A DNA stretch of 64,000 bases from Aromatoleum toluvorans. Lineage in GTDB: Bacteria > Pseudomonadota > Gammaproteobacteria > Burkholderiales > Rhodocyclaceae. The stretch lies in NCBI RefSeq assembly GCF_012910905.1, contig NZ_WTVN01000001.1:124001-188000 (forward strand), written 5' to 3'. This document shows, in pieces, positions 1 through 64,000 of the stretch. A model generated the notes under the pieces. It did not search any database and was not told the DNA's origin. It saw only the letters and a list, made by a program, of their open reading frames with translations. The position numbers and the translations under genes are program-made. Positions within the stretch are counted from its first letter, which is position 1. Each line of letters starts with the position of its first letter.

Positions 1-76
1 TCAGCAATCGGGCAGCATGATTCCCGGGCAGCCTGCCCATCGATCATGGCACTGCGCAATCTTGGAAGACCTTCAG

Positions 77-817
77 ATGACACAGGAACTCAATTTTTCC
101 GGCAAGACGGTACTGGTAGTGGGGGGATCGAGCGGGATCGGCAACGCCATCGCCCAGGCGTTCCGGGCCCGAGGGGCAAGTGTCCATGTCTGGGGCACGC
201 GGGCCGATGCCGGCGCCTATGGTGATTCCCCGGACTCGGATCTGGCCGGGCTGCACTATGCGCAGGTGGACCTGTCCTCTCCCGCCAGCATCCGGCACTA
301 CCAGCCGGCTTTCGACCGGCTCGACGTGCTGGTCCTGAGCCAGGGCATCGTGCTCTACGACCGGGCCGAATTCCAGCCCGAGAATTTCCGCAAGGTGGTC
401 GAAGTGAACCTGAACAGCCTGATGGACTGTTGCGATCGTTTTCACGACATGCTCCAGGCCAGCGCCGGCTCGGTCATCGTCATCAGTTCTTCGTCCGCCT
501 TCCACTCCACCCGCGGCAACCCGGCTTACGGCGCCTCCAAGACCGGCGCCATGGGTCTGACCCGCAACCTCGCCGACGCCTGGGCACCCGAGGGCATCCG
601 GGTCAACGGCATCGCTCCTGGCATGGTGCCCACCAAGATGACCAAGGTCACCACCGACCATCCCAAGCGCGTCGCCGCGATGTGCTCGCAGATCCCCCTA
701 GGCCGCCTGGGCAGCACGGAGGAAGTGGCTGGCGTCGCCCTGTTCCTGGCATCGCCCCTCGCCTCGTACGTGATTGGCCAGACCATCCCGGTGGATGGCG
801 GCCTCACGCTGCGCTGA
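77..817 (+). CDS. SDR-family oxidoreductase
   Basis: Predicted NAD(P)-dependent short-chain dehydrogenase/reductase of 246 aa, the usual length for the family. The cofactor loop GGSSGIG is at residues 16-22, the NNAG-like region is degenerate (LSQG), and the catalytic Tyr-x3-Lys is Y151/K155 in YGASK, preceded by a serine run. The ATG at 77 is chosen over an in-frame ATG at 17 because the fold begins directly after it. The phosphotransferase gene begins 13 bases downstream, so the two are probably co-transcribed. It probably oxidises or reduces a hydroxy/keto acyl intermediate, but the substrate cannot be read from the sequence. Confidence 0.85.
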   Translation: MTQELNFSGKTVLVVGGSSGIGNAIAQAFRARGASVHVWGTRADAGAYGDSPDSDLAGLHYAQVDLSSPASIRHYQPAFDRLDVLVLSQGIVLYDRAEFQPENFRKVVEVNLNSLMDCCDRFHDMLQASAGSVIVISSSSAFHSTRGNPAYGASKTGAMGLTRNLADAWAPEGIRVNGIAPGMVPTKMTKVTTDHPKRVAAMCSQIPLGRLGSTEEVAGVALFLASPLASYVIGQTIPVDGGLTLR

Positions 818-830
818 CCGGGAGAGCGGA

Positions 831-1883
831 ATGGCGCGCGAAGCCTGGCAGGAACTCGTCGATGTCGATCGACTCGCTGCGTGGATGGACAGCCGGGGCC
901 TGGAGCAGGGACCGATTGCCGATGCCCGCCCCCTGACCGGTGGCACCCAGAATCTGCTGCTGCGCTTCCAGCGCGGCGACCGGCAATTCGTCCTGCGCCG
1001 CCCTCCTCCGCACCCGCGCATGGACGGCACGGCAACGATGCAGCGGGAAGCCCGGGTGCTGGGCGCCCTGGCCGGCACCCGGGTCCCCCATGCGCGCCTG
1101 ATCGTCGGCTGTGACGACAAGACGATTCTCGGTGCCGGGTTTTACCTGATGGAACCAGTGGAAGGTTTCACCCCCACCGGGCCATTGCCTGCCCCCTTCG
1201 TCGAGCATGCCGGCTACCGGCAACAGATTGGGCTGGCCATGGCAGAAGCGATCGCCGAACTCGCCGCGGTCGACTACGTTGCCGTGGGCCTTGCCGATTT
1301 CGGCAAGATCGAAGGCTACCTCGAACGCCAGGTGGGCCGCTGGCGGTCCCAACTCGAAGGCTATCGCGACTATCCAGGCTGGCCCGGCCCGGCCGGCATC
1401 CCGGGGACCGAATCCGTGGGACTCTGGCTGGAAGCGAACAAGCCGGCCACTTTCCAGCCGGGCATCGTACATGGCGACTATCACCTGGCCAACGTCATGT
1501 TCCAGCACGAGCGTCCGGAATTGGCGGCGATCGTGGACTGGGAACTGGCCACCATCGGCGACCCGCTGATCGATCTGGGCTGGCTGATCGCCACCTGGCC
1601 CGACGCGGACGGCGCCGGCATCGTCCCCAAGCTCGAAGCCTCGCCCTGGGACCGCTTTGTCCGCGCCGACGAACTGATCGAGCGCTATGCGCAGACCAGC
1701 CGGCGAGACCTGTCCGACCTGCGCTGGTACACGGTACTCGCCTGCTACAAGCTCGGCATATTGCTCGAAGGCAGCTACGCCCGCGCCTGCGCCGGCAAGG
1801 CGCCGATGGATGTCGGCCTGTCGCTGCATGCCGCCACGCTCCGCCTGTTCGAACGCGCGCAGAACTGGATGGAGAGCCGTTAG
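831..1883 (+). CDS. APH-family phosphotransferase (LvaA/ACAD10 kinase-like)
   Basis: 350 aa kinase-fold protein of the aminoglycoside phosphotransferase/choline kinase group. The catalytic loop HGDYHLANV begins at H214 with catalytic D216, and the metal-binding segment IVDWE lies at 234-238 followed by ATIGDPLIDLGW. This subgroup occurs with acyl-CoA dehydrogenases. In the levulinate pathway LvaA phosphorylates 4-hydroxyvaleryl-CoA, and mammalian ACAD10/11 fuse the same kinase to an ACAD. Here an ACAD10/11-type dehydrogenase lies about 1.1 kb downstream, so a role on a 4-hydroxyacyl-CoA is likelier than antibiotic resistance. The ATG at 831 follows GGAGAG; an upstream in-frame start at 774 would overlap the preceding gene. 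Confidence 0.8.
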   Translation: MAREAWQELVDVDRLAAWMDSRGLEQGPIADARPLTGGTQNLLLRFQRGDRQFVLRRPPPHPRMDGTATMQREARVLGALAGTRVPHARLIVGCDDKTILGAGFYLMEPVEGFTPTGPLPAPFVEHAGYRQQIGLAMAEAIAELAAVDYVAVGLADFGKIEGYLERQVGRWRSQLEGYRDYPGWPGPAGIPGTESVGLWLEANKPATFQPGIVHGDYHLANVMFQHERPELAAIVDWELATIGDPLIDLGWLIATWPDADGAGIVPKLEASPWDRFVRADELIERYAQTSRRDLSDLRWYTVLACYKLGILLEGSYARACAGKAPMDVGLSLHAATLRLFERAQNWMESR

Positions 1884-1930
1884 ATGGCTTGCCGCCTGAC
1901 GCCGTTTACCACCTGTGACGAGGACCATCT

Positions 1931-2974
1931 ATGAAGGCGCTCTGTTACGCGGGTCCACGAACCATCCACTATGAAACGGTTGCAGATGCCAGGCTGGAAG
2001 ACGACGACGATATCGTGGTGCGCATGGAAGCGTGCGGCATCTGCGGCAGCGATCTGCACATCTACCACGGCCAACCGTTTCCCGGAAACGAAACCCCTTG
2101 CTTCAGCGTCGGCCACGAAGCCATCGGCGAAGTCATGGAGGCCGGCAAAGGGGTGCGCCGTTTCAAACCGGGCGACCGGGTCATGCTCTCGGCGTCGGTC
2201 GGATGCGGTGCCTGCCGGAACTGCCTCGCCGGGCACGTTCAGGCATGTACCAGCGGACCGATGCGGATCTACGGCATCGGGCGCGGCTTGGCAGGCTGCC
2301 AGGCCGAGGCCATCCGGGTGCCGGCCGCGGACTGCAATGCAGCCCCCATGCCCGAAGGCATCAGCGTCGACCAGGCCATCATGCTGACCGACAACCTCCC
2401 CACCGCGTGGCTCGGGTGCATCAATGCCAAGATCCACCCGGGCGATACGGTTGCAGTCGTCGGTCTCGGGTCGATCGGTCTGATGGCGGTGGAAAGTGCC
2501 TTTGTGTTCGGCGCCAGCCGCGTTTTCGCCATCGACCCCATCGCCGAACGACGCCAGATCGCGGCAAGCCTGGGCGCTATTCCGCTGGAACCGACCACCG
2601 CGCTTGCCGAAATCCAAGAAGCCACCAGCGGCCAGATGGCGCATAGCGCCATCGAGGCCGTCGGTCTCGATGCGACGATAAAACTGGCGATTGGCCTGGT
2701 AGCAAAGTGCGGCACCGTTTCCGTGGTCGGTGCGGGCATCTCCGCCATCAGCGAATTCCCATTCCGCGAGCTTCTGATCCGCAATCTCGACTTCCGTGCC
2801 GGCCTGTGTTCCGCACAAGAGCACTGGGAATCGCTGGTTCCTCTCATCCAGCAGGAACGGCTGCACCCTGAACGCTTCGTTACCCACGCCTTCGCCTTGA
2901 ACCAGGGCGAAGAAGCCTACCGGATATTCGATGCACGCCTCGACGGTGCGTTGAAGATCGTCATGACGCCGTAG
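1931..2974 (+). CDS. Zinc-dependent alcohol dehydrogenase (MDR family)
   Basis: 347 aa medium-chain dehydrogenase. Catalytic zinc ligands are C38 (CGICGSD) and H62-E63 (GHEAIGE). The structural zinc lobe is C92, C95, C98 and C106. A Rossmann glycine motif VVGLGSIG lies near residue 177. It should interconvert a secondary alcohol and ketone using NAD(P). Its place between the phosphotransferase and the ACAD suggests that it oxidises a hydroxylated side-chain or ring intermediate in the same pathway. The start is supported by a GAGGA sequence 6 bases upstream. The exact substrate is unknown. Confidence 0.85.
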
Positions 2975-3012
2975 GTTCGTCCTGCGGATCCCCATCACAA
3001 CGAGGAGTCTCC

Positions 3013-4233
3013 ATGGAATTCGATTTCAGTCCCAAGTCAAAAGAACTGCAACAGCGCCTGTTGCGCTTTTTCGACCAACACATCGTCCCCAACGAACATC
3101 GATTTACCGAGGAGGTGGAAGCCAACCGGCGCGCCGGCAACGCCTGGCTGCCGACCGCCATCGTCGAGGAACTCAAGGACAAGGCGAAAGCGGCGGGCCT
3201 GTGGAACCTGTTCCTGCCGCATTCCGCGCGGGCGCCGGAAGGTCTGTCCAACCTGGACTATGCCCCGCTGTGCGAAATCATGGGCAAGGTGCACTGGGCG
3301 CCCGAGGTGTTCAACTGCTCGGCGCCGGACACCGGCAACATGGAAACCCTCGAACTCTACGGCACCGAAGCCCAGAAGGACGCCTGGCTCGACCCCCTGC
3401 TGCGCGGCGAAATCCGCTCCAGCTTCGTGATGACCGAACCGGACGTGGCCAGTTCGGACGCGACCAACGTGCAAACCCGGATCGAGCGCGACGGCGACCA
3501 CTACGTCATCAACGGCAGCAAGTCGTGGATTTCCGGCGCCGGCGACCCGCGCACGAAGATCTACATCGTCATGGGCAAGACCGATCCGACTGCCGCCCGG
3601 CACCTGCAGCAATCGATGATCCTGGTCCCGGCCGATGCCCCCGGAATCACGGTGACCCGCCCGCTGCGCGTGCTCGGTTACGACCATGCGCCCTCCGGCC
3701 ACATGGCCGTGGAACTGGTCAACGTCCGCGTGCCGGTCGGCAATTTGCTCCTCGGCGAAGGTCGCGGCTTCGAAATCGCCCAGGGGCGCCTGGGGCCGGG
3801 GCGCATCCATCACTGCATGCGTTGCATCGGTGTCGCCGAGCGCGCCCTGGAACTCATGGTGCGCCGAGCCAAGAACCGGGTGGCGTTCGGCCGCCCCCTT
3901 TCCGAGCAGGGTGTCTGGCGCGAGCGCATCGCCGAGGCCCGCATCATGATCGAACAGGCCCGCCTGTTGGTGTTCAAGACCGCGTACATGATGGACACCG
4001 TCGGTAACAAGCAGGCACGTGGCGAAATCGCCATGATCAAGGTGCTGGCACCCAACGTCTCCAGCCGGATCGTCGATTGGGCTATCCAGATGTACGGCGC
4101 CAGCGGCCTGTGCGACGACACGCCCCTGGCCGAAATGTACGCCCTGCAGCGCGCGATCCGTTTCACCGACGGGCCGGATGAGGTGCATCGCAACGCCATT
4201 GCCAAGCTGGAGCTCGCGCGCTACGACGCATAG
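3013..4233 (+). CDS. Acyl-CoA dehydrogenase, ACAD10/11-like
   Basis: 406 aa flavin-dependent acyl-CoA dehydrogenase. The N-terminal helical domain begins [13 protein letters not shown], the middle domain carries [10 protein letters not shown], and the C-terminal domain ends with [14 protein letters not shown]. The TDGPDEVH segment, where medium-chain ACADs have the catalytic Glu, is characteristic of ACAD10/11-type and LvaC-type enzymes. With the upstream kinase it could turn a 4-phosphoacyl-CoA into an enoyl- or 3-hydroxyacyl-CoA; that role is inferred from the Lva and ACAD10/11 precedents. The start is set by GAGGAG shortly before the ATG. Confidence 0.85.
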
Positions 4234-4309
4234 AGCAGTCCAGGGCGTGCCCCGAAATCCGAAACAGTCTTGAGCCTAGCCTGGCATATGGGCACTTCTG
4301 GAGGTTCTG

Positions 4310-5188
4310 GTGACTTATCGCTTTGATACCATAACCGGCACGCTCGATCGTGGCGTCTTATTCGCCACGATCGGCAGTCCGCCCTGCAACGTAATGTCGG
4401 TACAGATGATGTCCGACCTGACCGAATTGGGCCAAAGGATCTCCGCAGATGACAGTGTTCGTGTGCTGGTGCTGCAGAGCCAGGACCCGGAATTTTTCAT
4501 CGCACATTTCGATACCCCCGTCGTCATTCAGAAATCCATCGAGGGGTTGCCCAAACGCGCCAGGGAGTTAAGTCCACTGCAGGCCATGTGCGCAATGCTT
4601 AGGGACAATCCGAAACCCAGCCTGGTGAAAATTGGAGGCCGCGCTGGCGGCGGAGGCAGCGAACTGGCGTCATCCTGTGACATGCGATTCGGCGTGCGCG
4701 GCAAAACAGTGATCAACCAGATGGAGGTGCCGCTTGGCCTTCTGCCTGGCGCCTCTGGATCGCAGAACCTGCCTCGACTCATGGGCCGCGGGCGAGCGCT
4801 CGAGGTCATTCTCGGCGGTAACGATCTCGATGCCGAAACGGCAGAACGATGGGGTTATCTCAACCGCATCTTCGACACCGTTAACGAAATGGACAGCTTC
4901 GTCGAGGCCCTTGCGTTCCGTATCGCGAAATGGCCACCCCATGCCGTGGCGCTGGCAAAGGAGTCGGTGGGCAACATCGATCTTCCATGGCGGCAGGGAT
5001 TGTTGGAGGAGCAGTTGCTCGCCGCGCACGCCGTACGCGATCCTGCAACGAAACGACTGCTCCGCAAATTCATGGAGCTCGGTGCGCATACCCGTGATGG
5101 CGAGGCGCGCATGGGGACACTGCTCCTCAAAGTCGCAGAGGCGCTGGCTGCCGAGTCTGGAATGAAAAATAAGGGCGATATCCCCTGA
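4310..5188 (+). CDS. Enoyl-CoA hydratase/isomerase family protein (crotonase)
   Basis: 292 aa crotonase-fold protein. The oxyanion-hole glycine stretch GGRAGGGGSELASSCD and the following MEVPLGLLPGASG are visible, but the first oxyanion block is unusual (the family A-F-C-A-G-x-D is replaced by a segment around FFIAHFD). It may therefore be a hydratase, isomerase or hydrolase. The start is GTG at 4310 with GGAGG at 4300-4304. It lies 76 bases after the ACAD and before the MFS gene. Function within acyl-CoA breakdown is likely but unspecified. Confidence 0.75.
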   Translation: MTYRFDTITGTLDRGVLFATIGSPPCNVMSVQMMSDLTELGQRISADDSVRVLVLQSQDPEFFIAHFDTPVVIQKSIEGLPKRARELSPLQAMCAMLRDNPKPSLVKIGGRAGGGGSELASSCDMRFGVRGKTVINQMEVPLGLLPGASGSQNLPRLMGRGRALEVILGGNDLDAETAERWGYLNRIFDTVNEMDSFVEALAFRIAKWPPHAVALAKESVGNIDLPWRQGLLEEQLLAAHAVRDPATKRLLRKFMELGAHTRDGEARMGTLLLKVAEALAAESGMKNKGDIP

Positions 5189-5294
5189 CCAGCAACAGAC
5201 GATTACCGCGAGACCGTATTCATCATAAGTCGTTGGAATTCCAGGCGCGGTTCTAGTACCGAGAGCAACCAAAACACTGAATAGAGGTATTCCC

Positions 5295-6538
5295 GTGGGA
5301 ATAAAAGAAAAATCTCACAGGGCGTGGCTTCAGCTGGCCTTCAGTTGCCTGCTGGTGGCGACCATGGGGACGACGACCCTGCTATCCTTCTTCACCTTGC
5401 CGGTGTCCACGGCATTGGGCGTTCCGCGGGCGGCCTTCACCCTCTATACAAGCATCATGTCCCTGATGGTCATCGTGTCCATGCCCTTCTGGGGCAGGAT
5501 GCTGCCCAGGATTGGCATCAGGGCCATGGTCGCCATCTCCGGCGCGGGCCTTTCCTACTTGGCAATGTCCCAATTCACCGCCCTGTGGCAATTCTATATT
5601 GCCGGCATCGTCGTCGGATTCACATTGCCAGCCTGCTCGTTCCTGCCCGCCTCGGTCATCGTCACCAACTGGTTCGAGAAGCGCCGGGGCACGGCGATGG
5701 GCATTGCGATGGCCTTTACCGGTGTCTATGCCGCCCTCGCCAGCACCTTCCTTCCCGGCATGATCATGAAAACTGGCTGGCCGGCTGCCTATCTGTTCCT
5801 CGGGATGGTGGTACTGGTGCTGACGATTCCGATTGCACCGTTCCTGCGCGATCATCCGTCGAAGATGGGTTTGCAGCCCTATGGCGCCAGGAAGGAAACG
5901 GGCACGCCGGGGCCGTTCGCCGCACCTTCGGGCGTATCCGCCGCCGTGGCGTACAGATCCGGCGCATTCTGGTTGGTATGCGCAGGACTGCTCTTCGGCC
6001 ACGCCTCGATCATAGGATTCATCCAGCATGCCCCGGCTCATTTGACGAGCAAGGGCATCAGCCCGGTCGAGGCCGGGACCTTCATGAGTCTGTGCATGCT
6101 TTCCCTGATCGGCGCCAAGGTGATCCTGGGCTGGCTGAATGATCGTATCGGAACCGTCGGTTCGAATCTCGTTTGCCTGCCTTCGGCGCCCTTGCGCTCT
6201 TCCTGTTTACCCGGATGGGCGGGCAGGCGGTCCTCTCCGGCATCGGCGCGGCCTTGTTCGTTGCCTATGCCTTCGGCTACGCCTACAACAGTATCTTTCC
6301 GCCGCTGCTGATATCGAGGATGTTCGGCGCAACGAAGGACTTCGCGTCCATATACGGCGTTGCCTATGCCCTGGCCTGCGTCGGCGTCGCCGTGGGCCCG
6401 CCGCTGTTCGGGACTTCCTACGATCTGACGGGCTCCTACGACACCATGCTGCTCATCAGCATCGGCCTGGTCGCCCTCTCCGCAGCCATGTCCATCCTGG
6501 CCATCAGAATGAGCGCCCAAATTCCCAGGGCGGCGTAG
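5295..6538 (+). pseudogene. MFS transporter, frameshifted
   Basis: Reading from the GTG at 5295 (AGAGG 7 bases upstream) gives the first ten or so membrane segments of a major facilitator transporter, including the loop GWLNDRIG. The frame is then lost near 6171-6174 and terminates at 6311. The C-terminal part continues in another frame, beginning PAFGALALFLF and ending at 6538. Adding one T to the TTT run at 6172-6174 restores a single protein of about 414 aa, normal for an MFS monocarboxylate/oxalate-type permease. Either the gene is broken or the base is a sequencing error. It would import the acid substrate or export a product; the substrate is unknown. Confidence 0.75.
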
Positions 6539-6604
6539 GTCGGACGGACAAGCGAGCATCCATTCGACAAACCGGCATGACCCCTTTTCATTGCCGATTG
6601 AAGT

Positions 6605-6622
6605 TCTGTCGTTTCGGACGAT
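6605..6622. promoter_or_regulatory. Putative operator TCTGTCGTTTCGGACGAT
   Basis: An 18-base element in the 174-base gap between the MFS gene and the next SDR, 91 bases upstream of that ATG. Its exact reverse complement recurs at 35022-35039, and related forms lie at 27003, 33340 and 51869. The core is an inverted repeat GTC-N6-GAC, as expected for a dimeric repressor. The binding protein is unknown. Confidence 0.5.
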
Positions 6623-6712
6623 GGCCCGCCGCCATCCGGCGGTAATGATTCAAAGGTCGAGCTGCAGGCTCCCACTGCATCGATTCCACAAGCTAGGCAT
6701 TGGAGTTTCCGC

Positions 6713-7483
6713 ATGGCAGACACCAGGCAAAGACTGGCTGACACCGTCGCGGTCGTTACCGGGTCGGCACGAGGAATCGGCCGCTCGATCGCCGAACGAC
6801 TCGCCGGTGAGGGTGCCCGCGTCGCCTGCCTCGACGTCAGCCCAGCCCGCCTCGAAGCGGCAGTCGCGGAAATGCGCACCGACGGCTTGGACGTCCACCC
6901 CTACGTGGTCGATGTCGCCCGGCGCAGCGAGGTGCACGAGGTGTTCCAGCGCATCGAAGCCGATTTCGGCGGACCGGTCGCGACGCTCGTCAACAATGCC
7001 GTCTGGGCGCGCTACCAGGCGATCGACGCGATCGACGAAGAAACTCTGGAGCAGATGCTGGCCGTGGGCCTGAAAGGCATCATCTGGGCGACCCAGGCCG
7101 CGACCGCGCAGATGAAGCGGCGCGGCGCCGGCACGGTGATCAACCTCAGTTCCGCGGCCGCCGTAATGGGGCTCCGGGATTCCGTCGCCTACTGCGCCGT
7201 CAAGGCGGCGGTAACGGGGCTGACGCGCGCCGCGGCGCTCGATCTCGGCCCCCACGGCATCCGCGTCAACGCCATCGCACCCGGCATGATCGCTACACCG
7301 GCCTCGCTGGGCAAGTTCGACCAGCCCACCCTCCAGGCACGCGAGCGCAACGTGCCCATCGGCCGCTTCGGCGAGGCCGGAGAAATCGCCGCAGTGGTGG
7401 CCTTCCTCGCCTCGGCAGACAGCAGCTACATCAACGGCGCCCTGCTCATGGCCGATGGCGGCCTGACCATTGCGGGGACCTAA
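6713..7483 (+). CDS. SDR-family oxidoreductase
   Basis: 256 aa classical SDR. TGSARGIG is near residue 17, NNAV replaces NNAG, and the catalytic pair is in YCAVK after a serine pair in NLSSAAAV. The C-terminus (INGALLMADGGLTIAGT) is typical of FabG-type dehydrogenases. It probably acts as a 3-hydroxyacyl-CoA or alcohol dehydrogenase. It is the first gene after the putative operator at 6605 and is followed after 34 bases by a second SDR. Confidence 0.85.
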   Translation: MADTRQRLADTVAVVTGSARGIGRSIAERLAGEGARVACLDVSPARLEAAVAEMRTDGLDVHPYVVDVARRSEVHEVFQRIEADFGGPVATLVNNAVWARYQAIDAIDEETLEQMLAVGLKGIIWATQAATAQMKRRGAGTVINLSSAAAVMGLRDSVAYCAVKAAVTGLTRAAALDLGPHGIRVNAIAPGMIATPASLGKFDQPTLQARERNVPIGRFGEAGEIAAVVAFLASADSSYINGALLMADGGLTIAGT

Positions 7484-7517
7484 ATCCGGATCTTCATCGG
7501 CAAAGGAGGGCAACCCC

Positions 7518-8303
7518 GTGCAAAGGTTACAGGGCAAGCGCGCGATCATCACCGGCGCGGGCAGCGGCATCGGACGGGCCAGCGCGCTGCGCTTCGCGCA
7601 GGAAGGCGCCCAGGTGCTGGTCACGGGCCGCACCGCGGCCAAGGTCGAGGAAACCGCCGAACTGGTCCGCGCCGCCGGCGGCAGCGCCATCGCGATGGCG
7701 GCGGACGCGGCAGTCGAGGAGGACGTCGAGGCCATGATCTCCCGCTGCATCGCCGAACTCGGCGGCCTGGAGGTGTTTTTCGCCAACGCGGCGACCTGGG
7801 TCGGCAACGTCTCGCTGTTCGAGCAGACGGTCGCCCAGTGGCAGGAGGTGCTGCGGGTCAATCTCATCGGCGCCTTTCTCGCCACGAGGTACTCCGGCCG
7901 CCATATGCGGGCGCAGGGCAGCGGGTCCATCATCTTCACCTCGTCGGTCGCATCCCTGCGCGCCAATGCCGGGGATGCGGCCTATAGCGCCAGCAAGGCC
8001 GCCGTCAACTCCCTGGCGCAAGTGGCCGCCAACGAGCTGTCTGGCAGCGGCGTGCGAGTCAACGCCATTCTGCCGGGGCTCATCGAAACGGAAGGCACCA
8101 AGGCGCTGTTCGACGCAGCCAAGGCACGCGGCGCCGCCTCCCGGCTCGGCCAGGTCAATCCGCTCAAGCGCCCCGGACAGCCCGGGGAAATCGCCGCCAT
8201 GGCGGCATTCCTCGCCAGCGAGGATGCGTCCTACGTCAACGGCCAGGCCATCGCGGTCGATGGTGGGGTATCGAGCACCCATCCGTTCGGCCGCCTCAGT
8301 TGA
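7518..8303 (+). CDS. SDR-family oxidoreductase
   Basis: 261 aa classical SDR with TGAGSGIG near residue 13, an ANAA motif in place of NNAG, catalytic Y and K in YSASK, and the C-terminal VNGQAIAVDGG. The GTG at 7518 is chosen because AAAGGAGG lies at 7502-7509; an in-frame start at 7470 would overlap the preceding gene. It sits between another SDR and an ACAD, so a beta-oxidation-type dehydrogenase role is plausible. Confidence 0.85.
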   Translation: MQRLQGKRAIITGAGSGIGRASALRFAQEGAQVLVTGRTAAKVEETAELVRAAGGSAIAMAADAAVEEDVEAMISRCIAELGGLEVFFANAATWVGNVSLFEQTVAQWQEVLRVNLIGAFLATRYSGRHMRAQGSGSIIFTSSVASLRANAGDAAYSASKAAVNSLAQVAANELSGSGVRVNAILPGLIETEGTKALFDAAKARGAASRLGQVNPLKRPGQPGEIAAMAAFLASEDASYVNGQAIAVDGGVSSTHPFGRLS

Positions 8304-8344
8304 GGTCGTGCCACCCCCCTCGAGAATAATGAAGGAGCCATCCC

Positions 8345-9613
8345 GTGGATCTGGAACTGCCAAAAAAACTGACCGACTACCTCGCCGAGTTGGATGACTT
8401 CATCGAGCGCGAGATCAAGCCGCTGGAAAATGAAGACGACAACAACCGCTTCTTCGACCACCGTCGCGAGAACGCGCGGACCGATTGGGAAAATGGCGGG
8501 CAGCACGCCAAGGAATGGAGGGCGTTGTTGGCCGAAGTGGTACGGCGTGCCGATGCGGCGGGCCATTACCGCTACGCCTTGCCTCCGGCCTATGGCGGCC
8601 GGGATGGCAGCAACCTGGATATGGCGGTGATCCGCGAGCACCTGAACGCCAGGGGACTGGGCCTGCACAACGACGCCGCCACCGAGCACGCCATCGTTTC
8701 CGTGCGGGTACTCACCGCCCAATTGCTGATCGAGTTCGGCAGCGAAGCCCAGAAGCGGAAATACCTGCCGCCGCTCCTCGACAGTTCCGCGGCGATGGCC
8801 ATGGCGATCACCGAGCCCGGTCACGGGTCGGACGCCACCCACATGGAAACCATCGCCCAGCGCGAAGGCGAGCACTGGATTATCAATGGCATCAAGACCT
8901 GGAACTCGGGCGCCAATTGGGCGGACAGCAATATGGTGTTCGCCCGCACCAGCGGCAAGGCCGGTGATGCGCACGGCATCACCGCCTTCCTGGTGCCGCT
9001 CAAGCCCCTGCCACCACAGGGGCATGTGGTGGAGGAACTGTTGTGGACCTTCGTCATGCCCACCGACCACGCCACCGTCAGCCTCACCGAGGTCAGGGTT
9101 CACAACGACGACATCGTCGGACGCGAAGGCGAGGGCCTGGCGATCGCGCAGCGCTTCTTCAACGAAAACCGCATCCGCCAGGCTGCGGCGAGCCTCGGCG
9201 CGGCGCAATACTGCGTCGACCAGTCGGTCGATTACGCCAAACAGCGGGCGCCCTTCGGCAAGCCGCTGGCGACCAACCAGGGCATCCAGTTTCCCCTGGT
9301 CGAATTGCAGACCCAGTGCGAAATGGTCCGTGCCCTGCTGTACAAGACCGCCTGGCTGATGGACAAGTACGGTGCGGCATCGCAAAGCGACAAGGTTTCG
9401 ATGCTCAACTTCTGGGCCAACCGGCTGTGTTGCGAGGCGGCCGACCGGGCCATGCAGGTCCACGGCGGCCTGGGCTATTCCCGGCACAAGCCCTTCGAAC
9501 ACATCTACCGTCACCATCGTCGCTACCGCATCACAGAAGGCACCGAGGAAATCCAGATGCGCCGTGTTGCCGGCTATATGTTCGGCTTCATGAAGTTGGG
9601 GAGCGAAGCATGA
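8345..9613 (+). CDS. Acyl-CoA dehydrogenase
   Basis: 422 aa ACAD with MAITEPGHGSDATH in the FAD-binding middle domain. The C-terminal segment YRITEGTEEIQMRR supplies the catalytic Glu at the medium-chain-ACAD position. The start is GTG at 8345 with AAGGAG just upstream. The stop overlaps the start of the racemase gene (ATGA), which points to translational coupling and a shared substrate, probably a 2-methyl-branched acyl-CoA. Electrons would pass to ETF and then to the ETF-QO encoded at 53261. Confidence 0.9.
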   Translation: MDLELPKKLTDYLAELDDFIEREIKPLENEDDNNRFFDHRRENARTDWENGGQHAKEWRALLAEVVRRADAAGHYRYALPPAYGGRDGSNLDMAVIREHLNARGLGLHNDAATEHAIVSVRVLTAQLLIEFGSEAQKRKYLPPLLDSSAAMAMAITEPGHGSDATHMETIAQREGEHWIINGIKTWNSGANWADSNMVFARTSGKAGDAHGITAFLVPLKPLPPQGHVVEELLWTFVMPTDHATVSLTEVRVHNDDIVGREGEGLAIAQRFFNENRIRQAAASLGAAQYCVDQSVDYAKQRAPFGKPLATNQGIQFPLVELQTQCEMVRALLYKTAWLMDKYGAASQSDKVSMLNFWANRLCCEAADRAMQVHGGLGYSRHKPFEHIYRHHRRYRITEGTEEIQMRRVAGYMFGFMKLGSEA

Positions 9614-10764
9614 GCGGGCCACTGGCAGGGGTGAAGGTCGTCGAAATCGTCGGCCTGGGCGCAGCGCCGTTCTGCGCCATGATGCTGGCCGACATGGGCG
9701 CGGAAGTGATCCGCATCGACCGGCGGGGAGGCGGCGAGATCATGAAGTTGGTCGAACCGCGCTTCGACGTCATGGCCCGTGGCCGGCGCTCGGTGGCCAT
9801 CGACCTGAAGAAGCCTGGCGCCGCCGAGGCGGTGCTCGACCTCGTGGCACAGGCCAATATCCTGCTGGAAGGCTTCCGCCCTGGGGTGATGGAACGCATG
9901 GGGCTGGGCCCGGATATTTGCCTCGCGCGCAACCCCAGACTGGTCTACGGGCGCATGACCGGCTGGGGCCAAGACGGCCCGCTGGCGCAGGCCGCCGGCC
10001 ACGACATCAATTACATCGCCCTGGCCGGCGTGCTGCACGCCATCGGCAAGCCGGACGAACCGCCCTTGCCGCCGATGAACCTGATCGGCGACTTCGGTGG
10101 CGGCGGCATGCTGCTGGCCTTCGGCATCCTGTGTGCCCTGCATGAAGCGGGGAAATCCGGCCACGGCCAGGTGGTCGACGCGGCCATGGCCGAAGGCTCG
10201 GCGCTGCTCGCCGCGATGAACTGGGGCTTCAAGGCCGCCGGGCTGTGGCGCAACGAGCGCGGCAGCAACGTCAACGACGGCGGCGCCCACTATTACGGCG
10301 CCTACGCTTGCGCCGACGGCCGCTGCATCTCGATCGCCGCGGCCGAACCGCAGTTCTACACCCTGCTGCGCCAGAAGCTGGGGCTGGACGACCCTGTGTT
10401 CGACGCGCAGCACGACCATCGACGCTGGCCGGAACTCAAGGCACGGCTCGCCGGGATCTTCAAGACCAAGACGCGTGCTGAATGGTGCGCCCTGCTGGAA
10501 GGAAGCGATGTCTGCTTCGCTCCGGTGCTTGACTGGAACGAAGCGCCGGAACATCCGCACAACCGCGCACGCGGCATGTTCATCGACATCAACGGCGTCA
10601 CCCAGCCGGCGCCGGCGCCGCGCTTCAGCCGCACTCCGCCACCCGCGCCCCGGCCCCCTTCCGCGCCCGGCGCCGATACCGCAACTGCCTTGCGCGACTG
10701 GGGCTTCGATCCCGGCCGGATCGACGCGCTGTGCGCCAGCGGGGTGCTGCCGCCGCACACCTGA
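9610..10764 (+). CDS. Alpha-methylacyl-CoA racemase (CaiB/BaiF family)
   Basis: 384 aa family III CoA-transferase-fold protein. The segment GHDINYIALAGVLHAIG gives H131-D132, NLIGDFGGGG gives D161, and AAAEPQFY gives E246. These match the H126/D127, D156 and E241 catalytic set of the characterised mycobacterial alpha-methylacyl-CoA racemase with a constant +5 offset, so racemisation rather than CoA transfer is the better call. It would convert (2R)- to (2S)-methylacyl-CoA so that ACADs can act. It overlaps the upstream ACAD stop by four bases. It implies a substrate with an alpha-methyl branch. Confidence 0.88.
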   Translation: MSGPLAGVKVVEIVGLGAAPFCAMMLADMGAEVIRIDRRGGGEIMKLVEPRFDVMARGRRSVAIDLKKPGAAEAVLDLVAQANILLEGFRPGVMERMGLGPDICLARNPRLVYGRMTGWGQDGPLAQAAGHDINYIALAGVLHAIGKPDEPPLPPMNLIGDFGGGGMLLAFGILCALHEAGKSGHGQVVDAAMAEGSALLAAMNWGFKAAGLWRNERGSNVNDGGAHYYGAYACADGRCISIAAAEPQFYTLLRQKLGLDDPVFDAQHDHRRWPELKARLAGIFKTKTRAEWCALLEGSDVCFAPVLDWNEAPEHPHNRARGMFIDINGVTQPAPAPRFSRTPPPAPRPPSAPGADTATALRDWGFDPGRIDALCASGVLPPHT

Positions 10765-10801
10765 ACCCGAACAGCCATCTCCCCCGACAACAGGAAGCCC
10801 C

Positions 10802-11866
10802 ATGACCATGTTCATCGACAAGGGCCGGGAAGCGGCACAGGACTGGGACGCCGTTGCCCACTATCTCGCAGGACAAGGCATGACCCTCGACCGTGAGCGG
10901 GAGATCCGCCAGTTCGCCTCCGGCATCGCCAATCTGAACTACCTCGTCTCGCTCGACGGCAAGCCGGCGGTGTTCCGCCGTCCGCCCGACAACGACGCGC
11001 CCCCCGGCGCCTACGACTTCGCCCGCCAGTACAAGATTCTCTCCCGGCTGGGCAAATGCCTACCGACCACGCCGCGGGGGCTGGCGTATTGCGACGACAC
11101 CCGAGTGATCGGCGTGCCCTTTCTGATCAGCGAATTCCGCAAAGGCATCGCCATCGGCCGCGAATTGCCGGAGCAACTCGCCGCGGTGGACCACATTGGC
11201 AGCAGGCTCAGTGCGCTGATCGTCGCCGCCCTGGCGCAGCTGCACCGAATTTCCCCCGTCGAGGCCGGGCTCGCCGACTTGGGCAAGGCCGAAGGCTTCA
11301 TCGCCCGGCAGATCCACGGCTGGCACAAACGCGCCTCACGGGTCATGTCGGGCGAGCCGATGCGCAAGGTCGACCTGCTCCGCGACTGGCTGGCCGCCCA
11401 TCAGCCGGCCGAACGGCCAGGGACCTTGGTACACCTGGATTTCAAGCTGGACAACGTGCTGGTCGCCCCGGAGACCCTGACCGTGCAAGGCATCGTCGAC
11501 TGGGAGATGGCGACCATCGGCGACCCCTGCTACGACCTGATGCTGATGCTCAGCCTCTGGGGCGAACCGTCGGACGGTCCGGTCTATGCGCAGCAGTGGT
11601 ACATGCCCTGCACCGCCTCCGGCTGGTGGACCCGGCGCCAGACGCTGGAGGTCTATCAACGGCAAACCGGCATTCATCTCTCCGAGGCGGACGTGAAGTT
11701 CTACTGGCTGCTCGCGATGTTCCGCAACGTCGGCGCAATAGCCCAGTTGATCACCCTCTACCAGCGGGAGGCCATGCCCAATGCCAGCACCATCGATATG
11801 CCCGCTGTTCTCGCCTCCACCCTCGACCATGCCCTTGCCCTGACCGCCAGGCCGCTCGACTGGTAG
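10802..11866 (+). CDS. APH-family phosphotransferase (second LvaA/ACAD10-like kinase)
   Basis: 354 aa kinase-fold protein with the catalytic loop HLDFKLDNVLV and the metal segment IVDWEMATIGDPCYDL. It resembles the N-terminal kinase region of ACAD10/11 and the bacterial proteins that accompany ACADs. The ATG at 10802 follows CAGGAAG; the open frame extends upstream but that part overlaps the racemase. It is a second, divergent kinase of this type in one cluster, which suggests two different hydroxyacyl-CoA substrates or a non-redundant pair. Confidence 0.8.
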   Translation: MTMFIDKGREAAQDWDAVAHYLAGQGMTLDREREIRQFASGIANLNYLVSLDGKPAVFRRPPDNDAPPGAYDFARQYKILSRLGKCLPTTPRGLAYCDDTRVIGVPFLISEFRKGIAIGRELPEQLAAVDHIGSRLSALIVAALAQLHRISPVEAGLADLGKAEGFIARQIHGWHKRASRVMSGEPMRKVDLLRDWLAAHQPAERPGTLVHLDFKLDNVLVAPETLTVQGIVDWEMATIGDPCYDLMLMLSLWGEPSDGPVYAQQWYMPCTASGWWTRRQTLEVYQRQTGIHLSEADVKFYWLLAMFRNVGAIAQLITLYQREAMPNASTIDMPAVLASTLDHALALTARPLDW

Positions 11867-11916
11867 CGGGCATACCGCCCGACGTCGACACGACCCGATG
11901 ACGTGGAAATACCGGA

Positions 11917-12615
11917 ATGAAAAAGAACGCCTCCCTCTCCGTGCTGGAAACACTTTCGTTCGACGAAGTTCTCTTCAGGCGGAGGTCGGTACGCGGCTAC
12001 CTTGCCGACGAAGTGCCCGCTGACGTCCTTCGGGACGTCTTCGGGCTTGCTCAGCGGGCACCGTCCAACTGCAACGTGCAGCCGTGGATCGTGCACGTCG
12101 TGTCGGGCGATGCGCGGCACGACCTGCGGGACAAACTGCTCGCGGCCGCGCGCTGCCCCGAAAAGCTGAATCCGGACTGGCCCGTCGATATCAGGTTCGA
12201 AGGCGTTTTCCGCGAACATCAGTTCGATGCCGCAGCACAGCTCTACGGCGCCCTGGGCGTGGAAAGGCAAGACATGGCGGGCCGCAACGACGCCTATCTG
12301 CGCAATTTCGCCTTCTTTGACGCACCGCACGTGGCCTTCATCTTCATGCCGCTGCCGTTCGACGTCCGCCAGGCAACGGATTGCGGCATGTATGCTCAGA
12401 CGCTCATGCTGGCAATGGTCTCGCGCGGGATCGATTCCTGCGCGCAGGGTGCCCTGACCCTGTATCCGGCGTGGTGCGCGAACACCTCGGCATCCCGTCG
12501 GCGCATCGGCTGTTGCTGGGCATTTCCTTTGGCTACGAAGACCCCGGCGCGAAGGCCAATGCCGCCCGCGTGGGCCGGGGCGCGCTGTCCAAGCGCCGTC
12601 CAGTTTCACCGGTAA
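11917..12615 (+). pseudogene. Nitroreductase-family protein with two compensating frameshifts
   Basis: The N-terminal part (RRSVRGYLADEVP, then APSNCNVQPW) is a clear FMN-dependent nitroreductase fold. At 12466-12469 one G appears to be missing: the frame then changes, and the expected segment (VVREHLGIPSAHRLLLGISF, then GYEDP) appears in another frame until about 12591. There one extra A returns the original frame, and the family-like C-terminus AVQFHR and stop follow. Read as it stands, about 40 central residues are scrambled. Two opposite single-base indels suggest sequence error or early decay. Intact, it would be about 232 aa and reduce quinone-, enone- or nitro-type substrates. Confidence 0.7.
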
Positions 12616-12633
12616 ACTTGGAGCTGTCCCCGT

Positions 12634-12650
12634 TTGATGGACGCCATCAA
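12634..12650. terminator. Weak hairpin between convergent genes
   Basis: TTGATGG-ACG-CCATCAA forms a 7-bp stem with a 3-base loop in the gap between the convergent nitroreductase and VOC genes, overlapping the stop of the latter. There is no T-tract, so intrinsic termination is uncertain. Confidence 0.25.
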
Positions 12651-13645
12651 GGGCACTGCGGACGCGCTTTCCAGTTGCCGAAAGGGTTGAAAATGAAGTC
12701 GTCGATATTGCTTGCAAAGGCTTCGGTCAATTCCATATGGAAGCCGAGCCTTGGCATCAGATCAACGATCCGCTGCGGAGCGAGATGTTCCGGCAGGTTC
12801 TCACGACCGACCAGTTTGCCGAAATCGAGGGAGAAACTGCGCAGATCCCGCACATTCTGTCGCGCCAGCGCCGCCACGGTCGCGGGCATGTCGCGCACCA
12901 GCTAGGTGATGTTGTGAATGGCGCGGCCTCGGCGCGCCAGCAATTGCGCCCAGGGGGAGTCCTCTGTCTTCGGGCGGCAGTATTGAAGAACCACATTGCC
13001 CAGATTCACATGTACGATATCGAGGGAACCTAGGCTACTGAGAAATTGAGCGAAGCTGCTCTCGACCTTCCTGGAGCCGAACAACCGCTGCAACAGCGCG
13101 CAGGGATCGTCCAGATCATCGACGGCGAGTTCGACATGCAAAAGGGGGGACAAATTACCGAACAGCGCATCGCCCGGTGGCTCATCGTCGCCCGCAACCT
13201 TCGAACTGCCGCTGGCGCCCTCGATCAGCTCGATGTTGAAGCCGAGACGCTCCATCGTCGCAAACACACAGACCGGCGCCTCGACTGGACCTGTGGCGGC
13301 CTGCAACACAATGTCCGAGCGTTCGAGGATGACGATGCCCTCCTGCGCAAGTTCAGTCACCGCGGACGCCAGGTCCTCGACGAAAAACGCCAAGCCATCA
13401 ACCTGCGGCCCCTGTTCCTTGAGTCGCCGATGAAGTCGTCCGCCCGCCGGCCTCGGCTGGACGAACTGCAGCCGGACGTCACCGAGCCCCGCATGCAATA
13501 TCCGCGTCGCACTCTCCTGTTGCAAAGATGAAGATACCCGTTTCAACACCGGGGCGTCGAAAACATCGCCGAGCAAGCGCACCGCGGCATCGGCGTCATC
13601 CACAATGGCGCTGATATGGCTCAGGGCCGAGAGTCGGACCGACAT
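12647..13645 (-). pseudogene. VOC (glyoxalase/bleomycin-fold) protein interrupted by an amber codon
   Basis: Two tandem vicinal-oxygen-chelate modules. The first starts LSALSHISAIVDDADAAVRL and the second LLHVELAVDDL. The frame stops at TAG (12902-12904) directly after GRAIHNIT and then continues without shift as LVRDMPATVAALARQNV to a natural stop at 12647. The family pattern (I-x-H-I-[AT]-Y-L-V-x-D) suggests that the stop replaces a Tyr codon. The full length would be 332 aa, of which 247 are made before the stop. AAAGGAGG precedes the ATG at 13645. VOC proteins of this kind include methylmalonyl-CoA epimerase-like enzymes; the role here is unknown. Confidence 0.75.
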
Positions 13646-13684
13646 GCACCCTCCTTTTTCAATCTAGGCCAGCCCGGTGTTCGT

Positions 13685-14485
13685 CTACCCTGTCGTAGCG
13701 TAACGGGGCTGGCGTTTTTCGATGAACGCCATCATGGCTTCGCGGAAATCCTCGCCATGGGCGCACAGGGTCTGGTTGCGGTCTTCCATGGCGATCACCG
13801 CTTCCAGGCTCTGGCCGTCGATGGCGTGCCCCAGCGCCTCCTTGGTCAGGCGCAGACCGAGCGGCGAAGCCCTCAACATGTCTTCGATCAGGGCATTGGC
13901 TTCCCCATCGAGTTGTTCCGGCTCGACCACACGGCTGACCAGCCCCAGTTCGTAAGCGCGCTGCGCATCGATGAAGCGCCCGGTCAGCATGTATTCTGCG
14001 GCAAGCGAGCTGCCCACCATGCGCGGCAGGAAATAGCTGAGTCCCATGTCGCAGGCGCTGAAGCCGATACGGATGAACGCAGCGTTCATGCGCAGGCTGG
14101 GTGTGGCGATACGCACATCCGTCGCCAGGGCCAGGGCGAATCCACCGCCGCAAGCCGGCCCGTTGAGCAGGCCGATGATCGGTTGCGGGCAGCGGCGCAT
14201 GGCGATGGCGATGTCGCGGTAGCGGCGGGTCGCCGCCAAGCCCTCAGACACCGAAAGGGTGCCGGCCTCCTCGCCATGCTCGGTCAGATCGAGCCCGGCA
14301 CAGAAGGCCCGGCCCGCGCCACGCATGACCACGACGCGGATATCCTCGCGGGTGTACAGGCCGGTGAACAAGGATCCCAGTTCATCGACCAGTTCGAGGT
14401 TCAGCGCATTCAGTACCTGTGGCCGGTTCAGCGTGACCCAGAGTACCGGCCCCCGCTGCTCCAGATCGAGACAGTTGTATTTCAT
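13685..14485 (-). CDS. Enoyl-CoA hydratase/isomerase family protein
   Basis: 266 aa crotonase. Oxyanion-hole segments AFCAGLDL and GPACGGGFALALATD are intact, and the usual catalytic Glu region reads IRIGFSACDMGLSYFLPR. AAGGGGG precedes the ATG at 14485. The open frame extends far upstream but that part lies inside the next gene. It lies 29 bases after the DECR-like reductase, so they are probably co-transcribed in the beta-oxidation run. The specific acyl group is not determinable. Confidence 0.85.
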   Translation of the reverse strand: MKYNCLDLEQRGPVLWVTLNRPQVLNALNLELVDELGSLFTGLYTREDIRVVVMRGAGRAFCAGLDLTEHGEEAGTLSVSEGLAATRRYRDIAIAMRRCPQPIIGLLNGPACGGGFALALATDVRIATPSLRMNAAFIRIGFSACDMGLSYFLPRMVGSSLAAEYMLTGRFIDAQRAYELGLVSRVVEPEQLDGEANALIEDMLRASPLGLRLTKEALGHAIDGQSLEAVIAMEDRNQTLCAHGEDFREAMMAFIEKRQPRYATTG

Positions 14486-14514
14486 TCTGTCAGCCCCCTT
14501 AGGCGGTTTGCTGC

Positions 14515-15405
14515 TTAAGTCGTGCGCCTGGCCTTGTCGGCGGCATTGCGTTCGTCGATCAACTGGCGGGTACGGCGCCAATCCTCGTCGGTCAAACTGG
14601 TCAGCTTGGCGAAGTTGCCGCCGGTCGCCGGGTACAGCCCGCCGTCGATCACGATGGTTTCGCCATTGATGTAGTCGGAGCCCGGCGCCATCAGGTAGAC
14701 CGCCAGATTCGCCAGTTCGGACATCTGCCCGACGCGCCGCATGGGTACATCGTCGCCGGGTTTGGCCGCCCCGGTGGGATCGAGCCTGGCGGCGGCGCTC
14801 TCGGTGGGAAAAACGCCCGGCGCGATGGCATTGATGCGTATGCCGCGGCCGCCCCATTCGACCGCTAGGGATTGCGTCATCGCATTCAGGCCGGCCTTCG
14901 ACATGGCGGACGGAACCGTGAACGCCGAACCGTTCCAGACCCAGGTGACCACCATGGACAGGACATTGCCGCGCCGTCCCGCCGCCAGCCAGCGTTTGCC
15001 GCATTCCAGCGTGACGTAGAAGGAACCGTGGAAGACGATATTGGCGATTGCGTCGAAGGCCCGCGGAGACAAATCCTCGGTGCGGCTGACGAAGTTCCCG
15101 GCGGCGTTGTTGATCAGGCCGGTCAACGGTCCGCCGTCGTCCCAGATGCTGTCGAGCATGGCGGCGATGGCCTCGGGCTGGCGAATGTCGCAGGCCAGGC
15201 CCACCACCTTGCCGCCATGCTGCGCCATCAGTTCGGCGGTGGTCTGTTCGACCACGGCGCCACGACGTCCGCAGATGTAGACCTCGCTTCCCAACAGCAG
15301 AAAGGCTTCGGCCATCACCCGCCCCAGCCCCGTCCCGCCACCGGTGACCAGGATACGTTGTCCGCGCATCAGCCCCGGTTTGAACATCAAGTCGTCAAAC
15401 AACAT
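14515..15405 (-). CDS. 2,4-dienoyl-CoA reductase-like SDR (DECR type)
   Basis: 296 aa SDR with TGGGTGLG near residue 21, NNAAGNF, and a SAMSK motif where classical SDRs have YxxxK. A Ser in place of the active Tyr, followed by LAVEWGGRGIRINAIAPG, matches the mitochondrial/peroxisomal 2,4-dienoyl-CoA reductases, which use a different active-site arrangement. The predicted reaction is NADPH-dependent reduction of 2,4-dienoyl-CoA, needed for unsaturated or conjugated intermediates. GAGGAAG precedes the ATG at 15405. Neighbours on both sides are crotonases. Confidence 0.8.
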   Translation of the reverse strand: MLFDDLMFKPGLMRGQRILVTGGGTGLGRVMAEAFLLLGSEVYICGRRGAVVEQTTAELMAQHGGKVVGLACDIRQPEAIAAMLDSIWDDGGPLTGLINNAAGNFVSRTEDLSPRAFDAIANIVFHGSFYVTLECGKRWLAAGRRGNVLSMVVTWVWNGSAFTVPSAMSKAGLNAMTQSLAVEWGGRGIRINAIAPGVFPTESAAARLDPTGAAKPGDDVPMRRVGQMSELANLAVYLMAPGSDYINGETIVIDGGLYPATGGNFAKLTSLTDEDWRRTRQLIDERNAADKARRTT

Positions 15406-15429
15406 CGCTACTTCCTCTCATCGCTTGGA

Positions 15430-16230
15430 TCAACGCTCGAAGACGGGCGCACGCTTCTCGAAGAACGCCTTCACGCCCTCCCTGAAAGCGGGTGCGTCCA
15501 GCAGTTCGCGCTGCCGGTCACGTTCGTAGCCGAGCTGGGCCACCAGACCCTGGCCGTCAGCCGCGTCCAGTGCGCGACGCGCTTCGAGGGCGCTATGCGG
15601 CGGCGCCTGGGCCAGCCGTCCTGCAATATTCCTCGCCTCATCCATCAGCTCAGCGTCGTCGACACAGGCCCAGATCAATCCCCACTCCTGTGCTTTCTCA
15701 GCCGGCAAGCGGTCACCCAGCAACAACAGGCCAAGACTGCGCGCCCGCCCGACCAGGCGCGGCAGGAACCAAGTGGCGCCCATGTCCGGCACAATGCCCA
15801 GACGCGGCAGAAACGGCGTAAGGAAATAGGCCGAGCGCGCGGCAATCACGATGTCCGCCGCCAGCGCAAGCGCCAATCCCCCTCCCGCGGCGACGCCATT
15901 CACGGCGGCTACCACCGGTAGAGGAAACTGCTGCAATGCCAGAATGAGCGGATTGGCGATCGCGTCCATGGTCGCCGCGGCACGCTTGCCGAGGGACATG
16001 CCATCAACATCGACGGCATCCATTTTCCCGAGATCGGCGCCGGAGCAGAACGCCTGCCCCGCTCCGGTGAGAATCAATGCCCGCACCTCATCGTGCGCGC
16101 GCAGCCGATCCAGCGCCTCGATCAATTCCCGCAGGGTCGCCTCCGACAGGCTGTTCCGGCTGCCGGGGTGGTTCAGCGTCAGCGTTGCGACATGACCGGA
16201 AACATCCACGTTGATCGTCGCAAAGCTCAT
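15430..16230 (-). CDS. Enoyl-CoA hydratase/isomerase, PaaG-like
   Basis: 266 aa crotonase with AFCSGADLGKMD and GVAAGGGLALALAADIV. The stretch LPRLGIVPDMGATWFLPRLV followed by GRARSLGLLLLGDRLPAEKA closely resembles PaaG, the isomerase of phenylacetate catabolism that shifts double bonds in unsaturated acyl-CoAs. With the dienoyl-CoA reductase next door (24-base gap), a double-bond isomerase role is plausible. The remaining paa genes are absent, so a phenylacetate pathway is not implied. TGAGGAGG precedes the ATG. Confidence 0.8.
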   Translation of the reverse strand: MSFATINVDVSGHVATLTLNHPGSRNSLSEATLRELIEALDRLRAHDEVRALILTGAGQAFCSGADLGKMDAVDVDGMSLGKRAAATMDAIANPLILALQQFPLPVVAAVNGVAAGGGLALALAADIVIAARSAYFLTPFLPRLGIVPDMGATWFLPRLVGRARSLGLLLLGDRLPAEKAQEWGLIWACVDDAELMDEARNIAGRLAQAPPHSALEARRALDAADGQGLVAQLGYERDRQRELLDAPAFREGVKAFFEKRAPVFER

Positions 16231-16242
16231 GGCTGCGCCTCC

Positions 16243-17682
16243 TCAGGATGCAGGATGGCGGTCAGGATTCGAGGGGGTGAGCGCGTTCAGCAGCTCCGAC
16301 ACGTCCCCGACCTGGTCGAGATCCGTGCACAGCTCGACGAGCCTGTTCAGCTTCGCCTCCGCCAGCGGCACCGCGGCATAGGCCGCGCATTTCGATAGCT
16401 TGCGGCCCAGGTCGTCCCAGCTCATCGGATTCCTGGTGTGGCCGAGCACATAGGGCGTGCGCTGCCGGAACACCTGCCCGTCTTGCAGCGTGATCTCGAC
16501 GGTGAAGCCCTCGAACTGCTCCTTGATCCCGGGATCGAACTCGACGGCGATCTTCTGCATCAGGGCCCGCTTGTCTGGCCTATTGACTTCCTCGATCGTG
16601 AAATCGCCGAGGAAAACGTCGCCACCGATGATCGCCGTCGCCACCGTGTAAGGCGTGCTGTACAGCGCCTCGCCCACGGTTTTCGGGTTCCATTTCGCTT
16701 CCCGAGGCTCGACGGTCATCCGCGCCCCTTCGCTGCCGATGCACAGGACGCTGGCGATGTCCCGGTAATCGAGCCGGTTGCGCCGCATGATCTCGATGGC
16801 GCCGGCGATGAATGAATGGGTGAACTTGCAGGCCGAATAGGGCTTCATCGACAAGCCTTCGGCATAGATCCAGCGCTTGCCGAGATCTTCGGTCAGGACT
16901 TCCGGACGGACGTCGCTCCAGCCGATATGCCGGAACGAGCCGCCGGGCACGCCGAGGAAAATCCCCTTCGGCCCGGTCACGCCCTTGCGCGACAGCAGCG
17001 CCGCCTTGATCGCGGTCTCGCCAGCAAAGGAATGCTGGACCCGCGCCATCTGCGTGCCCTCGGCGTACTTCTGCATTTCCGACATGCCGTGATTCGAATA
17101 GGCGATCCCCAGAGCATTCCAGGTTTCCTCGACGCTCAGGCCGAGCAGCCGCGATACCGAGGCCGTGGCGCAGAGAGGGCCCATGTACTCGCCGGGCACG
17201 CCAAAAGAAGCATAAGCAGTGCCGTTCATTGCCGTATTCACCCGGACGCTCAATTCACCGCCGGTAATATAGGCGACGAGAAATTCCCTGCCAGTGACCG
17301 GCTTCCCGGCGATGCCAAGCGCGGCCAGCATGGCGGGGACGTTCCATTCCGTGACGTGGCCGCCGGTTTCATGCACGTCGCCCATGTCGATGCCACGGGC
17401 CATGACGCCGTTGGCGAACGCCGCCAGCGGCGCCGGCACCCGCTGGCCATGGACGAGGATCGGGCTTTGCGGCGCGCCGCCCCACTCCACCACCTGACGC
17501 ACGATCTGTGGGCTGACTTCCCAGTTGGAGCCGGCGATGGTGACGGCCAGGGTGTCGAGAATGGCCCTTTTCGCCAGTTCGACCACCGCCGTGGGGATAT
17601 CCTCGAATGCCGTGGTGACCACCATCTCGGCCAGCTTACCGGCGGGGTCCTGTTCAGGCCTGATCGGTTCGAATGCGTTCAT
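16243..17682 (-). CDS. MmgE/PrpD-family protein
   Basis: 479 aa member of the MmgE/PrpD family (2-methylcitrate dehydratase fold), with the family-like start AKRAILDTLAVTIAGS and mid-region SMKPYSACKFTHSFI. Known members dehydrate 2-methylcitrate or isomerise and decarboxylate tricarboxylates. No methylcitrate synthase or PrpB lies nearby, so it may instead act as a hydratase or dehydratase on a pathway-specific acid. The ATG at 17682 follows GGAGAGAAG; an upstream in-frame ATG at 17724 is less likely. Twelve bases separate it from the PaaG-like gene. Confidence 0.8.
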   Translation of the reverse strand: MNAFEPIRPEQDPAGKLAEMVVTTAFEDIPTAVVELAKRAILDTLAVTIAGSNWEVSPQIVRQVVEWGGAPQSPILVHGQRVPAPLAAFANGVMARGIDMGDVHETGGHVTEWNVPAMLAALGIAGKPVTGREFLVAYITGGELSVRVNTAMNGTAYASFGVPGEYMGPLCATASVSRLLGLSVEETWNALGIAYSNHGMSEMQKYAEGTQMARVQHSFAGETAIKAALLSRKGVTGPKGIFLGVPGGSFRHIGWSDVRPEVLTEDLGKRWIYAEGLSMKPYSACKFTHSFIAGAIEIMRRNRLDYRDIASVLCIGSEGARMTVEPREAKWNPKTVGEALYSTPYTVATAIIGGDVFLGDFTIEEVNRPDKRALMQKIAVEFDPGIKEQFEGFTVEITLQDGQVFRQRTPYVLGHTRNPMSWDDLGRKLSKCAAYAAVPLAEAKLNRLVELCTDLDQVGDVSELLNALTPSNPDRHPAS

Positions 17683-17730
17683 CGGCTTCTCTCCATAGCT
17701 GTGTTTGCAGCGGGCCGGCGGCACCCGCGA

Positions 17731-18756
17731 CTAGCGGGGTTGTCGCGGGGAGGCGACGCTGACCATCATTTTTCCGCGATTGCGCCCTTCGAGCAGATCG
17801 ATCAAGGCCTGGGGCGCGTTCTCCAACCCATCCACGGTCTGCACCGGTGCTTTCAATTTGCCGCTGCGAAGCAGTTCCAGGAATCCGGACTCCACGTTCG
17901 GGCGCCGATGCAGATGGTCGAAAACGACGAAACCCTGCATCCGGATGCGCTTGGCCACCAACACGCCAGGAACGCCGCGGGGTCCTTCACCCCAATCGTC
18001 CTGGTTGTACTGGGAAACCGAGCCGCAACAGGCCACGCGGCCGTGGGCATTCATGCGGGCAAGCACCGCAGCGAGGATCTCGCCACCGGTGTTGTCGAAA
18101 TAGACGTCGATGCCTTCGGGGCACGCCGCCTGCAACTGCCCGTCCAGATCGCCCGATTTGTAATCGACAGCCGCGTCCGCGCCCAAGTCCTCGACCAGCC
18201 ACTGGCCCTTGGCGGCACCGCCAGCGATCGCCACGACACGGCAGCCGGCCAGCTTCGCCAGTTGCACGGCGACGCAGCCGGTCGCTCCTCCGGCGCCGGA
18301 CACCACCACGGTCTCGCCAGGCCGCGGCCTTGCCACCTCAAACAGGCCCACATGCGCCGCGAAGCCGGTCAGGTTCAGTACCCCCACCAGCCATTCAAGT
18401 GGTATCCCGGCCTGCCGCCGGCGAACCGCCCCGGGCGCGACAACGGCATAATCCTGCCAGCCGAAGTCACCATCCACGATGTCGCCGGGCGTGAAGCCCT
18501 CGCTGCGCGATTCCACTACCTCGGCGAGCCCGTAGGAAGCCATCACTTCGCCCGGCTGCAAGCGCGGCCGGTAGGTATCGGTCATCATCCAGGCACGTTG
18601 CCCCGGCGACACCGAAGCAACCAGTACGCGCACCAGAAGCTGGCCGGCCCCGGCTGTGGGTAGCGCAACCTCCCGCATTTCGAAATGTTCGACGCCCACG
18701 GCATCTTGCGGGCGCTGCTTGTAGATCCACTGCCGATTGACGCCGATCGGAGCCAT
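17731..18756 (-). CDS. NADP-dependent enone/alkenal reductase, MDR family (copy 2)
   Basis: 341 aa zinc-free medium-chain reductase of the prostaglandin reductase/CurA type. It has the N-terminal NRQWIYKQRP, the Rossmann segment VVSGAGGATGCVAVQLAKLAG, and DVYFDNTGGEILAAVLARMN, all typical of this group. It would reduce alpha,beta-unsaturated ketones or enoyl compounds. It begins one base after the stop of a close paralogue (18758-19765), so the pair looks like a tandem duplication that has since diverged. Confidence 0.85.
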   Translation of the reverse strand: MAPIGVNRQWIYKQRPQDAVGVEHFEMREVALPTAGAGQLLVRVLVASVSPGQRAWMMTDTYRPRLQPGEVMASYGLAEVVESRSEGFTPGDIVDGDFGWQDYAVVAPGAVRRRQAGIPLEWLVGVLNLTGFAAHVGLFEVARPRPGETVVVSGAGGATGCVAVQLAKLAGCRVVAIAGGAAKGQWLVEDLGADAAVDYKSGDLDGQLQAACPEGIDVYFDNTGGEILAAVLARMNAHGRVACCGSVSQYNQDDWGEGPRGVPGVLVAKRIRMQGFVVFDHLHRRPNVESGFLELLRSGKLKAPVQTVDGLENAPQALIDLLEGRNRGKMMVSVASPRQPR

Positions 18757-18757
18757 C

Positions 18758-19765
18758 TCAACCTACCCGCACCATCATCTTGCCCCGGTTCTTTCCGTGG
18801 AGGAGGTCGATCAGGGCCTGGGGCGCGTTCTCGAGTCCTTCGACGACATCCATCGGCGTCTTGAGCTGACCGCTGCGGATCCAGTTCGTCAGGACTTTCT
18901 CGGCTGCCTTGCGCTGCTTGTAGAAATCCATCACCAGGAAGCCTTCCATGCGGATGCGTTTGGCCACCAGCACGCCCGGCACGCCGCGCGGACCGCCGCC
19001 CCATTCCGCCTGGTTGTACTGCGACACCGCGCCGCAACAGGCGACGCGGCCATGGGTATTCATCAGCGCCAGCGCCATCTCGAGGATTTCGCCGCCGGTA
19101 TTGTCGAAGTACACGTCAACTCCGTTCGGACACGCCGCTTTCAAGGCCTCGTACAAATTGCCGGCCTTGTAGTCGACGGCAGCATCGACACCCAGCTCTT
19201 CCTCAAGCCAGCGGCACTTCTCGGCGCCGCCGGCGATGCCGACCACGCGGCAGCCGGCGAGCCGGGCGATCTGCACCGCGATGCAGCCCACCGCACCGGC
19301 CGCGCCGGAAACCACGACGGTCTCCCCCGGCCGCGGATCGCCCACATCGAGCAGGCCGAAGAACGCGGTGAGACCGGTGATGCCGAGAACACCAACCAGG
19401 TGCTCCAGCGTCTGATCCTTATCCCGCCGCCGGACGCTTTCCGGCGTGACGACAGCAAAATCCTGCCAGCCCAGGTCGCCGTCCACCAGATCGCCGGGGG
19501 CCAGCCCAGGGGTATTGGATTCCACGACCTCGCCGATGCCGAAAGCCGCCATGACCTCGCCGGGCTGCAATTGCGGCCGGTAGGTCCGGGTCATCATCCA
19601 GGCGCGCTGCGCCGGATCGACCGACAGCGCGCGCAGGCGGACCAAGGCCTGACCAGGGCCGAGAGTCGGAATTGCCGCCTCACGCCACTGGAAGTGTTCA
19701 AGTCCGACAGCCCCGCTCGGGCGCTGCGCGTAAATCCATTGGCGATTGATTTCTGTTGTTGGCAT
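18758..19765 (-). CDS. NADP-dependent enone/alkenal reductase, MDR family (copy 1)
   Basis: 335 aa paralogue of the preceding entry, with VVSGAAGAVGCIAVQIARLAG as the cofactor motif and DVYFDNTGGEILEMALALMN. Zinc ligands are absent, as expected for the quinone-reductase-like MDR branch. AAGGA lies 8 bases before the ATG at 19765. Two reductases of this type in tandem suggest that two successive C=C bonds, or two stereoisomers, are handled. Confidence 0.85.
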   Translation of the reverse strand: MPTTEINRQWIYAQRPSGAVGLEHFQWREAAIPTLGPGQALVRLRALSVDPAQRAWMMTRTYRPQLQPGEVMAAFGIGEVVESNTPGLAPGDLVDGDLGWQDFAVVTPESVRRRDKDQTLEHLVGVLGITGLTAFFGLLDVGDPRPGETVVVSGAAGAVGCIAVQIARLAGCRVVGIAGGAEKCRWLEEELGVDAAVDYKAGNLYEALKAACPNGVDVYFDNTGGEILEMALALMNTHGRVACCGAVSQYNQAEWGGGPRGVPGVLVAKRIRMEGFLVMDFYKQRKAAEKVLTNWIRSGQLKTPMDVVEGLENAPQALIDLLHGKNRGKMMVRVG

Positions 19766-19807
19766 CTGATGCGTCCTTGATCGTGCGGGCGTTCATGGCC
19801 CACGTAT

Positions 19808-20986
19808 TCAACCCGACAGGCCTTCCGCCTTGCCGATGATTTCCTTCATGATCTCGTTGGTGCCACCGAAGATTCGCATGATCCGCGCATCCGCCCAGGC
19901 GCGGGCGATCGGGAATTCGGTCATGTAGCCGTAGCCGCCGAAGAGTTGCAGGCACTGGTCCATGACCCGCCCCTGCAGATCCGTGCACCACCATTTCGCC
20001 ATCGCCGCCTGCTCCGCGGTCAGTTCGTGTTTCAGGTGGAGGCCGGTGCATCGATCAATGAAGACCTGGGCAATCTCGACTTCCGTCCGGATGCCCGCAA
20101 GCACCTGGCGCGAGTGCTGGAAGGTACCGATGGGCTTGCCGAAGGCGACGCGCTCCTTGACGTAGGCCAGCGTCCACTCCAGCGCGGCCCGGGACGCGGC
20201 TACGGCCGAATTGGCGATACTGAGGCGCTCCTGGGGCAGGTTCGTCATCATGTGCACGAAGCCTTGGTTTTCCGTGCCGATCAGGTTGCTTTTCGGTACC
20301 CGCACATCGTTGAAGAACAACTCGGCGGTATCCTGGGAATGCTGGCCCAGCTTTTCCAGATTGCGGCCGCGCTCGAAGCCCGCCATGCCGCGTTCGATGA
20401 CGAGCAGGCTGATGCCGCCATGACGATTCGAAACGTCGGTCTTGACCGCGGTCAGCACCAGGTCGGCGTTGATGCCATTGGTGATGAAGGTCTTCGAACC
20501 GTTCACCACGTAGGCATCGCCGTCGAGACGCGCCGTCGTGCGCAGGGCCGCCAGATCGGAGCCGCCGCTGGGCTCGGTCATGGCAATCGCAGTTACGAGC
20601 TTGCCGGCGACCATGCCGGGGAACCAGCGCCGCTTTTGCTCCTCATTGGTGTAATCCAGGAAGTAAGGCAGGGCGACGTCATTCACCAGGGCAATGCCCG
20701 AGGCCAGGGAGGTCATCCCAAGGGCGAGGCATTCCTCGGTGAGCACGATGCTGAAGCGGAAATCGGCCAGGCCTTGGCCACCATACGCCTCCGGAACCGC
20801 CATGCACAGATAGCCTGACTCACCCAAGGCTTCGAACAGGGCATGGGGGATGATGCCGTCGCGCTCCCACTGTTCATAATGCGGCTGGACTTCCTTGACG
20901 AGAAAACGGCGGAAACCATTACGGACCGCCTCGTGGTCCTCGTCGAAAAGCTCGCGCCTGAAACGGTTGTTGTCTTCCCTGGCCAT
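19808..20986 (-). CDS. Acyl-CoA dehydrogenase, long-chain-ACAD-like
   Basis: 392 aa ACAD. MTEPSGGSDLAALRTTA marks the middle domain. In the C-terminal domain LPQERLSIANSAVAAS carries a Glu where long-chain ACAD has its catalytic base, while the medium-chain position reads RIFGGTNEIMKEI without a Glu. This places it with LCAD/isovaleryl-type enzymes that act on long or branched chains. It starts at 20986, directly after the stop of the acyl-CoA ligase (TGA then ATG with no gap), so the two are translationally coupled. Confidence 0.9.
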   Translation of the reverse strand: MAREDNNRFRRELFDEDHEAVRNGFRRFLVKEVQPHYEQWERDGIIPHALFEALGESGYLCMAVPEAYGGQGLADFRFSIVLTEECLALGMTSLASGIALVNDVALPYFLDYTNEEQKRRWFPGMVAGKLVTAIAMTEPSGGSDLAALRTTARLDGDAYVVNGSKTFITNGINADLVLTAVKTDVSNRHGGISLLVIERGMAGFERGRNLEKLGQHSQDTAELFFNDVRVPKSNLIGTENQGFVHMMTNLPQERLSIANSAVAASRAALEWTLAYVKERVAFGKPIGTFQHSRQVLAGIRTEVEIAQVFIDRCTGLHLKHELTAEQAAMAKWWCTDLQGRVMDQCLQLFGGYGYMTEFPIARAWADARIMRIFGGTNEIMKEIIGKAEGLSG

Positions 20987-22822
20987 TCAGTCTCTCCCTT
21001 CGCCGGCGTACATCGCATCGATCTCGTCGGCATACTGTTCCAAGATGGCCCGACGCCGCAGCTTCATGGTCGCCGTCACCGCCTGGGATCCCGGCAACCA
21101 TTCACCACCGACGATACGGAACTTCTTGATCTGCTCGACACGAGCCAATTGCTCGTTGGCCCGCGCCACTTCGGCCTCGACCTCGACCAGCACTTCCGGA
21201 CTGCGGCACAGGGCGTCGATATCCAGCCCGCCCAAGCCATGCTCCGCGGCCCAGGCGCTCAGATAGGCGGAATCGACGGTAAGCAGGGCAGCGTTGTAGT
21301 TGCGGCCATCCCCCACGACGATGGCTTGGGAAATGAAGTTGCCCGCACCGGTCAGCGCCCCTTCGATATTCGACGGCGACATGTTCTTGCCGAACGAATT
21401 GATGATGATGTCCTTCTTGCGGTCGACGATGCGGAAATAGCCGTCGGCATCCACAGTCCCGATGTCGCCGGTATGCAGCCAGCCGTCAGCGTCCTTGATC
21501 GCGGCGGTCGCTTCCGGCTGCTTGCGGTAGCCGCGCATGATCCCGGCGTGGCGAATGAGGATTTCGCCGTCGTCGGCGAGCTTGACCTCGACCCCTGGCT
21601 GCGCCCTGCCCACCGTACCGATGCGAACCTTGCCCTTCGGGCTGCGCGTACCGAGCGCCGCCGACTCGGTCATGCCGTAGGCCTCATCCAGGGGCAGGCC
21701 GATGGCATGGAAGAACTCGACCAGGGCAATCGGCGCCATGGCACCGCCGGAACCGACGAACAGCCCTTCCGCATCGAGGCCCAGGGCCTTGCGCACCGGG
21801 GCGAAGAAGCGGGCGTCGTCTGCCGCGACGGCTTCAGCCAAGGCCGTCGGCACGGGCTTCTCGGCCTGCTCCAAGCGCACCTTCTCGAGCGATCGCTGCT
21901 GCGCCTCATGCACCGCCAGGCGGGCGTCCTCGGGCAGCGCGGCCCACTGCTTTTCGATGCCGAGCTTGATTTTTTCCCACAGCCGCGGCGGCGAAAAGAA
22001 AATATGGGGATGAACCTGCTTGACCGCCGCCATGATGTTCATCGGGTCGTCGCAGAAGGTGATCGTGCAACCGTTGAGCAGGGGCAGGTAGTGTCCGGCC
22101 ACCCGTTCGGTGGTATGGGCGGTCGGCAGCCAGGACAGAATTCTTTGTCCGGGGAAGAAGCGCAGCCAGTGCTCGACGATGGTGGCAAAGGCGATCACGC
22201 TGGAGTGAGGCAGTTCGACGCCCTTGGCAGGCCCAGTGGTACCCGAGGTATAGACGATGGTCGCCAGATCGTCGGGGCGCACCGCCGCGACCGCCGCTTC
22301 GAAATCGAACCCCTCGGCACCGCCTTTTTCAACGTCGGACCAGTCGATGGTTCCTGCCCCGCCGTCGCCGTCGAGCAGGACGACGGTGGCGAGCGCCGGC
22401 CAGTCTTTCTGCGCGCCCCGGATCTGATTGAGGAAAGCCCGCTCGCAGAGAACGATCCGGGCGTCCGAATTGTCCAGCAAGGGCACGATCTGCGCTGCCG
22501 GCAAGGTGGCATAGAGCGAGAAAGGTGTCGCGCCCAAAGCCATGATGGCCAGATCGGCGAACAGGAATTCCGGCCGGTTCTTCAACATCAGTGCCACCGT
22601 ATCGCCATGGCGAACACCAATACGACTCAAGCCCGCGGCCAATGCTTCGACACGCTCACGAACCTGACGCCAGGTCAGACGCGTCTTCCCGTCCAGACTG
22701 TCGACGGCAATCAAGTCGGCGTACTGCTCGACGGTACGAAGGAAGCCCTTGATGACCGTATCCGGGTGTCGGGGTGGGATGGAGGCAGCCGCCGTCTTAT
22801 GCAGATCGGGGGAATGTTCCAT
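20987..22822 (-). CDS. Long-chain acyl-CoA synthetase (AMP-forming)
   Basis: 611 aa ANL-superfamily ligase. The P-loop-like motif YTSGTTGPAKGVE lies near residue 190, the GMTESA motif is present, and HTGDIGTVDADGYFRIVDRK precedes KKDIIINSFGKNMSP with the hinge and catalytic lysine region. It resembles FadD15/plant LACS-type proteins. It would activate the incoming acid with ATP and CoA and is the only ligase in the window, so it is the likely entry step. AAAGGAG precedes the ATG at 22822; an upstream ATG at 22861 lacks a good ribosome site. A palindrome lies just upstream (22839-22868). Confidence 0.88.
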   Translation of the reverse strand: MEHSPDLHKTAAASIPPRHPDTVIKGFLRTVEQYADLIAVDSLDGKTRLTWRQVRERVEALAAGLSRIGVRHGDTVALMLKNRPEFLFADLAIMALGATPFSLYATLPAAQIVPLLDNSDARIVLCERAFLNQIRGAQKDWPALATVVLLDGDGGAGTIDWSDVEKGGAEGFDFEAAVAAVRPDDLATIVYTSGTTGPAKGVELPHSSVIAFATIVEHWLRFFPGQRILSWLPTAHTTERVAGHYLPLLNGCTITFCDDPMNIMAAVKQVHPHIFFSPPRLWEKIKLGIEKQWAALPEDARLAVHEAQQRSLEKVRLEQAEKPVPTALAEAVAADDARFFAPVRKALGLDAEGLFVGSGGAMAPIALVEFFHAIGLPLDEAYGMTESAALGTRSPKGKVRIGTVGRAQPGVEVKLADDGEILIRHAGIMRGYRKQPEATAAIKDADGWLHTGDIGTVDADGYFRIVDRKKDIIINSFGKNMSPSNIEGALTGAGNFISQAIVVGDGRNYNAALLTVDSAYLSAWAAEHGLGGLDIDALCRSPEVLVEVEAEVARANEQLARVEQIKKFRIVGGEWLPGSQAVTATMKLRRRAILEQYADEIDAMYAGEGRD

Positions 22823-22838
22823 GACGTCTCCTTTAATT

Positions 22839-22868
22839 ATCGTTTGCCTTTCGGCAGGCATGAACGAT
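22839..22868. promoter_or_regulatory. Interrupted palindrome upstream of the acyl-CoA ligase
   Basis: Outer arms ATCGTT (22839-22844) and AACGAT (22863-22868) flank an inner inverted repeat TGCCT-N6-AGGCA. It lies 17 bases upstream of the ligase start, so it could be an operator or an mRNA hairpin that affects the ribosome site. It differs from the TCGTC-N6-GACA motif. Confidence 0.4.
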
Positions 22869-22965
22869 CAATCGCCCGTCATTATGGCGCCGTCGCGGCC
22901 GAGGACTTCTTCAAGTCCCGGCCGCCATCGATCAGCTCAAAGCCCTTCAGCCTGCCGACGACCCC

Positions 22966-23766
22966 TTACACCGATACTCGGTTGCGGTAGTTACCGAAGG
23001 CGGGGGCGCGTTTCTCGGCGAATGCAACCACGCCCTCCTTGGCTTCGGGGGTGTCGCCGAAATTGATCAGGCCGGTCGACGCGAGGCTGCCGGTGGCGAC
23101 GAAGTGCTCGGTGTCGGTATTCAGCGATTGCTTGAGGAAGCGCAACGTGGTGGGCGACATGACGAGCATCTCGTCCGCCCACTTGCGCACCTCCGCCTTC
23201 AGTTGCGCCGCGGGTACGACGGCATTGACCAGGCCCCAGCGCTCCGCAGTGGCGGCGTCGTATTGCCGGCACATGAACCAGATTTCCCGCGCCCGCTTCT
23301 CGCCGACGATGCGGGCCAGCAGCCCGGTGCCCCAGCCCGCGTCGAAGGATCCAACGCGCGGCCCGTTCTGACCGAAGCGCGCATGGTCGGCGGCGATGGA
23401 GATATCGCACAGCACGTGCAGCACGTGGCCGCCGCCGATGGCCAGGCCGTTGACCGCGGCGATCACCGGCTTGGGAATGTCGCGGATGACGCGCTGCAGG
23501 GCCAGGATTTCGAACAGTCCGCTCTCCGACTTGCCGTAGCTGCCGGTTTCGGCCCGTTCCTTCTGATCGCCGCCGGCGCAGAAGGCACGATCACCGGCAC
23601 CGGTGAGGCAGACGACGCCGACTTCGGGATCGGCCCAGGCGCGCTTGAAGGACTTGACCAGTTCATCCACAGTTTCGGCGCGGAAGGCGTTCATGCGCTT
23701 TTCGCGGTTGATGGTGATGGTGGCCAGACCGTTGTCGACTTCATAGGTGATGTCTTTGAGTTCCAT
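22966..23766 (-). CDS. BadI/MenB-like crotonase (2-ketocyclohexanecarboxyl-CoA hydrolase-like)
   Basis: 266 aa crotonase whose features follow BadI: INREKRMNAFRAETVDEL, AGDRAFCAGGDQKE, the GLAIGGGHVLHVLCDI oxyanion loop, FGQNGPRVGSFDAGWGTG, VGEKRAREIWFMCR and a late NTDTEHF. BadI and MenB open or close rings through a Dieckmann-type reaction; BadI hydrolyses 2-oxocyclohexanecarboxyl-CoA to pimeloyl-CoA. With the BadH-like SDR at 34200 this suggests hydrolytic opening of an alicyclic beta-keto-CoA. GAGGAAA precedes the ATG. The frame stays open for 27 further codons after the TAA stop, which may be chance. A GGAT repeat lies in its leader. Confidence 0.8.
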   Translation of the reverse strand: MELKDITYEVDNGLATITINREKRMNAFRAETVDELVKSFKRAWADPEVGVVCLTGAGDRAFCAGGDQKERAETGSYGKSESGLFEILALQRVIRDIPKPVIAAVNGLAIGGGHVLHVLCDISIAADHARFGQNGPRVGSFDAGWGTGLLARIVGEKRAREIWFMCRQYDAATAERWGLVNAVVPAAQLKAEVRKWADEMLVMSPTTLRFLKQSLNTDTEHFVATGSLASTGLINFGDTPEAKEGVVAFAEKRAPAFGNYRNRVSV

Positions 23767-23814
23767 GGTATTTCCTCTTTCATTAGACAGATTGAACGCC
23801 GTCCGGCAAGGGCA

Positions 23815-23853
23815 GGATGGATGGATGGATGGATGGATGGATGGATGGATGGA
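23815..23853. repeat. GGAT tetranucleotide repeat (9 copies plus GGA)
   Basis: Nine uninterrupted copies of GGAT followed by GGA, 39 bases, lie in the 95-base gap between the ACAD ending at 23862 and the BadI-like gene starting at 23766. On the coding strand it reads as ATCC units ending 48 bases before the start codon. Such microsatellites are slippage-prone. A change in copy number would alter the leader length but not a reading frame. Confidence 0.95.
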
Positions 23854-23861
23854 AGCGATGC

Positions 23862-24944
23862 TCAGTGCAATGCCAGTACCTCGGCCATCCGTTCCCGATA
23901 ACTGCGCGGCGAACCGAACAATTCGAGATTGAGCTTGGCCCGCTTGTAGAACAGCTGCAGGTCGTGCTCCCAGGTGTAGCCGATGGCTCCGTGCAGCAAC
24001 AACGCCCGATCCGCCGTGCGCACGGCGGCTTCAGTGGCGAACGCCTTGGCGATCCAGGCGTGGAGCACGCCGTCAGCCTGCCCTTCCTGCAAGGCCCAGG
24101 CGGCGTAATAGACGCCGGAGTGGGCGGCTTCGATGTCGACCAAGGCCTCCGCGGCGGCATGCTTGACCGCCTGAAAGGAAGCAACCGGTACGCCGAATTG
24201 GACCCGCTGGCCGACGTACTCCACAGTCATGTCGAGCATGCGCCGGGCCAGCCCCAGCGACTCGGCGGCGACCAGCAGCGCGATGACGGCATTGGCGTCC
24301 TGCGCCGCGCCGCGGTCCAGTCGGCCGATGCGGATGCCCTTCGCCTGCTGCAGGCGTACGTCACCGAAGCGGCGGGTGCGATCGATCATCCGCCGCGGCT
24401 TGATATCGACGTCCGATCCCCCGTCCGGCACCAGCCAGAGGTCCAAGCCATCGCCGGAGGGCAGCGGAACCAAGAGATGGCTGGCCCCGGGCGCTTCCAG
24501 CACCATCGGTATCACACCCGACAGGCGCCCCCCGGCCACCTGCACTTGGAGCGCCCCCTCGTCGGCCGGCCGACCGGCGGGAACGCACAGGACCCCAGTT
24601 CCCTCGCCATCGAGGACTTCGCGCAGAAACTCGGCGCCGCCAGGAAGCCTTACGGCAAAACCCAGGGCCCCGCCGGCACCGGCCAGCAGAACGCCGCTGG
24701 GCGCGACGGCCCGCCCCAGTTCCTCGAACATCAGGGCCTGCTCGACCCGGCCGCCGCCCTGGCCGCCAAGCTCCTCGGCAACGCCGATACCCACCCAGGC
24801 ATTGCCGACCGCGCATGCGTCGAAAGGCGACAAGTCCGCCGCATCGACCCAGCGTCGAATCTTGTCCAGCCCCGCTTCACGCTGCAAGGCGACGCGGATC
24901 GCGTCGCGCAGCATTTCCTGTTCTTCGTTGAAAGCGAATCGCAT
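23862..24944 (-). CDS. Acyl-CoA dehydrogenase-family protein, probable partner subunit
   Basis: 360 aa ACAD fold, shorter and more divergent than its neighbours. The N-terminus is MRFAFNEEQEMLRDAI. The C-terminal segment LHGAIGYTWEHDLQLFYKRA ends in LNLELFG and lacks the catalytic-Glu block. This pattern is typical of one partner in the heteromeric ACADs known from actinobacterial steroid degradation (FadE28/29 type). The ATG at 24944 is preferred over 24956 because GGAG lies 7 bases upstream. The adjacent full ACAD (24957-26129) is the likely partner. Confidence 0.8.
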   Translation of the reverse strand: MRFAFNEEQEMLRDAIRVALQREAGLDKIRRWVDAADLSPFDACAVGNAWVGIGVAEELGGQGGGRVEQALMFEELGRAVAPSGVLLAGAGGALGFAVRLPGGAEFLREVLDGEGTGVLCVPAGRPADEGALQVQVAGGRLSGVIPMVLEAPGASHLLVPLPSGDGLDLWLVPDGGSDVDIKPRRMIDRTRRFGDVRLQQAKGIRIGRLDRGAAQDANAVIALLVAAESLGLARRMLDMTVEYVGQRVQFGVPVASFQAVKHAAAEALVDIEAAHSGVYYAAWALQEGQADGVLHAWIAKAFATEAAVRTADRALLLHGAIGYTWEHDLQLFYKRAKLNLELFGSPRSYRERMAEVLALH

Positions 24945-24956
24945 CACATGCTCCAT

Positions 24957-26129
24957 TCAGTCGCGCGGCATGCCGAGGACACGTTCGGCCAGGATGTTGC
25001 GCTGGATGAAGGTTGTGCCGCCGGCAATGCTGGTGCCCCGGGCCTGGTAGGCCAGGCGCAGCCATTTGGCCCGGGCCGGGTCCATATCGGCCGGCTCCTC
25101 CTGCCCTTCGATGCCGATCACCGAAAGCGCGAAATCGCAGATTTCCTCCACCAGCGGCGTCGTGAACAGCTTGGCGGTGGACGCCTCGGGGCCGGGCGCC
25201 CCGCCCTCGGCGAGGGTGCTCAAGATACGTTTTCCGGTGAGGCGCTGGAGGGTCATCCGCGTATAGAGCTCGGCCAGGCGTTGCCGCACGAAGGCATCCT
25301 GGCCGAGCGGCAGGCCGTCGGCACCCCGGGTGTCCCGCACCAGCGCGATCAACTCGTCGAGCAGGCGCAGCGTATTGACCCGCCCGGTGGCGATTGCCGC
25401 GCGCTCGTAGCCCAGCGTGGACATGGCAACCTTCCAGCCGCCGCCTAACTGACCGACCAGCAGATCTCCCGGCACATGGGCGCCGTCGAGAAACACTTCG
25501 TTGAACTCGGCACCGCCCAGCATCTGGCGCAGCGGGCGCACGTCCACGCCGGGCTGGCGCATGGGCAGGATGAAAAAGCTGATCCCGCGATGACGCTCCC
25601 CTTCGCCGGTACGGGCAAGGAGGATGGCGTATTCGGCCACCTGGGCGGCGCTGGTCCACACCTTCTGCCCATCGATGCGCCAGCCGTCGCCGTCGGGCGT
25701 CGCACGGGTGGCGAGGGCGGCCAGATCGGAACCGGCCCCCGGCTCTGAGAAGAGCTGGCACCAGAGATCTTCTCCGGTCAGGATGCGATCGAGAAAACGG
25801 GTTTTCTGGGCGGCAGTGCCGTGTTCGATCAGGGTCGGCCCGGCGAAACCGGCGCCGATCACGTCGAGCCGGTCGGGCGCGCCGGCCCGATCGCACTCTT
25901 CATAGAAAATGGCTTGCTGCAACACACTCGCACCGCGACCGCCGTACTCGCGCGGCCAGGCCAGGCCCGCATACCCGGCTTCATACAGGCGGCGCTGCCA
26001 GGGGCGCCACCATTCGACGCGTTCCTCGAGTTTGTCCGGCGCCGGCCCCAGGCGCGGCACCTCACTCTCCAGCCAGGCCCGCACCGTCTCGCGGAAAGCG
26101 GCGTCCTCCGCAGCGTCACGGAAATCCAT
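24957..26129 (-). CDS. Acyl-CoA dehydrogenase, probable catalytic partner
   Basis: 390 aa ACAD with WPREYGGRGAS, LFSEPGAGSDLAAL, and a C-terminus ending RNILAERVLGMPRD. The medium-chain Glu position is replaced (SIAGGTTFIQ); a Glu in LGYERAAIATGR could be the base. It sits directly upstream of a shorter ACAD in the same operon, as heteromeric alpha2beta2 acyl-CoA dehydrogenases do. It would desaturate a bulky ring- or branched-side-chain acyl-CoA. Pairing is inferred from gene order and sequence type. Confidence 0.85.
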   Translation of the reverse strand: MDFRDAAEDAAFRETVRAWLESEVPRLGPAPDKLEERVEWWRPWQRRLYEAGYAGLAWPREYGGRGASVLQQAIFYEECDRAGAPDRLDVIGAGFAGPTLIEHGTAAQKTRFLDRILTGEDLWCQLFSEPGAGSDLAALATRATPDGDGWRIDGQKVWTSAAQVAEYAILLARTGEGERHRGISFFILPMRQPGVDVRPLRQMLGGAEFNEVFLDGAHVPGDLLVGQLGGGWKVAMSTLGYERAAIATGRVNTLRLLDELIALVRDTRGADGLPLGQDAFVRQRLAELYTRMTLQRLTGKRILSTLAEGGAPGPEASTAKLFTTPLVEEICDFALSVIGIEGQEEPADMDPARAKWLRLAYQARGTSIAGGTTFIQRNILAERVLGMPRD

Positions 26130-26132
26130 GCT

Positions 26133-26912
26133 TCAGCATCCTTTCCAGATTGGCGTGCGCTTTTCGGCAAAAGCCCGGGCGCCTTCGCGTGCGTCCTCGG
26201 TTTCAAGAGCAGGCAGGCCCAGTCGATCCTGCAACTCCCAACCGCCTTCTTCGTCCAGATCCAGGGCGCCGCTCACAATCGCCTTGGATGCCTTGACCGC
26301 CAGCGGTGCGTTGCGCGCCACTCGGTGCGCCAGGGCCAGCGCCTGCTCCAGGGCCTCGCCAGGCTCGCACAGTTCATTCACCAGGCCGATTTCATAGGCG
26401 CGCTCGGCACTGATGTAATCGCCGGTAATGGCTAGGTACATCGCCACCTGGTAGGGAATCCGCTTGGGCAGGCGGATCAGCCCGCCGGCCGCCGCCACAA
26501 GGCCGCGCTTGGGTTCCGGCACACCCAGCTTGGCGCCACGCGCCGCCACGATCAGGTCGCAGGACAAGGCAATTTCCAGCCCGCCGGCGACCGCGAAGCC
26601 CTCGATTGCCGCGATCAGCGGCTTTTCCGGCGGCTTGCGCGTCACCCCGGCAAATCCTCGCTCTGTCGCAGGCACGTCGCCGCGCAGATAAGCCTTGAGA
26701 TCCATGCCCGCACAGAACGCGTCGCGGCTACCGGTGATGACGCCGATGCGCAGCGCCGGATCGGCATCGAGTTCGTCCATGGCGGCGGAAACGCCGCGTG
26801 CGAGAGCCTCGTTTACCGCGTTGCTATCCGCCGCGCGGTTGAGGCGGACGATCAGCACGCCATCGTCGCGCGTCACGCAAACCGGTGCCTCATCAAGTAC
26901 GGGAGCATTCAT
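26133..26912 (-). CDS. Enoyl-CoA hydratase/isomerase family protein
   Basis: 259 aa crotonase with AFCAGMDLKAYL and GFAVAGGLEIALSCDLIVAA, then VPEPKRGLVAAAGGLIRLP with a Glu in the hydratase position, so a genuine enoyl-CoA hydratase is likely. Two in-frame ATGs (26921 and 26912) are possible. The inner one is preferred because AAGGA lies about 10 bases before it but only one base before the outer. It leads the ACAD pair and is probably the first gene transcribed after the operator-like element at 27003. Confidence 0.85.
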   Translation of the reverse strand: MNAPVLDEAPVCVTRDDGVLIVRLNRAADSNAVNEALARGVSAAMDELDADPALRIGVITGSRDAFCAGMDLKAYLRGDVPATERGFAGVTRKPPEKPLIAAIEGFAVAGGLEIALSCDLIVAARGAKLGVPEPKRGLVAAAGGLIRLPKRIPYQVAMYLAITGDYISAERAYEIGLVNELCEPGEALEQALALAHRVARNAPLAVKASKAIVSGALDLDEEGGWELQDRLGLPALETEDAREGARAFAEKRTPIWKGC

Positions 26913-27002
26913 GTTCAGCATTTCCTTTCGGTAAGATCGGGGGCTGGATGAGTTCTGATTGCCAGCCTTGAAATCATTCTGCGGTAGCGCTCAAGCTCTG
27001 CT

Positions 27003-27020
27003 ATCGTCCAAAAAGACATA
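27003..27020. promoter_or_regulatory. Putative operator ATCGTCCAAAAAGACATA
   Basis: Variant of the element at 6605 and 35022, with GTC-N6-GAC symmetry and the flanking TCGTC/GACA conserved. It lies in the 131-base gap upstream of the crotonase-ACAD-ACAD gene set, about 90 bases before the start codon. Confidence 0.5.
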
Positions 27021-27043
27021 CTTTCCTGAGCGACGGGATCCGC

Positions 27044-27610
27044 TTATTTGGCACCGGTAAAGGAATCAGGCCAGTGCACGCGGGCGATTTCGCCATCACT
27101 GCGAAAGGCGTGGCAGCTATTGATCAGCGCTTTCGGATCGCCGACGCGGATCGGCGTCTCGTCACCGCGCGCCGCGTTGCGAATCTGCGCCGCCCACAAG
27201 GTCTGCATCGCCGTCGTCGCCAAGGGACCAAGCAGATCGGTCAGATGGGTGCAGCCCAGGCGTCCGCCAAACAGCCTTTTGACCGCGGCGGAAAAACCGG
27301 CGGCGATACGCAGGCCAAGCAACTGCCGGTAGGTATCGGAGATGTCCCGGCATTCCGGCGACGGTCCGTGGGCCGTCAGCGGCTCGACCTCGCGGATGAT
27401 CGAATCCCGATCCACCGTGATGCGCAATCCCATCTGGTGCAAAGGCTCGTTGGCCGCGAGGCGCCCCCCCAAGGGCAAAGGCAGTTCAAAGCTGCGGGTG
27501 TCGAGCAACTGTGCCTCGATATCCCACAGGCCATCCTCGCGCTCATAACCTTCGCAAAGAATGCGGCGGCGATGCAGCAGCGCCCTCTTCACCGGCGGAC
27601 TGAAATCCAT
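27044..27610 (-). CDS. DUF2889 domain-containing protein
   Basis: 188 aa protein of the DUF2889 type, beginning MDFSPPVKRALLHRRRIL and containing a YEREDGLWDIEAQLLDT block. No catalytic motif or signal peptide is apparent. Members of this family tend to accompany acyl-CoA catabolic operons, but a function is not known to me. GGAGAAGAG directly precedes the ATG at 27610; an alternative ATG at 27622 is less well placed. It is 41 bases downstream of an ACAD and closes that operon. Confidence 0.75.
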   Translation of the reverse strand: MDFSPPVKRALLHRRRILCEGYEREDGLWDIEAQLLDTRSFELPLPLGGRLAANEPLHQMGLRITVDRDSIIREVEPLTAHGPSPECRDISDTYRQLLGLRIAAGFSAAVKRLFGGRLGCTHLTDLLGPLATTAMQTLWAAQIRNAARGDETPIRVGDPKALINSCHAFRSDGEIARVHWPDSFTGAK

Positions 27611-27651
27611 CTCTTCTCCCATCCTGCGTCGCTCGCCCGACCCCGCCGGTA

Positions 27652-28812
27652 TCAATAGGATTTCGGCAAACCCAGCGCCCGCTCGGCGATGTGGCACAGC
27701 ACCAGCTCGTGGCTGACCGGACCAATCAGGCCCATGATCGCCTCGCGGTAATAGCGCTCGACGTGGAACTCCTTGGCATAACCGAAACCGCCGTGAGTCC
27801 GCACTGCGCGTGCCGCCGACTCGAAGTAGGCGTCGCCGCCCAGATACTTCGCCATGTTGGCTTCGAGGCCGCAGGGCTTGCCTTGGTCGTACAGGGTCGC
27901 CGCCTTGAACATCATGGTTTCCGCCGCCTGCAGGCGAACCCAGCAATCCGCCAGCGGATGCTGGATCCCCTGGTTCATGCCGATTGGCCGGCCGAACACG
28001 ATGCGCTCCCTGGCGTACTTGGCCGCCTTGTCGATCACCGCCTGGCCGGCACCGATGTTGGTGCCGGCGATCAACACCCGCTCCGGATTCAGACCATGCA
28101 ACAGATACTCGAAGCCCTTGCCCTCCTCGCCGATGCGGTCCTCGATGGGAATTTCCAGGCCGTCGATGAAAAGCTCGTTGGAATCGACGGCGTTGCGGCC
28201 CATCTTGGGGATTTCCCGCACCGTGATCTTGCTGCGATCCAGGTCGGTGTAGAACAGGGTCAAACCATCGGTCGGACGCGGAGAATCCTCGAACTTGGTC
28301 GTCCGGGTCACCAGCAGGATCTTGTTGGCGATCTGGGCCGTCGAAATCCATACCTTGGAACCGTTGACCACGTAACGGTCGCCCTTGCGCTCGGCAAAGG
28401 TCTTGATGTGGGTGGTGTCGAGGCCGACGTTAGGCTCGGTGACGCCGAAACAGGTGCGGTCCTTGCCCTCGATCAGCGGCGGCAGGAAGCGCGCCTTTTG
28501 CTCGGGCGTGCCGAACACCACCACCGGATGCGGCCCGAACATGTTGATGTGCACCGCCGACGAAGCGTTGGCGCCGAGCCGCGAGATGCGCTTGATGATG
28601 ATCGCCGCCTCGGTGATGCCCAAGCCCGCCCCGCCGTATTCCTGAGGCATGGTCACGCCCATCCAGCCGGCCTTGACCAGGTCGTCCACGAACTCCTGCG
28701 GAAAACGCTTTTCGTTTTCTGCGCGCAGCCAGTAATTGTCATCGTAGACATCGCAGATTTCGCCGATGGCCGCTTCGATTGCCCGCTGTTCTTCATTCAA
28801 CGAAAAATCCAT
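27652..28812 (-). CDS. Acyl-CoA dehydrogenase
   Basis: 386 aa ACAD beginning MDFSLNEEQRAIEAAIGEIC, with VTEPNVGLDTTHIKTFA in the middle domain and RTHGGFGYAKEFHVERYYRE near the C-terminus. The usual YEGT catalytic block is replaced by LIGPVSHELV. A Glu in LNPERVLIAG may serve as the base, as in long-chain and isovaleryl enzymes. GAGGAG precedes the ATG at 28812. It lies between AtuA and DUF2889 in one transcription unit, so a terpenoid-type branched acyl-CoA is a reasonable guess. Confidence 0.88.
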   Translation of the reverse strand: MDFSLNEEQRAIEAAIGEICDVYDDNYWLRAENEKRFPQEFVDDLVKAGWMGVTMPQEYGGAGLGITEAAIIIKRISRLGANASSAVHINMFGPHPVVVFGTPEQKARFLPPLIEGKDRTCFGVTEPNVGLDTTHIKTFAERKGDRYVVNGSKVWISTAQIANKILLVTRTTKFEDSPRPTDGLTLFYTDLDRSKITVREIPKMGRNAVDSNELFIDGLEIPIEDRIGEEGKGFEYLLHGLNPERVLIAGTNIGAGQAVIDKAAKYARERIVFGRPIGMNQGIQHPLADCWVRLQAAETMMFKAATLYDQGKPCGLEANMAKYLGGDAYFESAARAVRTHGGFGYAKEFHVERYYREAIMGLIGPVSHELVLCHIAERALGLPKSY

Positions 28813-28838
28813 TTCGTACTCCTCGATAAGTGGTCTTG

Positions 28839-30623
28839 TTATTCCAGCAGCGCCGCCGGCACCCGCACCGGCATGTCCAGCAGCATCTGGGCGAACGCCT
28901 TGCCCAGCGGATCGCTGCGCGGCGACGCCATGCCGCCGCCGGCCAGCGCCCCCTGCAGCAGGAAGTTGAAGGCGCCGACGCCCGGCACGTCGAAGCGGCT
29001 CACCGCCCCTTCGACGAAGTGACCGAAGTATTCGCGCACCCGCTCCGCCGTGAGTTCGGCGCGCAGCACCCCTATCCATTTCGGATCGCGGGCGATGATG
29101 CCGATATTCACGCTGTTGCCCTTGTCGCCGCTGCGCCCGTGGGCGATGCGCAACAGCGGCACTTCCAACGTGGCCACGCCATCCATCGACGACACAGGCT
29201 CGGTGTAGGTTGTGGCGACATGCGTCGTCGTTTCCTGCAACTCGGCGGGAAGTGGGACGGGCCAGTGTTCGCCGGCGACCGTTGCGCTTACCTTGAATTC
29301 CGTTTTCGGCGCAAGGAAGGAGAACAACTTGACGATGGGCGACGGGCGCGGGCGGCCGCCACCGATGCTGGTCATGCCCGGCGCCCAGGAAACCGCGCCG
29401 GGGGCAATTTCGGCGGCGAACAGTTCCAGTGCGTCGCGGTTCGCGTGCTCGACCACCAGCCGCAGCACCACCTCGCGGCTGACGGCAATCCGGGAGTGGG
29501 GGCCGAAAGCGGCCTCGGTGCCGATCACTTCCGAATACACCAGGCGGTAGTCGCCCATCCCGCGCGCTTCGAACATCCGCCGCGTGCGCGCCAGGATGGC
29601 TTCCGCGACCCGCTGCGCCTTGCGCTCCGCGCGCCCGCCGATCAGGGTGATGTTGGCGACGCAGCGCCAGCCGTCGGCGTAGGTCGCGGAGACCTTGTAG
29701 CAGGGGCCGGGCGCGTAGCCGCGCGCGCCCTCCACCAGTACTCGGTCCGGGCCGTCGGCGCTCATGCGCACGGCCGTGAAATCGCAAATGACATCGGGCA
29801 GTAGATAGGCCGCCGGGTCGCCGATCTCGTAGACCATCTGCTCGGCGACGGTGGCCGGCGTGACCAGGCCGCCGGTGCCGGCCGGCTTGGTGACCACGAA
29901 TCTGCCGTCGGACCGGCATTCGACGATCGGATAGCCGATATTGTCCCAGCCCTCCACCGTCTCCCAGTCGGAAAACAACCCGCCGGTGGCCTGGGGGCCG
30001 CATTCGATCAAATGCCCGGCCAGGCTGCCGGCGGCGAGCAGGTCGTAGTCCCGCGCCGACCAGCCGAACTCGTGCATCAATGCCGCCAGCGGCAGGGCAC
30101 TATCCACGCAGCGGCCGGTGATCACCACCTGGGCACCGTGCTTCAGGGCCTCGACGATGGGCAAGGCCCCCAGGTAGGCGTTGGCGCTCATGACCTTGGC
30201 CGGCAGCGGCTGCCCCGAGTGGAGGTCCCGGACATCCTCGGCGCGGAAATCGTCGACTCTGGAGAGCACATCGTCGCCCTCGACCACTGCGATCCGCAGC
30301 GCCAGGCCCTCTGCTTCCGCCAGCCGCTGCAGGGCCTCGGCACAGGCGCGCGGGTTGACGCCGCCCGCGTTGCTCAGCACCTTGATGCCGCCGGCCACCA
30401 CCTCGCGCAACACGCTGCGCATGGCGACATCGACGAAATCCCGCGCATACCCTGCCGCCGGTTCCTGCGCCCGCGCACGGGACAGGATCGACATGGTGAG
30501 TTCGGCCAGATAGTCGAACGTCAGGTAGTCCAGTTTGCCGCTTCCTACCAACTGAGGCGCAGCCTCCGCGCTGTCGCCCCAAAAACCCGAGGCGCCGCCG
30601 ATGCGCACGATGCGATCCGTCAT
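28839..30623 (-). CDS. atuA-like: Acyclic terpene utilisation AtuA-family protein (DUF1446)
   Basis: 594 aa protein with the hallmark start RIGGASGFWGDS, then LSNAGGVNPRACAEAL, ITGRCVDSALPLAALMHEF and GGLVTPATVAEQMVYEIGDP. These are features of the AtuA/DUF1446 family, first linked to citronellol and geraniol catabolism in Pseudomonas. Its reaction is not established. The rest of the atu set (geranyl-CoA carboxylase subunits) is absent here, so this is not the acyclic terpene pathway itself. It starts 40 bases after the MaoC hydratase. Confidence 0.85.
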   Translation of the reverse strand: MTDRIVRIGGASGFWGDSAEAAPQLVGSGKLDYLTFDYLAELTMSILSRARAQEPAAGYARDFVDVAMRSVLREVVAGGIKVLSNAGGVNPRACAEALQRLAEAEGLALRIAVVEGDDVLSRVDDFRAEDVRDLHSGQPLPAKVMSANAYLGALPIVEALKHGAQVVITGRCVDSALPLAALMHEFGWSARDYDLLAAGSLAGHLIECGPQATGGLFSDWETVEGWDNIGYPIVECRSDGRFVVTKPAGTGGLVTPATVAEQMVYEIGDPAAYLLPDVICDFTAVRMSADGPDRVLVEGARGYAPGPCYKVSATYADGWRCVANITLIGGRAERKAQRVAEAILARTRRMFEARGMGDYRLVYSEVIGTEAAFGPHSRIAVSREVVLRLVVEHANRDALELFAAEIAPGAVSWAPGMTSIGGGRPRPSPIVKLFSFLAPKTEFKVSATVAGEHWPVPLPAELQETTTHVATTYTEPVSSMDGVATLEVPLLRIAHGRSGDKGNSVNIGIIARDPKWIGVLRAELTAERVREYFGHFVEGAVSRFDVPGVGAFNFLLQGALAGGGMASPRSDPLGKAFAQMLLDMPVRVPAALLE

Positions 30624-30663
30624 TGATCCAATCTCCGTGAAATCCAGTTAGGCGCGACCGTCG

Positions 30664-31515
30664 TCAGCGCAGCAAGGCACAACCGTTGTCCAGAACCTTC
30701 ACCCCCCGTTCCTTGCTCCTCGCGCGAAACGACAAGGTCTGCCCGTCGCGCCAGCTTTCGAAGACCAGCGTTTCTCCCGGATAGACGGGTGCCGAGAAGC
30801 GGGCGCGGACACTGGCGATGCGCGTGGCGTCGTAGTCGCACCAGGTCTTGAGCAGGGCATGGACCGCCAGGCCGTAGCTGCACAGTCCATGGAGGATGGG
30901 ACGCTCGAAGCCGGCCCGGCGGGCCAGTTCGGGGTCGGCATGGAGCGGGTTAGTGTCGCCGTTGAGGCGGTACAGCAATGCAGCCTGGGGCAGCGTCGCC
31001 AGCTCGGTCGTGCGATGGGGTTCGCCCTCCGGCACGGCGTGCACCGGACCGGCTTCACCGTGGGACGCACCGTTGCCACCGTCTCCGCGGCACATCAGGG
31101 TCGCGTTCAGCACCGCCAGGGGCTCACCGGTCGCGTCGTCGACGATGTGGCGCTCGGTGCGCAGCAGCGTTCCCTTGTCGCGCCCCTTGTCCAGGATCGC
31201 GACGACGCGCTCCCGCGCCCGCACGGTGGCCGCCGTCGGCAGGGGACGCAGCAGCTTCAGCGCCTGTTCCCCATAGACGATCTTGCGGAAGTCGATGCCC
31301 GCGGCGGGGTCGGTCACGTAGGGGCCGGGATGTCCCAGCACCACGGCCATGCTGGGCACGACCATCAGGTCCTTTTCGAACACATAGCGCAATTGGCCGG
31401 CATCTGTCGGATCACCGCCGAAACCCACGCTGAGGGCGTACAGCAGGGTATCCCGCACCGTATAGGTCTGGACCACATCCTGAAACGGCCATGCGAGCAG
31501 ACGATCGACATTCAT
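30664..31515 (-). CDS. MaoC-family (R)-specific enoyl-CoA hydratase
   Basis: 283 aa double-hotdog protein of the hydratase-2 type. The C-terminal half carries NGDTNPLHADPELARRAGF with catalytic D187 and H192, followed by ILHGLCSYG. The N-terminal half (YALSVGFGGDP) is a degenerate hotdog, as in MFE-2 hydratase. It would hydrate trans-2-enoyl-CoA to (3R)-hydroxyacyl-CoA, so a matching (R)-specific SDR is expected. The SDR at 31534, 18 bases upstream in the operon, is a candidate partner. Confidence 0.88.
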   Translation of the reverse strand: MNVDRLLAWPFQDVVQTYTVRDTLLYALSVGFGGDPTDAGQLRYVFEKDLMVVPSMAVVLGHPGPYVTDPAAGIDFRKIVYGEQALKLLRPLPTAATVRARERVVAILDKGRDKGTLLRTERHIVDDATGEPLAVLNATLMCRGDGGNGASHGEAGPVHAVPEGEPHRTTELATLPQAALLYRLNGDTNPLHADPELARRAGFERPILHGLCSYGLAVHALLKTWCDYDATRIASVRARFSAPVYPGETLVFESWRDGQTLSFRARSKERGVKVLDNGCALLR

Positions 31516-31533
31516 TCCGAACCCCTTTGCCGT

Positions 31534-32307
31534 TCAGGCGCTCATGAATCCGCCGCCATCGACGGAGATCACCTGACCGGTGATGTAGGACGAAGCCTGG
31601 GACAGGAAGAAGCAGATCGGTTGGGCGGCTTCTTCAACGGACGACCAGCGCCCCATCGGGATGCGCGCCAGCAGGCCCTCGCGGAATTTTTCTCCGCGCA
31701 CCGTTTCCGTCATCGCCGTTTCGACCACCCCGAAGCAGATGGCGTTGGAACGGATGTCGTGCTTGGCCCACTCGCGGGCGGCGCTCATGGTGATCCCGAA
31801 CATTCCCGACTTGGCGGCGCTGTAGTTAATCTGACCGATCGTCCCCATGCGTCCGGCATCGGAAGAGATATTGACAATCGAACGCCGCGCCGGGTGGCCG
31901 GCCTTGATCTGCGCCAGGGCGGCGCGGCCGAAGGCCTGGACGCAGTAATAGCTGCCGGTGAGATTGACGTCGATGACCTGCCGCCACTGCTCGTCCGTCA
32001 TTTTTTCGATCATCGCCGGGCGGATGATGCCCGCACTGTTCACCAGCCCGTGCAAGGTGCCGAAACGCGCCGCAGCGTGGTCGAAGGCGTCATTGACGAA
32101 ACCGCCGTCAGCGACACTGCCGGCGTAGGTCATCACCCGCTCGGCCGCGTAGTCGCGGACAGCCGTCCGCAGGAGTTCGTCCTGCAGGTCGATCAGCACG
32201 AGGGAGGCGCCCAGCCCGTAGGCCAGGTCCGCGACCGCCTTGCCGATACCCTGGGCGGCACCGGTGACGACGATGGTTTGACCTTCCAGGCTCATTGGAT
32301 TAATCAT
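31534..32307 (-). CDS. SDR-family oxidoreductase
   Basis: SDR of about 257 aa with TGAAQGIG, a VNSAGI motif in place of NNAG, and catalytic Y and K in YSAAK. The protein ends ITGQVISVDGGGFMSA. Of three in-frame ATGs (32313, 32307 and 32295) the middle one has AGGA at a good distance. It is followed by the MaoC hydratase, so (3R)-hydroxyacyl-CoA dehydrogenase activity is plausible though not shown. Confidence 0.85.
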   Translation of the reverse strand: MINPMSLEGQTIVVTGAAQGIGKAVADLAYGLGASLVLIDLQDELLRTAVRDYAAERVMTYAGSVADGGFVNDAFDHAAARFGTLHGLVNSAGIIRPAMIEKMTDEQWRQVIDVNLTGSYYCVQAFGRAALAQIKAGHPARRSIVNISSDAGRMGTIGQINYSAAKSGMFGITMSAAREWAKHDIRSNAICFGVVETAMTETVRGEKFREGLLARIPMGRWSSVEEAAQPICFFLSQASSYITGQVISVDGGGFMSA

Positions 32308-32346
32308 GATCATTCCTGAATGCTGGGTTGCACGGATCGAAGCACA

Positions 32347-33222
32347 TCACCCCCTTGCCAACTTGGGCGGCGTGGACAGATGGAATCCGTCATAGACGGG
32401 CGAGGTGGTTTTCCTCGCCGGCAAGGTGTAATTGGGCGTGGCCATGGCGAAGGCACCGTCGATGCAGATCGTCGCGCCGGAAATGTAGGCGGCGCCCTCG
32501 GACAGCAGGAAGACGATGGCTGCCGACACCTCGGCCTCCGTCCCCGTACGCCCCAGCGGCACGTCGTTCTTGAAGCGCAGCAACCGCTCCTGGATGGCCG
32601 GCGGATAGCTATCGACGCCGGACGAGAACACCAGGCCCGGCGCAACCGCGTTGACGCGCACGTTGGCGGCACCCCACTCCAGCGCGGCGGTCATGGTGAA
32701 ATTGACCATCCCGGCCCGGGCCGCGCCGGAATGGGCCATCTCGGGCATGCCGTTCCACATGTCAGCAGCCATGTTCACGATCGCGCCGCCATGCTCTTGC
32801 ATCCATTGCAGATAGCATTCCCGGCCCATCAGGAAGCCACCAGTGAGGTTGGCGCTGATGACCGCCTCCCAGCCATTTTTCGAGATGCGTTCCAACGGCG
32901 TCGCATATTGGCCGCCAGCGTTGTTGACCAGGTGGTCGATACGGCCGAAGCGCTTGATCACGCCGGCGACGAGTTCGCGCACACCCTCCTCGTCGCGGAT
33001 GTCACAGGCATAGATTTCGGCATCCGCCCCGCCATCCAACAGTTCGCCGCGGACTTTCTGAAGCTTTTCGGCATCGCGTCCGACAATGGCGACCCTCGCT
33101 CCCAAGGACGCCAGTTCATGAGCCGTGCAACGCCCGATGCCGCTACCGCCGCCGGTGACGATGGCCACCTGCCCAGCAAACAGGCCGGGACGGAAAACCG
33201 AACGATATGAATTTGTACTCAT
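32347..33222 (-). CDS. trans-2-enoyl-CoA reductase-like SDR (PECR type)
   Basis: 291 aa SDR with TGGGSGIGRCTAHELASLGA, NNAGGQYATPLERISKNGW and HSGAARAG, where the classical YxxxK is altered. The whole pattern (LTGGFLMGRECYLQWMQEHG, then the HSGAARAG and VNAVAPG blocks) parallels peroxisomal trans-2-enoyl-CoA reductase PECR. It is predicted to reduce an enoyl-CoA with NADPH, or possibly to act as a dehydrogenase. GGAGGAAGAG directly precedes the ATG at 33222. An operator-like element lies about 118 bases upstream. Confidence 0.8.
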   Translation of the reverse strand: MSTNSYRSVFRPGLFAGQVAIVTGGGSGIGRCTAHELASLGARVAIVGRDAEKLQKVRGELLDGGADAEIYACDIRDEEGVRELVAGVIKRFGRIDHLVNNAGGQYATPLERISKNGWEAVISANLTGGFLMGRECYLQWMQEHGGAIVNMAADMWNGMPEMAHSGAARAGMVNFTMTAALEWGAANVRVNAVAPGLVFSSGVDSYPPAIQERLLRFKNDVPLGRTGTEAEVSAAIVFLLSEGAAYISGATICIDGAFAMATPNYTLPARKTTSPVYDGFHLSTPPKLARG

Positions 33223-33339
33223 CTCTTCCTCCATAATCTGCTTGACGCTGGCATCCGACTGGATGAACCGGTCCGAGATACGACCTGCAACAAGGCGTTC
33301 GACCCGAGACCATGTTGCCGACAAGTTGTAAGGAACCCG

Positions 33340-33354
33340 TCGTCGAAAGCGACA
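33340..33354. promoter_or_regulatory. Putative operator TCGTCGAAAGCGACA
   Basis: Member of the TCGTC-N6-GACA family, in the 148-base gap between the crotonase ending at 33371 and the PECR-like SDR starting at 33222. The gap is long for this run, consistent with an internal promoter. Confidence 0.45.
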
Positions 33355-33370
33355 ATCTTCAACGGCCTGT

Positions 33371-34180
33371 TCATGCACCGCGCCAGACCGGCGGACGCTT
33401 TTCCATGAAGGCGGCCACGCCCTCCTTCACGTCGTCCGTGCCCTGAGCCAGCGTCAGGTAGTGCTGCAACAGGACGAGCGCACTCTCCAGGGACAGATCC
33501 TGGGTTTCGAACAGGGCCCGCTTGCCCAGCTTGAGCATCAAGGGAGATTTGGCGGCCAGCCGTTGCGACCAGTCGGTCACCGTTTCGGCGAAGCGATCGG
33601 CGGCGACCACCCGGTTGACGATGCCGAGTTCCAGCGCCTCCTCAGCGGTCAATTGATCGCCGAGGAAAACCAGCTCCGACACCCGCTTGCGCGGGATGTT
33701 GCGCAGCATCAGCGTGGAAATCATGAACGGGAAGACGCCGACGTTGATCTCCGGGGTGCCGACGCGGATGCCTTCCTTGGCGAGCACCAGGTCGCAGGCC
33801 ATCGCCAGCCCCAGACCGCCGGCTAGGGCATGGCCGCTCAAGGCGCACAAAATTGGCACCTTGAGCTTCATCATCGCTTCGATGACGCCGGGGAAGCGGC
33901 CGTTGCGGGCGTGCTTGTCGAGGAGGCTTTCCTCGGCGGCGAAGCCCTTGAGATTGCCGCCGGCGGAAAAGACCTTGTCATGGGTCGAAGCGAGCACAAC
34001 GCAGCGCGCCGCCGGCTCGTTCTCGACCCGCGCCAGCGCCGCGAGGAGGCCATCGACCAGTTCGTCGTCGATGGCGTTGCGCGACGCCGGCCGGTTGAGC
34101 GAAACGGTCACTACCCCGTGGCTGTCCAGGGCGTACAGGACCGCATCCGCGTCAGCCGGGGAAACATGTTGTCCGAGCAT
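33371..34180 (-). CDS. Enoyl-CoA hydratase/isomerase family protein
   Basis: 269 aa crotonase with VFSAGGNLKGFAAEE and GHALAGGLGLAMACDLVLA. TPEINVGVFPFMISTLMLR sits where hydratases keep a catalytic Glu. It could be a hydratase or a ring-type enoyl-CoA hydratase analogous to BadK, since it lies 19 bases downstream of the BadH-like gene. GGAGG precedes the ATG at 34180. Confidence 0.85.
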   Translation of the reverse strand: MLGQHVSPADADAVLYALDSHGVVTVSLNRPASRNAIDDELVDGLLAALARVENEPAARCVVLASTHDKVFSAGGNLKGFAAEESLLDKHARNGRFPGVIEAMMKLKVPILCALSGHALAGGLGLAMACDLVLAKEGIRVGTPEINVGVFPFMISTLMLRNIPRKRVSELVFLGDQLTAEEALELGIVNRVVAADRFAETVTDWSQRLAAKSPLMLKLGKRALFETQDLSLESALVLLQHYLTLAQGTDDVKEGVAAFMEKRPPVWRGA

Positions 34181-34199
34181 CGATGGCCTCCTTCGGCGC

Positions 34200-34949
34200 T
34201 CAGGCCATCGTCAGCCCGCCACTGACGGACAGCGTCTGCCCCGTCACGTAGCCGGCCCGCTCGGAAGCCAGGTAGACCACCGCGGCGGCGATGTCCTCCG
34301 GCTCGCCGAGGCGGCCGAGGGGTACGGACTTGACCATGGATTCGAGCAGCTTGGCGTTGGTCGGGTCCACCACCGACTCGAACCCCGGCGTCCGGGTCGG
34401 GCCGGGGCACACCGAATTGGCGGTCACGCCCTTGCGCGCCACTTCCCGCGCCAGCGTCTTGGTGAAGGAAATGATCGCGCCCTTGGCGCCGGAATAGACG
34501 GCCTCGAAGGAAGATCCCACCCGAGCGGCATCCGAACTGATGCTGATGATCCGCCCCCACTTGCGCTCCAGCATGCCGGGCAGGACCGCATGGATCAGGC
34601 GCAAGGTCCCGAGGTAGTTGATATCGACCACTTTCTGCCAGAAAGCCTCGTTGGTGTCGGTAAAGGGCTTCAGCTCATCCCAGCCGGCGTTGTTCACCAG
34701 TACGTCGACCGGCCCCAGTTCATCCACGGCCCGCTTCAACGCGGCCTGCACCGACGCCGAATCGGCCACATCGAGCGGCACGAACAAGGCCTTGCCGCCT
34801 GCCTTGCGGATCAACTCGACCGTTTCGTTGCCTTCTGGCTCGCGCAGGTCACCCACCGCGACGGCATGGCCGCTTTCCGCCAAGGCAATTGCAATCGCGC
34901 GCCCGATGCCGCGCCCGGATCCACTTACAAACGCTACTTTTTGAGTCAT
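34200..34949 (-). CDS. BadH-like 2-hydroxycyclohexanecarboxyl-CoA dehydrogenase-type SDR
   Basis: 249 aa SDR. NNAGWDELKPFTDTN, HAVLPGMLERKWGRI, SISSDAARVGSSFEAVY, the YSGAK catalytic motif and CPGPTRTP together with TGQTLSVSGGLTMA closely follow BadH, which oxidises 2-hydroxycyclohexanecarboxyl-CoA in anaerobic benzoate/cyclohexanecarboxylate breakdown. A BadI-like hydrolase lies at 22966 in the same direction, so a ring beta-oxidation and opening sequence is predicted. The ATG at 34949 has AAAGGA upstream; 34976 is a less likely start. It is the first gene of the long minus-strand run and is divergent from the gene at 35186. Confidence 0.85.
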   Translation of the reverse strand: MTQKVAFVSGSGRGIGRAIAIALAESGHAVAVGDLREPEGNETVELIRKAGGKALFVPLDVADSASVQAALKRAVDELGPVDVLVNNAGWDELKPFTDTNEAFWQKVVDINYLGTLRLIHAVLPGMLERKWGRIISISSDAARVGSSFEAVYSGAKGAIISFTKTLAREVARKGVTANSVCPGPTRTPGFESVVDPTNAKLLESMVKSVPLGRLGEPEDIAAAVVYLASERAGYVTGQTLSVSGGLTMA

Positions 34950-35021
34950 TTCGGTTTTTCCTTTGGTTGAAGACATGAGAACTACACCGACGCCAGATTA
35001 GGGAGTCGGCGAGTATTTGGA

Positions 35022-35039
35022 ATCGTCCGAAACGACAGA
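35022..35039. promoter_or_regulatory. Putative operator ATCGTCCGAAACGACAGA in the divergent promoter region
   Basis: Exact reverse complement of the element at 6605-6622. It sits in the 236-base divergent gap between the BadH-like gene (minus) and the HMG-CoA-synthase-like gene (plus), where it could control both directions. A weaker partial copy (GTCGGAAAGGAT) lies about 45 bases further right. No clear -35/-10 pair was identified by eye. Confidence 0.55.
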
Positions 35040-35185
35040 GAAGTGCGGCGACGTGTCTATGCCGTCGTCGGAAAGGATATTTCGCGCAAGCGTTCGCAAA
35101 TGTCGGATCGGACGATGCGCACAAACAAAACGAAAAGGGACACTGCAAGCCAACGAAAACCAGGCAAGACGAGGATAGACAAACG

Positions 35186-36643
35186 ATGTCCACGACCCGA
35201 ACATTCGGCATCACCGGTTTTGGCGGCTATATTCCGCGTTTGCGCATGCAACGCGCGGCGATTGCCGCGGCCCACCAATGGATGGCCCCCGGCCTGCGCT
35301 CCCAGGCCAAGGGCCGACGGGCCTTTTGCAGTTGGGATGAAGACAGCATCACGCTGGCGGTCGAAGCGGCCCGCGACGCACTCGCAAACCGCCCGCGCGA
35401 GGCGATCGCCTCGCTCACCCTGGCTTCGACGACGCTGCCCTTCGCCGACCTGCAGAACAGCACCATCGTGGCCGGCGCCCTGGGGCTGGCGCCGTCGGTG
35501 CGCACCCTCGACGTGGGGCACTCGCAGCGCGCCACCACCAGCGGACTGATCGCCGCCCTGCGCCAGAGCGACGCACCGGCCTTGTTCATCGCCAGCGATC
35601 GTCCGCGCGGCAAGCCGGCCAGCAGCCAGGAGATCGGTTTCGGCGCCGGCGCCGGCGCGTTTACGCTCGGCAGTGACGAAGTCATCGCCACCCTGCTCGC
35701 CTCCACCAGCCGCACGGCATTGTTCGTCGACCACTTCCGCAGCGACGGCGCCCGCTACGACTATTACTGGGAAGAGCGCTGGGTCCGCGACGAGGGCTAT
35801 ATGAAGCTGGTCGTCGAGGCGGTACGGGCCGCGTTGCAGCAAGCCGGGGTTGCGGCGGCCGCTGTCGATCATTTCATCCTGGCGGCGCCGTTCAAGGGCG
35901 TCGCTTCGGCGGTCATCAAGAAACTCGGCATCGTTCCGGAAGCAGAGAGCGACAGCCTCGAAGCCGACTGCGGCTACAGCGGCGCGGCTCACGGCCTGCT
36001 CATGCTCGCCCATGCGCTGGAACGGGCCAAACCCGGCCAGACCCTGGTTCTGGTTGGCTTCGGCCAGGGCGTCGACGTGCTGGTGCTGCGCACCACCGAA
36101 GCCCTTGCGTCGTTCGCACCGCGCCGCGGCGTCGGCGGCGCGTTGGCTGACGGGCAGAACCACGACGCCTACCTGCGCCTCGCCTCCTATGAAAATGCGA
36201 TCGAGCTGGAATGGGGCATGCGTGGCGAGAAATCGATCAAGACCGCGCTCACCGAGCAATATCGCTCCAGCGATCAGCTCTCCGGCTTCGTCGCCGGGCG
36301 CTGCCGCGCTTGCGGCACTATCCAGTTTCCACAATTGACTTACTGCGTGACCCCCGGGTGCAACGCGCCGCGTGCGAACTTCGATCCGCATCCGTTGTTC
36401 GACGAGCCTGCCCAGGTCCTCACCCATACCGGCGACTGGCTCAGCTATCACCCGGCGCCGCCGCTGTACGTCGGTTTCGTGCAGTTCGAACAGGGCGCGC
36501 GCCTGCTCATGGAAATGGTCGATGTCGGCGCCGTCGGCCTGGAAGTGGGCACACCGCTGCGCATGGTGTTCCGCGTCAAGGATGTCGACAAGACACGCGG
36601 CTATCCGCGCTATTTCTGGAAGGCCACGCCGCTTCAGGCTTGA
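35186..36643 (+). CDS. HMG-CoA synthase-like/DUF35 (OB-fold zinc) fusion protein
   Basis: 485 aa. Residues about 1-340 have the thiolase-like fold of the HMG-CoA synthase/KAS III type (FGITGFGGYIPRLRM at the start). Residues about 365-485 form a DUF35 rubredoxin-like zinc ribbon and OB fold with C373, C376, C387 and C392. The segment where the nucleophilic Cys should lie (TLDVGHSQRATTSGLIAAL) has none, so the first domain may be non-catalytic or structural. DUF35 proteins bind CoA and partner with thiolases or aldolases, for example in archaeal mevalonate synthesis, BbsAB and ChsH2-Ltp2. The adjacent thiolase is the likely partner. Confidence 0.75.
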   Translation: MSTTRTFGITGFGGYIPRLRMQRAAIAAAHQWMAPGLRSQAKGRRAFCSWDEDSITLAVEAARDALANRPREAIASLTLASTTLPFADLQNSTIVAGALGLAPSVRTLDVGHSQRATTSGLIAALRQSDAPALFIASDRPRGKPASSQEIGFGAGAGAFTLGSDEVIATLLASTSRTALFVDHFRSDGARYDYYWEERWVRDEGYMKLVVEAVRAALQQAGVAAAAVDHFILAAPFKGVASAVIKKLGIVPEAESDSLEADCGYSGAAHGLLMLAHALERAKPGQTLVLVGFGQGVDVLVLRTTEALASFAPRRGVGGALADGQNHDAYLRLASYENAIELEWGMRGEKSIKTALTEQYRSSDQLSGFVAGRCRACGTIQFPQLTYCVTPGCNAPRANFDPHPLFDEPAQVLTHTGDWLSYHPAPPLYVGFVQFEQGARLLMEMVDVGAVGLEVGTPLRMVFRVKDVDKTRGYPRYFWKATPLQA

Positions 36644-36657
36644 GGAGAGAACATTTC

Positions 36658-37863
36658 ATGGCAACGGGAATCAAGGACAAGGTCGCCATCATCGGCATGG
36701 GCTGCTCGAAGTTCGGCGAACGCTGGGACGTCGGCCCCTCCGAATTGCTGGCGGAAGCCTTCGAGGAAGCCCTGCTCGATGCGGGCATCGAACGTAAACA
36801 GATCGAGGCGGCCTGGTATGGCTCCTGCTCCGATCCGATCAGCGTCGGCAACTCGGCCATCCCCGCCTCGATGGCGCTGCGGCTGGACGGCATTCCGGTG
36901 AGCCACATGGAGAACATGTGCGCCACCGGCAGCGAGGTGCTGCGCGCCGCCGCCTATGCGGTGGCCAGCGGCGCGGTGGATTTCGCCCTGGCGATCGGCG
37001 CGGAGAAGCTGAAGGACACCGGCTACGGCGGCCTGCCTTTCGTCTACAAGGGAACCTTCAACGACCTGTGGCTTCCCCTGGGCTCGACGCCGGCGGGCTT
37101 TGCCCAACTGGCCGCCGGCTACCGGGCCAGGCACGGCACCAGCAAGGAAGATCTGAAGCGGGCGATGGCGCACGTTTCATGGAAAAGCCATCAGAACGGA
37201 ATGCTCAGTCCGAAGGCCCATCTGCGCAAGGCGGTCAGCATGGAGCAGATCCTCGGCGCCCCCATGATCGCAGACCCGCTCGGCCTCTACGACTGCTGCG
37301 GGGTCAGCGACGGCGCCGCGGCGGCGATCGTCACCACCCCCGAAATCGCCCGCGCCCTGGGGCGCAAGGACATGGTCACGATCAAGTCCATCCAGTTGGC
37401 GATCGGTTCCGGCGTCGAGTCGGGCACCTCCCAGTGGGACGGCAGCTATGTGCGCACCACCCGGGCGGCGGCGCAAAAAGCCTACGCGGAAGCCGGCATC
37501 AAGGACCCGCGCTCGGAACTGAGCCTGATGGAAGTGCACGACTGCTTCTCGATCACTGAACTGTCGACGATGGAGGATCTGTTCGTTTCTCCCGACGGCG
37601 GCGCGGTGCACGACATCCTCGACGGCTTTTTCGACCGCGATGGCGGCCTGCCCTGCCAGGTGGACGGCGGGCTCAAGTGCTTCGGCCACCCGATCGCCGC
37701 CTCCGGCCTGCGCATGGCCTATGAAATCTACAACCAGTTGCAGGGACGGGCCGGCGAGCGGCAGTTGAGCAATCCGAGCATCGGCCTGACCCACAACCTG
37801 GGCGGCGTACCCTATCTCGGCATCGCCGCGATTTCCATTCTCGGCCTACACGGCGGCAAATGA
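36658..37863 (+). CDS. Thiolase-family protein (SCP-x/Ltp-like)
   Basis: 401 aa thiolase fold with nucleophile C88 in MENMCATGSE, H294 in EVHDCFS, and C341 and H344 in LKCFGHP, so the catalytic residues of a degradative thiolase are present. It lacks the usual GHPxGxSG ending and resembles the SCP-x/Ltp thiolases that work with DUF35 partners. It could cleave a beta-keto acyl-CoA or a tertiary beta-hydroxy acyl-CoA (retro-aldol). The ATG at 36658 follows TGAGGAG, which overlaps the stop of the DUF35 fusion gene. Its last bases overlap the CoA-transferase start. Confidence 0.85.
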   Translation: MATGIKDKVAIIGMGCSKFGERWDVGPSELLAEAFEEALLDAGIERKQIEAAWYGSCSDPISVGNSAIPASMALRLDGIPVSHMENMCATGSEVLRAAAYAVASGAVDFALAIGAEKLKDTGYGGLPFVYKGTFNDLWLPLGSTPAGFAQLAAGYRARHGTSKEDLKRAMAHVSWKSHQNGMLSPKAHLRKAVSMEQILGAPMIADPLGLYDCCGVSDGAAAAIVTTPEIARALGRKDMVTIKSIQLAIGSGVESGTSQWDGSYVRTTRAAAQKAYAEAGIKDPRSELSLMEVHDCFSITELSTMEDLFVSPDGGAVHDILDGFFDRDGGLPCQVDGGLKCFGHPIAASGLRMAYEIYNQLQGRAGERQLSNPSIGLTHNLGGVPYLGIAAISILGLHGGK

Positions 37864-39116
37864 ACCGCGCCCTCTCCGCCGATCGCCTGGCCGACATTCT
37901 GGCGCCCGGCGCATCCGTGTATGTGCCGGGCGGGATCGCGGTACCCGTCGCCTTTCTCGCCGACTTGCAGAACCGGCCGGAGCGCAGCCGCGATCTGCAC
38001 ATCCTGACCAGCATCGCGCCCGGCATCGACATCCCCTTCGACGTCGATAGACTCCATCCCAGTGCCGTCGTCAGCGGCCTGTTCATGCAACCGGCGTTGC
38101 GCGAGGCGCAACGCGCCGGGCGTTATCGCCTGCTGCCCATGAGCTACGGCGGTTTCGTGCGCCACCTGCAGGACAACGCGGACTTCGACCTGATCGTGTT
38201 CCAGGTCACCCCCCCGGATGCGGCCGGCAATTGCTCCCTCGGACCGTCCGTGGAATTCCTGCCGCTGGCCGTGCGCCAGAGCCGCCAGGTGCTGGCCTTG
38301 ATCAATCCGCGCCTGCCGCGCATCCCGGGCGCCGCCGCCTTACCTTACGATCGCTTCGATTACGTCTGCGAGATCGACTCGGCGCTGCCCGAGTACCGCA
38401 CCGACACCGACGCGCCGACCCGTGCCATCGCCTGCCACATCGCGGCGCTGGTGAAGGATGGCAGCACCTTGCAGATGGGACTGGGCAAGGTGCCCACCGC
38501 ACTGGCCGGCGCCTTGCGCAATCATCGGCGTCTGCGGCTGTTTTCCGGCATGCTCTCCGACGGCATGCGGGACCTCGCCGAGGCCGGAGCCCTGGACCTC
38601 GACTTCGCCCATACCGCCTGCGTCGTCGCCGGCAGCCGCGACCTCTACGCCTGGGCCACCGGGTTCGCGCCGCTGCGCGTACTCGGCTGTGAAGTGACCC
38701 ACGATGCACGCAACCTGCTCGCCCAGCAGCGCTTCGTCGCGGTCAACTCGGCCCTCGAAGTGGATCTGTTCGGCCAATGCAACCTGGAACACGCCGAAGG
38801 CCAGGCGGTCAGCGGTGCCGGCGGCGCCCCGGACTTCGCCCGGGCGGCCCGTCTCGCAGCCAAAGGCAGCAGCATCGTCGCCCTCAACGCCACCTACAAG
38901 CGCGGCACCGCTTCGCGCATCGTGCCCTGCCTGGGGGACCTTTCCATTTCATCGCTGTCCCGCATCGACGTCGACCTGGTGGTCACCGAATTCGGTGTCG
39001 CCGATCTGCGCGGCGCAAGCGTCCACCAAAGGGCGCAGGCCCTGATCGGCATCGCCGCGCCGACCTTCCGCGCCTCCCTGCAGGAAGCCTGGGATGCCTT
39101 CGCGCAGCGTCTCTGA
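37860..39116 (+). CDS. Class I CoA-transferase/acetyl-CoA hydrolase-family protein
   Basis: 418 aa protein of the acetyl-CoA hydrolase/4-hydroxybutyrate CoA-transferase family. VNSALEVDLFGQCNLE contains the catalytic Glu (E300) that forms the glutamyl-CoA thioester, and GAGGAPDFARA follows as in the family. It would move CoA between acyl groups, recycling CoA without ATP. It begins at an ATGA overlap with the thiolase stop, so it is coupled to the DUF35-thiolase pair. Confidence 0.82.
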   Translation: MNRALSADRLADILAPGASVYVPGGIAVPVAFLADLQNRPERSRDLHILTSIAPGIDIPFDVDRLHPSAVVSGLFMQPALREAQRAGRYRLLPMSYGGFVRHLQDNADFDLIVFQVTPPDAAGNCSLGPSVEFLPLAVRQSRQVLALINPRLPRIPGAAALPYDRFDYVCEIDSALPEYRTDTDAPTRAIACHIAALVKDGSTLQMGLGKVPTALAGALRNHRRLRLFSGMLSDGMRDLAEAGALDLDFAHTACVVAGSRDLYAWATGFAPLRVLGCEVTHDARNLLAQQRFVAVNSALEVDLFGQCNLEHAEGQAVSGAGGAPDFARAARLAAKGSSIVALNATYKRGTASRIVPCLGDLSISSLSRIDVDLVVTEFGVADLRGASVHQRAQALIGIAAPTFRASLQEAWDAFAQRL

Positions 39117-39117
39117 A

Positions 39118-39132
39118 TCGTCGCTTCCGACG
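39118..39132. promoter_or_regulatory. Operator-like element TCGTCGCTTCCGACG
   Basis: GTC-N6-GAC symmetry similar to the 6605/35022 family but with a different centre. It lies directly after the CoA-transferase stop and about 77 bases before the FadB-like start. The 15-base AATCGTCGCTTCCGA recurs at 53071 upstream of ETF-QO. Confidence 0.35.
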
Positions 39133-39208
39133 GTGAAAGTCTACGGCCGACCGCCCTAAATTGGCGTTTTGCCCGGCCCCAGGTCCGACCCCAACAAGGA
39201 GAATCGTT

Positions 39209-41359
<2,151 letters not shown>

Positions 41360-41401
41360 CGCCTGTGGCGGAACTGCCCCCCCCACTCGAAAGGATTTCC
41401 C

Positions 41402-42184
41402 ATGAAACTTGATTCCACCCTATCGGCCGTCGTCACCGGCGGCGCCTCCGGACTCGGCGCCGCCGTGGCGCGCCGGCTCGCCGCGCAAGGCGTCAAAGTT
41501 GCGCTGTTCGATCTCAACGAGACCCTCGGCGAAGCCCTGGCACGGGAAATCGGCGGCCTCTTCTGCACGGTCAACGTCACCAACGAGGCACAAGTCGATA
41601 CCGCCTTCGCCAAAGCCCGCGCAGCTCACGGGCAGGAACGCATCCTGGTCAACTGCGCCGGCATCGGTGGCGCGGCGAAGACCGCCAGTCGGGACAAGGC
41701 CAGTGGCGAGACCCGGCACTTTCCGCTGGATCTCTTCGAACGGGTGATCCAGGTCAACCTGATCGGCGCTTTCCGCTGCATCGCCAAGGCGTCCGCCGGC
41801 ATGCTCACGTTGCCCCCGCTCGAGGACGGCGAGCGCGGCGTCATCGTCAACACCTCCTCGGTCGCTGCCCAGGACGGGCAGATCGGCCAGGCCGCCTATG
41901 CAGCCTCGAAGGCCGCCATCGTCGGCATCACCCTGCCGGTCGCGCGCGACCTGATGAACGACGGCATTCGCATCAATACCATCATGCCGGGGATTTTCGA
42001 CACCCCGCTGTTGCAAGGCACCCCCGACAACGTGAGGGAAGCCCTGGCCGCTTCGGTCCCCTTCCCCAAACGCTTCGGCCGCCCCGACGAATTCGCCGCG
42101 GTCGCCGAAACCATGATCACCACCACCTACTTCAACGGCGAATCCGTTCGTCTCGACGGTGCAATCCGCATGTCGCCCCGCTGA
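41402..42184 (+). CDS. 3-hydroxy-2-methylbutyryl-CoA dehydrogenase-like SDR (HSD17B10 type)
   Basis: 260 aa SDR. TGGASGLGAAVARRLAAQG, NCAGIGGAAKT, catalytic Y and K in YAASK, and LPVARDLMNDGIRINTIMPG with a terminal YFNGESVRLDGAIRM are the signature of HSD17B10-type enzymes, which oxidise 3-hydroxy-2-methylacyl-CoA and some steroids. This fits the racemase in pointing to 2-methyl-branched intermediates. AAAGGA precedes the ATG. Confidence 0.88.
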   Translation: MKLDSTLSAVVTGGASGLGAAVARRLAAQGVKVALFDLNETLGEALAREIGGLFCTVNVTNEAQVDTAFAKARAAHGQERILVNCAGIGGAAKTASRDKASGETRHFPLDLFERVIQVNLIGAFRCIAKASAGMLTLPPLEDGERGVIVNTSSVAAQDGQIGQAAYAASKAAIVGITLPVARDLMNDGIRINTIMPGIFDTPLLQGTPDNVREALAASVPFPKRFGRPDEFAAVAETMITTTYFNGESVRLDGAIRMSPR

Positions 42185-42231
42185 ATCGGCGTTTCGCTCT
42201 TTTTCGATCGACCATTTACTGGAGAAAACAC

Positions 42232-43410
42232 ATGGCTGAAGCTTATATCGTCGCCGCGGTACGCACCGCCGGCGGCCGCAGGGGAGGACGCCTGTCCGGC
42301 TGGCACCCGGTCGAACTGGCGGCAACGGTTCTCGACGCCTTGCTCGACCGCAGCGGGATCGACCCGGCCGCGGTCGAGGACGTCATCATGGGCTGCGTGC
42401 AGCAGGCCGGCGAGCAATCCAACAACATCGGCCGCAATGCCGTGCTCGCCTCGCGCCTGCCGGAATCCGTGCCCGGCACCACGCTGGACCGGCAGTGCGG
42501 CTCGTCGCAGCAGGCCCTGCACTTCGCCGCGCAGGCGGTGATGTCCGGCACCATGGACGTGGTGATCGCGGCGGGCGTGGAAGCGATGAGCCGGGTGCCG
42601 ATGTTCGTGCCGCAGAAGCTCGCCCTGGAGAACGGCCTCGGCGAATACATGAGCCCGGAAATCCGCCGGCGCTATCCTGAGGGCGATTTCAGCCAGTTCA
42701 TCGGGGCGGAACTCATCGCCCGCAAGCACGGATTCTCCCGCGACGACCTGGAACGCTTCGCCTACGCAACCACCCAGAAGGCAATCGAAGCCACCCGCGC
42801 GGGGCGCTTCGCCGAAGAAATCCTGCCCGTCAAGGTGCGCCTCGCCGACGGCACGCGGCCCGGCGAGCAGCATACTGTCGACGAAGGCATCCGCTTCGAC
42901 GCGACGCTGGAAAGCATCCACGCCGTCAAGCTGCTGACCGAGGGCGGCAGCATCTCCGCGGCGACCGCCAGCCAGGTCTGCGACGGCGCCAGCGGCGTCA
43001 TGGTGGTCAGCGAGCGCGCCCTCAAGACCCTCGGCCTGACGCCCCTGGCCCGGGTGCACCACATGAGCGTGCTGGGCGGCGATCCGTGGATCATGCTCGA
43101 AGCGCCGCTGGCGGCCACCGAGGCGGCGCTGCGCAAGGCCGGCATGAAGATCGCCGACATCGACCTGTACGAAGTCAACGAAGCCTTCGCGCCGGTGCCG
43201 CTGGCATGGTTGAAAGCCATCGGTGCCGACCCCGAACGCCTGAACGTGAACGGGGGCGCGATCGCCCTGGGCCACCCCCTCGGGGCGTCCGGCACCAAGC
43301 TGATGACTACCCTGATCAACGCCCTCAAACAGCGCGGCAAGCGTTACGGCCTGCAGACCATGTGTGAAGGCGGCGGCATGGCCAACGTCACCATCATCGA
43401 ACGCTGCTGA
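42232..43410 (+). CDS. fadA-like: Acetyl-CoA C-acyltransferase (thiolase)
   Basis: 392 aa degradative thiolase with nucleophile C89 in LDRQCGSSQQAL, NEAFAPVPLAW, GGAIALGHPLGASGTKL and the late catalytic Cys in MCEGGGMANV. It releases acetyl- or propionyl-CoA from 3-ketoacyl-CoA at the end of each beta-oxidation round. It lies in the same operon as the FadB-like and HSD17B10-like genes, giving a complete set. Chain-length preference cannot be told. Confidence 0.92.
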   Translation: MAEAYIVAAVRTAGGRRGGRLSGWHPVELAATVLDALLDRSGIDPAAVEDVIMGCVQQAGEQSNNIGRNAVLASRLPESVPGTTLDRQCGSSQQALHFAAQAVMSGTMDVVIAAGVEAMSRVPMFVPQKLALENGLGEYMSPEIRRRYPEGDFSQFIGAELIARKHGFSRDDLERFAYATTQKAIEATRAGRFAEEILPVKVRLADGTRPGEQHTVDEGIRFDATLESIHAVKLLTEGGSISAATASQVCDGASGVMVVSERALKTLGLTPLARVHHMSVLGGDPWIMLEAPLAATEAALRKAGMKIADIDLYEVNEAFAPVPLAWLKAIGADPERLNVNGGAIALGHPLGASGTKLMTTLINALKQRGKRYGLQTMCEGGGMANVTIIERC

Positions 43411-43433
43411 CAGCATACTGGAGGAAACCCACG

Positions 43434-43883
43434 GTGGAACTCGAATATGTCTTCAGCTACAGCGCTTCGGTTATCGATCTCCAGCACGTAGGTGGGCCTT
43501 TCGGCAAGCGCCGGATCGCGCGCTGTGGCGCTGGGATAATCAACGGCCCCAAGCTCAACGGTGAAGTGCTGGAAGGCGCGTATGACTGGATACTCGACGG
43601 CCCCGACGGCTGGGGCCGGATCGACGTGCGCGCGCAATTTCGCACCCACGACGGATGCGTGATCTACGCCCAGTATCTCGGCGTCCTCGAATATAACGAG
43701 AAGTACTCGGCTGCGAGTCGCGAAGGCGGCGAGACTGCCTTTGAGGATATCTATTTTCGCAGCACACCGCGCTTCGAAACCGACGACCCCCGCTATATCT
43801 GGCTGACGCAATCGGTATTTGTCGGACGTGGTCGAATCCTCCCTGGACACACCGTTTGCTGGGAGATCTACCGAGTGACTTGA
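43434..43883 (+). CDS. DUF3237 domain-containing protein
   Basis: 149 aa small beta-rich protein of the DUF3237 family, with GGPFGKRRIARCGAGIINGP near the start. The GTG at 43434 follows GGAGGAAA. The family is often found next to catabolic SDRs and hydrolases but lacks an assigned function. It is the last gene of the plus-strand beta-oxidation block, before a strong hairpin. Confidence 0.75.
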   Translation: MELEYVFSYSASVIDLQHVGGPFGKRRIARCGAGIINGPKLNGEVLEGAYDWILDGPDGWGRIDVRAQFRTHDGCVIYAQYLGVLEYNEKYSAASREGGETAFEDIYFRSTPRFETDDPRYIWLTQSVFVGRGRILPGHTVCWEIYRVT

Positions 43884-43894
43884 GGCGCCGCGCC

Positions 43895-43920
43895 AGTAAG
43901 CCGCCCTTGGGCGGCTTACT
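43895..43920. terminator. Strong 12-bp hairpin between convergent genes
   Basis: AGTAAGCCGCCC and its exact reverse complement GGGCGGCTTACT are separated by only TT, so the innermost pairs must open to form a loop. It lies 12 bases after DUF3237 and before the convergent VOC gene. There is no T-tract on either side, so termination may be Rho-assisted or the hairpin may protect a transcript end. The remaining gap to 44144 holds nothing recognisable. Confidence 0.55.
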
Positions 43921-44144
43921 GCTTCATCCTCAGAGGAAGGGATTCGTCGACCATCGCGGCATAACGGACTGGCATGACGCAATCGTAGAACTCACTCTAC
44001 ACACCGCAGTACCTGGAGCAAATCCGTAAACCGCTGTAAATTGGGGGCCCGCGAGCACCATTCTACAGCGGCTACAAAACCAGCCGGATCGCCTCAAGCT
44101 TCGGGAGCCAGACCTGAACGGCTCCCGCTTCGTCCTCACGAGTA

Positions 44145-44609
44145 TCAGAGCGTGAACTCCTCGACCAGTTGCACCAGATTCCCGTCATGATCATGGAACA
44201 GGAACGACTTAAGCCGCCCGCCGCCCACCGCCCAAACGTAGCCGGTCTGTGTTTCGTAACCCGCTGAACGGATGGTCTGAAACCATTCATCAATGTTACT
44301 CACGCGCAAGGCCAGTTCCCTGATACCGGTATGGTCATAGCCTAGATACTCCCTCGGGGTCTGGCGCACCCGAGGGTTCTCGGGCTGCTGCAATTCAAGC
44401 TTGGCTCCCGTGGGGGAAGCCAGCATGACCATGCGCGACCGCGCGCCACTGACGTGAAAGATATCGTCCAGTGTGTCTTGGGAAAAGAGAGCCTCATCCT
44501 TGTCGGGAATGACCGTATCGATGTACGGCGAAAAGCCCAAGATATCCCGGTACAGCCCCAGCGCCTGGTCCATGTCACTGACCACCAAGCACATATGATG
44601 GAAATCCAT
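44145..44609 (-). CDS. VOC-family protein (glyoxalase/dioxygenase fold)
   Basis: 154 aa single-module vicinal-oxygen-chelate protein starting MDFHHMCLVVSDMDQAL and ending FHDHDGNLVQLVEEF. Possible metal ligands are the His in the first strand, the His in GYDHTGIRELAL, and the Glu near VQLVEE. It may be an epimerase, lyase or dioxygenase. AGAGGAG precedes the ATG at 44609. It is 46 bases downstream of the MMPL gene and is probably the last gene of that operon. Confidence 0.78.
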   Translation of the reverse strand: MDFHHMCLVVSDMDQALGLYRDILGFSPYIDTVIPDKDEALFSQDTLDDIFHVSGARSRMVMLASPTGAKLELQQPENPRVRQTPREYLGYDHTGIRELALRVSNIDEWFQTIRSAGYETQTGYVWAVGGGRLKSFLFHDHDGNLVQLVEEFTL

Positions 44610-44655
44610 CGCACAATCTCCTCTGCAACGTCGAACCTGACGCAAGACCCTTTCT

Positions 44656-47106
44656 TCAGCCGCCAGCACGCTGCACTGGCGACCCTTCACGCACTGCTGC
44701 CGGCAGCAACAGGCTCAGTACCGCGGGAATAATCAGGATGGCGCCCACCATGTTCCACAGGAACATGATCGCCAGTAACAGTCCCATGTCGGCTTGGAAC
44801 TTGATGTCGGAAAACAACCACGTCGCCACGCCCAGCGCCAGCGTCACGGCGGTCACCGCGATGGCTGCGCCGGTGGTCTTGAGGGTTTCGCCATAGGCGT
44901 CTTTGAGACTCATCCCCATCCTGAGGTAGTTCTCGAGTCGGTTATAAAGATAGATACCGTAGTCGACGCCGATGCCCACGCCCAGCACGATCACTGGCAG
45001 CGTCGCCACTTTGACCCCGAGCCCGAGTTTGGCCATGATCGCCTCGCAAAGGATCGAGGTAATGAGAAGCGGCAGAATGAGTGCCGTAGTCACCTTCCAC
45101 GACTTGAACTCCCACCACACCAGCAGTGCGACGACGCCGTACACCAGGAACAACATCAGGCGCTCCGCCCGCTTGACCACGATATTGGTGACCGCCTCGA
45201 TGCCAGCATTGCCGGCAGCAAGGAGAAACTCGGCATGTTCGGTGTTGTTCGCCGCGGCGAACGCCTCCGCGGCGGCCACCACCCGCGTCAAGGTATCAGC
45301 CTTGTGATCCTCCAGGAACAGCAGGATCGACAGCATCGAGCAGTCGTACTTGTAGAAGTCCTGCCGCGTCATCTTCAGCGTGCCACTGGAGATGTATTCG
45401 TCTCGCGACAACCCGTACCATTTCAGGTTGCCACCCTGGAGCGCAGCGTTCAGGCCCTTCATCTCAGTGACCAGCGACTGTATGCCGACCACCCCTTCGA
45501 CCTCGCCCATGACTGCCTGGAAGCGGTCCACCGCCGAGGTCACCGGGTAGGTGCCACAGGTGTCCGGCCGGGTCTTGACCATGACCACGAAGACGTCGGC
45601 GCTGTTGGCATAGTTCGCACTGAGGAAGCCGACGTCCCGGTTGTAGCGGGAGTCCGCCCGCAGTTCCGGCGCGCCAGGATCGAGATCGCCGATGCGCAGG
45701 TCGCGCGCCATGTACAGCGATGTAGCAAGAATCGCTATGCCGGTCAGCACGACACCCAGCGCCCAGCGCCGCTCGGTCAGCCGGGACAGGAAATCTCCGG
45801 TCACGCGCCGCACCAGGGACTTGTTTTTCTCGCCTACCTTGAGCGCGCGGTGCTGCAACCCCCGCTCCGAGATCCCGGTATAGGACATGATCACCGGCAG
45901 CAGGAAGATCTTGGTGAAGATGATGACCAGTACCCCAACGCAGGCGCTGATCGCCAGCTCCCGGATAACGCCGATGTCGATCACCAGCAGGGTGGAGAAA
46001 CCGACCACGTTGCACAGCAGGGCGACCGAACCGGGCACAAACAGCAGACGGAAGGTCGCCTTCGACGCATCGACGCTGGATAGCCCCCCCAGGCGCTCCG
46101 CCACCATCGTGTTGATGTTCTGGATCGCGTGGCTGACCCCGATCGCGAAGGTCAGGAAAGGCACCAGGGTCGAATAGGGATCGAGCGCGTAACCCATCAG
46201 ACGCACGACCCCCAGTTGCCACACCACCGCCAGGCTGCAGCAGAAGATCACCGACGCGGTGCTGCGCCAGCATCGCGAGTAAAAATACAGCAGGCCAACC
46301 GTGAGCACGAAGGTGACAGCAAAGAACAAGGCCATGCTGCGCACGCCCTCGATCAAGTCGCCCATGATCTTGGCAAAGCCGGTAATGTGGATGCGCACGC
46401 CCTCGGCGGCATACTTGTCGCGTACTAGTTGCTCCAGGCGTTCCGAAAGCAGGCCGTAATCGAGCGACTCGCCGGTCTGGGGATCTTTTTCGAGCAGCGG
46501 CACCAGGATCACGGTGGAACGATGATCGTTGGCCACCAGGCTGCCGACGGTGCCCGAGCGGGACACGTTGCGCCTGACCTGATCGACGTGGCCAGGCGTC
46601 CCGTCGAAATCGTCGGGTACCACGAGACCGCCGACGATGCCGTCCACGGTCACTTCGCGCCAGAACACATTGGGCGTCCACAAGGACTTCATGTTGCCGC
46701 GGTCGACACCGGGAATGTAGAAAACCTCGTCGTTGATCTTCTTCAGGGTGAGGAGGAAATCCTTGTCGTAGATGTCGCCCCCGGTGTTCTCAACGACGAT
46801 GCGCAGCACGTTGCCCATCTTGCGCAGATCGTCCTCGTAGACGAGGTAGTTCTCGATGTACGGATGGCTGGCCGGGATCATTTTCTGGAAGCTCGCCTCC
46901 AGCCCGATCTTCGACGCATGCCAGCCAAGGAATATCGACGCAACACAGAAAACCGCCAATACCCATATCCTGCGGTGAAACAGCAGATGCTCGGCGTAGT
47001 CCGCGATCGTGCGCGCACCGTGGTGCGCCTCCAGATCGACATCGGACAGCGGCGTGACTTCCAGCGGAGTCGATTCCTTGCGTTCGTGAGGACTCAGGTC
47101 TGTCAT
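44656..47106 (-). CDS. MMPL/RND-family transporter
   Basis: 816 aa inner-membrane protein with the RND layout: one N-terminal membrane helix (about residues 45-65), a large periplasmic loop, five to six helices (about 260-430), a second loop and a final helix group (about 640-800). GVGIGVDYGIYLYNRL and the earlier FAIGVSHAIQNINTMVAERL are MMPL-like helix-4 blocks. It is likely to move hydrophobic lipids or the growth substrate across the envelope. Such proteins regularly accompany the YCF48, DUF1329 and DUF1302 genes found here; one base separates it from the YCF48 stop. Confidence 0.88.
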   Translation of the reverse strand: MTDLSPHERKESTPLEVTPLSDVDLEAHHGARTIADYAEHLLFHRRIWVLAVFCVASIFLGWHASKIGLEASFQKMIPASHPYIENYLVYEDDLRKMGNVLRIVVENTGGDIYDKDFLLTLKKINDEVFYIPGVDRGNMKSLWTPNVFWREVTVDGIVGGLVVPDDFDGTPGHVDQVRRNVSRSGTVGSLVANDHRSTVILVPLLEKDPQTGESLDYGLLSERLEQLVRDKYAAEGVRIHITGFAKIMGDLIEGVRSMALFFAVTFVLTVGLLYFYSRCWRSTASVIFCCSLAVVWQLGVVRLMGYALDPYSTLVPFLTFAIGVSHAIQNINTMVAERLGGLSSVDASKATFRLLFVPGSVALLCNVVGFSTLLVIDIGVIRELAISACVGVLVIIFTKIFLLPVIMSYTGISERGLQHRALKVGEKNKSLVRRVTGDFLSRLTERRWALGVVLTGIAILATSLYMARDLRIGDLDPGAPELRADSRYNRDVGFLSANYANSADVFVVMVKTRPDTCGTYPVTSAVDRFQAVMGEVEGVVGIQSLVTEMKGLNAALQGGNLKWYGLSRDEYISSGTLKMTRQDFYKYDCSMLSILLFLEDHKADTLTRVVAAAEAFAAANNTEHAEFLLAAGNAGIEAVTNIVVKRAERLMLFLVYGVVALLVWWEFKSWKVTTALILPLLITSILCEAIMAKLGLGVKVATLPVIVLGVGIGVDYGIYLYNRLENYLRMGMSLKDAYGETLKTTGAAIAVTAVTLALGVATWLFSDIKFQADMGLLLAIMFLWNMVGAILIIPAVLSLLLPAAVREGSPVQRAGG

Positions 47107-47107
47107 T

Positions 47108-48274
47108 TCACTTCCCGTTCGTGGAAACTAGGTGGATGCCGCCCATGCCTGCCAGCACCAGCGAACCGTCGGGGAGCGGGATCGCCGCGGCGATCCTTTT
47201 CTGCACGCCCGCCCCCCCATCCGAGCCCGCCGGCACGAACGGTTTGCCGTCGCTGCCGCCGCGAAAAACTTGTCCGCCGGCAGTCAGCAGCCGGACGGAA
47301 CCGTCGGCGGCGACGAAGCCGTCCACAATGTTCGCCTTCACCCCGGCATCGACCTGACTCCAACGCAATCCCCCGTCCCGCGACAGGAGGATGCGCCCGC
47401 CGAAACCGTAGGCCAGGAAAACCTCCCTGCCGTCCGCGTCGCGTAAGGCCAGCATTCCATACAACTGCCCGTCGTAGCCGGTTTCGTGCCGCTGCCAGGT
47501 CTGCCCGCCATCGGCCGACAAATGGATGCGCCCCCCCTCACCGACGATTGCGATCTTCCCTGAAGGAGTCGGTACGATAGCGTTGTAATGGAGGGCTTCG
47601 GGGTTATCGAGCCGATCGCCGATGTAGCGCCAGCTGGCGCCGCCGTCCTCGGTGTGGAACAACTGGCCAAAGGCGCCGGCTACGAAGCCTTGCTTGGCAT
47701 CCTTGAACCATATGCCGAACAGCGGGCGGGAGGGCCCGAAGCGGGCCCCGGCCTCGGCATCCGCCAGCGCATCCTCGGCCCGGTCGAGTTCGTCCTGCGC
47801 GGCCTGCGTCGCAGCAGCCGCCTGGCTGCGCTCCCGCGCCTGCCTGACACGACGCTCGGCAGCGGCGACGATTTGTTCGTTGACCGCATTGCCGTCGAAC
47901 AACCGGACCCAGTTCAACCCACCGTCCTTTGTGCCGAGGATCACTCCGTCATGGCCAGCCGCCCATCCGGATGCGGCGTCGACAAAGAAGGTCGCAGTCA
48001 GATTCACCGAAACGGGCACCGCAGCCTGCCGCCAGGACCGGCCGCGGTCGTCCGACAGGATAATCGTGCCCTGCTCGCCAACGGCCACCAAGCGTCCGTC
48101 GCTCAACGTCGCGACATCGAGCATCAGTCTGGCGGCGGCCTTGACCGACTGGCGCGCCATCAGTTGCAGGGGGTCGACGAAACCGGTGCTGGCCGTCGCA
48201 AAGGCGCTGGCGGCGAGCGCCAGCAGGACAGCCGCCGCGCCGATGGGTTTTGAATGTTTGAGGAAAAAAAACAC
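47108..48274 (-). CDS. YCF48-like beta-propeller protein, exported
   Basis: About 388 aa. The N-terminal hydrophobic signal (KHSKPIGAAAVLLALAASAF) is followed by repeated propeller blades with SDDRGRSW, TKDGGLNW, TEDGGASW, SADGGQTW and SRDGGLRW sorting-like motifs, as in the YCF48/HCF136 family. An Ala/Glu/Gln-rich helical insert (about 160-190) is unusual. The GTG at 48274 is preferred because GGAGG lies 8 bases before it; an ATG at 48289 is the alternative. It lies beside the MMPL and DUF1329 genes and probably acts as a periplasmic assembly or binding partner. Confidence 0.82.
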   Translation of the reverse strand: MFFFLKHSKPIGAAAVLLALAASAFATASTGFVDPLQLMARQSVKAAARLMLDVATLSDGRLVAVGEQGTIILSDDRGRSWRQAAVPVSVNLTATFFVDAASGWAAGHDGVILGTKDGGLNWVRLFDGNAVNEQIVAAAERRVRQARERSQAAAATQAAQDELDRAEDALADAEAGARFGPSRPLFGIWFKDAKQGFVAGAFGQLFHTEDGGASWRYIGDRLDNPEALHYNAIVPTPSGKIAIVGEGGRIHLSADGGQTWQRHETGYDGQLYGMLALRDADGREVFLAYGFGGRILLSRDGGLRWSQVDAGVKANIVDGFVAADGSVRLLTAGGQVFRGGSDGKPFVPAGSDGGAGVQKRIAAAIPLPDGSLVLAGMGGIHLVSTNGK

Positions 48275-48385
48275 TGGCACCCCCTCCATAAGCGAGGTGG
48301 GCGAGCGGATGATGGCATCCGCCGCCCCCTCCGAGATCGTTACTGCCACGCCCCGCGAGGCACGGCGCCCGGTCGTGACGTGCGC

Positions 48386-49729
48386 TCAACGCGCCAGACG
48401 CTTCATGTTGTCGGGCGTGAAGTATTCGGGTCTATAGCTCTTGCCGAAAACCGCAGGCCGCTCCTCGTTGGTCAAGGCATAGACTGCGTAGCGCCCTGCC
48501 TGAAAGTCGTAACTCACATCACCGGCCATGAAGGTGCACTGGCAATCGTAGGCATAAACTGCGAACACTTCGTGTGCACGCCACAATTCGCCGCGGCCGT
48601 CGTAGTTATCCACATGGGCCACCTGGAAGCTGTCCTCATCCACGAGCACCGTCCGCTTGCTGTAGATGTGGCGGGCGCCAGGCTTCAGCGTGGCTTCCAG
48701 GACATAGACCCGATGCGTCTCGTAGCGAACCAAGTCCTGGTTGACGGTCTGCGCACCGACGATGTCGGTGTATTTCAGGCCCTTGTCCGTCATCCTGAAG
48801 TTGTTGTATGGGATGATCATTTCGCGTTTTCCCACCAGTTTCCACTCGAAGCGTTCCGGCGATCCGTTCAATCCATCGAAATCGTCCTGGGTCATCAACC
48901 CATCCGAACCGGTCAAGGGACTGTCAAAGCCGATTTGCGGCGCGCGCAGCACGCGACGGCTTCCAGGGTTGTACGCCCATGCCCGGCGGGACTCGATGCT
49001 CTGATCGATGGGCTCATGGACCAGCACCAGCTCCCCGGCGATGCTCGACGGCGCCGTGTACGTGATCATGCCGTAGTAATTGAGGTTCTCCGGGGGATTG
49101 TCTATGTTGCTGGAGAACAGGATTTCCTCTTTCCGCTTCGACGGAGTGAAGCGGCCGTTACCTTGCACCGGAAATCCCGTACTGACCCGGTCGTAAGTGC
49201 CGCCCCGCCAACGCATCACCATGTTGTGGTAGACCTCGTAGGCTGACTGCGGAAACGGGAAAGGCACGGCAGACTTCCGGGTGCCGGTGAAACCGTTGCC
49301 ATCGGCGCTCAGTTTGGCATTCGGCGCTTCCTTCGCAATCGCCTCGTACTGCTCCTTCGGCAGGGCATGCGTGCGATGGCTGGGGTAGACGTTGATCTTG
49401 TAGTTCGGGAATCGCTTCAGCAGTTGGATGTGGCCCGCGGTCAATTGCGCTTCGTACTGCTGGTAGTTGGTCGCGGTGATGGTATAGAGCGGCTTTTCAT
49501 CGGCAAACGGGGATACGTAGCCATTCTTCGGATCGAATCCGGCGGGCGCCTTCTGGATGCCGCCATCCCAAGCGGGAACGGTTCCAGCCTGGTTGCCGGC
49601 TTTGGGCGCCCCCCAAGGCGTCAGCTCCTTGCCGAGGCGGGAGAAATCGCCCGCGGCGGCGGCACTTCCGCTGACCAGACCGGCGATCAGAAAAAATTCA
49701 CACAACATCGTCAGTTTCAGAAATTTCAT
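48386..49729 (-). CDS. DUF1329 domain-containing exported protein
   Basis: 447 aa protein with a signal peptide (FFLIAGLVSGSAAAAGD) and DUF1329 features: LGKELTPWGAPKAGN, YPSHRTHALPKEQYEA, TYTAPSSIAGE and AYNPGSRRVLRAP. DUF1329 proteins have a LolA/LolB-like lipid-carrier fold and pair with DUF1302 outer-membrane proteins, so a periplasmic carrier of a hydrophobic molecule is the inferred role. GAGGA lies 5 bases before the ATG. Confidence 0.88.
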   Translation of the reverse strand: MKFLKLTMLCEFFLIAGLVSGSAAAAGDFSRLGKELTPWGAPKAGNQAGTVPAWDGGIQKAPAGFDPKNGYVSPFADEKPLYTITATNYQQYEAQLTAGHIQLLKRFPNYKINVYPSHRTHALPKEQYEAIAKEAPNAKLSADGNGFTGTRKSAVPFPFPQSAYEVYHNMVMRWRGGTYDRVSTGFPVQGNGRFTPSKRKEEILFSSNIDNPPENLNYYGMITYTAPSSIAGELVLVHEPIDQSIESRRAWAYNPGSRRVLRAPQIGFDSPLTGSDGLMTQDDFDGLNGSPERFEWKLVGKREMIIPYNNFRMTDKGLKYTDIVGAQTVNQDLVRYETHRVYVLEATLKPGARHIYSKRTVLVDEDSFQVAHVDNYDGRGELWRAHEVFAVYAYDCQCTFMAGDVSYDFQAGRYAVYALTNEERPAVFGKSYRPEYFTPDNMKRLAR

Positions 49730-49863
49730 GGTGTCCTCGAATTGAGTGTTTGACGAATACCCTGGATTCCGCCAGCCACGCCAGCGGCCGTGCCAAAACG
49801 ATCCAGTGTTTGCGCAGTGCACGGCGCAGACCCGTTGCGGCCTCGCACCGCCCCACGACGCCG

Positions 49864-51669
49864 TTAGAGGGTCATGCCGATCACAAGGGAGACAAAGTCG
49901 CGATCGCGGAAGGAGTCGTACTTGGTCTCACGGGCATAGGTCGTGTAGCTGAAGTCGGCGTAGTATTTTTTCAGATACTCAGCCCGCACCCCCAGGCCAA
50001 GCGTCTTGCGCCCTTCCAGGAAGATGTTGTCGGCCGAGTATCCGCGCACGTCGTGAGCGAAGAACACGCGCGGGGTCAGGTTGACTCCGCCAACATTGTT
50101 GTATTGCAAGGAAGCCAGCAGCCGATAACCCCAGGCATTGGTCGTCGCAAACCCGTCCGCGTCACACCCGGCATTTTGGGAAGATGAACCGTTGGACACA
50201 CAGTTGCGGCTTACCCCGTTGACAGACCATGGTGCAATGCCGTATTCGAAGCCCCGGCCATAGCGAGTCGACGTCAACGGATTGCCGATTCCGCTCCAGT
50301 GCTGGTAGGCAACCTCGCCCAACAGGGACAGGTTGTCAGCGCCAGCGACATTAGCAAACGACTTGATAGTCGACACTTGGATCTGCGTCTTATCCTTTCG
50401 ATCGTAGCCACGGAACACCGCGCCGGCCGGGATGCTGGCGAAAGGCCCCTTGGTCTGGGCCAGAATGCCGCCTTTCTGGATACCGTAGCCGCCGACCAGG
50501 TCGGCACCGTTGATCTGAACAGGGAAATCCTTGGTATGGCTGAGTTCGCCGAACATCGACCACCCGCCAACCTCGGTCGCGGCACTGAGCCCGAAGACCT
50601 TGATATCGTTGGCGCTCCAGTCCCAGAAACCCTGTACGCCTAACGGCGCCCTCGATAGCGGCCCGCCGGCAGTGGACGGTGCATTGAGGATGCTAATGCG
50701 TGGCGCGGTCGTCGTGTAGTTAACGTAATACGCTCCGATGTCAACGTCACCGACGAGTTTCTTTGCGGCGATGCCGTACGAGCCAGAATCCCTCGGATAT
50801 TCGTTCTTGCCAGTCATCTTGCCGAGATTGGCCGCCAAGGCCAATGGATCAGGGGTGGCAGGGGTGAGGTTCACGAACCCAAACTGAGAATCCCGGCAAT
50901 TGAGTCCGTCGCTGGCACTCCAGTACGTGCCACAGCCTTCCAGCACACTTCGCTGCGTCTTCAATTTGTAGAAAGCTTCCACATTCACACCAGCAATACC
51001 CAGACTGGCTGAAACCTGCGGCGTCGGCAGAATGATTTCCTTCACCTGGGCACCTGGCCGCCGTGCAGCGGCAACGTCAATCGGGTTGTACTGATTGATG
51101 CCGCCACCGATGAACAGACTTTCCCCCCAGTTCACCGCATGGCTGCCCAGTTTGATGCCGAGATCAGAACCTTCCGATGGAGCGAAGCTGCCAAAAGCGT
51201 ACCAGTCGAGCATTTCGATGCCGCTAAAGCGCGACAGGCGGTCGGTGAAATGGCTGTCTTCAAGAGGTTTGCCAGCAGCATAGTCGTTGGCGACGCTGCC
51301 GTGGGGAACTCCGCGGTCCTTCTGCGCATAGTCATACCACCCCTTGGCCCGCAGGAACACGCCGAACCCCTCCTTTTCGACCTTGAGCTCGCCGATCACC
51401 TTGGCAATCGTCGAAAAATTGTCCCCTCGGTTGCGATAATTCAGGTTGCCGTCGTCCGTAGACTGCGAGGGCATCGAACCACCATTCTGCTTGCCGATAA
51501 GCGCCGAATCAGCGTTTCGCGTGCGCCACGACGACGCTAGCGACATATCCAGCCCCCAGCGCCCCGAAACACCATTGTCGAGTTCGAACGCATCGGCCTG
51601 CGCCGCGCCGGATGCACATGCGATCCCCACGGCGAAGCCATACGGCACAACACGACAATACCCACTCAT
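49864..51669 (-). CDS. DUF1302 outer-membrane beta-barrel-type protein
   Basis: 601 aa protein with a signal peptide (GFAVGIACASGAAQADA) and many alternating aromatic/polar strands such as FGVFLRAKGWYDY and VNWGESLFIGGGINQYNPI, typical of the DUF1302 family. It ends in KYDSFRDRDFVSLVIGMTL with strand periodicity and a nearly aromatic terminus. It probably lies in the outer membrane and serves uptake or export together with the DUF1329 protein. AGGA lies 7 bases before the ATG. Confidence 0.85.
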   Translation of the reverse strand: MSGYCRVVPYGFAVGIACASGAAQADAFELDNGVSGRWGLDMSLASSWRTRNADSALIGKQNGGSMPSQSTDDGNLNYRNRGDNFSTIAKVIGELKVEKEGFGVFLRAKGWYDYAQKDRGVPHGSVANDYAAGKPLEDSHFTDRLSRFSGIEMLDWYAFGSFAPSEGSDLGIKLGSHAVNWGESLFIGGGINQYNPIDVAAARRPGAQVKEIILPTPQVSASLGIAGVNVEAFYKLKTQRSVLEGCGTYWSASDGLNCRDSQFGFVNLTPATPDPLALAANLGKMTGKNEYPRDSGSYGIAAKKLVGDVDIGAYYVNYTTTAPRISILNAPSTAGGPLSRAPLGVQGFWDWSANDIKVFGLSAATEVGGWSMFGELSHTKDFPVQINGADLVGGYGIQKGGILAQTKGPFASIPAGAVFRGYDRKDKTQIQVSTIKSFANVAGADNLSLLGEVAYQHWSGIGNPLTSTRYGRGFEYGIAPWSVNGVSRNCVSNGSSSQNAGCDADGFATTNAWGYRLLASLQYNNVGGVNLTPRVFFAHDVRGYSADNIFLEGRKTLGLGVRAEYLKKYYADFSYTTYARETKYDSFRDRDFVSLVIGMTL

Positions 51670-51819
51670 GACTTTCCTACCGGTCCCATTTAAGCCACTG
51701 CTCAGCAACATCACACTCCTCCTCGTGGTTCGAGCCGAAGGCCCGCTCTTGCGAACAGCCCATGAATCGCCCGCATCCAACAGGTTTAACGCCGCACTGG
51801 AGGAGCCTTAAAGGGGCAT

Positions 51820-51844
51820 TGTTCATTTACTGCTAGGCTGAACA
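51820..51844. promoter_or_regulatory. Inverted repeat TGTTCA-N13-TGAACA
   Basis: Perfect six-base inverted half-sites (51820-51825 and 51839-51844) in the 252-base gap upstream of the DUF1302 gene. They lie 25 bases from a TCGTC-N6-GACA element, so this gap may be a composite promoter. The binding protein is unknown. Confidence 0.3.
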
Positions 51845-51868
51845 GTATGGAAACTCCGGCCCGCCCGC

Positions 51869-51884
51869 ATCGTCGAAAAAGACA
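51869..51884. promoter_or_regulatory. Putative operator ATCGTCGAAAAAGACA
   Basis: Differs at one position from the element at 27003 and keeps the GTC-N6-GAC symmetry. It lies about 200 bases upstream of the DUF1302 start, which would tie the envelope module to the catabolic regulon. Confidence 0.45.
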
Positions 51885-51921
51885 CTTCCCGGAATCATGC
51901 GGTGCACCACCGAGAAAGCCT

Positions 51922-52746
51922 TCAACCGGAGCACTTTCGCTCCCCGCGGTAATCCCGCACCGTGCTGGGATCGACAAGCAGCGAGCGCAGCAGTCGCCGT
52001 TTGCGCGCTGCGTCCAGGCCCGCAACCGCCGCAAGATAGTCGTCTACCGAACCGAATTCGCGCACGAGTTGGTCGATAGCCGCATCCAGAAACTCCCCCC
52101 GGACGCCACCCAGCACAGCGGCAGCATTGGCTGCCCGGGCGGGAACCTCGTCACCGAAGGCCCGCCGCAGTTCGGCCTGCATGAAACCCGTCCGGGCGAA
52201 CCCTTGCGCACTCTTCAGATAGTCGTCCCGAATGGCTGCCATCGGCACCCCCAGCGCCCACAGCAGCATCGCGCAAACGAACCCGGTGCGATCCTTGCCC
52301 GCCACGCAATGAATGAGCACCCCACCCGCACCGGGGGAAAGGCAGTGCTCGAACAAGGCCGGGAATACGCCGGCGAGCACCCGCGGCATCTTTTTGTATG
52401 CATCGACCAACATCCGGTGCGCAGCGGCGCCATCGAAATCGGGTTCGATCAGCCGCCGGGCCCAACCGACAGGCTTCGCCACCTTCAACTCGGCGCCGTC
52501 TTCGATCACTACCGAACGAATTGCGCCGGAAGCGGAAAAGATGCTGCTCCTCTCAGCACGCTCGGCAGCACTGCGCAGATCGAAAACGACCTCCACGCAG
52601 AGCACGGGCAATTCCTCCAAACCACCCCGCTCCACCCGCGAAATCAAACCGGATCGATACAGCCGCCCGTGGCGGACGACACGACCGTCCGCGGCTTCAA
52701 TTCCGCCCATGTCGCGGCAATTGGGTAGATCCTTGAGTATCGCCAT
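51922..52746 (-). CDS. Tyrosine-protein phosphatase-family protein
   Basis: 274 aa protein of the Y_phosphatase3 type, with the start LPNCRDMGGIEAADGR, GRLYRSGLIS, a FDLRSAAERAE block, and the P-loop HCVAGKDRTG with C147 and R153. This is the signature of phosphotyrosine/dual-specificity phosphatases (some act on lipids). It has no obvious operon partner; the DUF1302 gene lies 252 bases downstream in the same direction. A link with the catabolic island is uncertain. Confidence 0.85.
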   Translation of the reverse strand: MAILKDLPNCRDMGGIEAADGRVVRHGRLYRSGLISRVERGGLEELPVLCVEVVFDLRSAAERAERSSIFSASGAIRSVVIEDGAELKVAKPVGWARRLIEPDFDGAAAHRMLVDAYKKMPRVLAGVFPALFEHCLSPGAGGVLIHCVAGKDRTGFVCAMLLWALGVPMAAIRDDYLKSAQGFARTGFMQAELRRAFGDEVPARAANAAAVLGGVRGEFLDAAIDQLVREFGSVDDYLAAVAGLDAARKRRLLRSLLVDPSTVRDYRGERKCSG

Positions 52747-53260
52747 GAAGCCCTCGACCTGCTTTTTCCCGTAGCCGCGCCTCTGAAACCACCCGTTGCG
52801 GCGGTCTTGCTCGTCGTTTTAGAGGACAGCCTAACGAAGCAAGCCGAGCAGCCCATCGTCGTAACCGACAACAAGCGACCCCAGCGCCTCCGGTCGACGG
52901 ATGCCGCAGGGCAGCGGTGAGCTTCCTGAACACGAGGGCGCGAGCGCATTCTCCTTTGGCGAGGCTAGGCTGGCCCCTTCAACAATCAAAGCAGACAGCC
53001 GCCCTTCTGCTGCAGGCGATCGCGGCTTCAATTCGATCTCACAGCCGTGGCTTTACCTCCCGCCCTCAAAAATCGTCGCTTCCGATGACGACAGGCGATG
53101 CGCTCGGGCGCACTGTTGCGACAGTGACGGAGCAGTGCGATGCACGCAGACGTGACACGTAAAGTACAGAGAACTGCAGATCAGCGCCCGACCAACGCGT
53201 TCCGCGGCTTTGGGCAGTCCCCGGAAAACTATCTTGTTCATGAGAGTGAAAGAAATCTTG
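52747..53260. other. Intergenic region, no gene recognised
   Basis: 514 bases between the divergent phosphatase and ETF-QO genes. Small open frames here have no recognisable domain and poor starts. One feature stands out: AATCGTCGCTTCCGA at 53071-53085, shared with 39116-39130 upstream of the FadB-like gene. The promoter of the ETF-QO gene should lie in this stretch, but no clear box was identified. Confidence 0.5.
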
Positions 53261-54904
53261 ATGGAGCGCGAATCGATGGAGTTTGACGTCCTGATCGTCG
53301 GCGGCGGCCCTGCGGGCCTGACTGCGGCGATCCGGCTCAAACAGCAGGCCGAGGCCAGGGGCCAGGACATCTCGGTGTGCCTGATCGAGAAGGGGGCCGA
53401 GATCGGCGCCCACATCCTGTCCGGTGCGGTGATGGACCCGCGCGCGCTCACCGAGCTCTTCCCCGACTGGAAGGAACGCGGTGCCCCGCTCAACACCGCG
53501 GTCACCGAAGACCGCGTGATCTTCCTCAACGAAACCGGCGGGCGCACGATTCCCAACGGTCTGTTGCCGGACTGCTTTCTCAATCACGGCAACTACATCG
53601 TGCGCCTGGGCAACGTTGCCAAGTGGCTCGGCGAGCAGGCCGAGGCGCTGGGCATCGAAGTCTATCCCGGCTTTGCCGGCGCCGAGATCCTGTACGACGA
53701 AGCAGGCGCGGTGAAGGGCGTCGCCACCGGCGACATGGGCCTCACCCGCGAGGGCGAGCCCGGCCCCAACCACCAGCCGGGGATGGAGCTGCACGCCAAG
53801 TACACGCTCTTCGCCGAAGGCTGTCGCGGCCATCTCGGCAAGATGCTCGAGGCGAAATACAACTTGCGCGACGGCGTCGATCCGCAGACCTACGGCATCG
53901 GCCTGAAGGAGCTGTGGGAAGTACCGGTCGAAAACCACCGCCCCGGCCTGGTGGTGCACACCGCCGGCTGGCCGCTGCCGTCCGACACCTATGGCGGCGG
54001 CTTCGCCTACCACCTCGAGGACAACCTGGTCGCGGTCGGCTACGTGGTCGGCCTGAACTACACCAACCCGCACCTGTCGCCGTTCGAGGAATTCCAGCGC
54101 TACAAGACCCACCCCGAGATCCGCAAATTCCTCGAGGGCGGCAAGCGTCTGGCCTACGGCGCGCGCGCGATCGCCGCCGGCGGCCTGCAGAGCCAGCCGC
54201 GCCTGGTATTCCCGGGCGGGGCGCTGATCGGCGACGATGCGGGCTTTCTCAACGCGGCCCGGATCAAGGGCAGCCACGCCGCGATCAAGTCCGGCATGCT
54301 CGCCGCCGATGCCGCACTCGAAGCGCTCGCCGCGCACCGCCAGCGCGATGCGCTGACCGCCTTTCCCGTGGCCTTCCACGACTCCTGGCTGTATGACGAG
54401 CTGCACAAGACGCGGAACTTCAAACCCTACATGAAGCGCGGCCTGTGGCTCGGCTCGCTGCTGTTCGGAATCGACCAGAAAGTGTTCGGCGGCAAGGCGC
54501 CGTGGACCCTGCACAACAGCGCCGACCACGACAAGCTCAAGCCCGCGGCCGAGTGCACCAAGATCGACTACCCCAAGCCCGACGGCAAGCTCACCTTCGA
54601 CCGGCTCTCGTCGGTGTTCCTGTCCAACACCAACCACGAGGAAGAGCAACCCTGTCACCTGCAGCTCAAGGACGCCGCGGTGCCGATCGCAGTGAATCTC
54701 GCACTCTACGACGCGCCCGAGCAGCGCTACTGCCCGGCCGGGGTGTATGAGATCGTCCGCGAGGGCGAAGGCGGCGCACCGCGCCTGCAGATCAACGCGC
54801 AGAACTGCGTGCACTGCAAGACCTGCGAGATCAAAGATCCGACCCAGAACATCACCTGGGTGGTGCCGCAGGGGGGCGAAGGGCCGATCTACCAAGGGAT
54901 GTAA
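53261..54904 (+). CDS. etfD-like (ETF-QO): Electron-transfer flavoprotein-ubiquinone oxidoreductase
   Basis: 547 aa membrane-associated flavoprotein that passes electrons from acyl-CoA dehydrogenases, through ETF, to ubiquinone. The FAD motif VLIVGGGPAGLTAAIRL is at the N-terminus and DTYGGGFAYHLEDN lies mid-protein. The C-terminal 4Fe-4S ferredoxin-like part ends CVHCKTCEIKDPTQNITWVV followed by PQGGEGPIYQGM, as in known ETF-QO. The ATG at 53261 (MERESMEFDV) is preferred over in-frame starts at 53210 and 53240. It is the natural electron outlet for the six ACADs; no etfAB genes are in the window. Confidence 0.93.
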   Translation: MERESMEFDVLIVGGGPAGLTAAIRLKQQAEARGQDISVCLIEKGAEIGAHILSGAVMDPRALTELFPDWKERGAPLNTAVTEDRVIFLNETGGRTIPNGLLPDCFLNHGNYIVRLGNVAKWLGEQAEALGIEVYPGFAGAEILYDEAGAVKGVATGDMGLTREGEPGPNHQPGMELHAKYTLFAEGCRGHLGKMLEAKYNLRDGVDPQTYGIGLKELWEVPVENHRPGLVVHTAGWPLPSDTYGGGFAYHLEDNLVAVGYVVGLNYTNPHLSPFEEFQRYKTHPEIRKFLEGGKRLAYGARAIAAGGLQSQPRLVFPGGALIGDDAGFLNAARIKGSHAAIKSGMLAADAALEALAAHRQRDALTAFPVAFHDSWLYDELHKTRNFKPYMKRGLWLGSLLFGIDQKVFGGKAPWTLHNSADHDKLKPAAECTKIDYPKPDGKLTFDRLSSVFLSNTNHEEEQPCHLQLKDAAVPIAVNLALYDAPEQRYCPAGVYEIVREGEGGAPRLQINAQNCVHCKTCEIKDPTQNITWVVPQGGEGPIYQGM

Positions 54905-55034
54905 CACATCCCCATCGTTTTCAGGGGTGTCGCAGTTCACGTTCAGGGGGTCTTCCTCCCTCTCCACTTCCCCCTTTTGCGCGACTCCCCTTTTTTTTTC
55001 AACTGCAAACGAGCACTCGGGAACCAGCCATACC

Positions 55035-55521
55035 ATGACGCTCTTGATCGGTATTGCAAGCGAAGCCATGTCGGGCCGGATGTGTTCAAGAAGTATCAGG
55101 GCCTCGGTGCCCAGTTGGTGATGCAGGCGGGTGCCGGCGTGCCGGCGCACTATCCGGACGCGAGCTTTACCGATGTCGGCTTCGCCGCCAATGCCGAGGC
55201 GGTATATAGCACCGCCGAAATCGTGCTGTGCGTGCAGCCGCCGTCGGACCGGATCGCGGCGATGAAACCGGGCAGCCACTCTGCATGCTGCAGCCGTGGG
55301 CCGACGCCGAGCGGGTGAAGCTGCTGCAGGAAAAGCAGGTGGCCGCGTTTGCGCTCGAACTGCTGCCGCGCATCTCGCGCTCGCAGAGCATAGACGCGCT
55401 GTGTCCTCGCATGCCGCAGTGGCCGGCTACGAATGCGCGCTGATCGCCGCCGACCACAGCCCGAAGTACTTTCCCATGCTCACCTACGCTGCCGGCACCA
55501 TCCGTCCGGCCAAGATGCTGG
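55035..55521 (+). pseudogene. pntA': pntA fragment (NAD(P) transhydrogenase alpha subunit), degraded
   Basis: Starts MTLLIGIASE, as PntA does, then loses about ten residues and changes frame. It continues as FKKYQGLGAQLVMQAGAGVP and on to AEIVLCVQPPSDRIAAMKPG, shifts again near 55275 to give MLQPWADAERVKLLQEKQVA, and again near 55401 (TG insertion) to give [20 protein letters not shown] and [16 protein letters not shown]. It ends abruptly at the ihfA fragment. At least three indels plus truncation make it non-functional. About 130 bases of T- and C-rich sequence separate it from ETF-QO. Confidence 0.85.
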
Positions 55522-55833
55522 TTGGAAGCCTTGGAGATGGTTGAGGCTTTTTTCGAGGAAATCTTCGCTTCGCTCGAAGCTGGTGAGGACGTCAAGCTGT
55601 CGGGCTTCGGCGGATTTCAGCTGCGCGAGAAGCCCGAGCGTCCGGGCCGCAACCCGAAGACCGGTGAGACCGCGCGGGTGACCGCGCGCCGCTTCGTGAC
55701 TTTTCACCCGAGCCAGAAACTCAAACTGAAGGTCAGTGAATTTGCGAACAAGCGTCAGGAGCCGCGCCAGACCGACAAATCGGTGGGAGGCGCTTTGGGC
55801 GTTCAGCGCGGGCGAGTAACGGAGCCGGCGTGA
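55522..55833 (+). pseudogene. ihfA': 5'-truncated ihfA (integration host factor alpha)
   Basis: The frame gives [20 protein letters not shown], then [20 protein letters not shown] and [18 protein letters not shown], which is IHF alpha from its second helix to the DNA-binding beta arms and the C-terminus. The first 25 or so residues (helix 1, needed for dimerisation) are missing and replaced by the pntA junction. A start at TTG 55522 or ATG 55537 is possible, but a working protein is unlikely. The C-terminal tail after FANKRQEP runs on for about 20 unusual residues. Confidence 0.8.
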
Positions 55834-56650
55834 GCGACCGGATCGGGCCTCATCGCCACCCACTATGTGACCAACCGTCCCATGGTTACGGGAATGAGCA
55901 TCCCGCCCCATGTTTCAGTGGCAGCCTGAAGTTTTTGACCGATCACCCTGCCTTCGGCGAATCGAAACCCAATGAGGAGTAGGTCAAGCTTGGAAAGACC
56001 CTCAGCATGAACCACAATACGTAGAAACGTCGTGACTCGACCGGCTCTTCGAAGCTGCGTGACCAGTCAGCCCCTCGAACTGGTACGGCCTCCGGCCTGG
56101 GGCTCTTGTATTCCATCCACCGATCGGAAGGATTTCGATGACGGTGGTCATGCGTCCCTCCGACCGCCAGTGACATACTGCTCTCCGAGTCACCGACAAG
56201 ACTCTTGAGAATGTACCCTCCAAAGGCTACATTTCTTTCAGCGAAACGGCACGATATCCGCGTTGTGCGCGCAGCGATGGCCTCAAGCGGTGCATAGCCG
56301 CCCCCGCGCAGTCGTTTTTGCTCATCGTTGAGCCGCGCACTGCGCCGCTCAACCTCATTGCTTCCCGCACTCCGCTCTTCCGCGTCGCACATCCATGCGT
56401 ATGGCGTGGACGTTGCGCCGCCGAATTCGCGCTTCAGAACCCCGAAAATCGTTGCTCGCCCCGCCGGCGCCTCACCGCTTCGACGCATCAACCGGGTTAC
56501 CCGCGGCCCGTAGCGTGCGTCCTCCTCGTTGCCCGTGCTCGCGCGTAGCTCAAGGCTGCGTTGCAGCGTCGGCCCTTCGGCGCCAAGAAATCCCTGAAGG
56601 GCAAGGCCAATAGGCCATCAACCAACGAGAAAACACGATGGAGAGACGCC
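55834..56650. other. Gene-poor stretch after the pntA/ihfA scar
   Basis: 817 bases without a convincing gene. An open frame on the minus strand (55943-56491) shows no domain, has Arg/Ser-rich composition and lacks a good ribosome site, so it is not called. The stretch may be decayed mobile or duplicated DNA; no inverted-repeat ends were recognised. The last 100 bases should contain the promoter of the REC-GGDEF-EAL gene. Confidence 0.45.
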
Positions 56651-58450
56651 ATGCATACGACATCCAACCTTTCTCTCGAAAGCCACTACCACCCGAGCGC
56701 ATCGACGGCCGGGCGGCTTGAGAAGCACCAATGTACCGAGGCAGACAGACTCCCCGAGGATCCGAGAAGACCACGTGTGCTCGTCGTCCGTGACGACCGC
56801 AGCACACGCCCGGGGCTGCGCGACGCGCTGGAACGCAACGGCTTCGTCGTCGACGTGGCCGACAATGCAGGGTTGGCGATCGCCCGGCTCATGCACACCG
56901 TTCCCGACCTCCTGCTGCTCGATGCGGCGAGGTCCGGCGCCGACGGCTTCGCGACCTGCATGCGGCTCAAGGCACTCTCCCAATGCACGGACCTGCCGGT
57001 GCTGATGATTACCGCTCCCGACGCGAGGCAGATCGAGTACGCCTTTGCGGTCGGGGCGAGCGACTGCATTTCGGAACCCCTGCACCCGAACGTCCTGGTC
57101 CACCGCGTGCGCCACACCCTCGATCTCAGCCGCGCCGAACGCTACGTGCGCCACCTCACCTACACTGACAGCCTCACGGGCCTGCCGAACCGCACCGCCT
57201 TTCAAGAGAAGTTGCGGGCGCAACTCGACCCCACACGGTCCGACACGCGGATGCTCGCGCTGCTATTCCTCGACCTCGACCGCTTCAAGTTCGTAAACGA
57301 CACGCTCGGACACGAAATCGGCGATTGTCTACTGAAAAGCGCCAGCCGACGGCTCGCCCGTAGCGCCGGGGCTTACGTCGCGCGCCTCGGCGGGGACGAA
57401 TTCGCGGTGGTGCTCGAAGATCTGACCTCGGTCGCCGCCGCCGCGTCGGCCGCGCAGGCCATCACGACCGAGCTCGCGAAGCCCTATCGGATTGACGGCC
57501 ATGACCTCTTCGTCACGGCAAGCATCGGCGTCGCCGTCTATCCGCGCAACGGCGCCGACGTCGGCACCCTGCTCCGCCATGCCGAGACCGCAATGTATCG
57601 CGGCAAGCGCACTAACCACAGCATCATGTTCTATGAAGGCGCAATGGAGACAAGCGCCAGTGAGCACCTGCAGCTCGAATGCGATCTGCGCCATGCGGTC
57701 GAGCACGGCGAGTTTGTGCTCCATTACCAGCCCGAGCGAGAGGTGACGACCGGACGGATGGTCGCCGCCGAAGCGCTGGTGCGGTGGCAGCACCCGTTAC
57801 GCGGACTGATCGGCCCGAACCAATTCATCCCCCTCGCGGAGGAAATCGGTCTCATCGGACCGATAGGCGCCTGGGTGCTCGACACGGCTTGCGCGCAGCT
57901 CAAGATCTGGCGTGAAGCCGGGAACAACTTGCGGATTGCAGTCAATTTCTCCGCTGAGCAGCTGCAGGACCTCGGCATAGCTGACGCGGTCGAAAACGCG
58001 CTCCGCCGCAGCGGGCTGAGGTCCGACGATCTCGTCGTCGAGATCACCGAAAGCCTGTGGTTGGACCGTCACGGCGGCGCGATCGATAACCTCTTCCAGC
58101 TCAAGCGCCTTGGTGTGCACCTCGCGATCGACGACTTCGGCACCGGCTACTCGTCCCTCAGCTACCTGAAGCGAATGCCCGTGGACATCCTCAAGGTCGA
58201 CCGCAGCTTCATCACCGAGCTCACCTCTACGGGCCCGGAGCCCGCGATCGTGCGCGGCATCATCGCCCTCGCCCACAACCTGGAACTCAAGGTCATCGTC
58301 GAAGGCGTCGAGACCGCGATCCAGTACGATCTGGTCCGCAAGATGGGCTGCGACGTCGTACAGGGCTACCTGCTCGGCAGAACGCTATCTCCGACGGCGT
58401 TTTCGGACGCGTATTTCGGTCAAACATCGTGCGAAGGATCGAGCACCTGA
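56651..58450 (+). CDS. Response regulator with GGDEF and EAL domains
   Basis: 599 aa. The REC domain (about 42-165) has phosphoacceptor D91 in LLLLDAARSGADGF. The GGDEF domain has an intact GGDEF at 247-251 but no RxxD inhibitory site at the expected position. The EAL domain has EAL at 374-376, NFSAEQLQ, EITES, DDFGTGYSSLSYL, the KVDRSF lysine and EGVET, so phosphodiesterase residues are complete. It could make and break cyclic di-GMP in response to a histidine kinase not in the window. The ATG at 56651 follows GGAGAG. It is orphan by context. Confidence 0.92.
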   Translation: MHTTSNLSLESHYHPSASTAGRLEKHQCTEADRLPEDPRRPRVLVVRDDRSTRPGLRDALERNGFVVDVADNAGLAIARLMHTVPDLLLLDAARSGADGFATCMRLKALSQCTDLPVLMITAPDARQIEYAFAVGASDCISEPLHPNVLVHRVRHTLDLSRAERYVRHLTYTDSLTGLPNRTAFQEKLRAQLDPTRSDTRMLALLFLDLDRFKFVNDTLGHEIGDCLLKSASRRLARSAGAYVARLGGDEFAVVLEDLTSVAAAASAAQAITTELAKPYRIDGHDLFVTASIGVAVYPRNGADVGTLLRHAETAMYRGKRTNHSIMFYEGAMETSASEHLQLECDLRHAVEHGEFVLHYQPEREVTTGRMVAAEALVRWQHPLRGLIGPNQFIPLAEEIGLIGPIGAWVLDTACAQLKIWREAGNNLRIAVNFSAEQLQDLGIADAVENALRRSGLRSDDLVVEITESLWLDRHGGAIDNLFQLKRLGVHLAIDDFGTGYSSLSYLKRMPVDILKVDRSFITELTSTGPEPAIVRGIIALAHNLELKVIVEGVETAIQYDLVRKMGCDVVQGYLLGRTLSPTAFSDAYFGQTSCEGSST

Positions 58451-58560
58451 CGGCGACAGCACCAATCCGGCCGTCAGACGTCTTCTCGTCGATTTGCCCG
58501 AAGCGGGAAACGAATCGCATCTCTGGTGCTCGACCGAGACCTGCCTGCAATCGCGGCTGG

Positions 58561-59427
58561 TCAGTCGATTTGTCTGGTTCCACGACATGCAGGATAGGCC
58601 GTGCACCCCCAGAACTCGCTGCCCGCATTGGCGCCGCGGTTCGCAATGCGCTTGACCATGGGTTTGGCGCAGGTCGGGCACTCCGGTGTGAGAGTAGCAT
58701 CCACCGTTGCCGGCGTCGGCGGCTGATCGGTCTCCCGCTCCGGGGTTTGTCCCTTCGCGTTTTGCGCTTGGCGAATCAGCCCGTGCAACAAGGGTCCGTC
58801 AATGAGCTTCAGGTTGCGCCCTCGCGCAAAGCGAGTCGCCTCTTCGGTAAATCGGCCAGACGTAACCACGAAGCCGCCTGCCGCGCCTTTGGCTGCCATT
58901 ACGCCGTAAAGCTCGCGCACCACCTCCACCCCTACCTTGTAGGCCTTCCACTGCTTGCATTGCACGAAGAACTTCTCCGTACGCTTCGAAAGCACCAGAT
59001 CGACGCCGCCATCGGCGCCCCCGCCCCCTGTTTCTACCACCTGGTAGCCCTGCAGCCGGAACGCCTCGCCCACCAGCATCTCGAATTCGCGCCAACTCAT
59101 GACGTCGAGCACATTGGCCGCCTTGCTCTGGCCGACGTTGGTGATGAGCTTGCGACGCTCCCGCCGTCGCCACGCCGACATGCCTGCACCCGCCACGCAA
59201 ATCAGCGGCAAGAGGTATTGCCCAAAAGTCGCCAAGGTCTTCCAGAGCGTCTGCGTCACCATGGTTCCCATCTCACCCGGCTTGACGGCCGCGACCACCT
59301 CTTGGCCGGCCATACGATGTAGGACGAGATACGAGACCGCAGCCAGCGCCACACCAGCCCACCAAGGCAACATGGCCACGATGTCCATCAAGTCTTCGGC
59401 GGGGCTCGTTTTCCTTCTACGTGCCAT
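58561..59427 (-). CDS. Mrr-like restriction endonuclease with membrane segments and zinc ribbon
   Basis: 288 aa. Two hydrophobic segments (about 18-37 and 70-84) precede an Mrr-type nuclease domain with MSWREFEMLVGEAFRLQGY, the active-site D143 in GGVDLVL and Q156-x-K158 in VQCKQWK. A topoisomerase-type zinc ribbon follows with C250, C253, C275 and C281. Membrane-anchored Mrr proteins of this kind are thought to cut foreign or modified DNA. It lies 41 bases from the HNH gene, in the same direction as the other nuclease genes, at the island border next to the GGDEF-EAL gene. Confidence 0.85.
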   Translation of the reverse strand: MARRRKTSPAEDLMDIVAMLPWWAGVALAAVSYLVLHRMAGQEVVAAVKPGEMGTMVTQTLWKTLATFGQYLLPLICVAGAGMSAWRRRERRKLITNVGQSKAANVLDVMSWREFEMLVGEAFRLQGYQVVETGGGGADGGVDLVLSKRTEKFFVQCKQWKAYKVGVEVVRELYGVMAAKGAAGGFVVTSGRFTEEATRFARGRNLKLIDGPLLHGLIRQAQNAKGQTPERETDQPPTPATVDATLTPECPTCAKPMVKRIANRGANAGSEFWGCTAYPACRGTRQID

Positions 59428-59468
59428 AAATTTCCTCCATTGGTCTCGTGCCTTCCGTCATCGAGCCT

Positions 59469-60191
59469 TCACTGCCTGAACACTTCGGCGCGATGGAAAC
59501 CCATGTAGCGCTGGTGCTGCGAGGTCAGGTAATCGACACGAAGTGAGTGTTGAAGGTTGAACAAGACCAAGGCCTCATGAGGCAGCGTGGTCGACACCAG
59601 CAGCTCGCCCGCGTCATCAAAGCTCACCCATCCACCGTCGAAGAGCGCATCCAGATGCGGAGCGAACAGTAGACCATTGAACACATCGAGCCGCTCGTCG
59701 TCCGAGCCGCACAACGCCCAAGGCTTGATGTGGGAGGCCCTCAGCAGTTCCGGAACGGAAAGGCCGGTGACGCAGCATCGGCCCCGCCAGTAGTCCAGCA
59801 ACGCTCGTCTGAATAGATCCTGCCCCACGCGCTGAACCACGAGGCGCTCTGCTTCCGTGGATCGCGGCATAGCCTTCGTCGCCCGCTCGAACTGTGCTGC
59901 GACGCGATTCGGCATCGTTCGAGCCGTCGCTGCAGCCCGCTCGAGCGTTGCATACAGCGCCGGGATTCCATCCGCGAGCGTCCAGCCCTCTCGTGCAAGC
60001 GGTAGGCCTTCCAGCAAAGTCGAATCGCTCGCACGCACCTCGAAACGGGCATCCCGTATTAACCGCACTTCCAAGGTCTCAGGAAACCTAGTCGACCGAA
60101 GGATCAGGCCGCCTTCTTGCAGCTCTGGCGGAAGATCCAAGCCGCAGTCGGCGGCGGCTTTCTCGATGCGGGTGCGGTCCAAGGGCATCAT
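59469..60191 (-). CDS. HNH endonuclease-domain protein
   Basis: 240 aa. The C-terminal half has the HNH_2-type motif: CCVTGLSVPELLRASHIKPW, then RLDVFNGLLFAPHLDALFDGG, with histidines and an asparagine placed as in the HNH_2 (COG3440) restriction-like family. The N-terminal half is a separate alpha/beta domain of unknown role. Two adjacent ATGs (60191 and 60188) are possible. It is 12 bases downstream of the DUF262-HNH gene and probably co-transcribed with it. A restriction/defence role is inferred from domain and context. Confidence 0.8.
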   Translation of the reverse strand: MMPLDRTRIEKAAADCGLDLPPELQEGGLILRSTRFPETLEVRLIRDARFEVRASDSTLLEGLPLAREGWTLADGIPALYATLERAAATARTMPNRVAAQFERATKAMPRSTEAERLVVQRVGQDLFRRALLDYWRGRCCVTGLSVPELLRASHIKPWALCGSDDERLDVFNGLLFAPHLDALFDGGWVSFDDAGELLVSTTLPHEALVLFNLQHSLRVDYLTSQHQRYMGFHRAEVFRQ

Positions 60192-60203
60192 GGCGGCGGC
60201 CCC

Positions 60204-61442
60204 TCAGTCGGCGCCTTTTGCCAGATTGCATGCCGGACAAGCTACCTGCCCGTTTTCGACTGTGGTCGCACCCCCCTTCGACCAAGCCACCTTGTGGTCG
60301 CAGTGCCAGTCATCCCACTCGACGCGAACACCGTCGCACTTGATGCGCACTTGGCAGGTTTGGCTGTCCCGGCGAAATACCGCCAGCTTCTGCACATGCG
60401 TGAAGTCGCGCTGGTTATCCTTCAGCGGCAAGGCCGGGAACAGCTCAAGCAGGTGGCGAAGCATGAAATCCATCCGGAAGCGGATGGATTCCTGCGCGTC
60501 GGTACTGTGACTGATGCGTTCCTTGTAGGTTACCCACTCAGCGTCGCCATGGTCCTCATCGAGTGCCTCCTGAGTGCGACGCTTGGCTTCGAAATCGAGG
60601 AACCAGCCCCGCAGCTCCGGCTTGATGTCGGCGATCGCGTACACACGCTGAAGCTCGGCAAAGACGCAGTACAACGCGATAGCATTGTAGCGCTCCAGTT
60701 CCGGCGTCTTTTCCGGGAACACCTCCGCCATGAGACCAAGCGTGCGGCGCACAGCCTTGGAGGTGGCGCCGTTTACGTCGAACTTTTGATTCGCCTCGTA
60801 CATCCGGTTGAGGTCGCTATTCTTGACGTTGACTGGCCCGCCGGCAAGCTCCAGGCACACCATCTGCGCAGCAATTTGGTCGTGCGTGAAGCGTGTGTTC
60901 GCGAAGCCCACGCGCCCGAAAAATTCATGCTGCGTTAAGGAGCGCACGAACTCACGCATGACGCCCGGCATTGCGTTGCGTTTCTCCTGCGCCTTAAGCG
61001 AGGTGCCGTTCTGCAGACGGAGGAACATCTCTCGTACTTCGTCTTCGTCGGTGTCCTCGAGCACGACGATGTCGAGCGCATAGGTGTCGAACCGCACGCG
61101 CAGGTCGTCTGGCAGGTTCTCATAACCACACCCTGCCGTAGGCATCCCTTCGACAGGCTCCACGTCCTTCGGCAGCCTGAAATCCCCGTCTACGAAGCTC
61201 CAGATGGCCCGCAATCGCTGCTGCCCGTCAACAACGTCGTAGTGATCTGGGGTGCCCGGCAACTTGCGCCAGTACATCTTGGGCACATCGTAGTCGCGCA
61301 GAATAGTGTCGATGAGTAGCTGCTTCTGCGCCGTTGTCCAGACTGCGGGGCGCTGAAAATCGGGGTTGGTGTCGATGCGCTGTCGGATGCCTTTGGCGTT
61401 GGACAACGTACCCAGGGGCCACGGTTTCTTGTTGGTCTTCAT
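60204..61442 (-). CDS. DUF262-HNH domain protein (GmrSD-like)
   Basis: 412 aa. The N-terminal DUF262 part has IDTNPDFQRPAVWTTAQKQL and the signature VVDGQQRLRAIWSF (ParB/Srx-like NTP-binding/hydrolysing fold). The C-terminus is an HNH nuclease with paired cysteines in HCDHKVAWSKGGA, then ENGQVACPACNLAKG. DUF262 proteins with nuclease domains include the modification-dependent GmrSD enzymes and other antiphage proteins. The order DUF262 then HNH in one chain fits this class, though it is shorter than GmrSD fusions. Confidence 0.85.
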   Translation of the reverse strand: MKTNKKPWPLGTLSNAKGIRQRIDTNPDFQRPAVWTTAQKQLLIDTILRDYDVPKMYWRKLPGTPDHYDVVDGQQRLRAIWSFVDGDFRLPKDVEPVEGMPTAGCGYENLPDDLRVRFDTYALDIVVLEDTDEDEVREMFLRLQNGTSLKAQEKRNAMPGVMREFVRSLTQHEFFGRVGFANTRFTHDQIAAQMVCLELAGGPVNVKNSDLNRMYEANQKFDVNGATSKAVRRTLGLMAEVFPEKTPELERYNAIALYCVFAELQRVYAIADIKPELRGWFLDFEAKRRTQEALDEDHGDAEWVTYKERISHSTDAQESIRFRMDFMLRHLLELFPALPLKDNQRDFTHVQKLAVFRRDSQTCQVRIKCDGVRVEWDDWHCDHKVAWSKGGATTVENGQVACPACNLAKGAD

Positions 61443-61484
61443 CTTCCATTGCCTATGAACAAAACTTTTCCGATGGACACGATA

Positions 61485-64000
61485 TCAAGCCGGTCTGCCT
61501 TTGTAGCCAGCCGGAGCAGCCTTGAGTTCCTTCGCGACTTTCCCTGAGCTGGTCGATTTGAAGGGGGCGGGGTCAATCTCGAAGACGCTCACCGCCACCT
61601 GGTTGTTGCCGTGAACGTGAGCAATCAAGCGCTCGTGCTTGGGGAGCGGTGCCTGCGCAGTAGAGCCACCAAACTCACCCGAGTTGGCCAACACCACTGG
61701 TTGGTACATATGAAAATGCAGGGCTGCCACCATGTTGTCGAAGGTCTGAACATCTTGGTTCAGCGCTGCGACCAGAAACATGTCGGACTTGTCCCGCAGG
61801 TCGGCGACCAAATCAAGGTCGGTCGCGTCGTAGCAGATGGCCGCCGCAACACGTGTTCGCGTCTTTGTTCCAACGGGTAGCTCAACGAGCGTCAGATGTG
61901 GGCGATACCCCTTCACGCCCATTGCCCGTTCCAGCTTCATCGGATGAAGCTTCCCTTGCCAAGCGTATTGGATGCTGCGCCCGTGGCCTGGCGACTCGGT
62001 TCTGATGAGCCACAGGCCTTGGTTTATCGGTGCGCCGAGCTTGGCCGAATGCAGGAACGTGAGGCCGGCAAAGATGTTCGAGCGCAATTTGTCGGAAAGC
62101 CGGCGGAGGAGGAAAATATGCTCCGGATGCACGGCCAGCTCAGGGAACAAGATGACATCAACTACTGGGTTCTCGCCGTCATCATCCCTAAGTTTTGGCG
62201 GCTGTGCGGAAGCCCACGTGCGTAGCTTCTGATACGCCAGTCTGCAGACCTCAGCCAAATGCCGCCTGTGTTCGGCAAGGACGCCAGGCGTCCAGTGGGT
62301 GGGGTCTTTGACGTCGAACTCATCTTTTCTTGGACGCATCGGCTGGACGATAGCGACGCGCAGAGGCCTGTCTTGCAGTGCGGCATGGTCGTCAGTCGGC
62401 ACCACATACATCGGTGTTTTGCTGCGCACACCGAACAGCGCTCGCTGTTCAACAATTCTCCGCTCGATGAACAGCAGTAGCTCCTCCGGCGTACGTGCTG
62501 CTCCCGCTGCCACCGCATCATTGGCCCGGAACTCGACACCCGGCCATTGGAGTAATGTCGAAAGCAAGCTGGAGAGCCATGGAGAGACCGGGCCAGGCTC
62601 GTCCGTCAATCCTCGCCCGGAATTCAGCAGCCCAAACCGGCGCTTGAACCACGTACTGCGGAGACCCGAGTAGCGCCCCACCTCCTCGGTCACCAGATAC
62701 CGTCGGCTGGTGAAGTCAAACTCGCCGGTCAATGCCGCCCGAAGAATCCGGCCCAGCCCGTAGAGCCATGCCTTGTCTTCGCCTACCCACGGTGGATTGG
62801 CATACAGGGGGTTCGGCGCCTCATTGCCCTTGAACGGCAACACAGAGAGGAACTCCGTCTCCTCGGGTAACGCCAGGACTCGTGACCAGTCGGTGCATTC
62901 CAAGGTGACGTCACTTGCGCTCAGGCCCGCGCTCAAATGCTTCTGGATACCGTCAGCCCTCAGCAGCGCTTTCGCTAGCATCAGGACACCGTTTTCCTGG
63001 CCGAACACGTTGTCCGCATCCAACATGATTTGGAGTAGCGGACGCTGCGCCCGGCGAGGCGTGCCGAAACGTTTTGCAGGCGGCTTCCGATTGGCCTCGA
63101 TAAGTGCATGGGGCACAAACTTCTTCCATCGGGGGGCTCTATTACCCTTTGAGTTCAACGCTGCCATCACGAGGTCGGGTCGGTTGAGGGCAACAGTCAT
63201 GACGATCACGGCCTGATCGTCTTCGTCTTTCGTTAATCGCAGCCCTTCAGCCAGCCAGACGCCGAACCGCCTGGAAGTCGGACTGAACTGCTGCGCGACC
63301 AGTGCAAGGGGTAGGGCCTCGATCAGGTCTCGCGAATACGTTGGTTCAAACATCATCGTGCGCTGAAGAGCCTTGTATGCCGATGCCTCAGCAGGCATCT
63401 TCCTTCGAGATGCTGCGAGCGATACGTCGCCAATGGATGCCAGATACAAGTAGGCCTGCTGCAGCAGGTACCAAGGCGAGGCGTCGCGCTCAACGATGAT
63501 GCGCCGAGCCAGCACTCCGAGATCCTCACGGTAGCCAAGGATGTCAACCGACTCCGGGTACTCCTCCTCATCTCGAAAACCCGTTTCTACGGCCCCCGCC
63601 CGAAGCAGGTCTGCGACGACATACTCGGCCACTCGCACTTGTCTCAGCCCCTCGCTATCGAGGCCATCGAGTGCAGCGAACAGCTTGACGCCAAGCGCTT
63701 CCACTACCGGCGCCAGCAGCTTGGGGTGAGGGTAAAGGTCCATCCCACACCGCAGCAGCAGAGCGAGCGACGGGTTCTCCGCCCAGCACTTGATGAGCTT
63801 GCGGGCCGTCGATTCGAACTCGTGCGCGAGTGCCATTCCGTTGGTTACCCGCTCGCTCAATGCCTCACCCGCGTCAGCAGGCGCGGTGATGTCAGTCATT
63901 GCCAACCGATGGCGCATTAGCTGCGCCAAGCGCGTGGCCACGAAGCGCTTGACGGTATCGTCGCGGACGTCCGTGTTGGGCACAGCGATGCTGGCAAGAC
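61485..64000 (-). CDS. Large protein with C-terminal nitrilase domain, N-terminus outside window (possible DRT1/UG1-like)
   Basis: At least 838 codons are visible; the frame is still open at the right edge, and the GTG at 63983 need not be the true start. From about residue 555 (counted from that GTG) a nitrilase/C-N hydrolase domain is clear: RVAIVQPMRP, E615 in FPELAVHPE, K678 in GKLHPMK and C717 in AAICYDATDLD give the Glu-Lys-Cys triad in order and at normal spacing. The preceding 550 residues are mostly helical with no motif I recognise. Known defence proteins fuse an N-terminal reverse transcriptase to such a nitrilase (DRT type 1/UG1), but no RT motif is inside the window. The three nuclease genes downstream support a defence context. 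Confidence 0.65.
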   Translation of the reverse strand, partial: LASIAVPNTDVRDDTVKRFVATRLAQLMRHRLAMTDITAPADAGEALSERVTNGMALAHEFESTARKLIKCWAENPSLALLLRCGMDLYPHPKLLAPVVEALGVKLFAALDGLDSEGLRQVRVAEYVVADLLRAGAVETGFRDEEEYPESVDILGYREDLGVLARRIIVERDASPWYLLQQAYLYLASIGDVSLAASRRKMPAEASAYKALQRTMMFEPTYSRDLIEALPLALVAQQFSPTSRRFGVWLAEGLRLTKDEDDQAVIVMTVALNRPDLVMAALNSKGNRAPRWKKFVPHALIEANRKPPAKRFGTPRRAQRPLLQIMLDADNVFGQENGVLMLAKALLRADGIQKHLSAGLSASDVTLECTDWSRVLALPEETEFLSVLPFKGNEAPNPLYANPPWVGEDKAWLYGLGRILRAALTGEFDFTSRRYLVTEEVGRYSGLRSTWFKRRFGLLNSGRGLTDEPGPVSPWLSSLLSTLLQWPGVEFRANDAVAAGAARTPEELLLFIERRIVEQRALFGVRSKTPMYVVPTDDHAALQDRPLRVAIVQPMRPRKDEFDVKDPTHWTPGVLAEHRRHLAEVCRLAYQKLRTWASAQPPKLRDDDGENPVVDVILFPELAVHPEHIFLLRRLSDKLRSNIFAGLTFLHSAKLGAPINQGLWLIRTESPGHGRSIQYAWQGKLHPMKLERAMGVKGYRPHLTLVELPVGTKTRTRVAAAICYDATDLDLVADLRDKSDMFLVAALNQDVQTFDNMVAALHFHMYQPVVLANSGEFGGSTAQAPLPKHERLIAHVHGNNQVAVSVFEIDPAPFKSTSSGKVAKELKAAPAGYKGRPA

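Follow-up and report, generated by a model that had tools for sequence, protein, structure and literature searches.

The minus-strand reading frame at the edge of the window, the whole 64,000-nucleotide stretch analysed here, very probably comes from a DRT1 gene (UG1, class 3 DRT) split by an IS3-family insertion sequence and makes up the C-terminal two thirds of that gene. This kind of gene is already known and the present copy is interrupted; the interesting part is the genomic context, and the ARMADA-type embedding of DRT1 is the aspect worth following.

The reading frame at the window edge

The frame at 61485–64000 (minus strand) is open and runs off the window with no upstream stop inside it, as the initial annotation had described. 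Numbering from the visible GTG puts its intact nitrilase triad at exactly E615, K678 and C717, and the proposed layout of about 550 helical residues followed by a nitrilase domain was borne out by an AlphaFold2 model of the C-terminal piece (C piece). The suggested DRT1/UG1 identity proved right. The frame matched the PADLOC profile Drt1a (E = 9e-255, profile positions 405–1176 of 1176), the single PDB chain matched by phmmer was 9yfd_A (Defense-associated reverse transcriptase 1; E = 4.8e-81, its residues 480–1227 of 1229), and a reverse transcriptase (RT) with YVDD lies upstream. Given these E values, chance resemblance to DRT1 is dismissed on sequence grounds. The Pfam CN_hydrolase model scored 12.5 bits against a cut-off of 23.2, so the nitrilase is divergent.

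Beyond the window we used the locus L002 (contig positions 181001–200000; window position equals L002 position plus 57000). DRT1 coding continues to window-equivalent 64175 (L002:7175), where the insertion sequence begins, and the complete C piece comprises the priming-serine region, an alpha-helical repeat and the nitrilase domain; its bare open frame measures 912 aa versus 896 aa matched, with about 16 codons extending into the insertion sequence. The IS3-family element (1,367 bp, plus strand) occupies window-equivalent 64176–65542 (L002:7176–8542). It is followed by the RT piece (446 aa, minus strand, window-equivalent 65540–66880, L002:8540–9880), with YVDD at residue 387 and matches to Drt1a (E = 9e-143, profile positions 2–351) and 9yfd (E = 7e-69). 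The RT half that the initial annotation proposed to look for to the right of the window is therefore present, but not on the nitrilase frame, because the element lies between. The two fallbacks offered with that proposal, a start codon just outside the window with no RT and a new RT-less nitrilase architecture, are ruled out by this arrangement.

The element carries an IS3-type orfA (family judged by eye) and an orfB with Pfam matches to rve, HTH_21, rve_3 and rve_2, and is bounded by imperfect terminal inverted repeats and a 3-bp duplication, ATA, on either side. Insert and duplication together make 1,370 bp, and the two DRT1 frames are offset by exactly 1,370 mod 3, which indicates a clean insertion. 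In a Drt1a profile search of the genome, the RT piece covered positions 2–352 and the C piece 350–1176, with no gap; since the profile is complete apart from the insertion, this is a cleanly interrupted DRT1. RT and nitrilase do not form the single uninterrupted polypeptide of DRT1, and we accordingly file the locus as an interrupted gene and not as a working DRT1. The genome holds one full-length copy of the element and two short partial matches (40 of 140 first-look candidates scored), and a stray 35-bp sequence at window positions 12624–12658 is 94% identical to its right end, with no match there for the remainder. An inverted repeat with 23-nt arms (91% complementary) lies at L002:8428–8498, at the 3′ end of the transposase gene; Rfam (gathering thresholds) and tRNA searches of L002 returned nothing.

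Functional residues and the effect of the insertion

In another DRT1 member, the RT adds semirandom, untemplated single-stranded DNA to a serine of its own protein, and the self-primed DNA drives assembly into tetramers and into dormant filaments; when a phage infects, the nitrilase is freed and abortive infection follows. S402 is the priming residue of 9yfd, and its lid residues K1219 and A1223 are essential (PMC13275509). S402 aligns, beside a 2-residue gap, with the LSG-motif serine of locus L006. This serine corresponds to Ser22 in the C piece and is invariant in 4 of 4 and 24 of 24 aligned sequences. The larger alignment comprises the C piece and 23 of 80 named DRT1 loci, these being the best 80 of 187 and leaning towards the query. 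All 24 sequences share the nitrilase Glu, Lys and Cys (E679, K742 and C781 of the C piece, C781 aligning with C1116 of 9yfd) as well as E749, which we take to be the fourth catalytic residue. In the C-terminal lid, K885 and A889 match K1219 and A1223, and the counterpart of T1220 is Ala. AlphaFold2, run with 24 sequences, modelled the 896-residue C piece (mean pLDDT 78, with a weak stretch at 489–526) as mostly helical between residue 2 and about residue 580 and as a nitrilase fold thereafter. Foldseek matched the nitrilase part to amidases and nitrilases (nitrilase-superfamily folds); 9yfd is missing from the PDB copy that it used, and the link to 9yfd rests on sequence.

Like 9yfd, the window copy thus combines an RT with YVDD, an aligned priming serine, a helical repeat, a Glu-Lys-Cys nitrilase and the lid Lys and Ala; unlike 9yfd, it is IS3-interrupted and belongs to an ARMADA-type operon, where an SMC-like ATPase gene precedes it. 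The known functional residues, from the YVDD and the aligned priming serine to the nitrilase triad and the lid pair, are still encoded. The insertion, however, separates the polymerase site from the priming serine. The polymerase fragment is therefore left without primer and effector, and the effector fragment without its polymerase. RT-inactive DRT1 is reported to be monomeric, non-defending and non-toxic (PMC13275509), and by analogy this strain has probably lost its DRT1 defence. Apart from the insertion, neither fragment shows decay, which points either to a recent insertion or to continued use of the fragments. The remaining ARMADA-type genes may be functional, as each is one long open frame.

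We think it improbable that the split DRT1 works as two polypeptides, an RT fragment associating with a priming-serine, helical and nitrilase fragment and priming in trans. Both fragments are open outside the insertion, and splitting alone need not kill the system, since in Pseudomonas sp. Irchel 3E20 and P. aestuarii (L070:8654–12653 and L071:8543–12653) purifying selection acts on a DRT1 made up of two ORFs. There the stop of ORF1 overlaps the ATG of ORF2, which has a Shine-Dalgarno-like GGAGAG, and dN/dS between the two loci is 0.14 (728 codons) and 0.07 (557 codons) by plain Nei-Gojobori pair estimates, pointing to purifying selection on both ORFs. That split, however, falls within the helical repeat and keeps polymerase and priming serine on one chain, whereas the two are separated here. 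For the C piece, the first ATG falls within the insertion sequence, where no ribosome-binding site is evident by eye, and a promoter and terminator scan of L002:7100–8700 found none. Among the best 80 of 187 homologues, 73 consist of one unbroken ORF of 1,195 aa or more, and none of the other seven (L040, L051, L060, L064, L070, L071 and L093) was seen to be split at the equivalent point, the start of L040 being too close to a contig end for its split position to be judged. The Pseudomonas split itself seems to have arisen once, in a small clade, because two unsplit relatives of ORF2 exist (91% and 76% identical; open frames of 1292 and 1291 aa); a sample of 298 Pseudomonas genomes gave five matches at E ≤ 1e-30, namely L070's own and four with frames of 1292 to 1335 aa.

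The source is a draft assembly of one genome in 117 contigs, which could favour an assembly error over an interrupted gene, but we consider it very unlikely that the gene is really intact: the element has a target duplication and lies inside a 388-kb contig as the single full-length copy, which argues against a collapsed-repeat misassembly. The insertion could be polymorphic. An RT-less nitrilase system or an ordinary metabolic nitrilase fusion is scarcely credible, for although the window frame itself lacks an RT match and Pfam RVT_1 is confined to the other ORF, this reading is refuted by the upstream RT with its Drt1a and 9yfd matches, by a profile that spans the insertion with no position missing, and by frames that are in phase once the insert is counted.

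The gene block around DRT1

The interrupted DRT1 belongs to a co-directional block on the minus strand. Upstream of it, in window-equivalent positions, stand a YprA/DruE-like helicase (1,850 aa, 76719–82271; DEAD, Helicase_C, MZB and DUF559), a DpdE/DrmD-like SNF2 helicase (905 aa, 73884–76715), a PglX/DrmMI-like methylase with an NPPW motif (1,670 aa, 68868–73880) and, directly before DRT1, an SMC-like ATPase (659 aa, 66877–68856). Downstream, 42 bp after DRT1, comes a gene for a DUF262 (GmrSD_N) and HNH endonuclease-like protein (60204–61442; Pfam GmrSD_N E = 4e-19, HNH E = 2e-9), followed by an HNH_2 nuclease gene (59469–60191, Pfam) and an Mrr-type restriction endonuclease gene with a Top1-type Zn-ribbon (58561–59427; Pfam Mrr_cat E = 1.6e-33). 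The Mrr gene is perhaps the last of the block, as suggested by its strand, shared with its neighbours, and a gap of 41 bp. With these nuclease genes as neighbours, the guess of a defence island made in the initial annotation held. Profiles of the DUF262-HNH and Mrr proteins found no relatives at the other DRT1 loci.

Further genes of this sort lie upstream of the operon in the same genome: another SNF2-type helicase (L106:11406–13694) and a DUF6094 methyltransferase (L106:16292–17767) indicate that the defence island continues. An AbiEi-type antitoxin gene (E = 4e-115) is located at L106:9522–10319, and an AbiEii gene adjoins DRT1 in locus L072.

The block resembles ARMADA Type I, for which the order YprA-like, BrxHII-like and PglX-like is given in PMC12458937. 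Shared with it are the co-directional YprA-like (DruE-like) gene, the BrxHII/DrmD-like SNF2 gene and the PglX-like methylase gene with NPPW; unlike ARMADA Type I, the window operon adds the SMC-like ATPase, DRT1, DUF262-HNH, HNH_2 and Mrr genes, and the terms 'reverse transcriptase', 'nitrilase' and 'DUF262' are absent from the main text of PMC12458937 on ARMADA. The YprA homologue of ARMADA Type I ends in a Vsr-type nuclease; at the C-terminus of the YprA-like helicase here, DUF559 matched at E = 1e-4 (residues 1781–1827 of 1850), and MZB matched at E = 4.5e-10. ARMADA Type II was rejected, as the gene order is wrong and the fourth gene is the SMC-like ATPase instead of a GajB-like helicase with a RelE domain.

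The modelled SMC-like ATPase (mean pLDDT 85, pTM 0.63) has SMC-type heads and a coiled coil. Its top Foldseek match was 9a6c, and the next seven were entries containing LmuB of Lamassu (including 9uxh, 3.5e-14, and 9hqu, 2.5e-13); identity to the LmuB structures is 11–14%, global superposition is poor (rmsd about 25 Å) and LmuB profiles matched weakly (E = 7e-6). Lamassu consists of LmuB with an LmuA effector and usually also LmuC. The ATPase is like LmuB in its fold; unlike in Lamassu, no convincing LmuA or LmuC is adjacent among the matches listed, the sole LmuA-named match near DRT1 being the Mrr gene (E = 0.015), with no LmuC among the best 25 matches listed for three proteins. The ATPase might belong to Lamassu, but such membership is unsupported. 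A Drt1b partner was likewise sought, and none appeared among the best 25 matches listed per protein.

Recurrence of DRT1 in ARMADA-type loci

Within the best 80 of 187 DRT1 loci, of which 11 have less than 1.5 kb upstream, 12 have a co-directional methylase gene ahead of DRT1 (L028, L030, L034, L035, L038, L044, L056 and L062–L066). The SNF2 helicase is seen in 11 of them, L064 beginning inside the methylase; the SMC-like ATPase occurs in ten (not L030 or L065) and an HNH_2 gene downstream of DRT1 in 11 (not L030). A YprA gene is within reach only in L030, L065 and L110. DRT1 identity to the window copy ranges from 35% to 74% across the linked loci, of which L064 and L066 are near-copies. With 14 rows set aside, ARMADA embedding amounts to 12 of the 66 loci that have at least 5 kb upstream; the SNF2-methylase pair is missing upstream in 54 of these 66, and L082 and L095 carry a lone SNF2-type helicase elsewhere. 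On a quick DRT1 tree (81 rows, SH-aLRT support only), the ARMADA label needs 7 changes; shuffled labels needed 12.3, and none of 500 shuffles came as low. All 7 are forced by starred branches, and the count is still 7 without the unassessable rows. The link is thus clustered, in two separate DRT1 clades, and was repeatedly gained or lost. The article texts searched hold no mention of a DRT1-ARMADA link.

From the side of the operon, methylase matches at E ≤ 1e-60 were found in 19 of 399 genomes of the order, and SMC-like ATPase matches at E ≤ 1e-20 in 6 of 399, own genome included in both. For 12 of the other 18 methylase matches, we examined the surrounding 14 to 20 kb; the greedy longest-ORF calling used there, as for the upstream part of the window's operon and for the linked DRT1 loci, may miss small genes. 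HNH_2 directly follows the methylase in L111, L112, L117 and L118; the ATPase stands between the two in L113, L115 and L116, and ATPase plus DRT1 in L110. In L108, a dGTPase-like gene and DUF262 precede a distant HNH; L114 contains another ATPase-like ORF (by eye), L109 showed nothing recognisable, and the contig of L107 stops after the ATPase. DRT1 is present in one of these 12 loci (L110, seemingly the same Vogesella locus as L062) and looks like an optional cargo of ARMADA-type loci; this, like the 54 loci without the SNF2-methylase pair, tells against DRT1 and ARMADA being tightly coupled. Outside ARMADA, it comes immediately after Type I specificity or restriction genes in L074, L079 and L089, and an LmuB-like ATPase with ABC-3C components (middle component 5) in L037, which indicates that it is nested in other defence operons too.

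Mobile elements were encountered at other loci. In Polaromonas sp. AET17H-212 (L064:6308–9553), three adjacent tyrosine-recombinase-like ORFs (by eye), presumably a RIT-like trio, interrupt an ARMADA-embedded DRT1 before YVDD; in the near-identical sister L066, DRT1 is intact. In Vogesella (L110:1874–3152, same in L062), a transposase-like ORF stands next to a short HNH_2 ORF (143 aa), as if another mobile element had cut the HNH_2 gene.

Among 200 relatives, the C piece was found in its own genome and two others, where the nitrilase region alone matched (29% and 27% identity), and it had no match in the 16 same-genus genomes listed; DRT1 would have been acquired by the window lineage or lost in others. 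Full-length single-ORF DRT1 occurs in three others of the 399 order genomes. Drt1a matches in 89 of 399, mostly RT or nitrilase alone, but 3 of 14 control genomes also match, so such partial matches are not DRT1. No relatives were detected in phage records at E ≤ 1e-5; plasmids gave 10 records, one covering at least 80% of the query, and three relatives on viral contigs were among 31 pattern matches.

DRT1 has been characterised as a single-gene system (PMC13275509). Tentatively, and with more doubt than conviction, we suggest that ARMADA Type I operons could recurrently carry it as an exchangeable effector cargo, placed between the methylase or SMC-like ATPase on one side and HNH_2 on the other. 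An abortive RT-nitrilase layer, which the LmuB-like ATPase might trigger, would then stand behind a direct, restriction-like one, and mobile elements would repeatedly disarm the costly abortive layer and spare the rest. The insertion point between polymerase and priming serine is relevant to the choice between cis and trans priming by DRT1, and the repeated embedding offers a testable case of direct and suicidal defences built into one operon.
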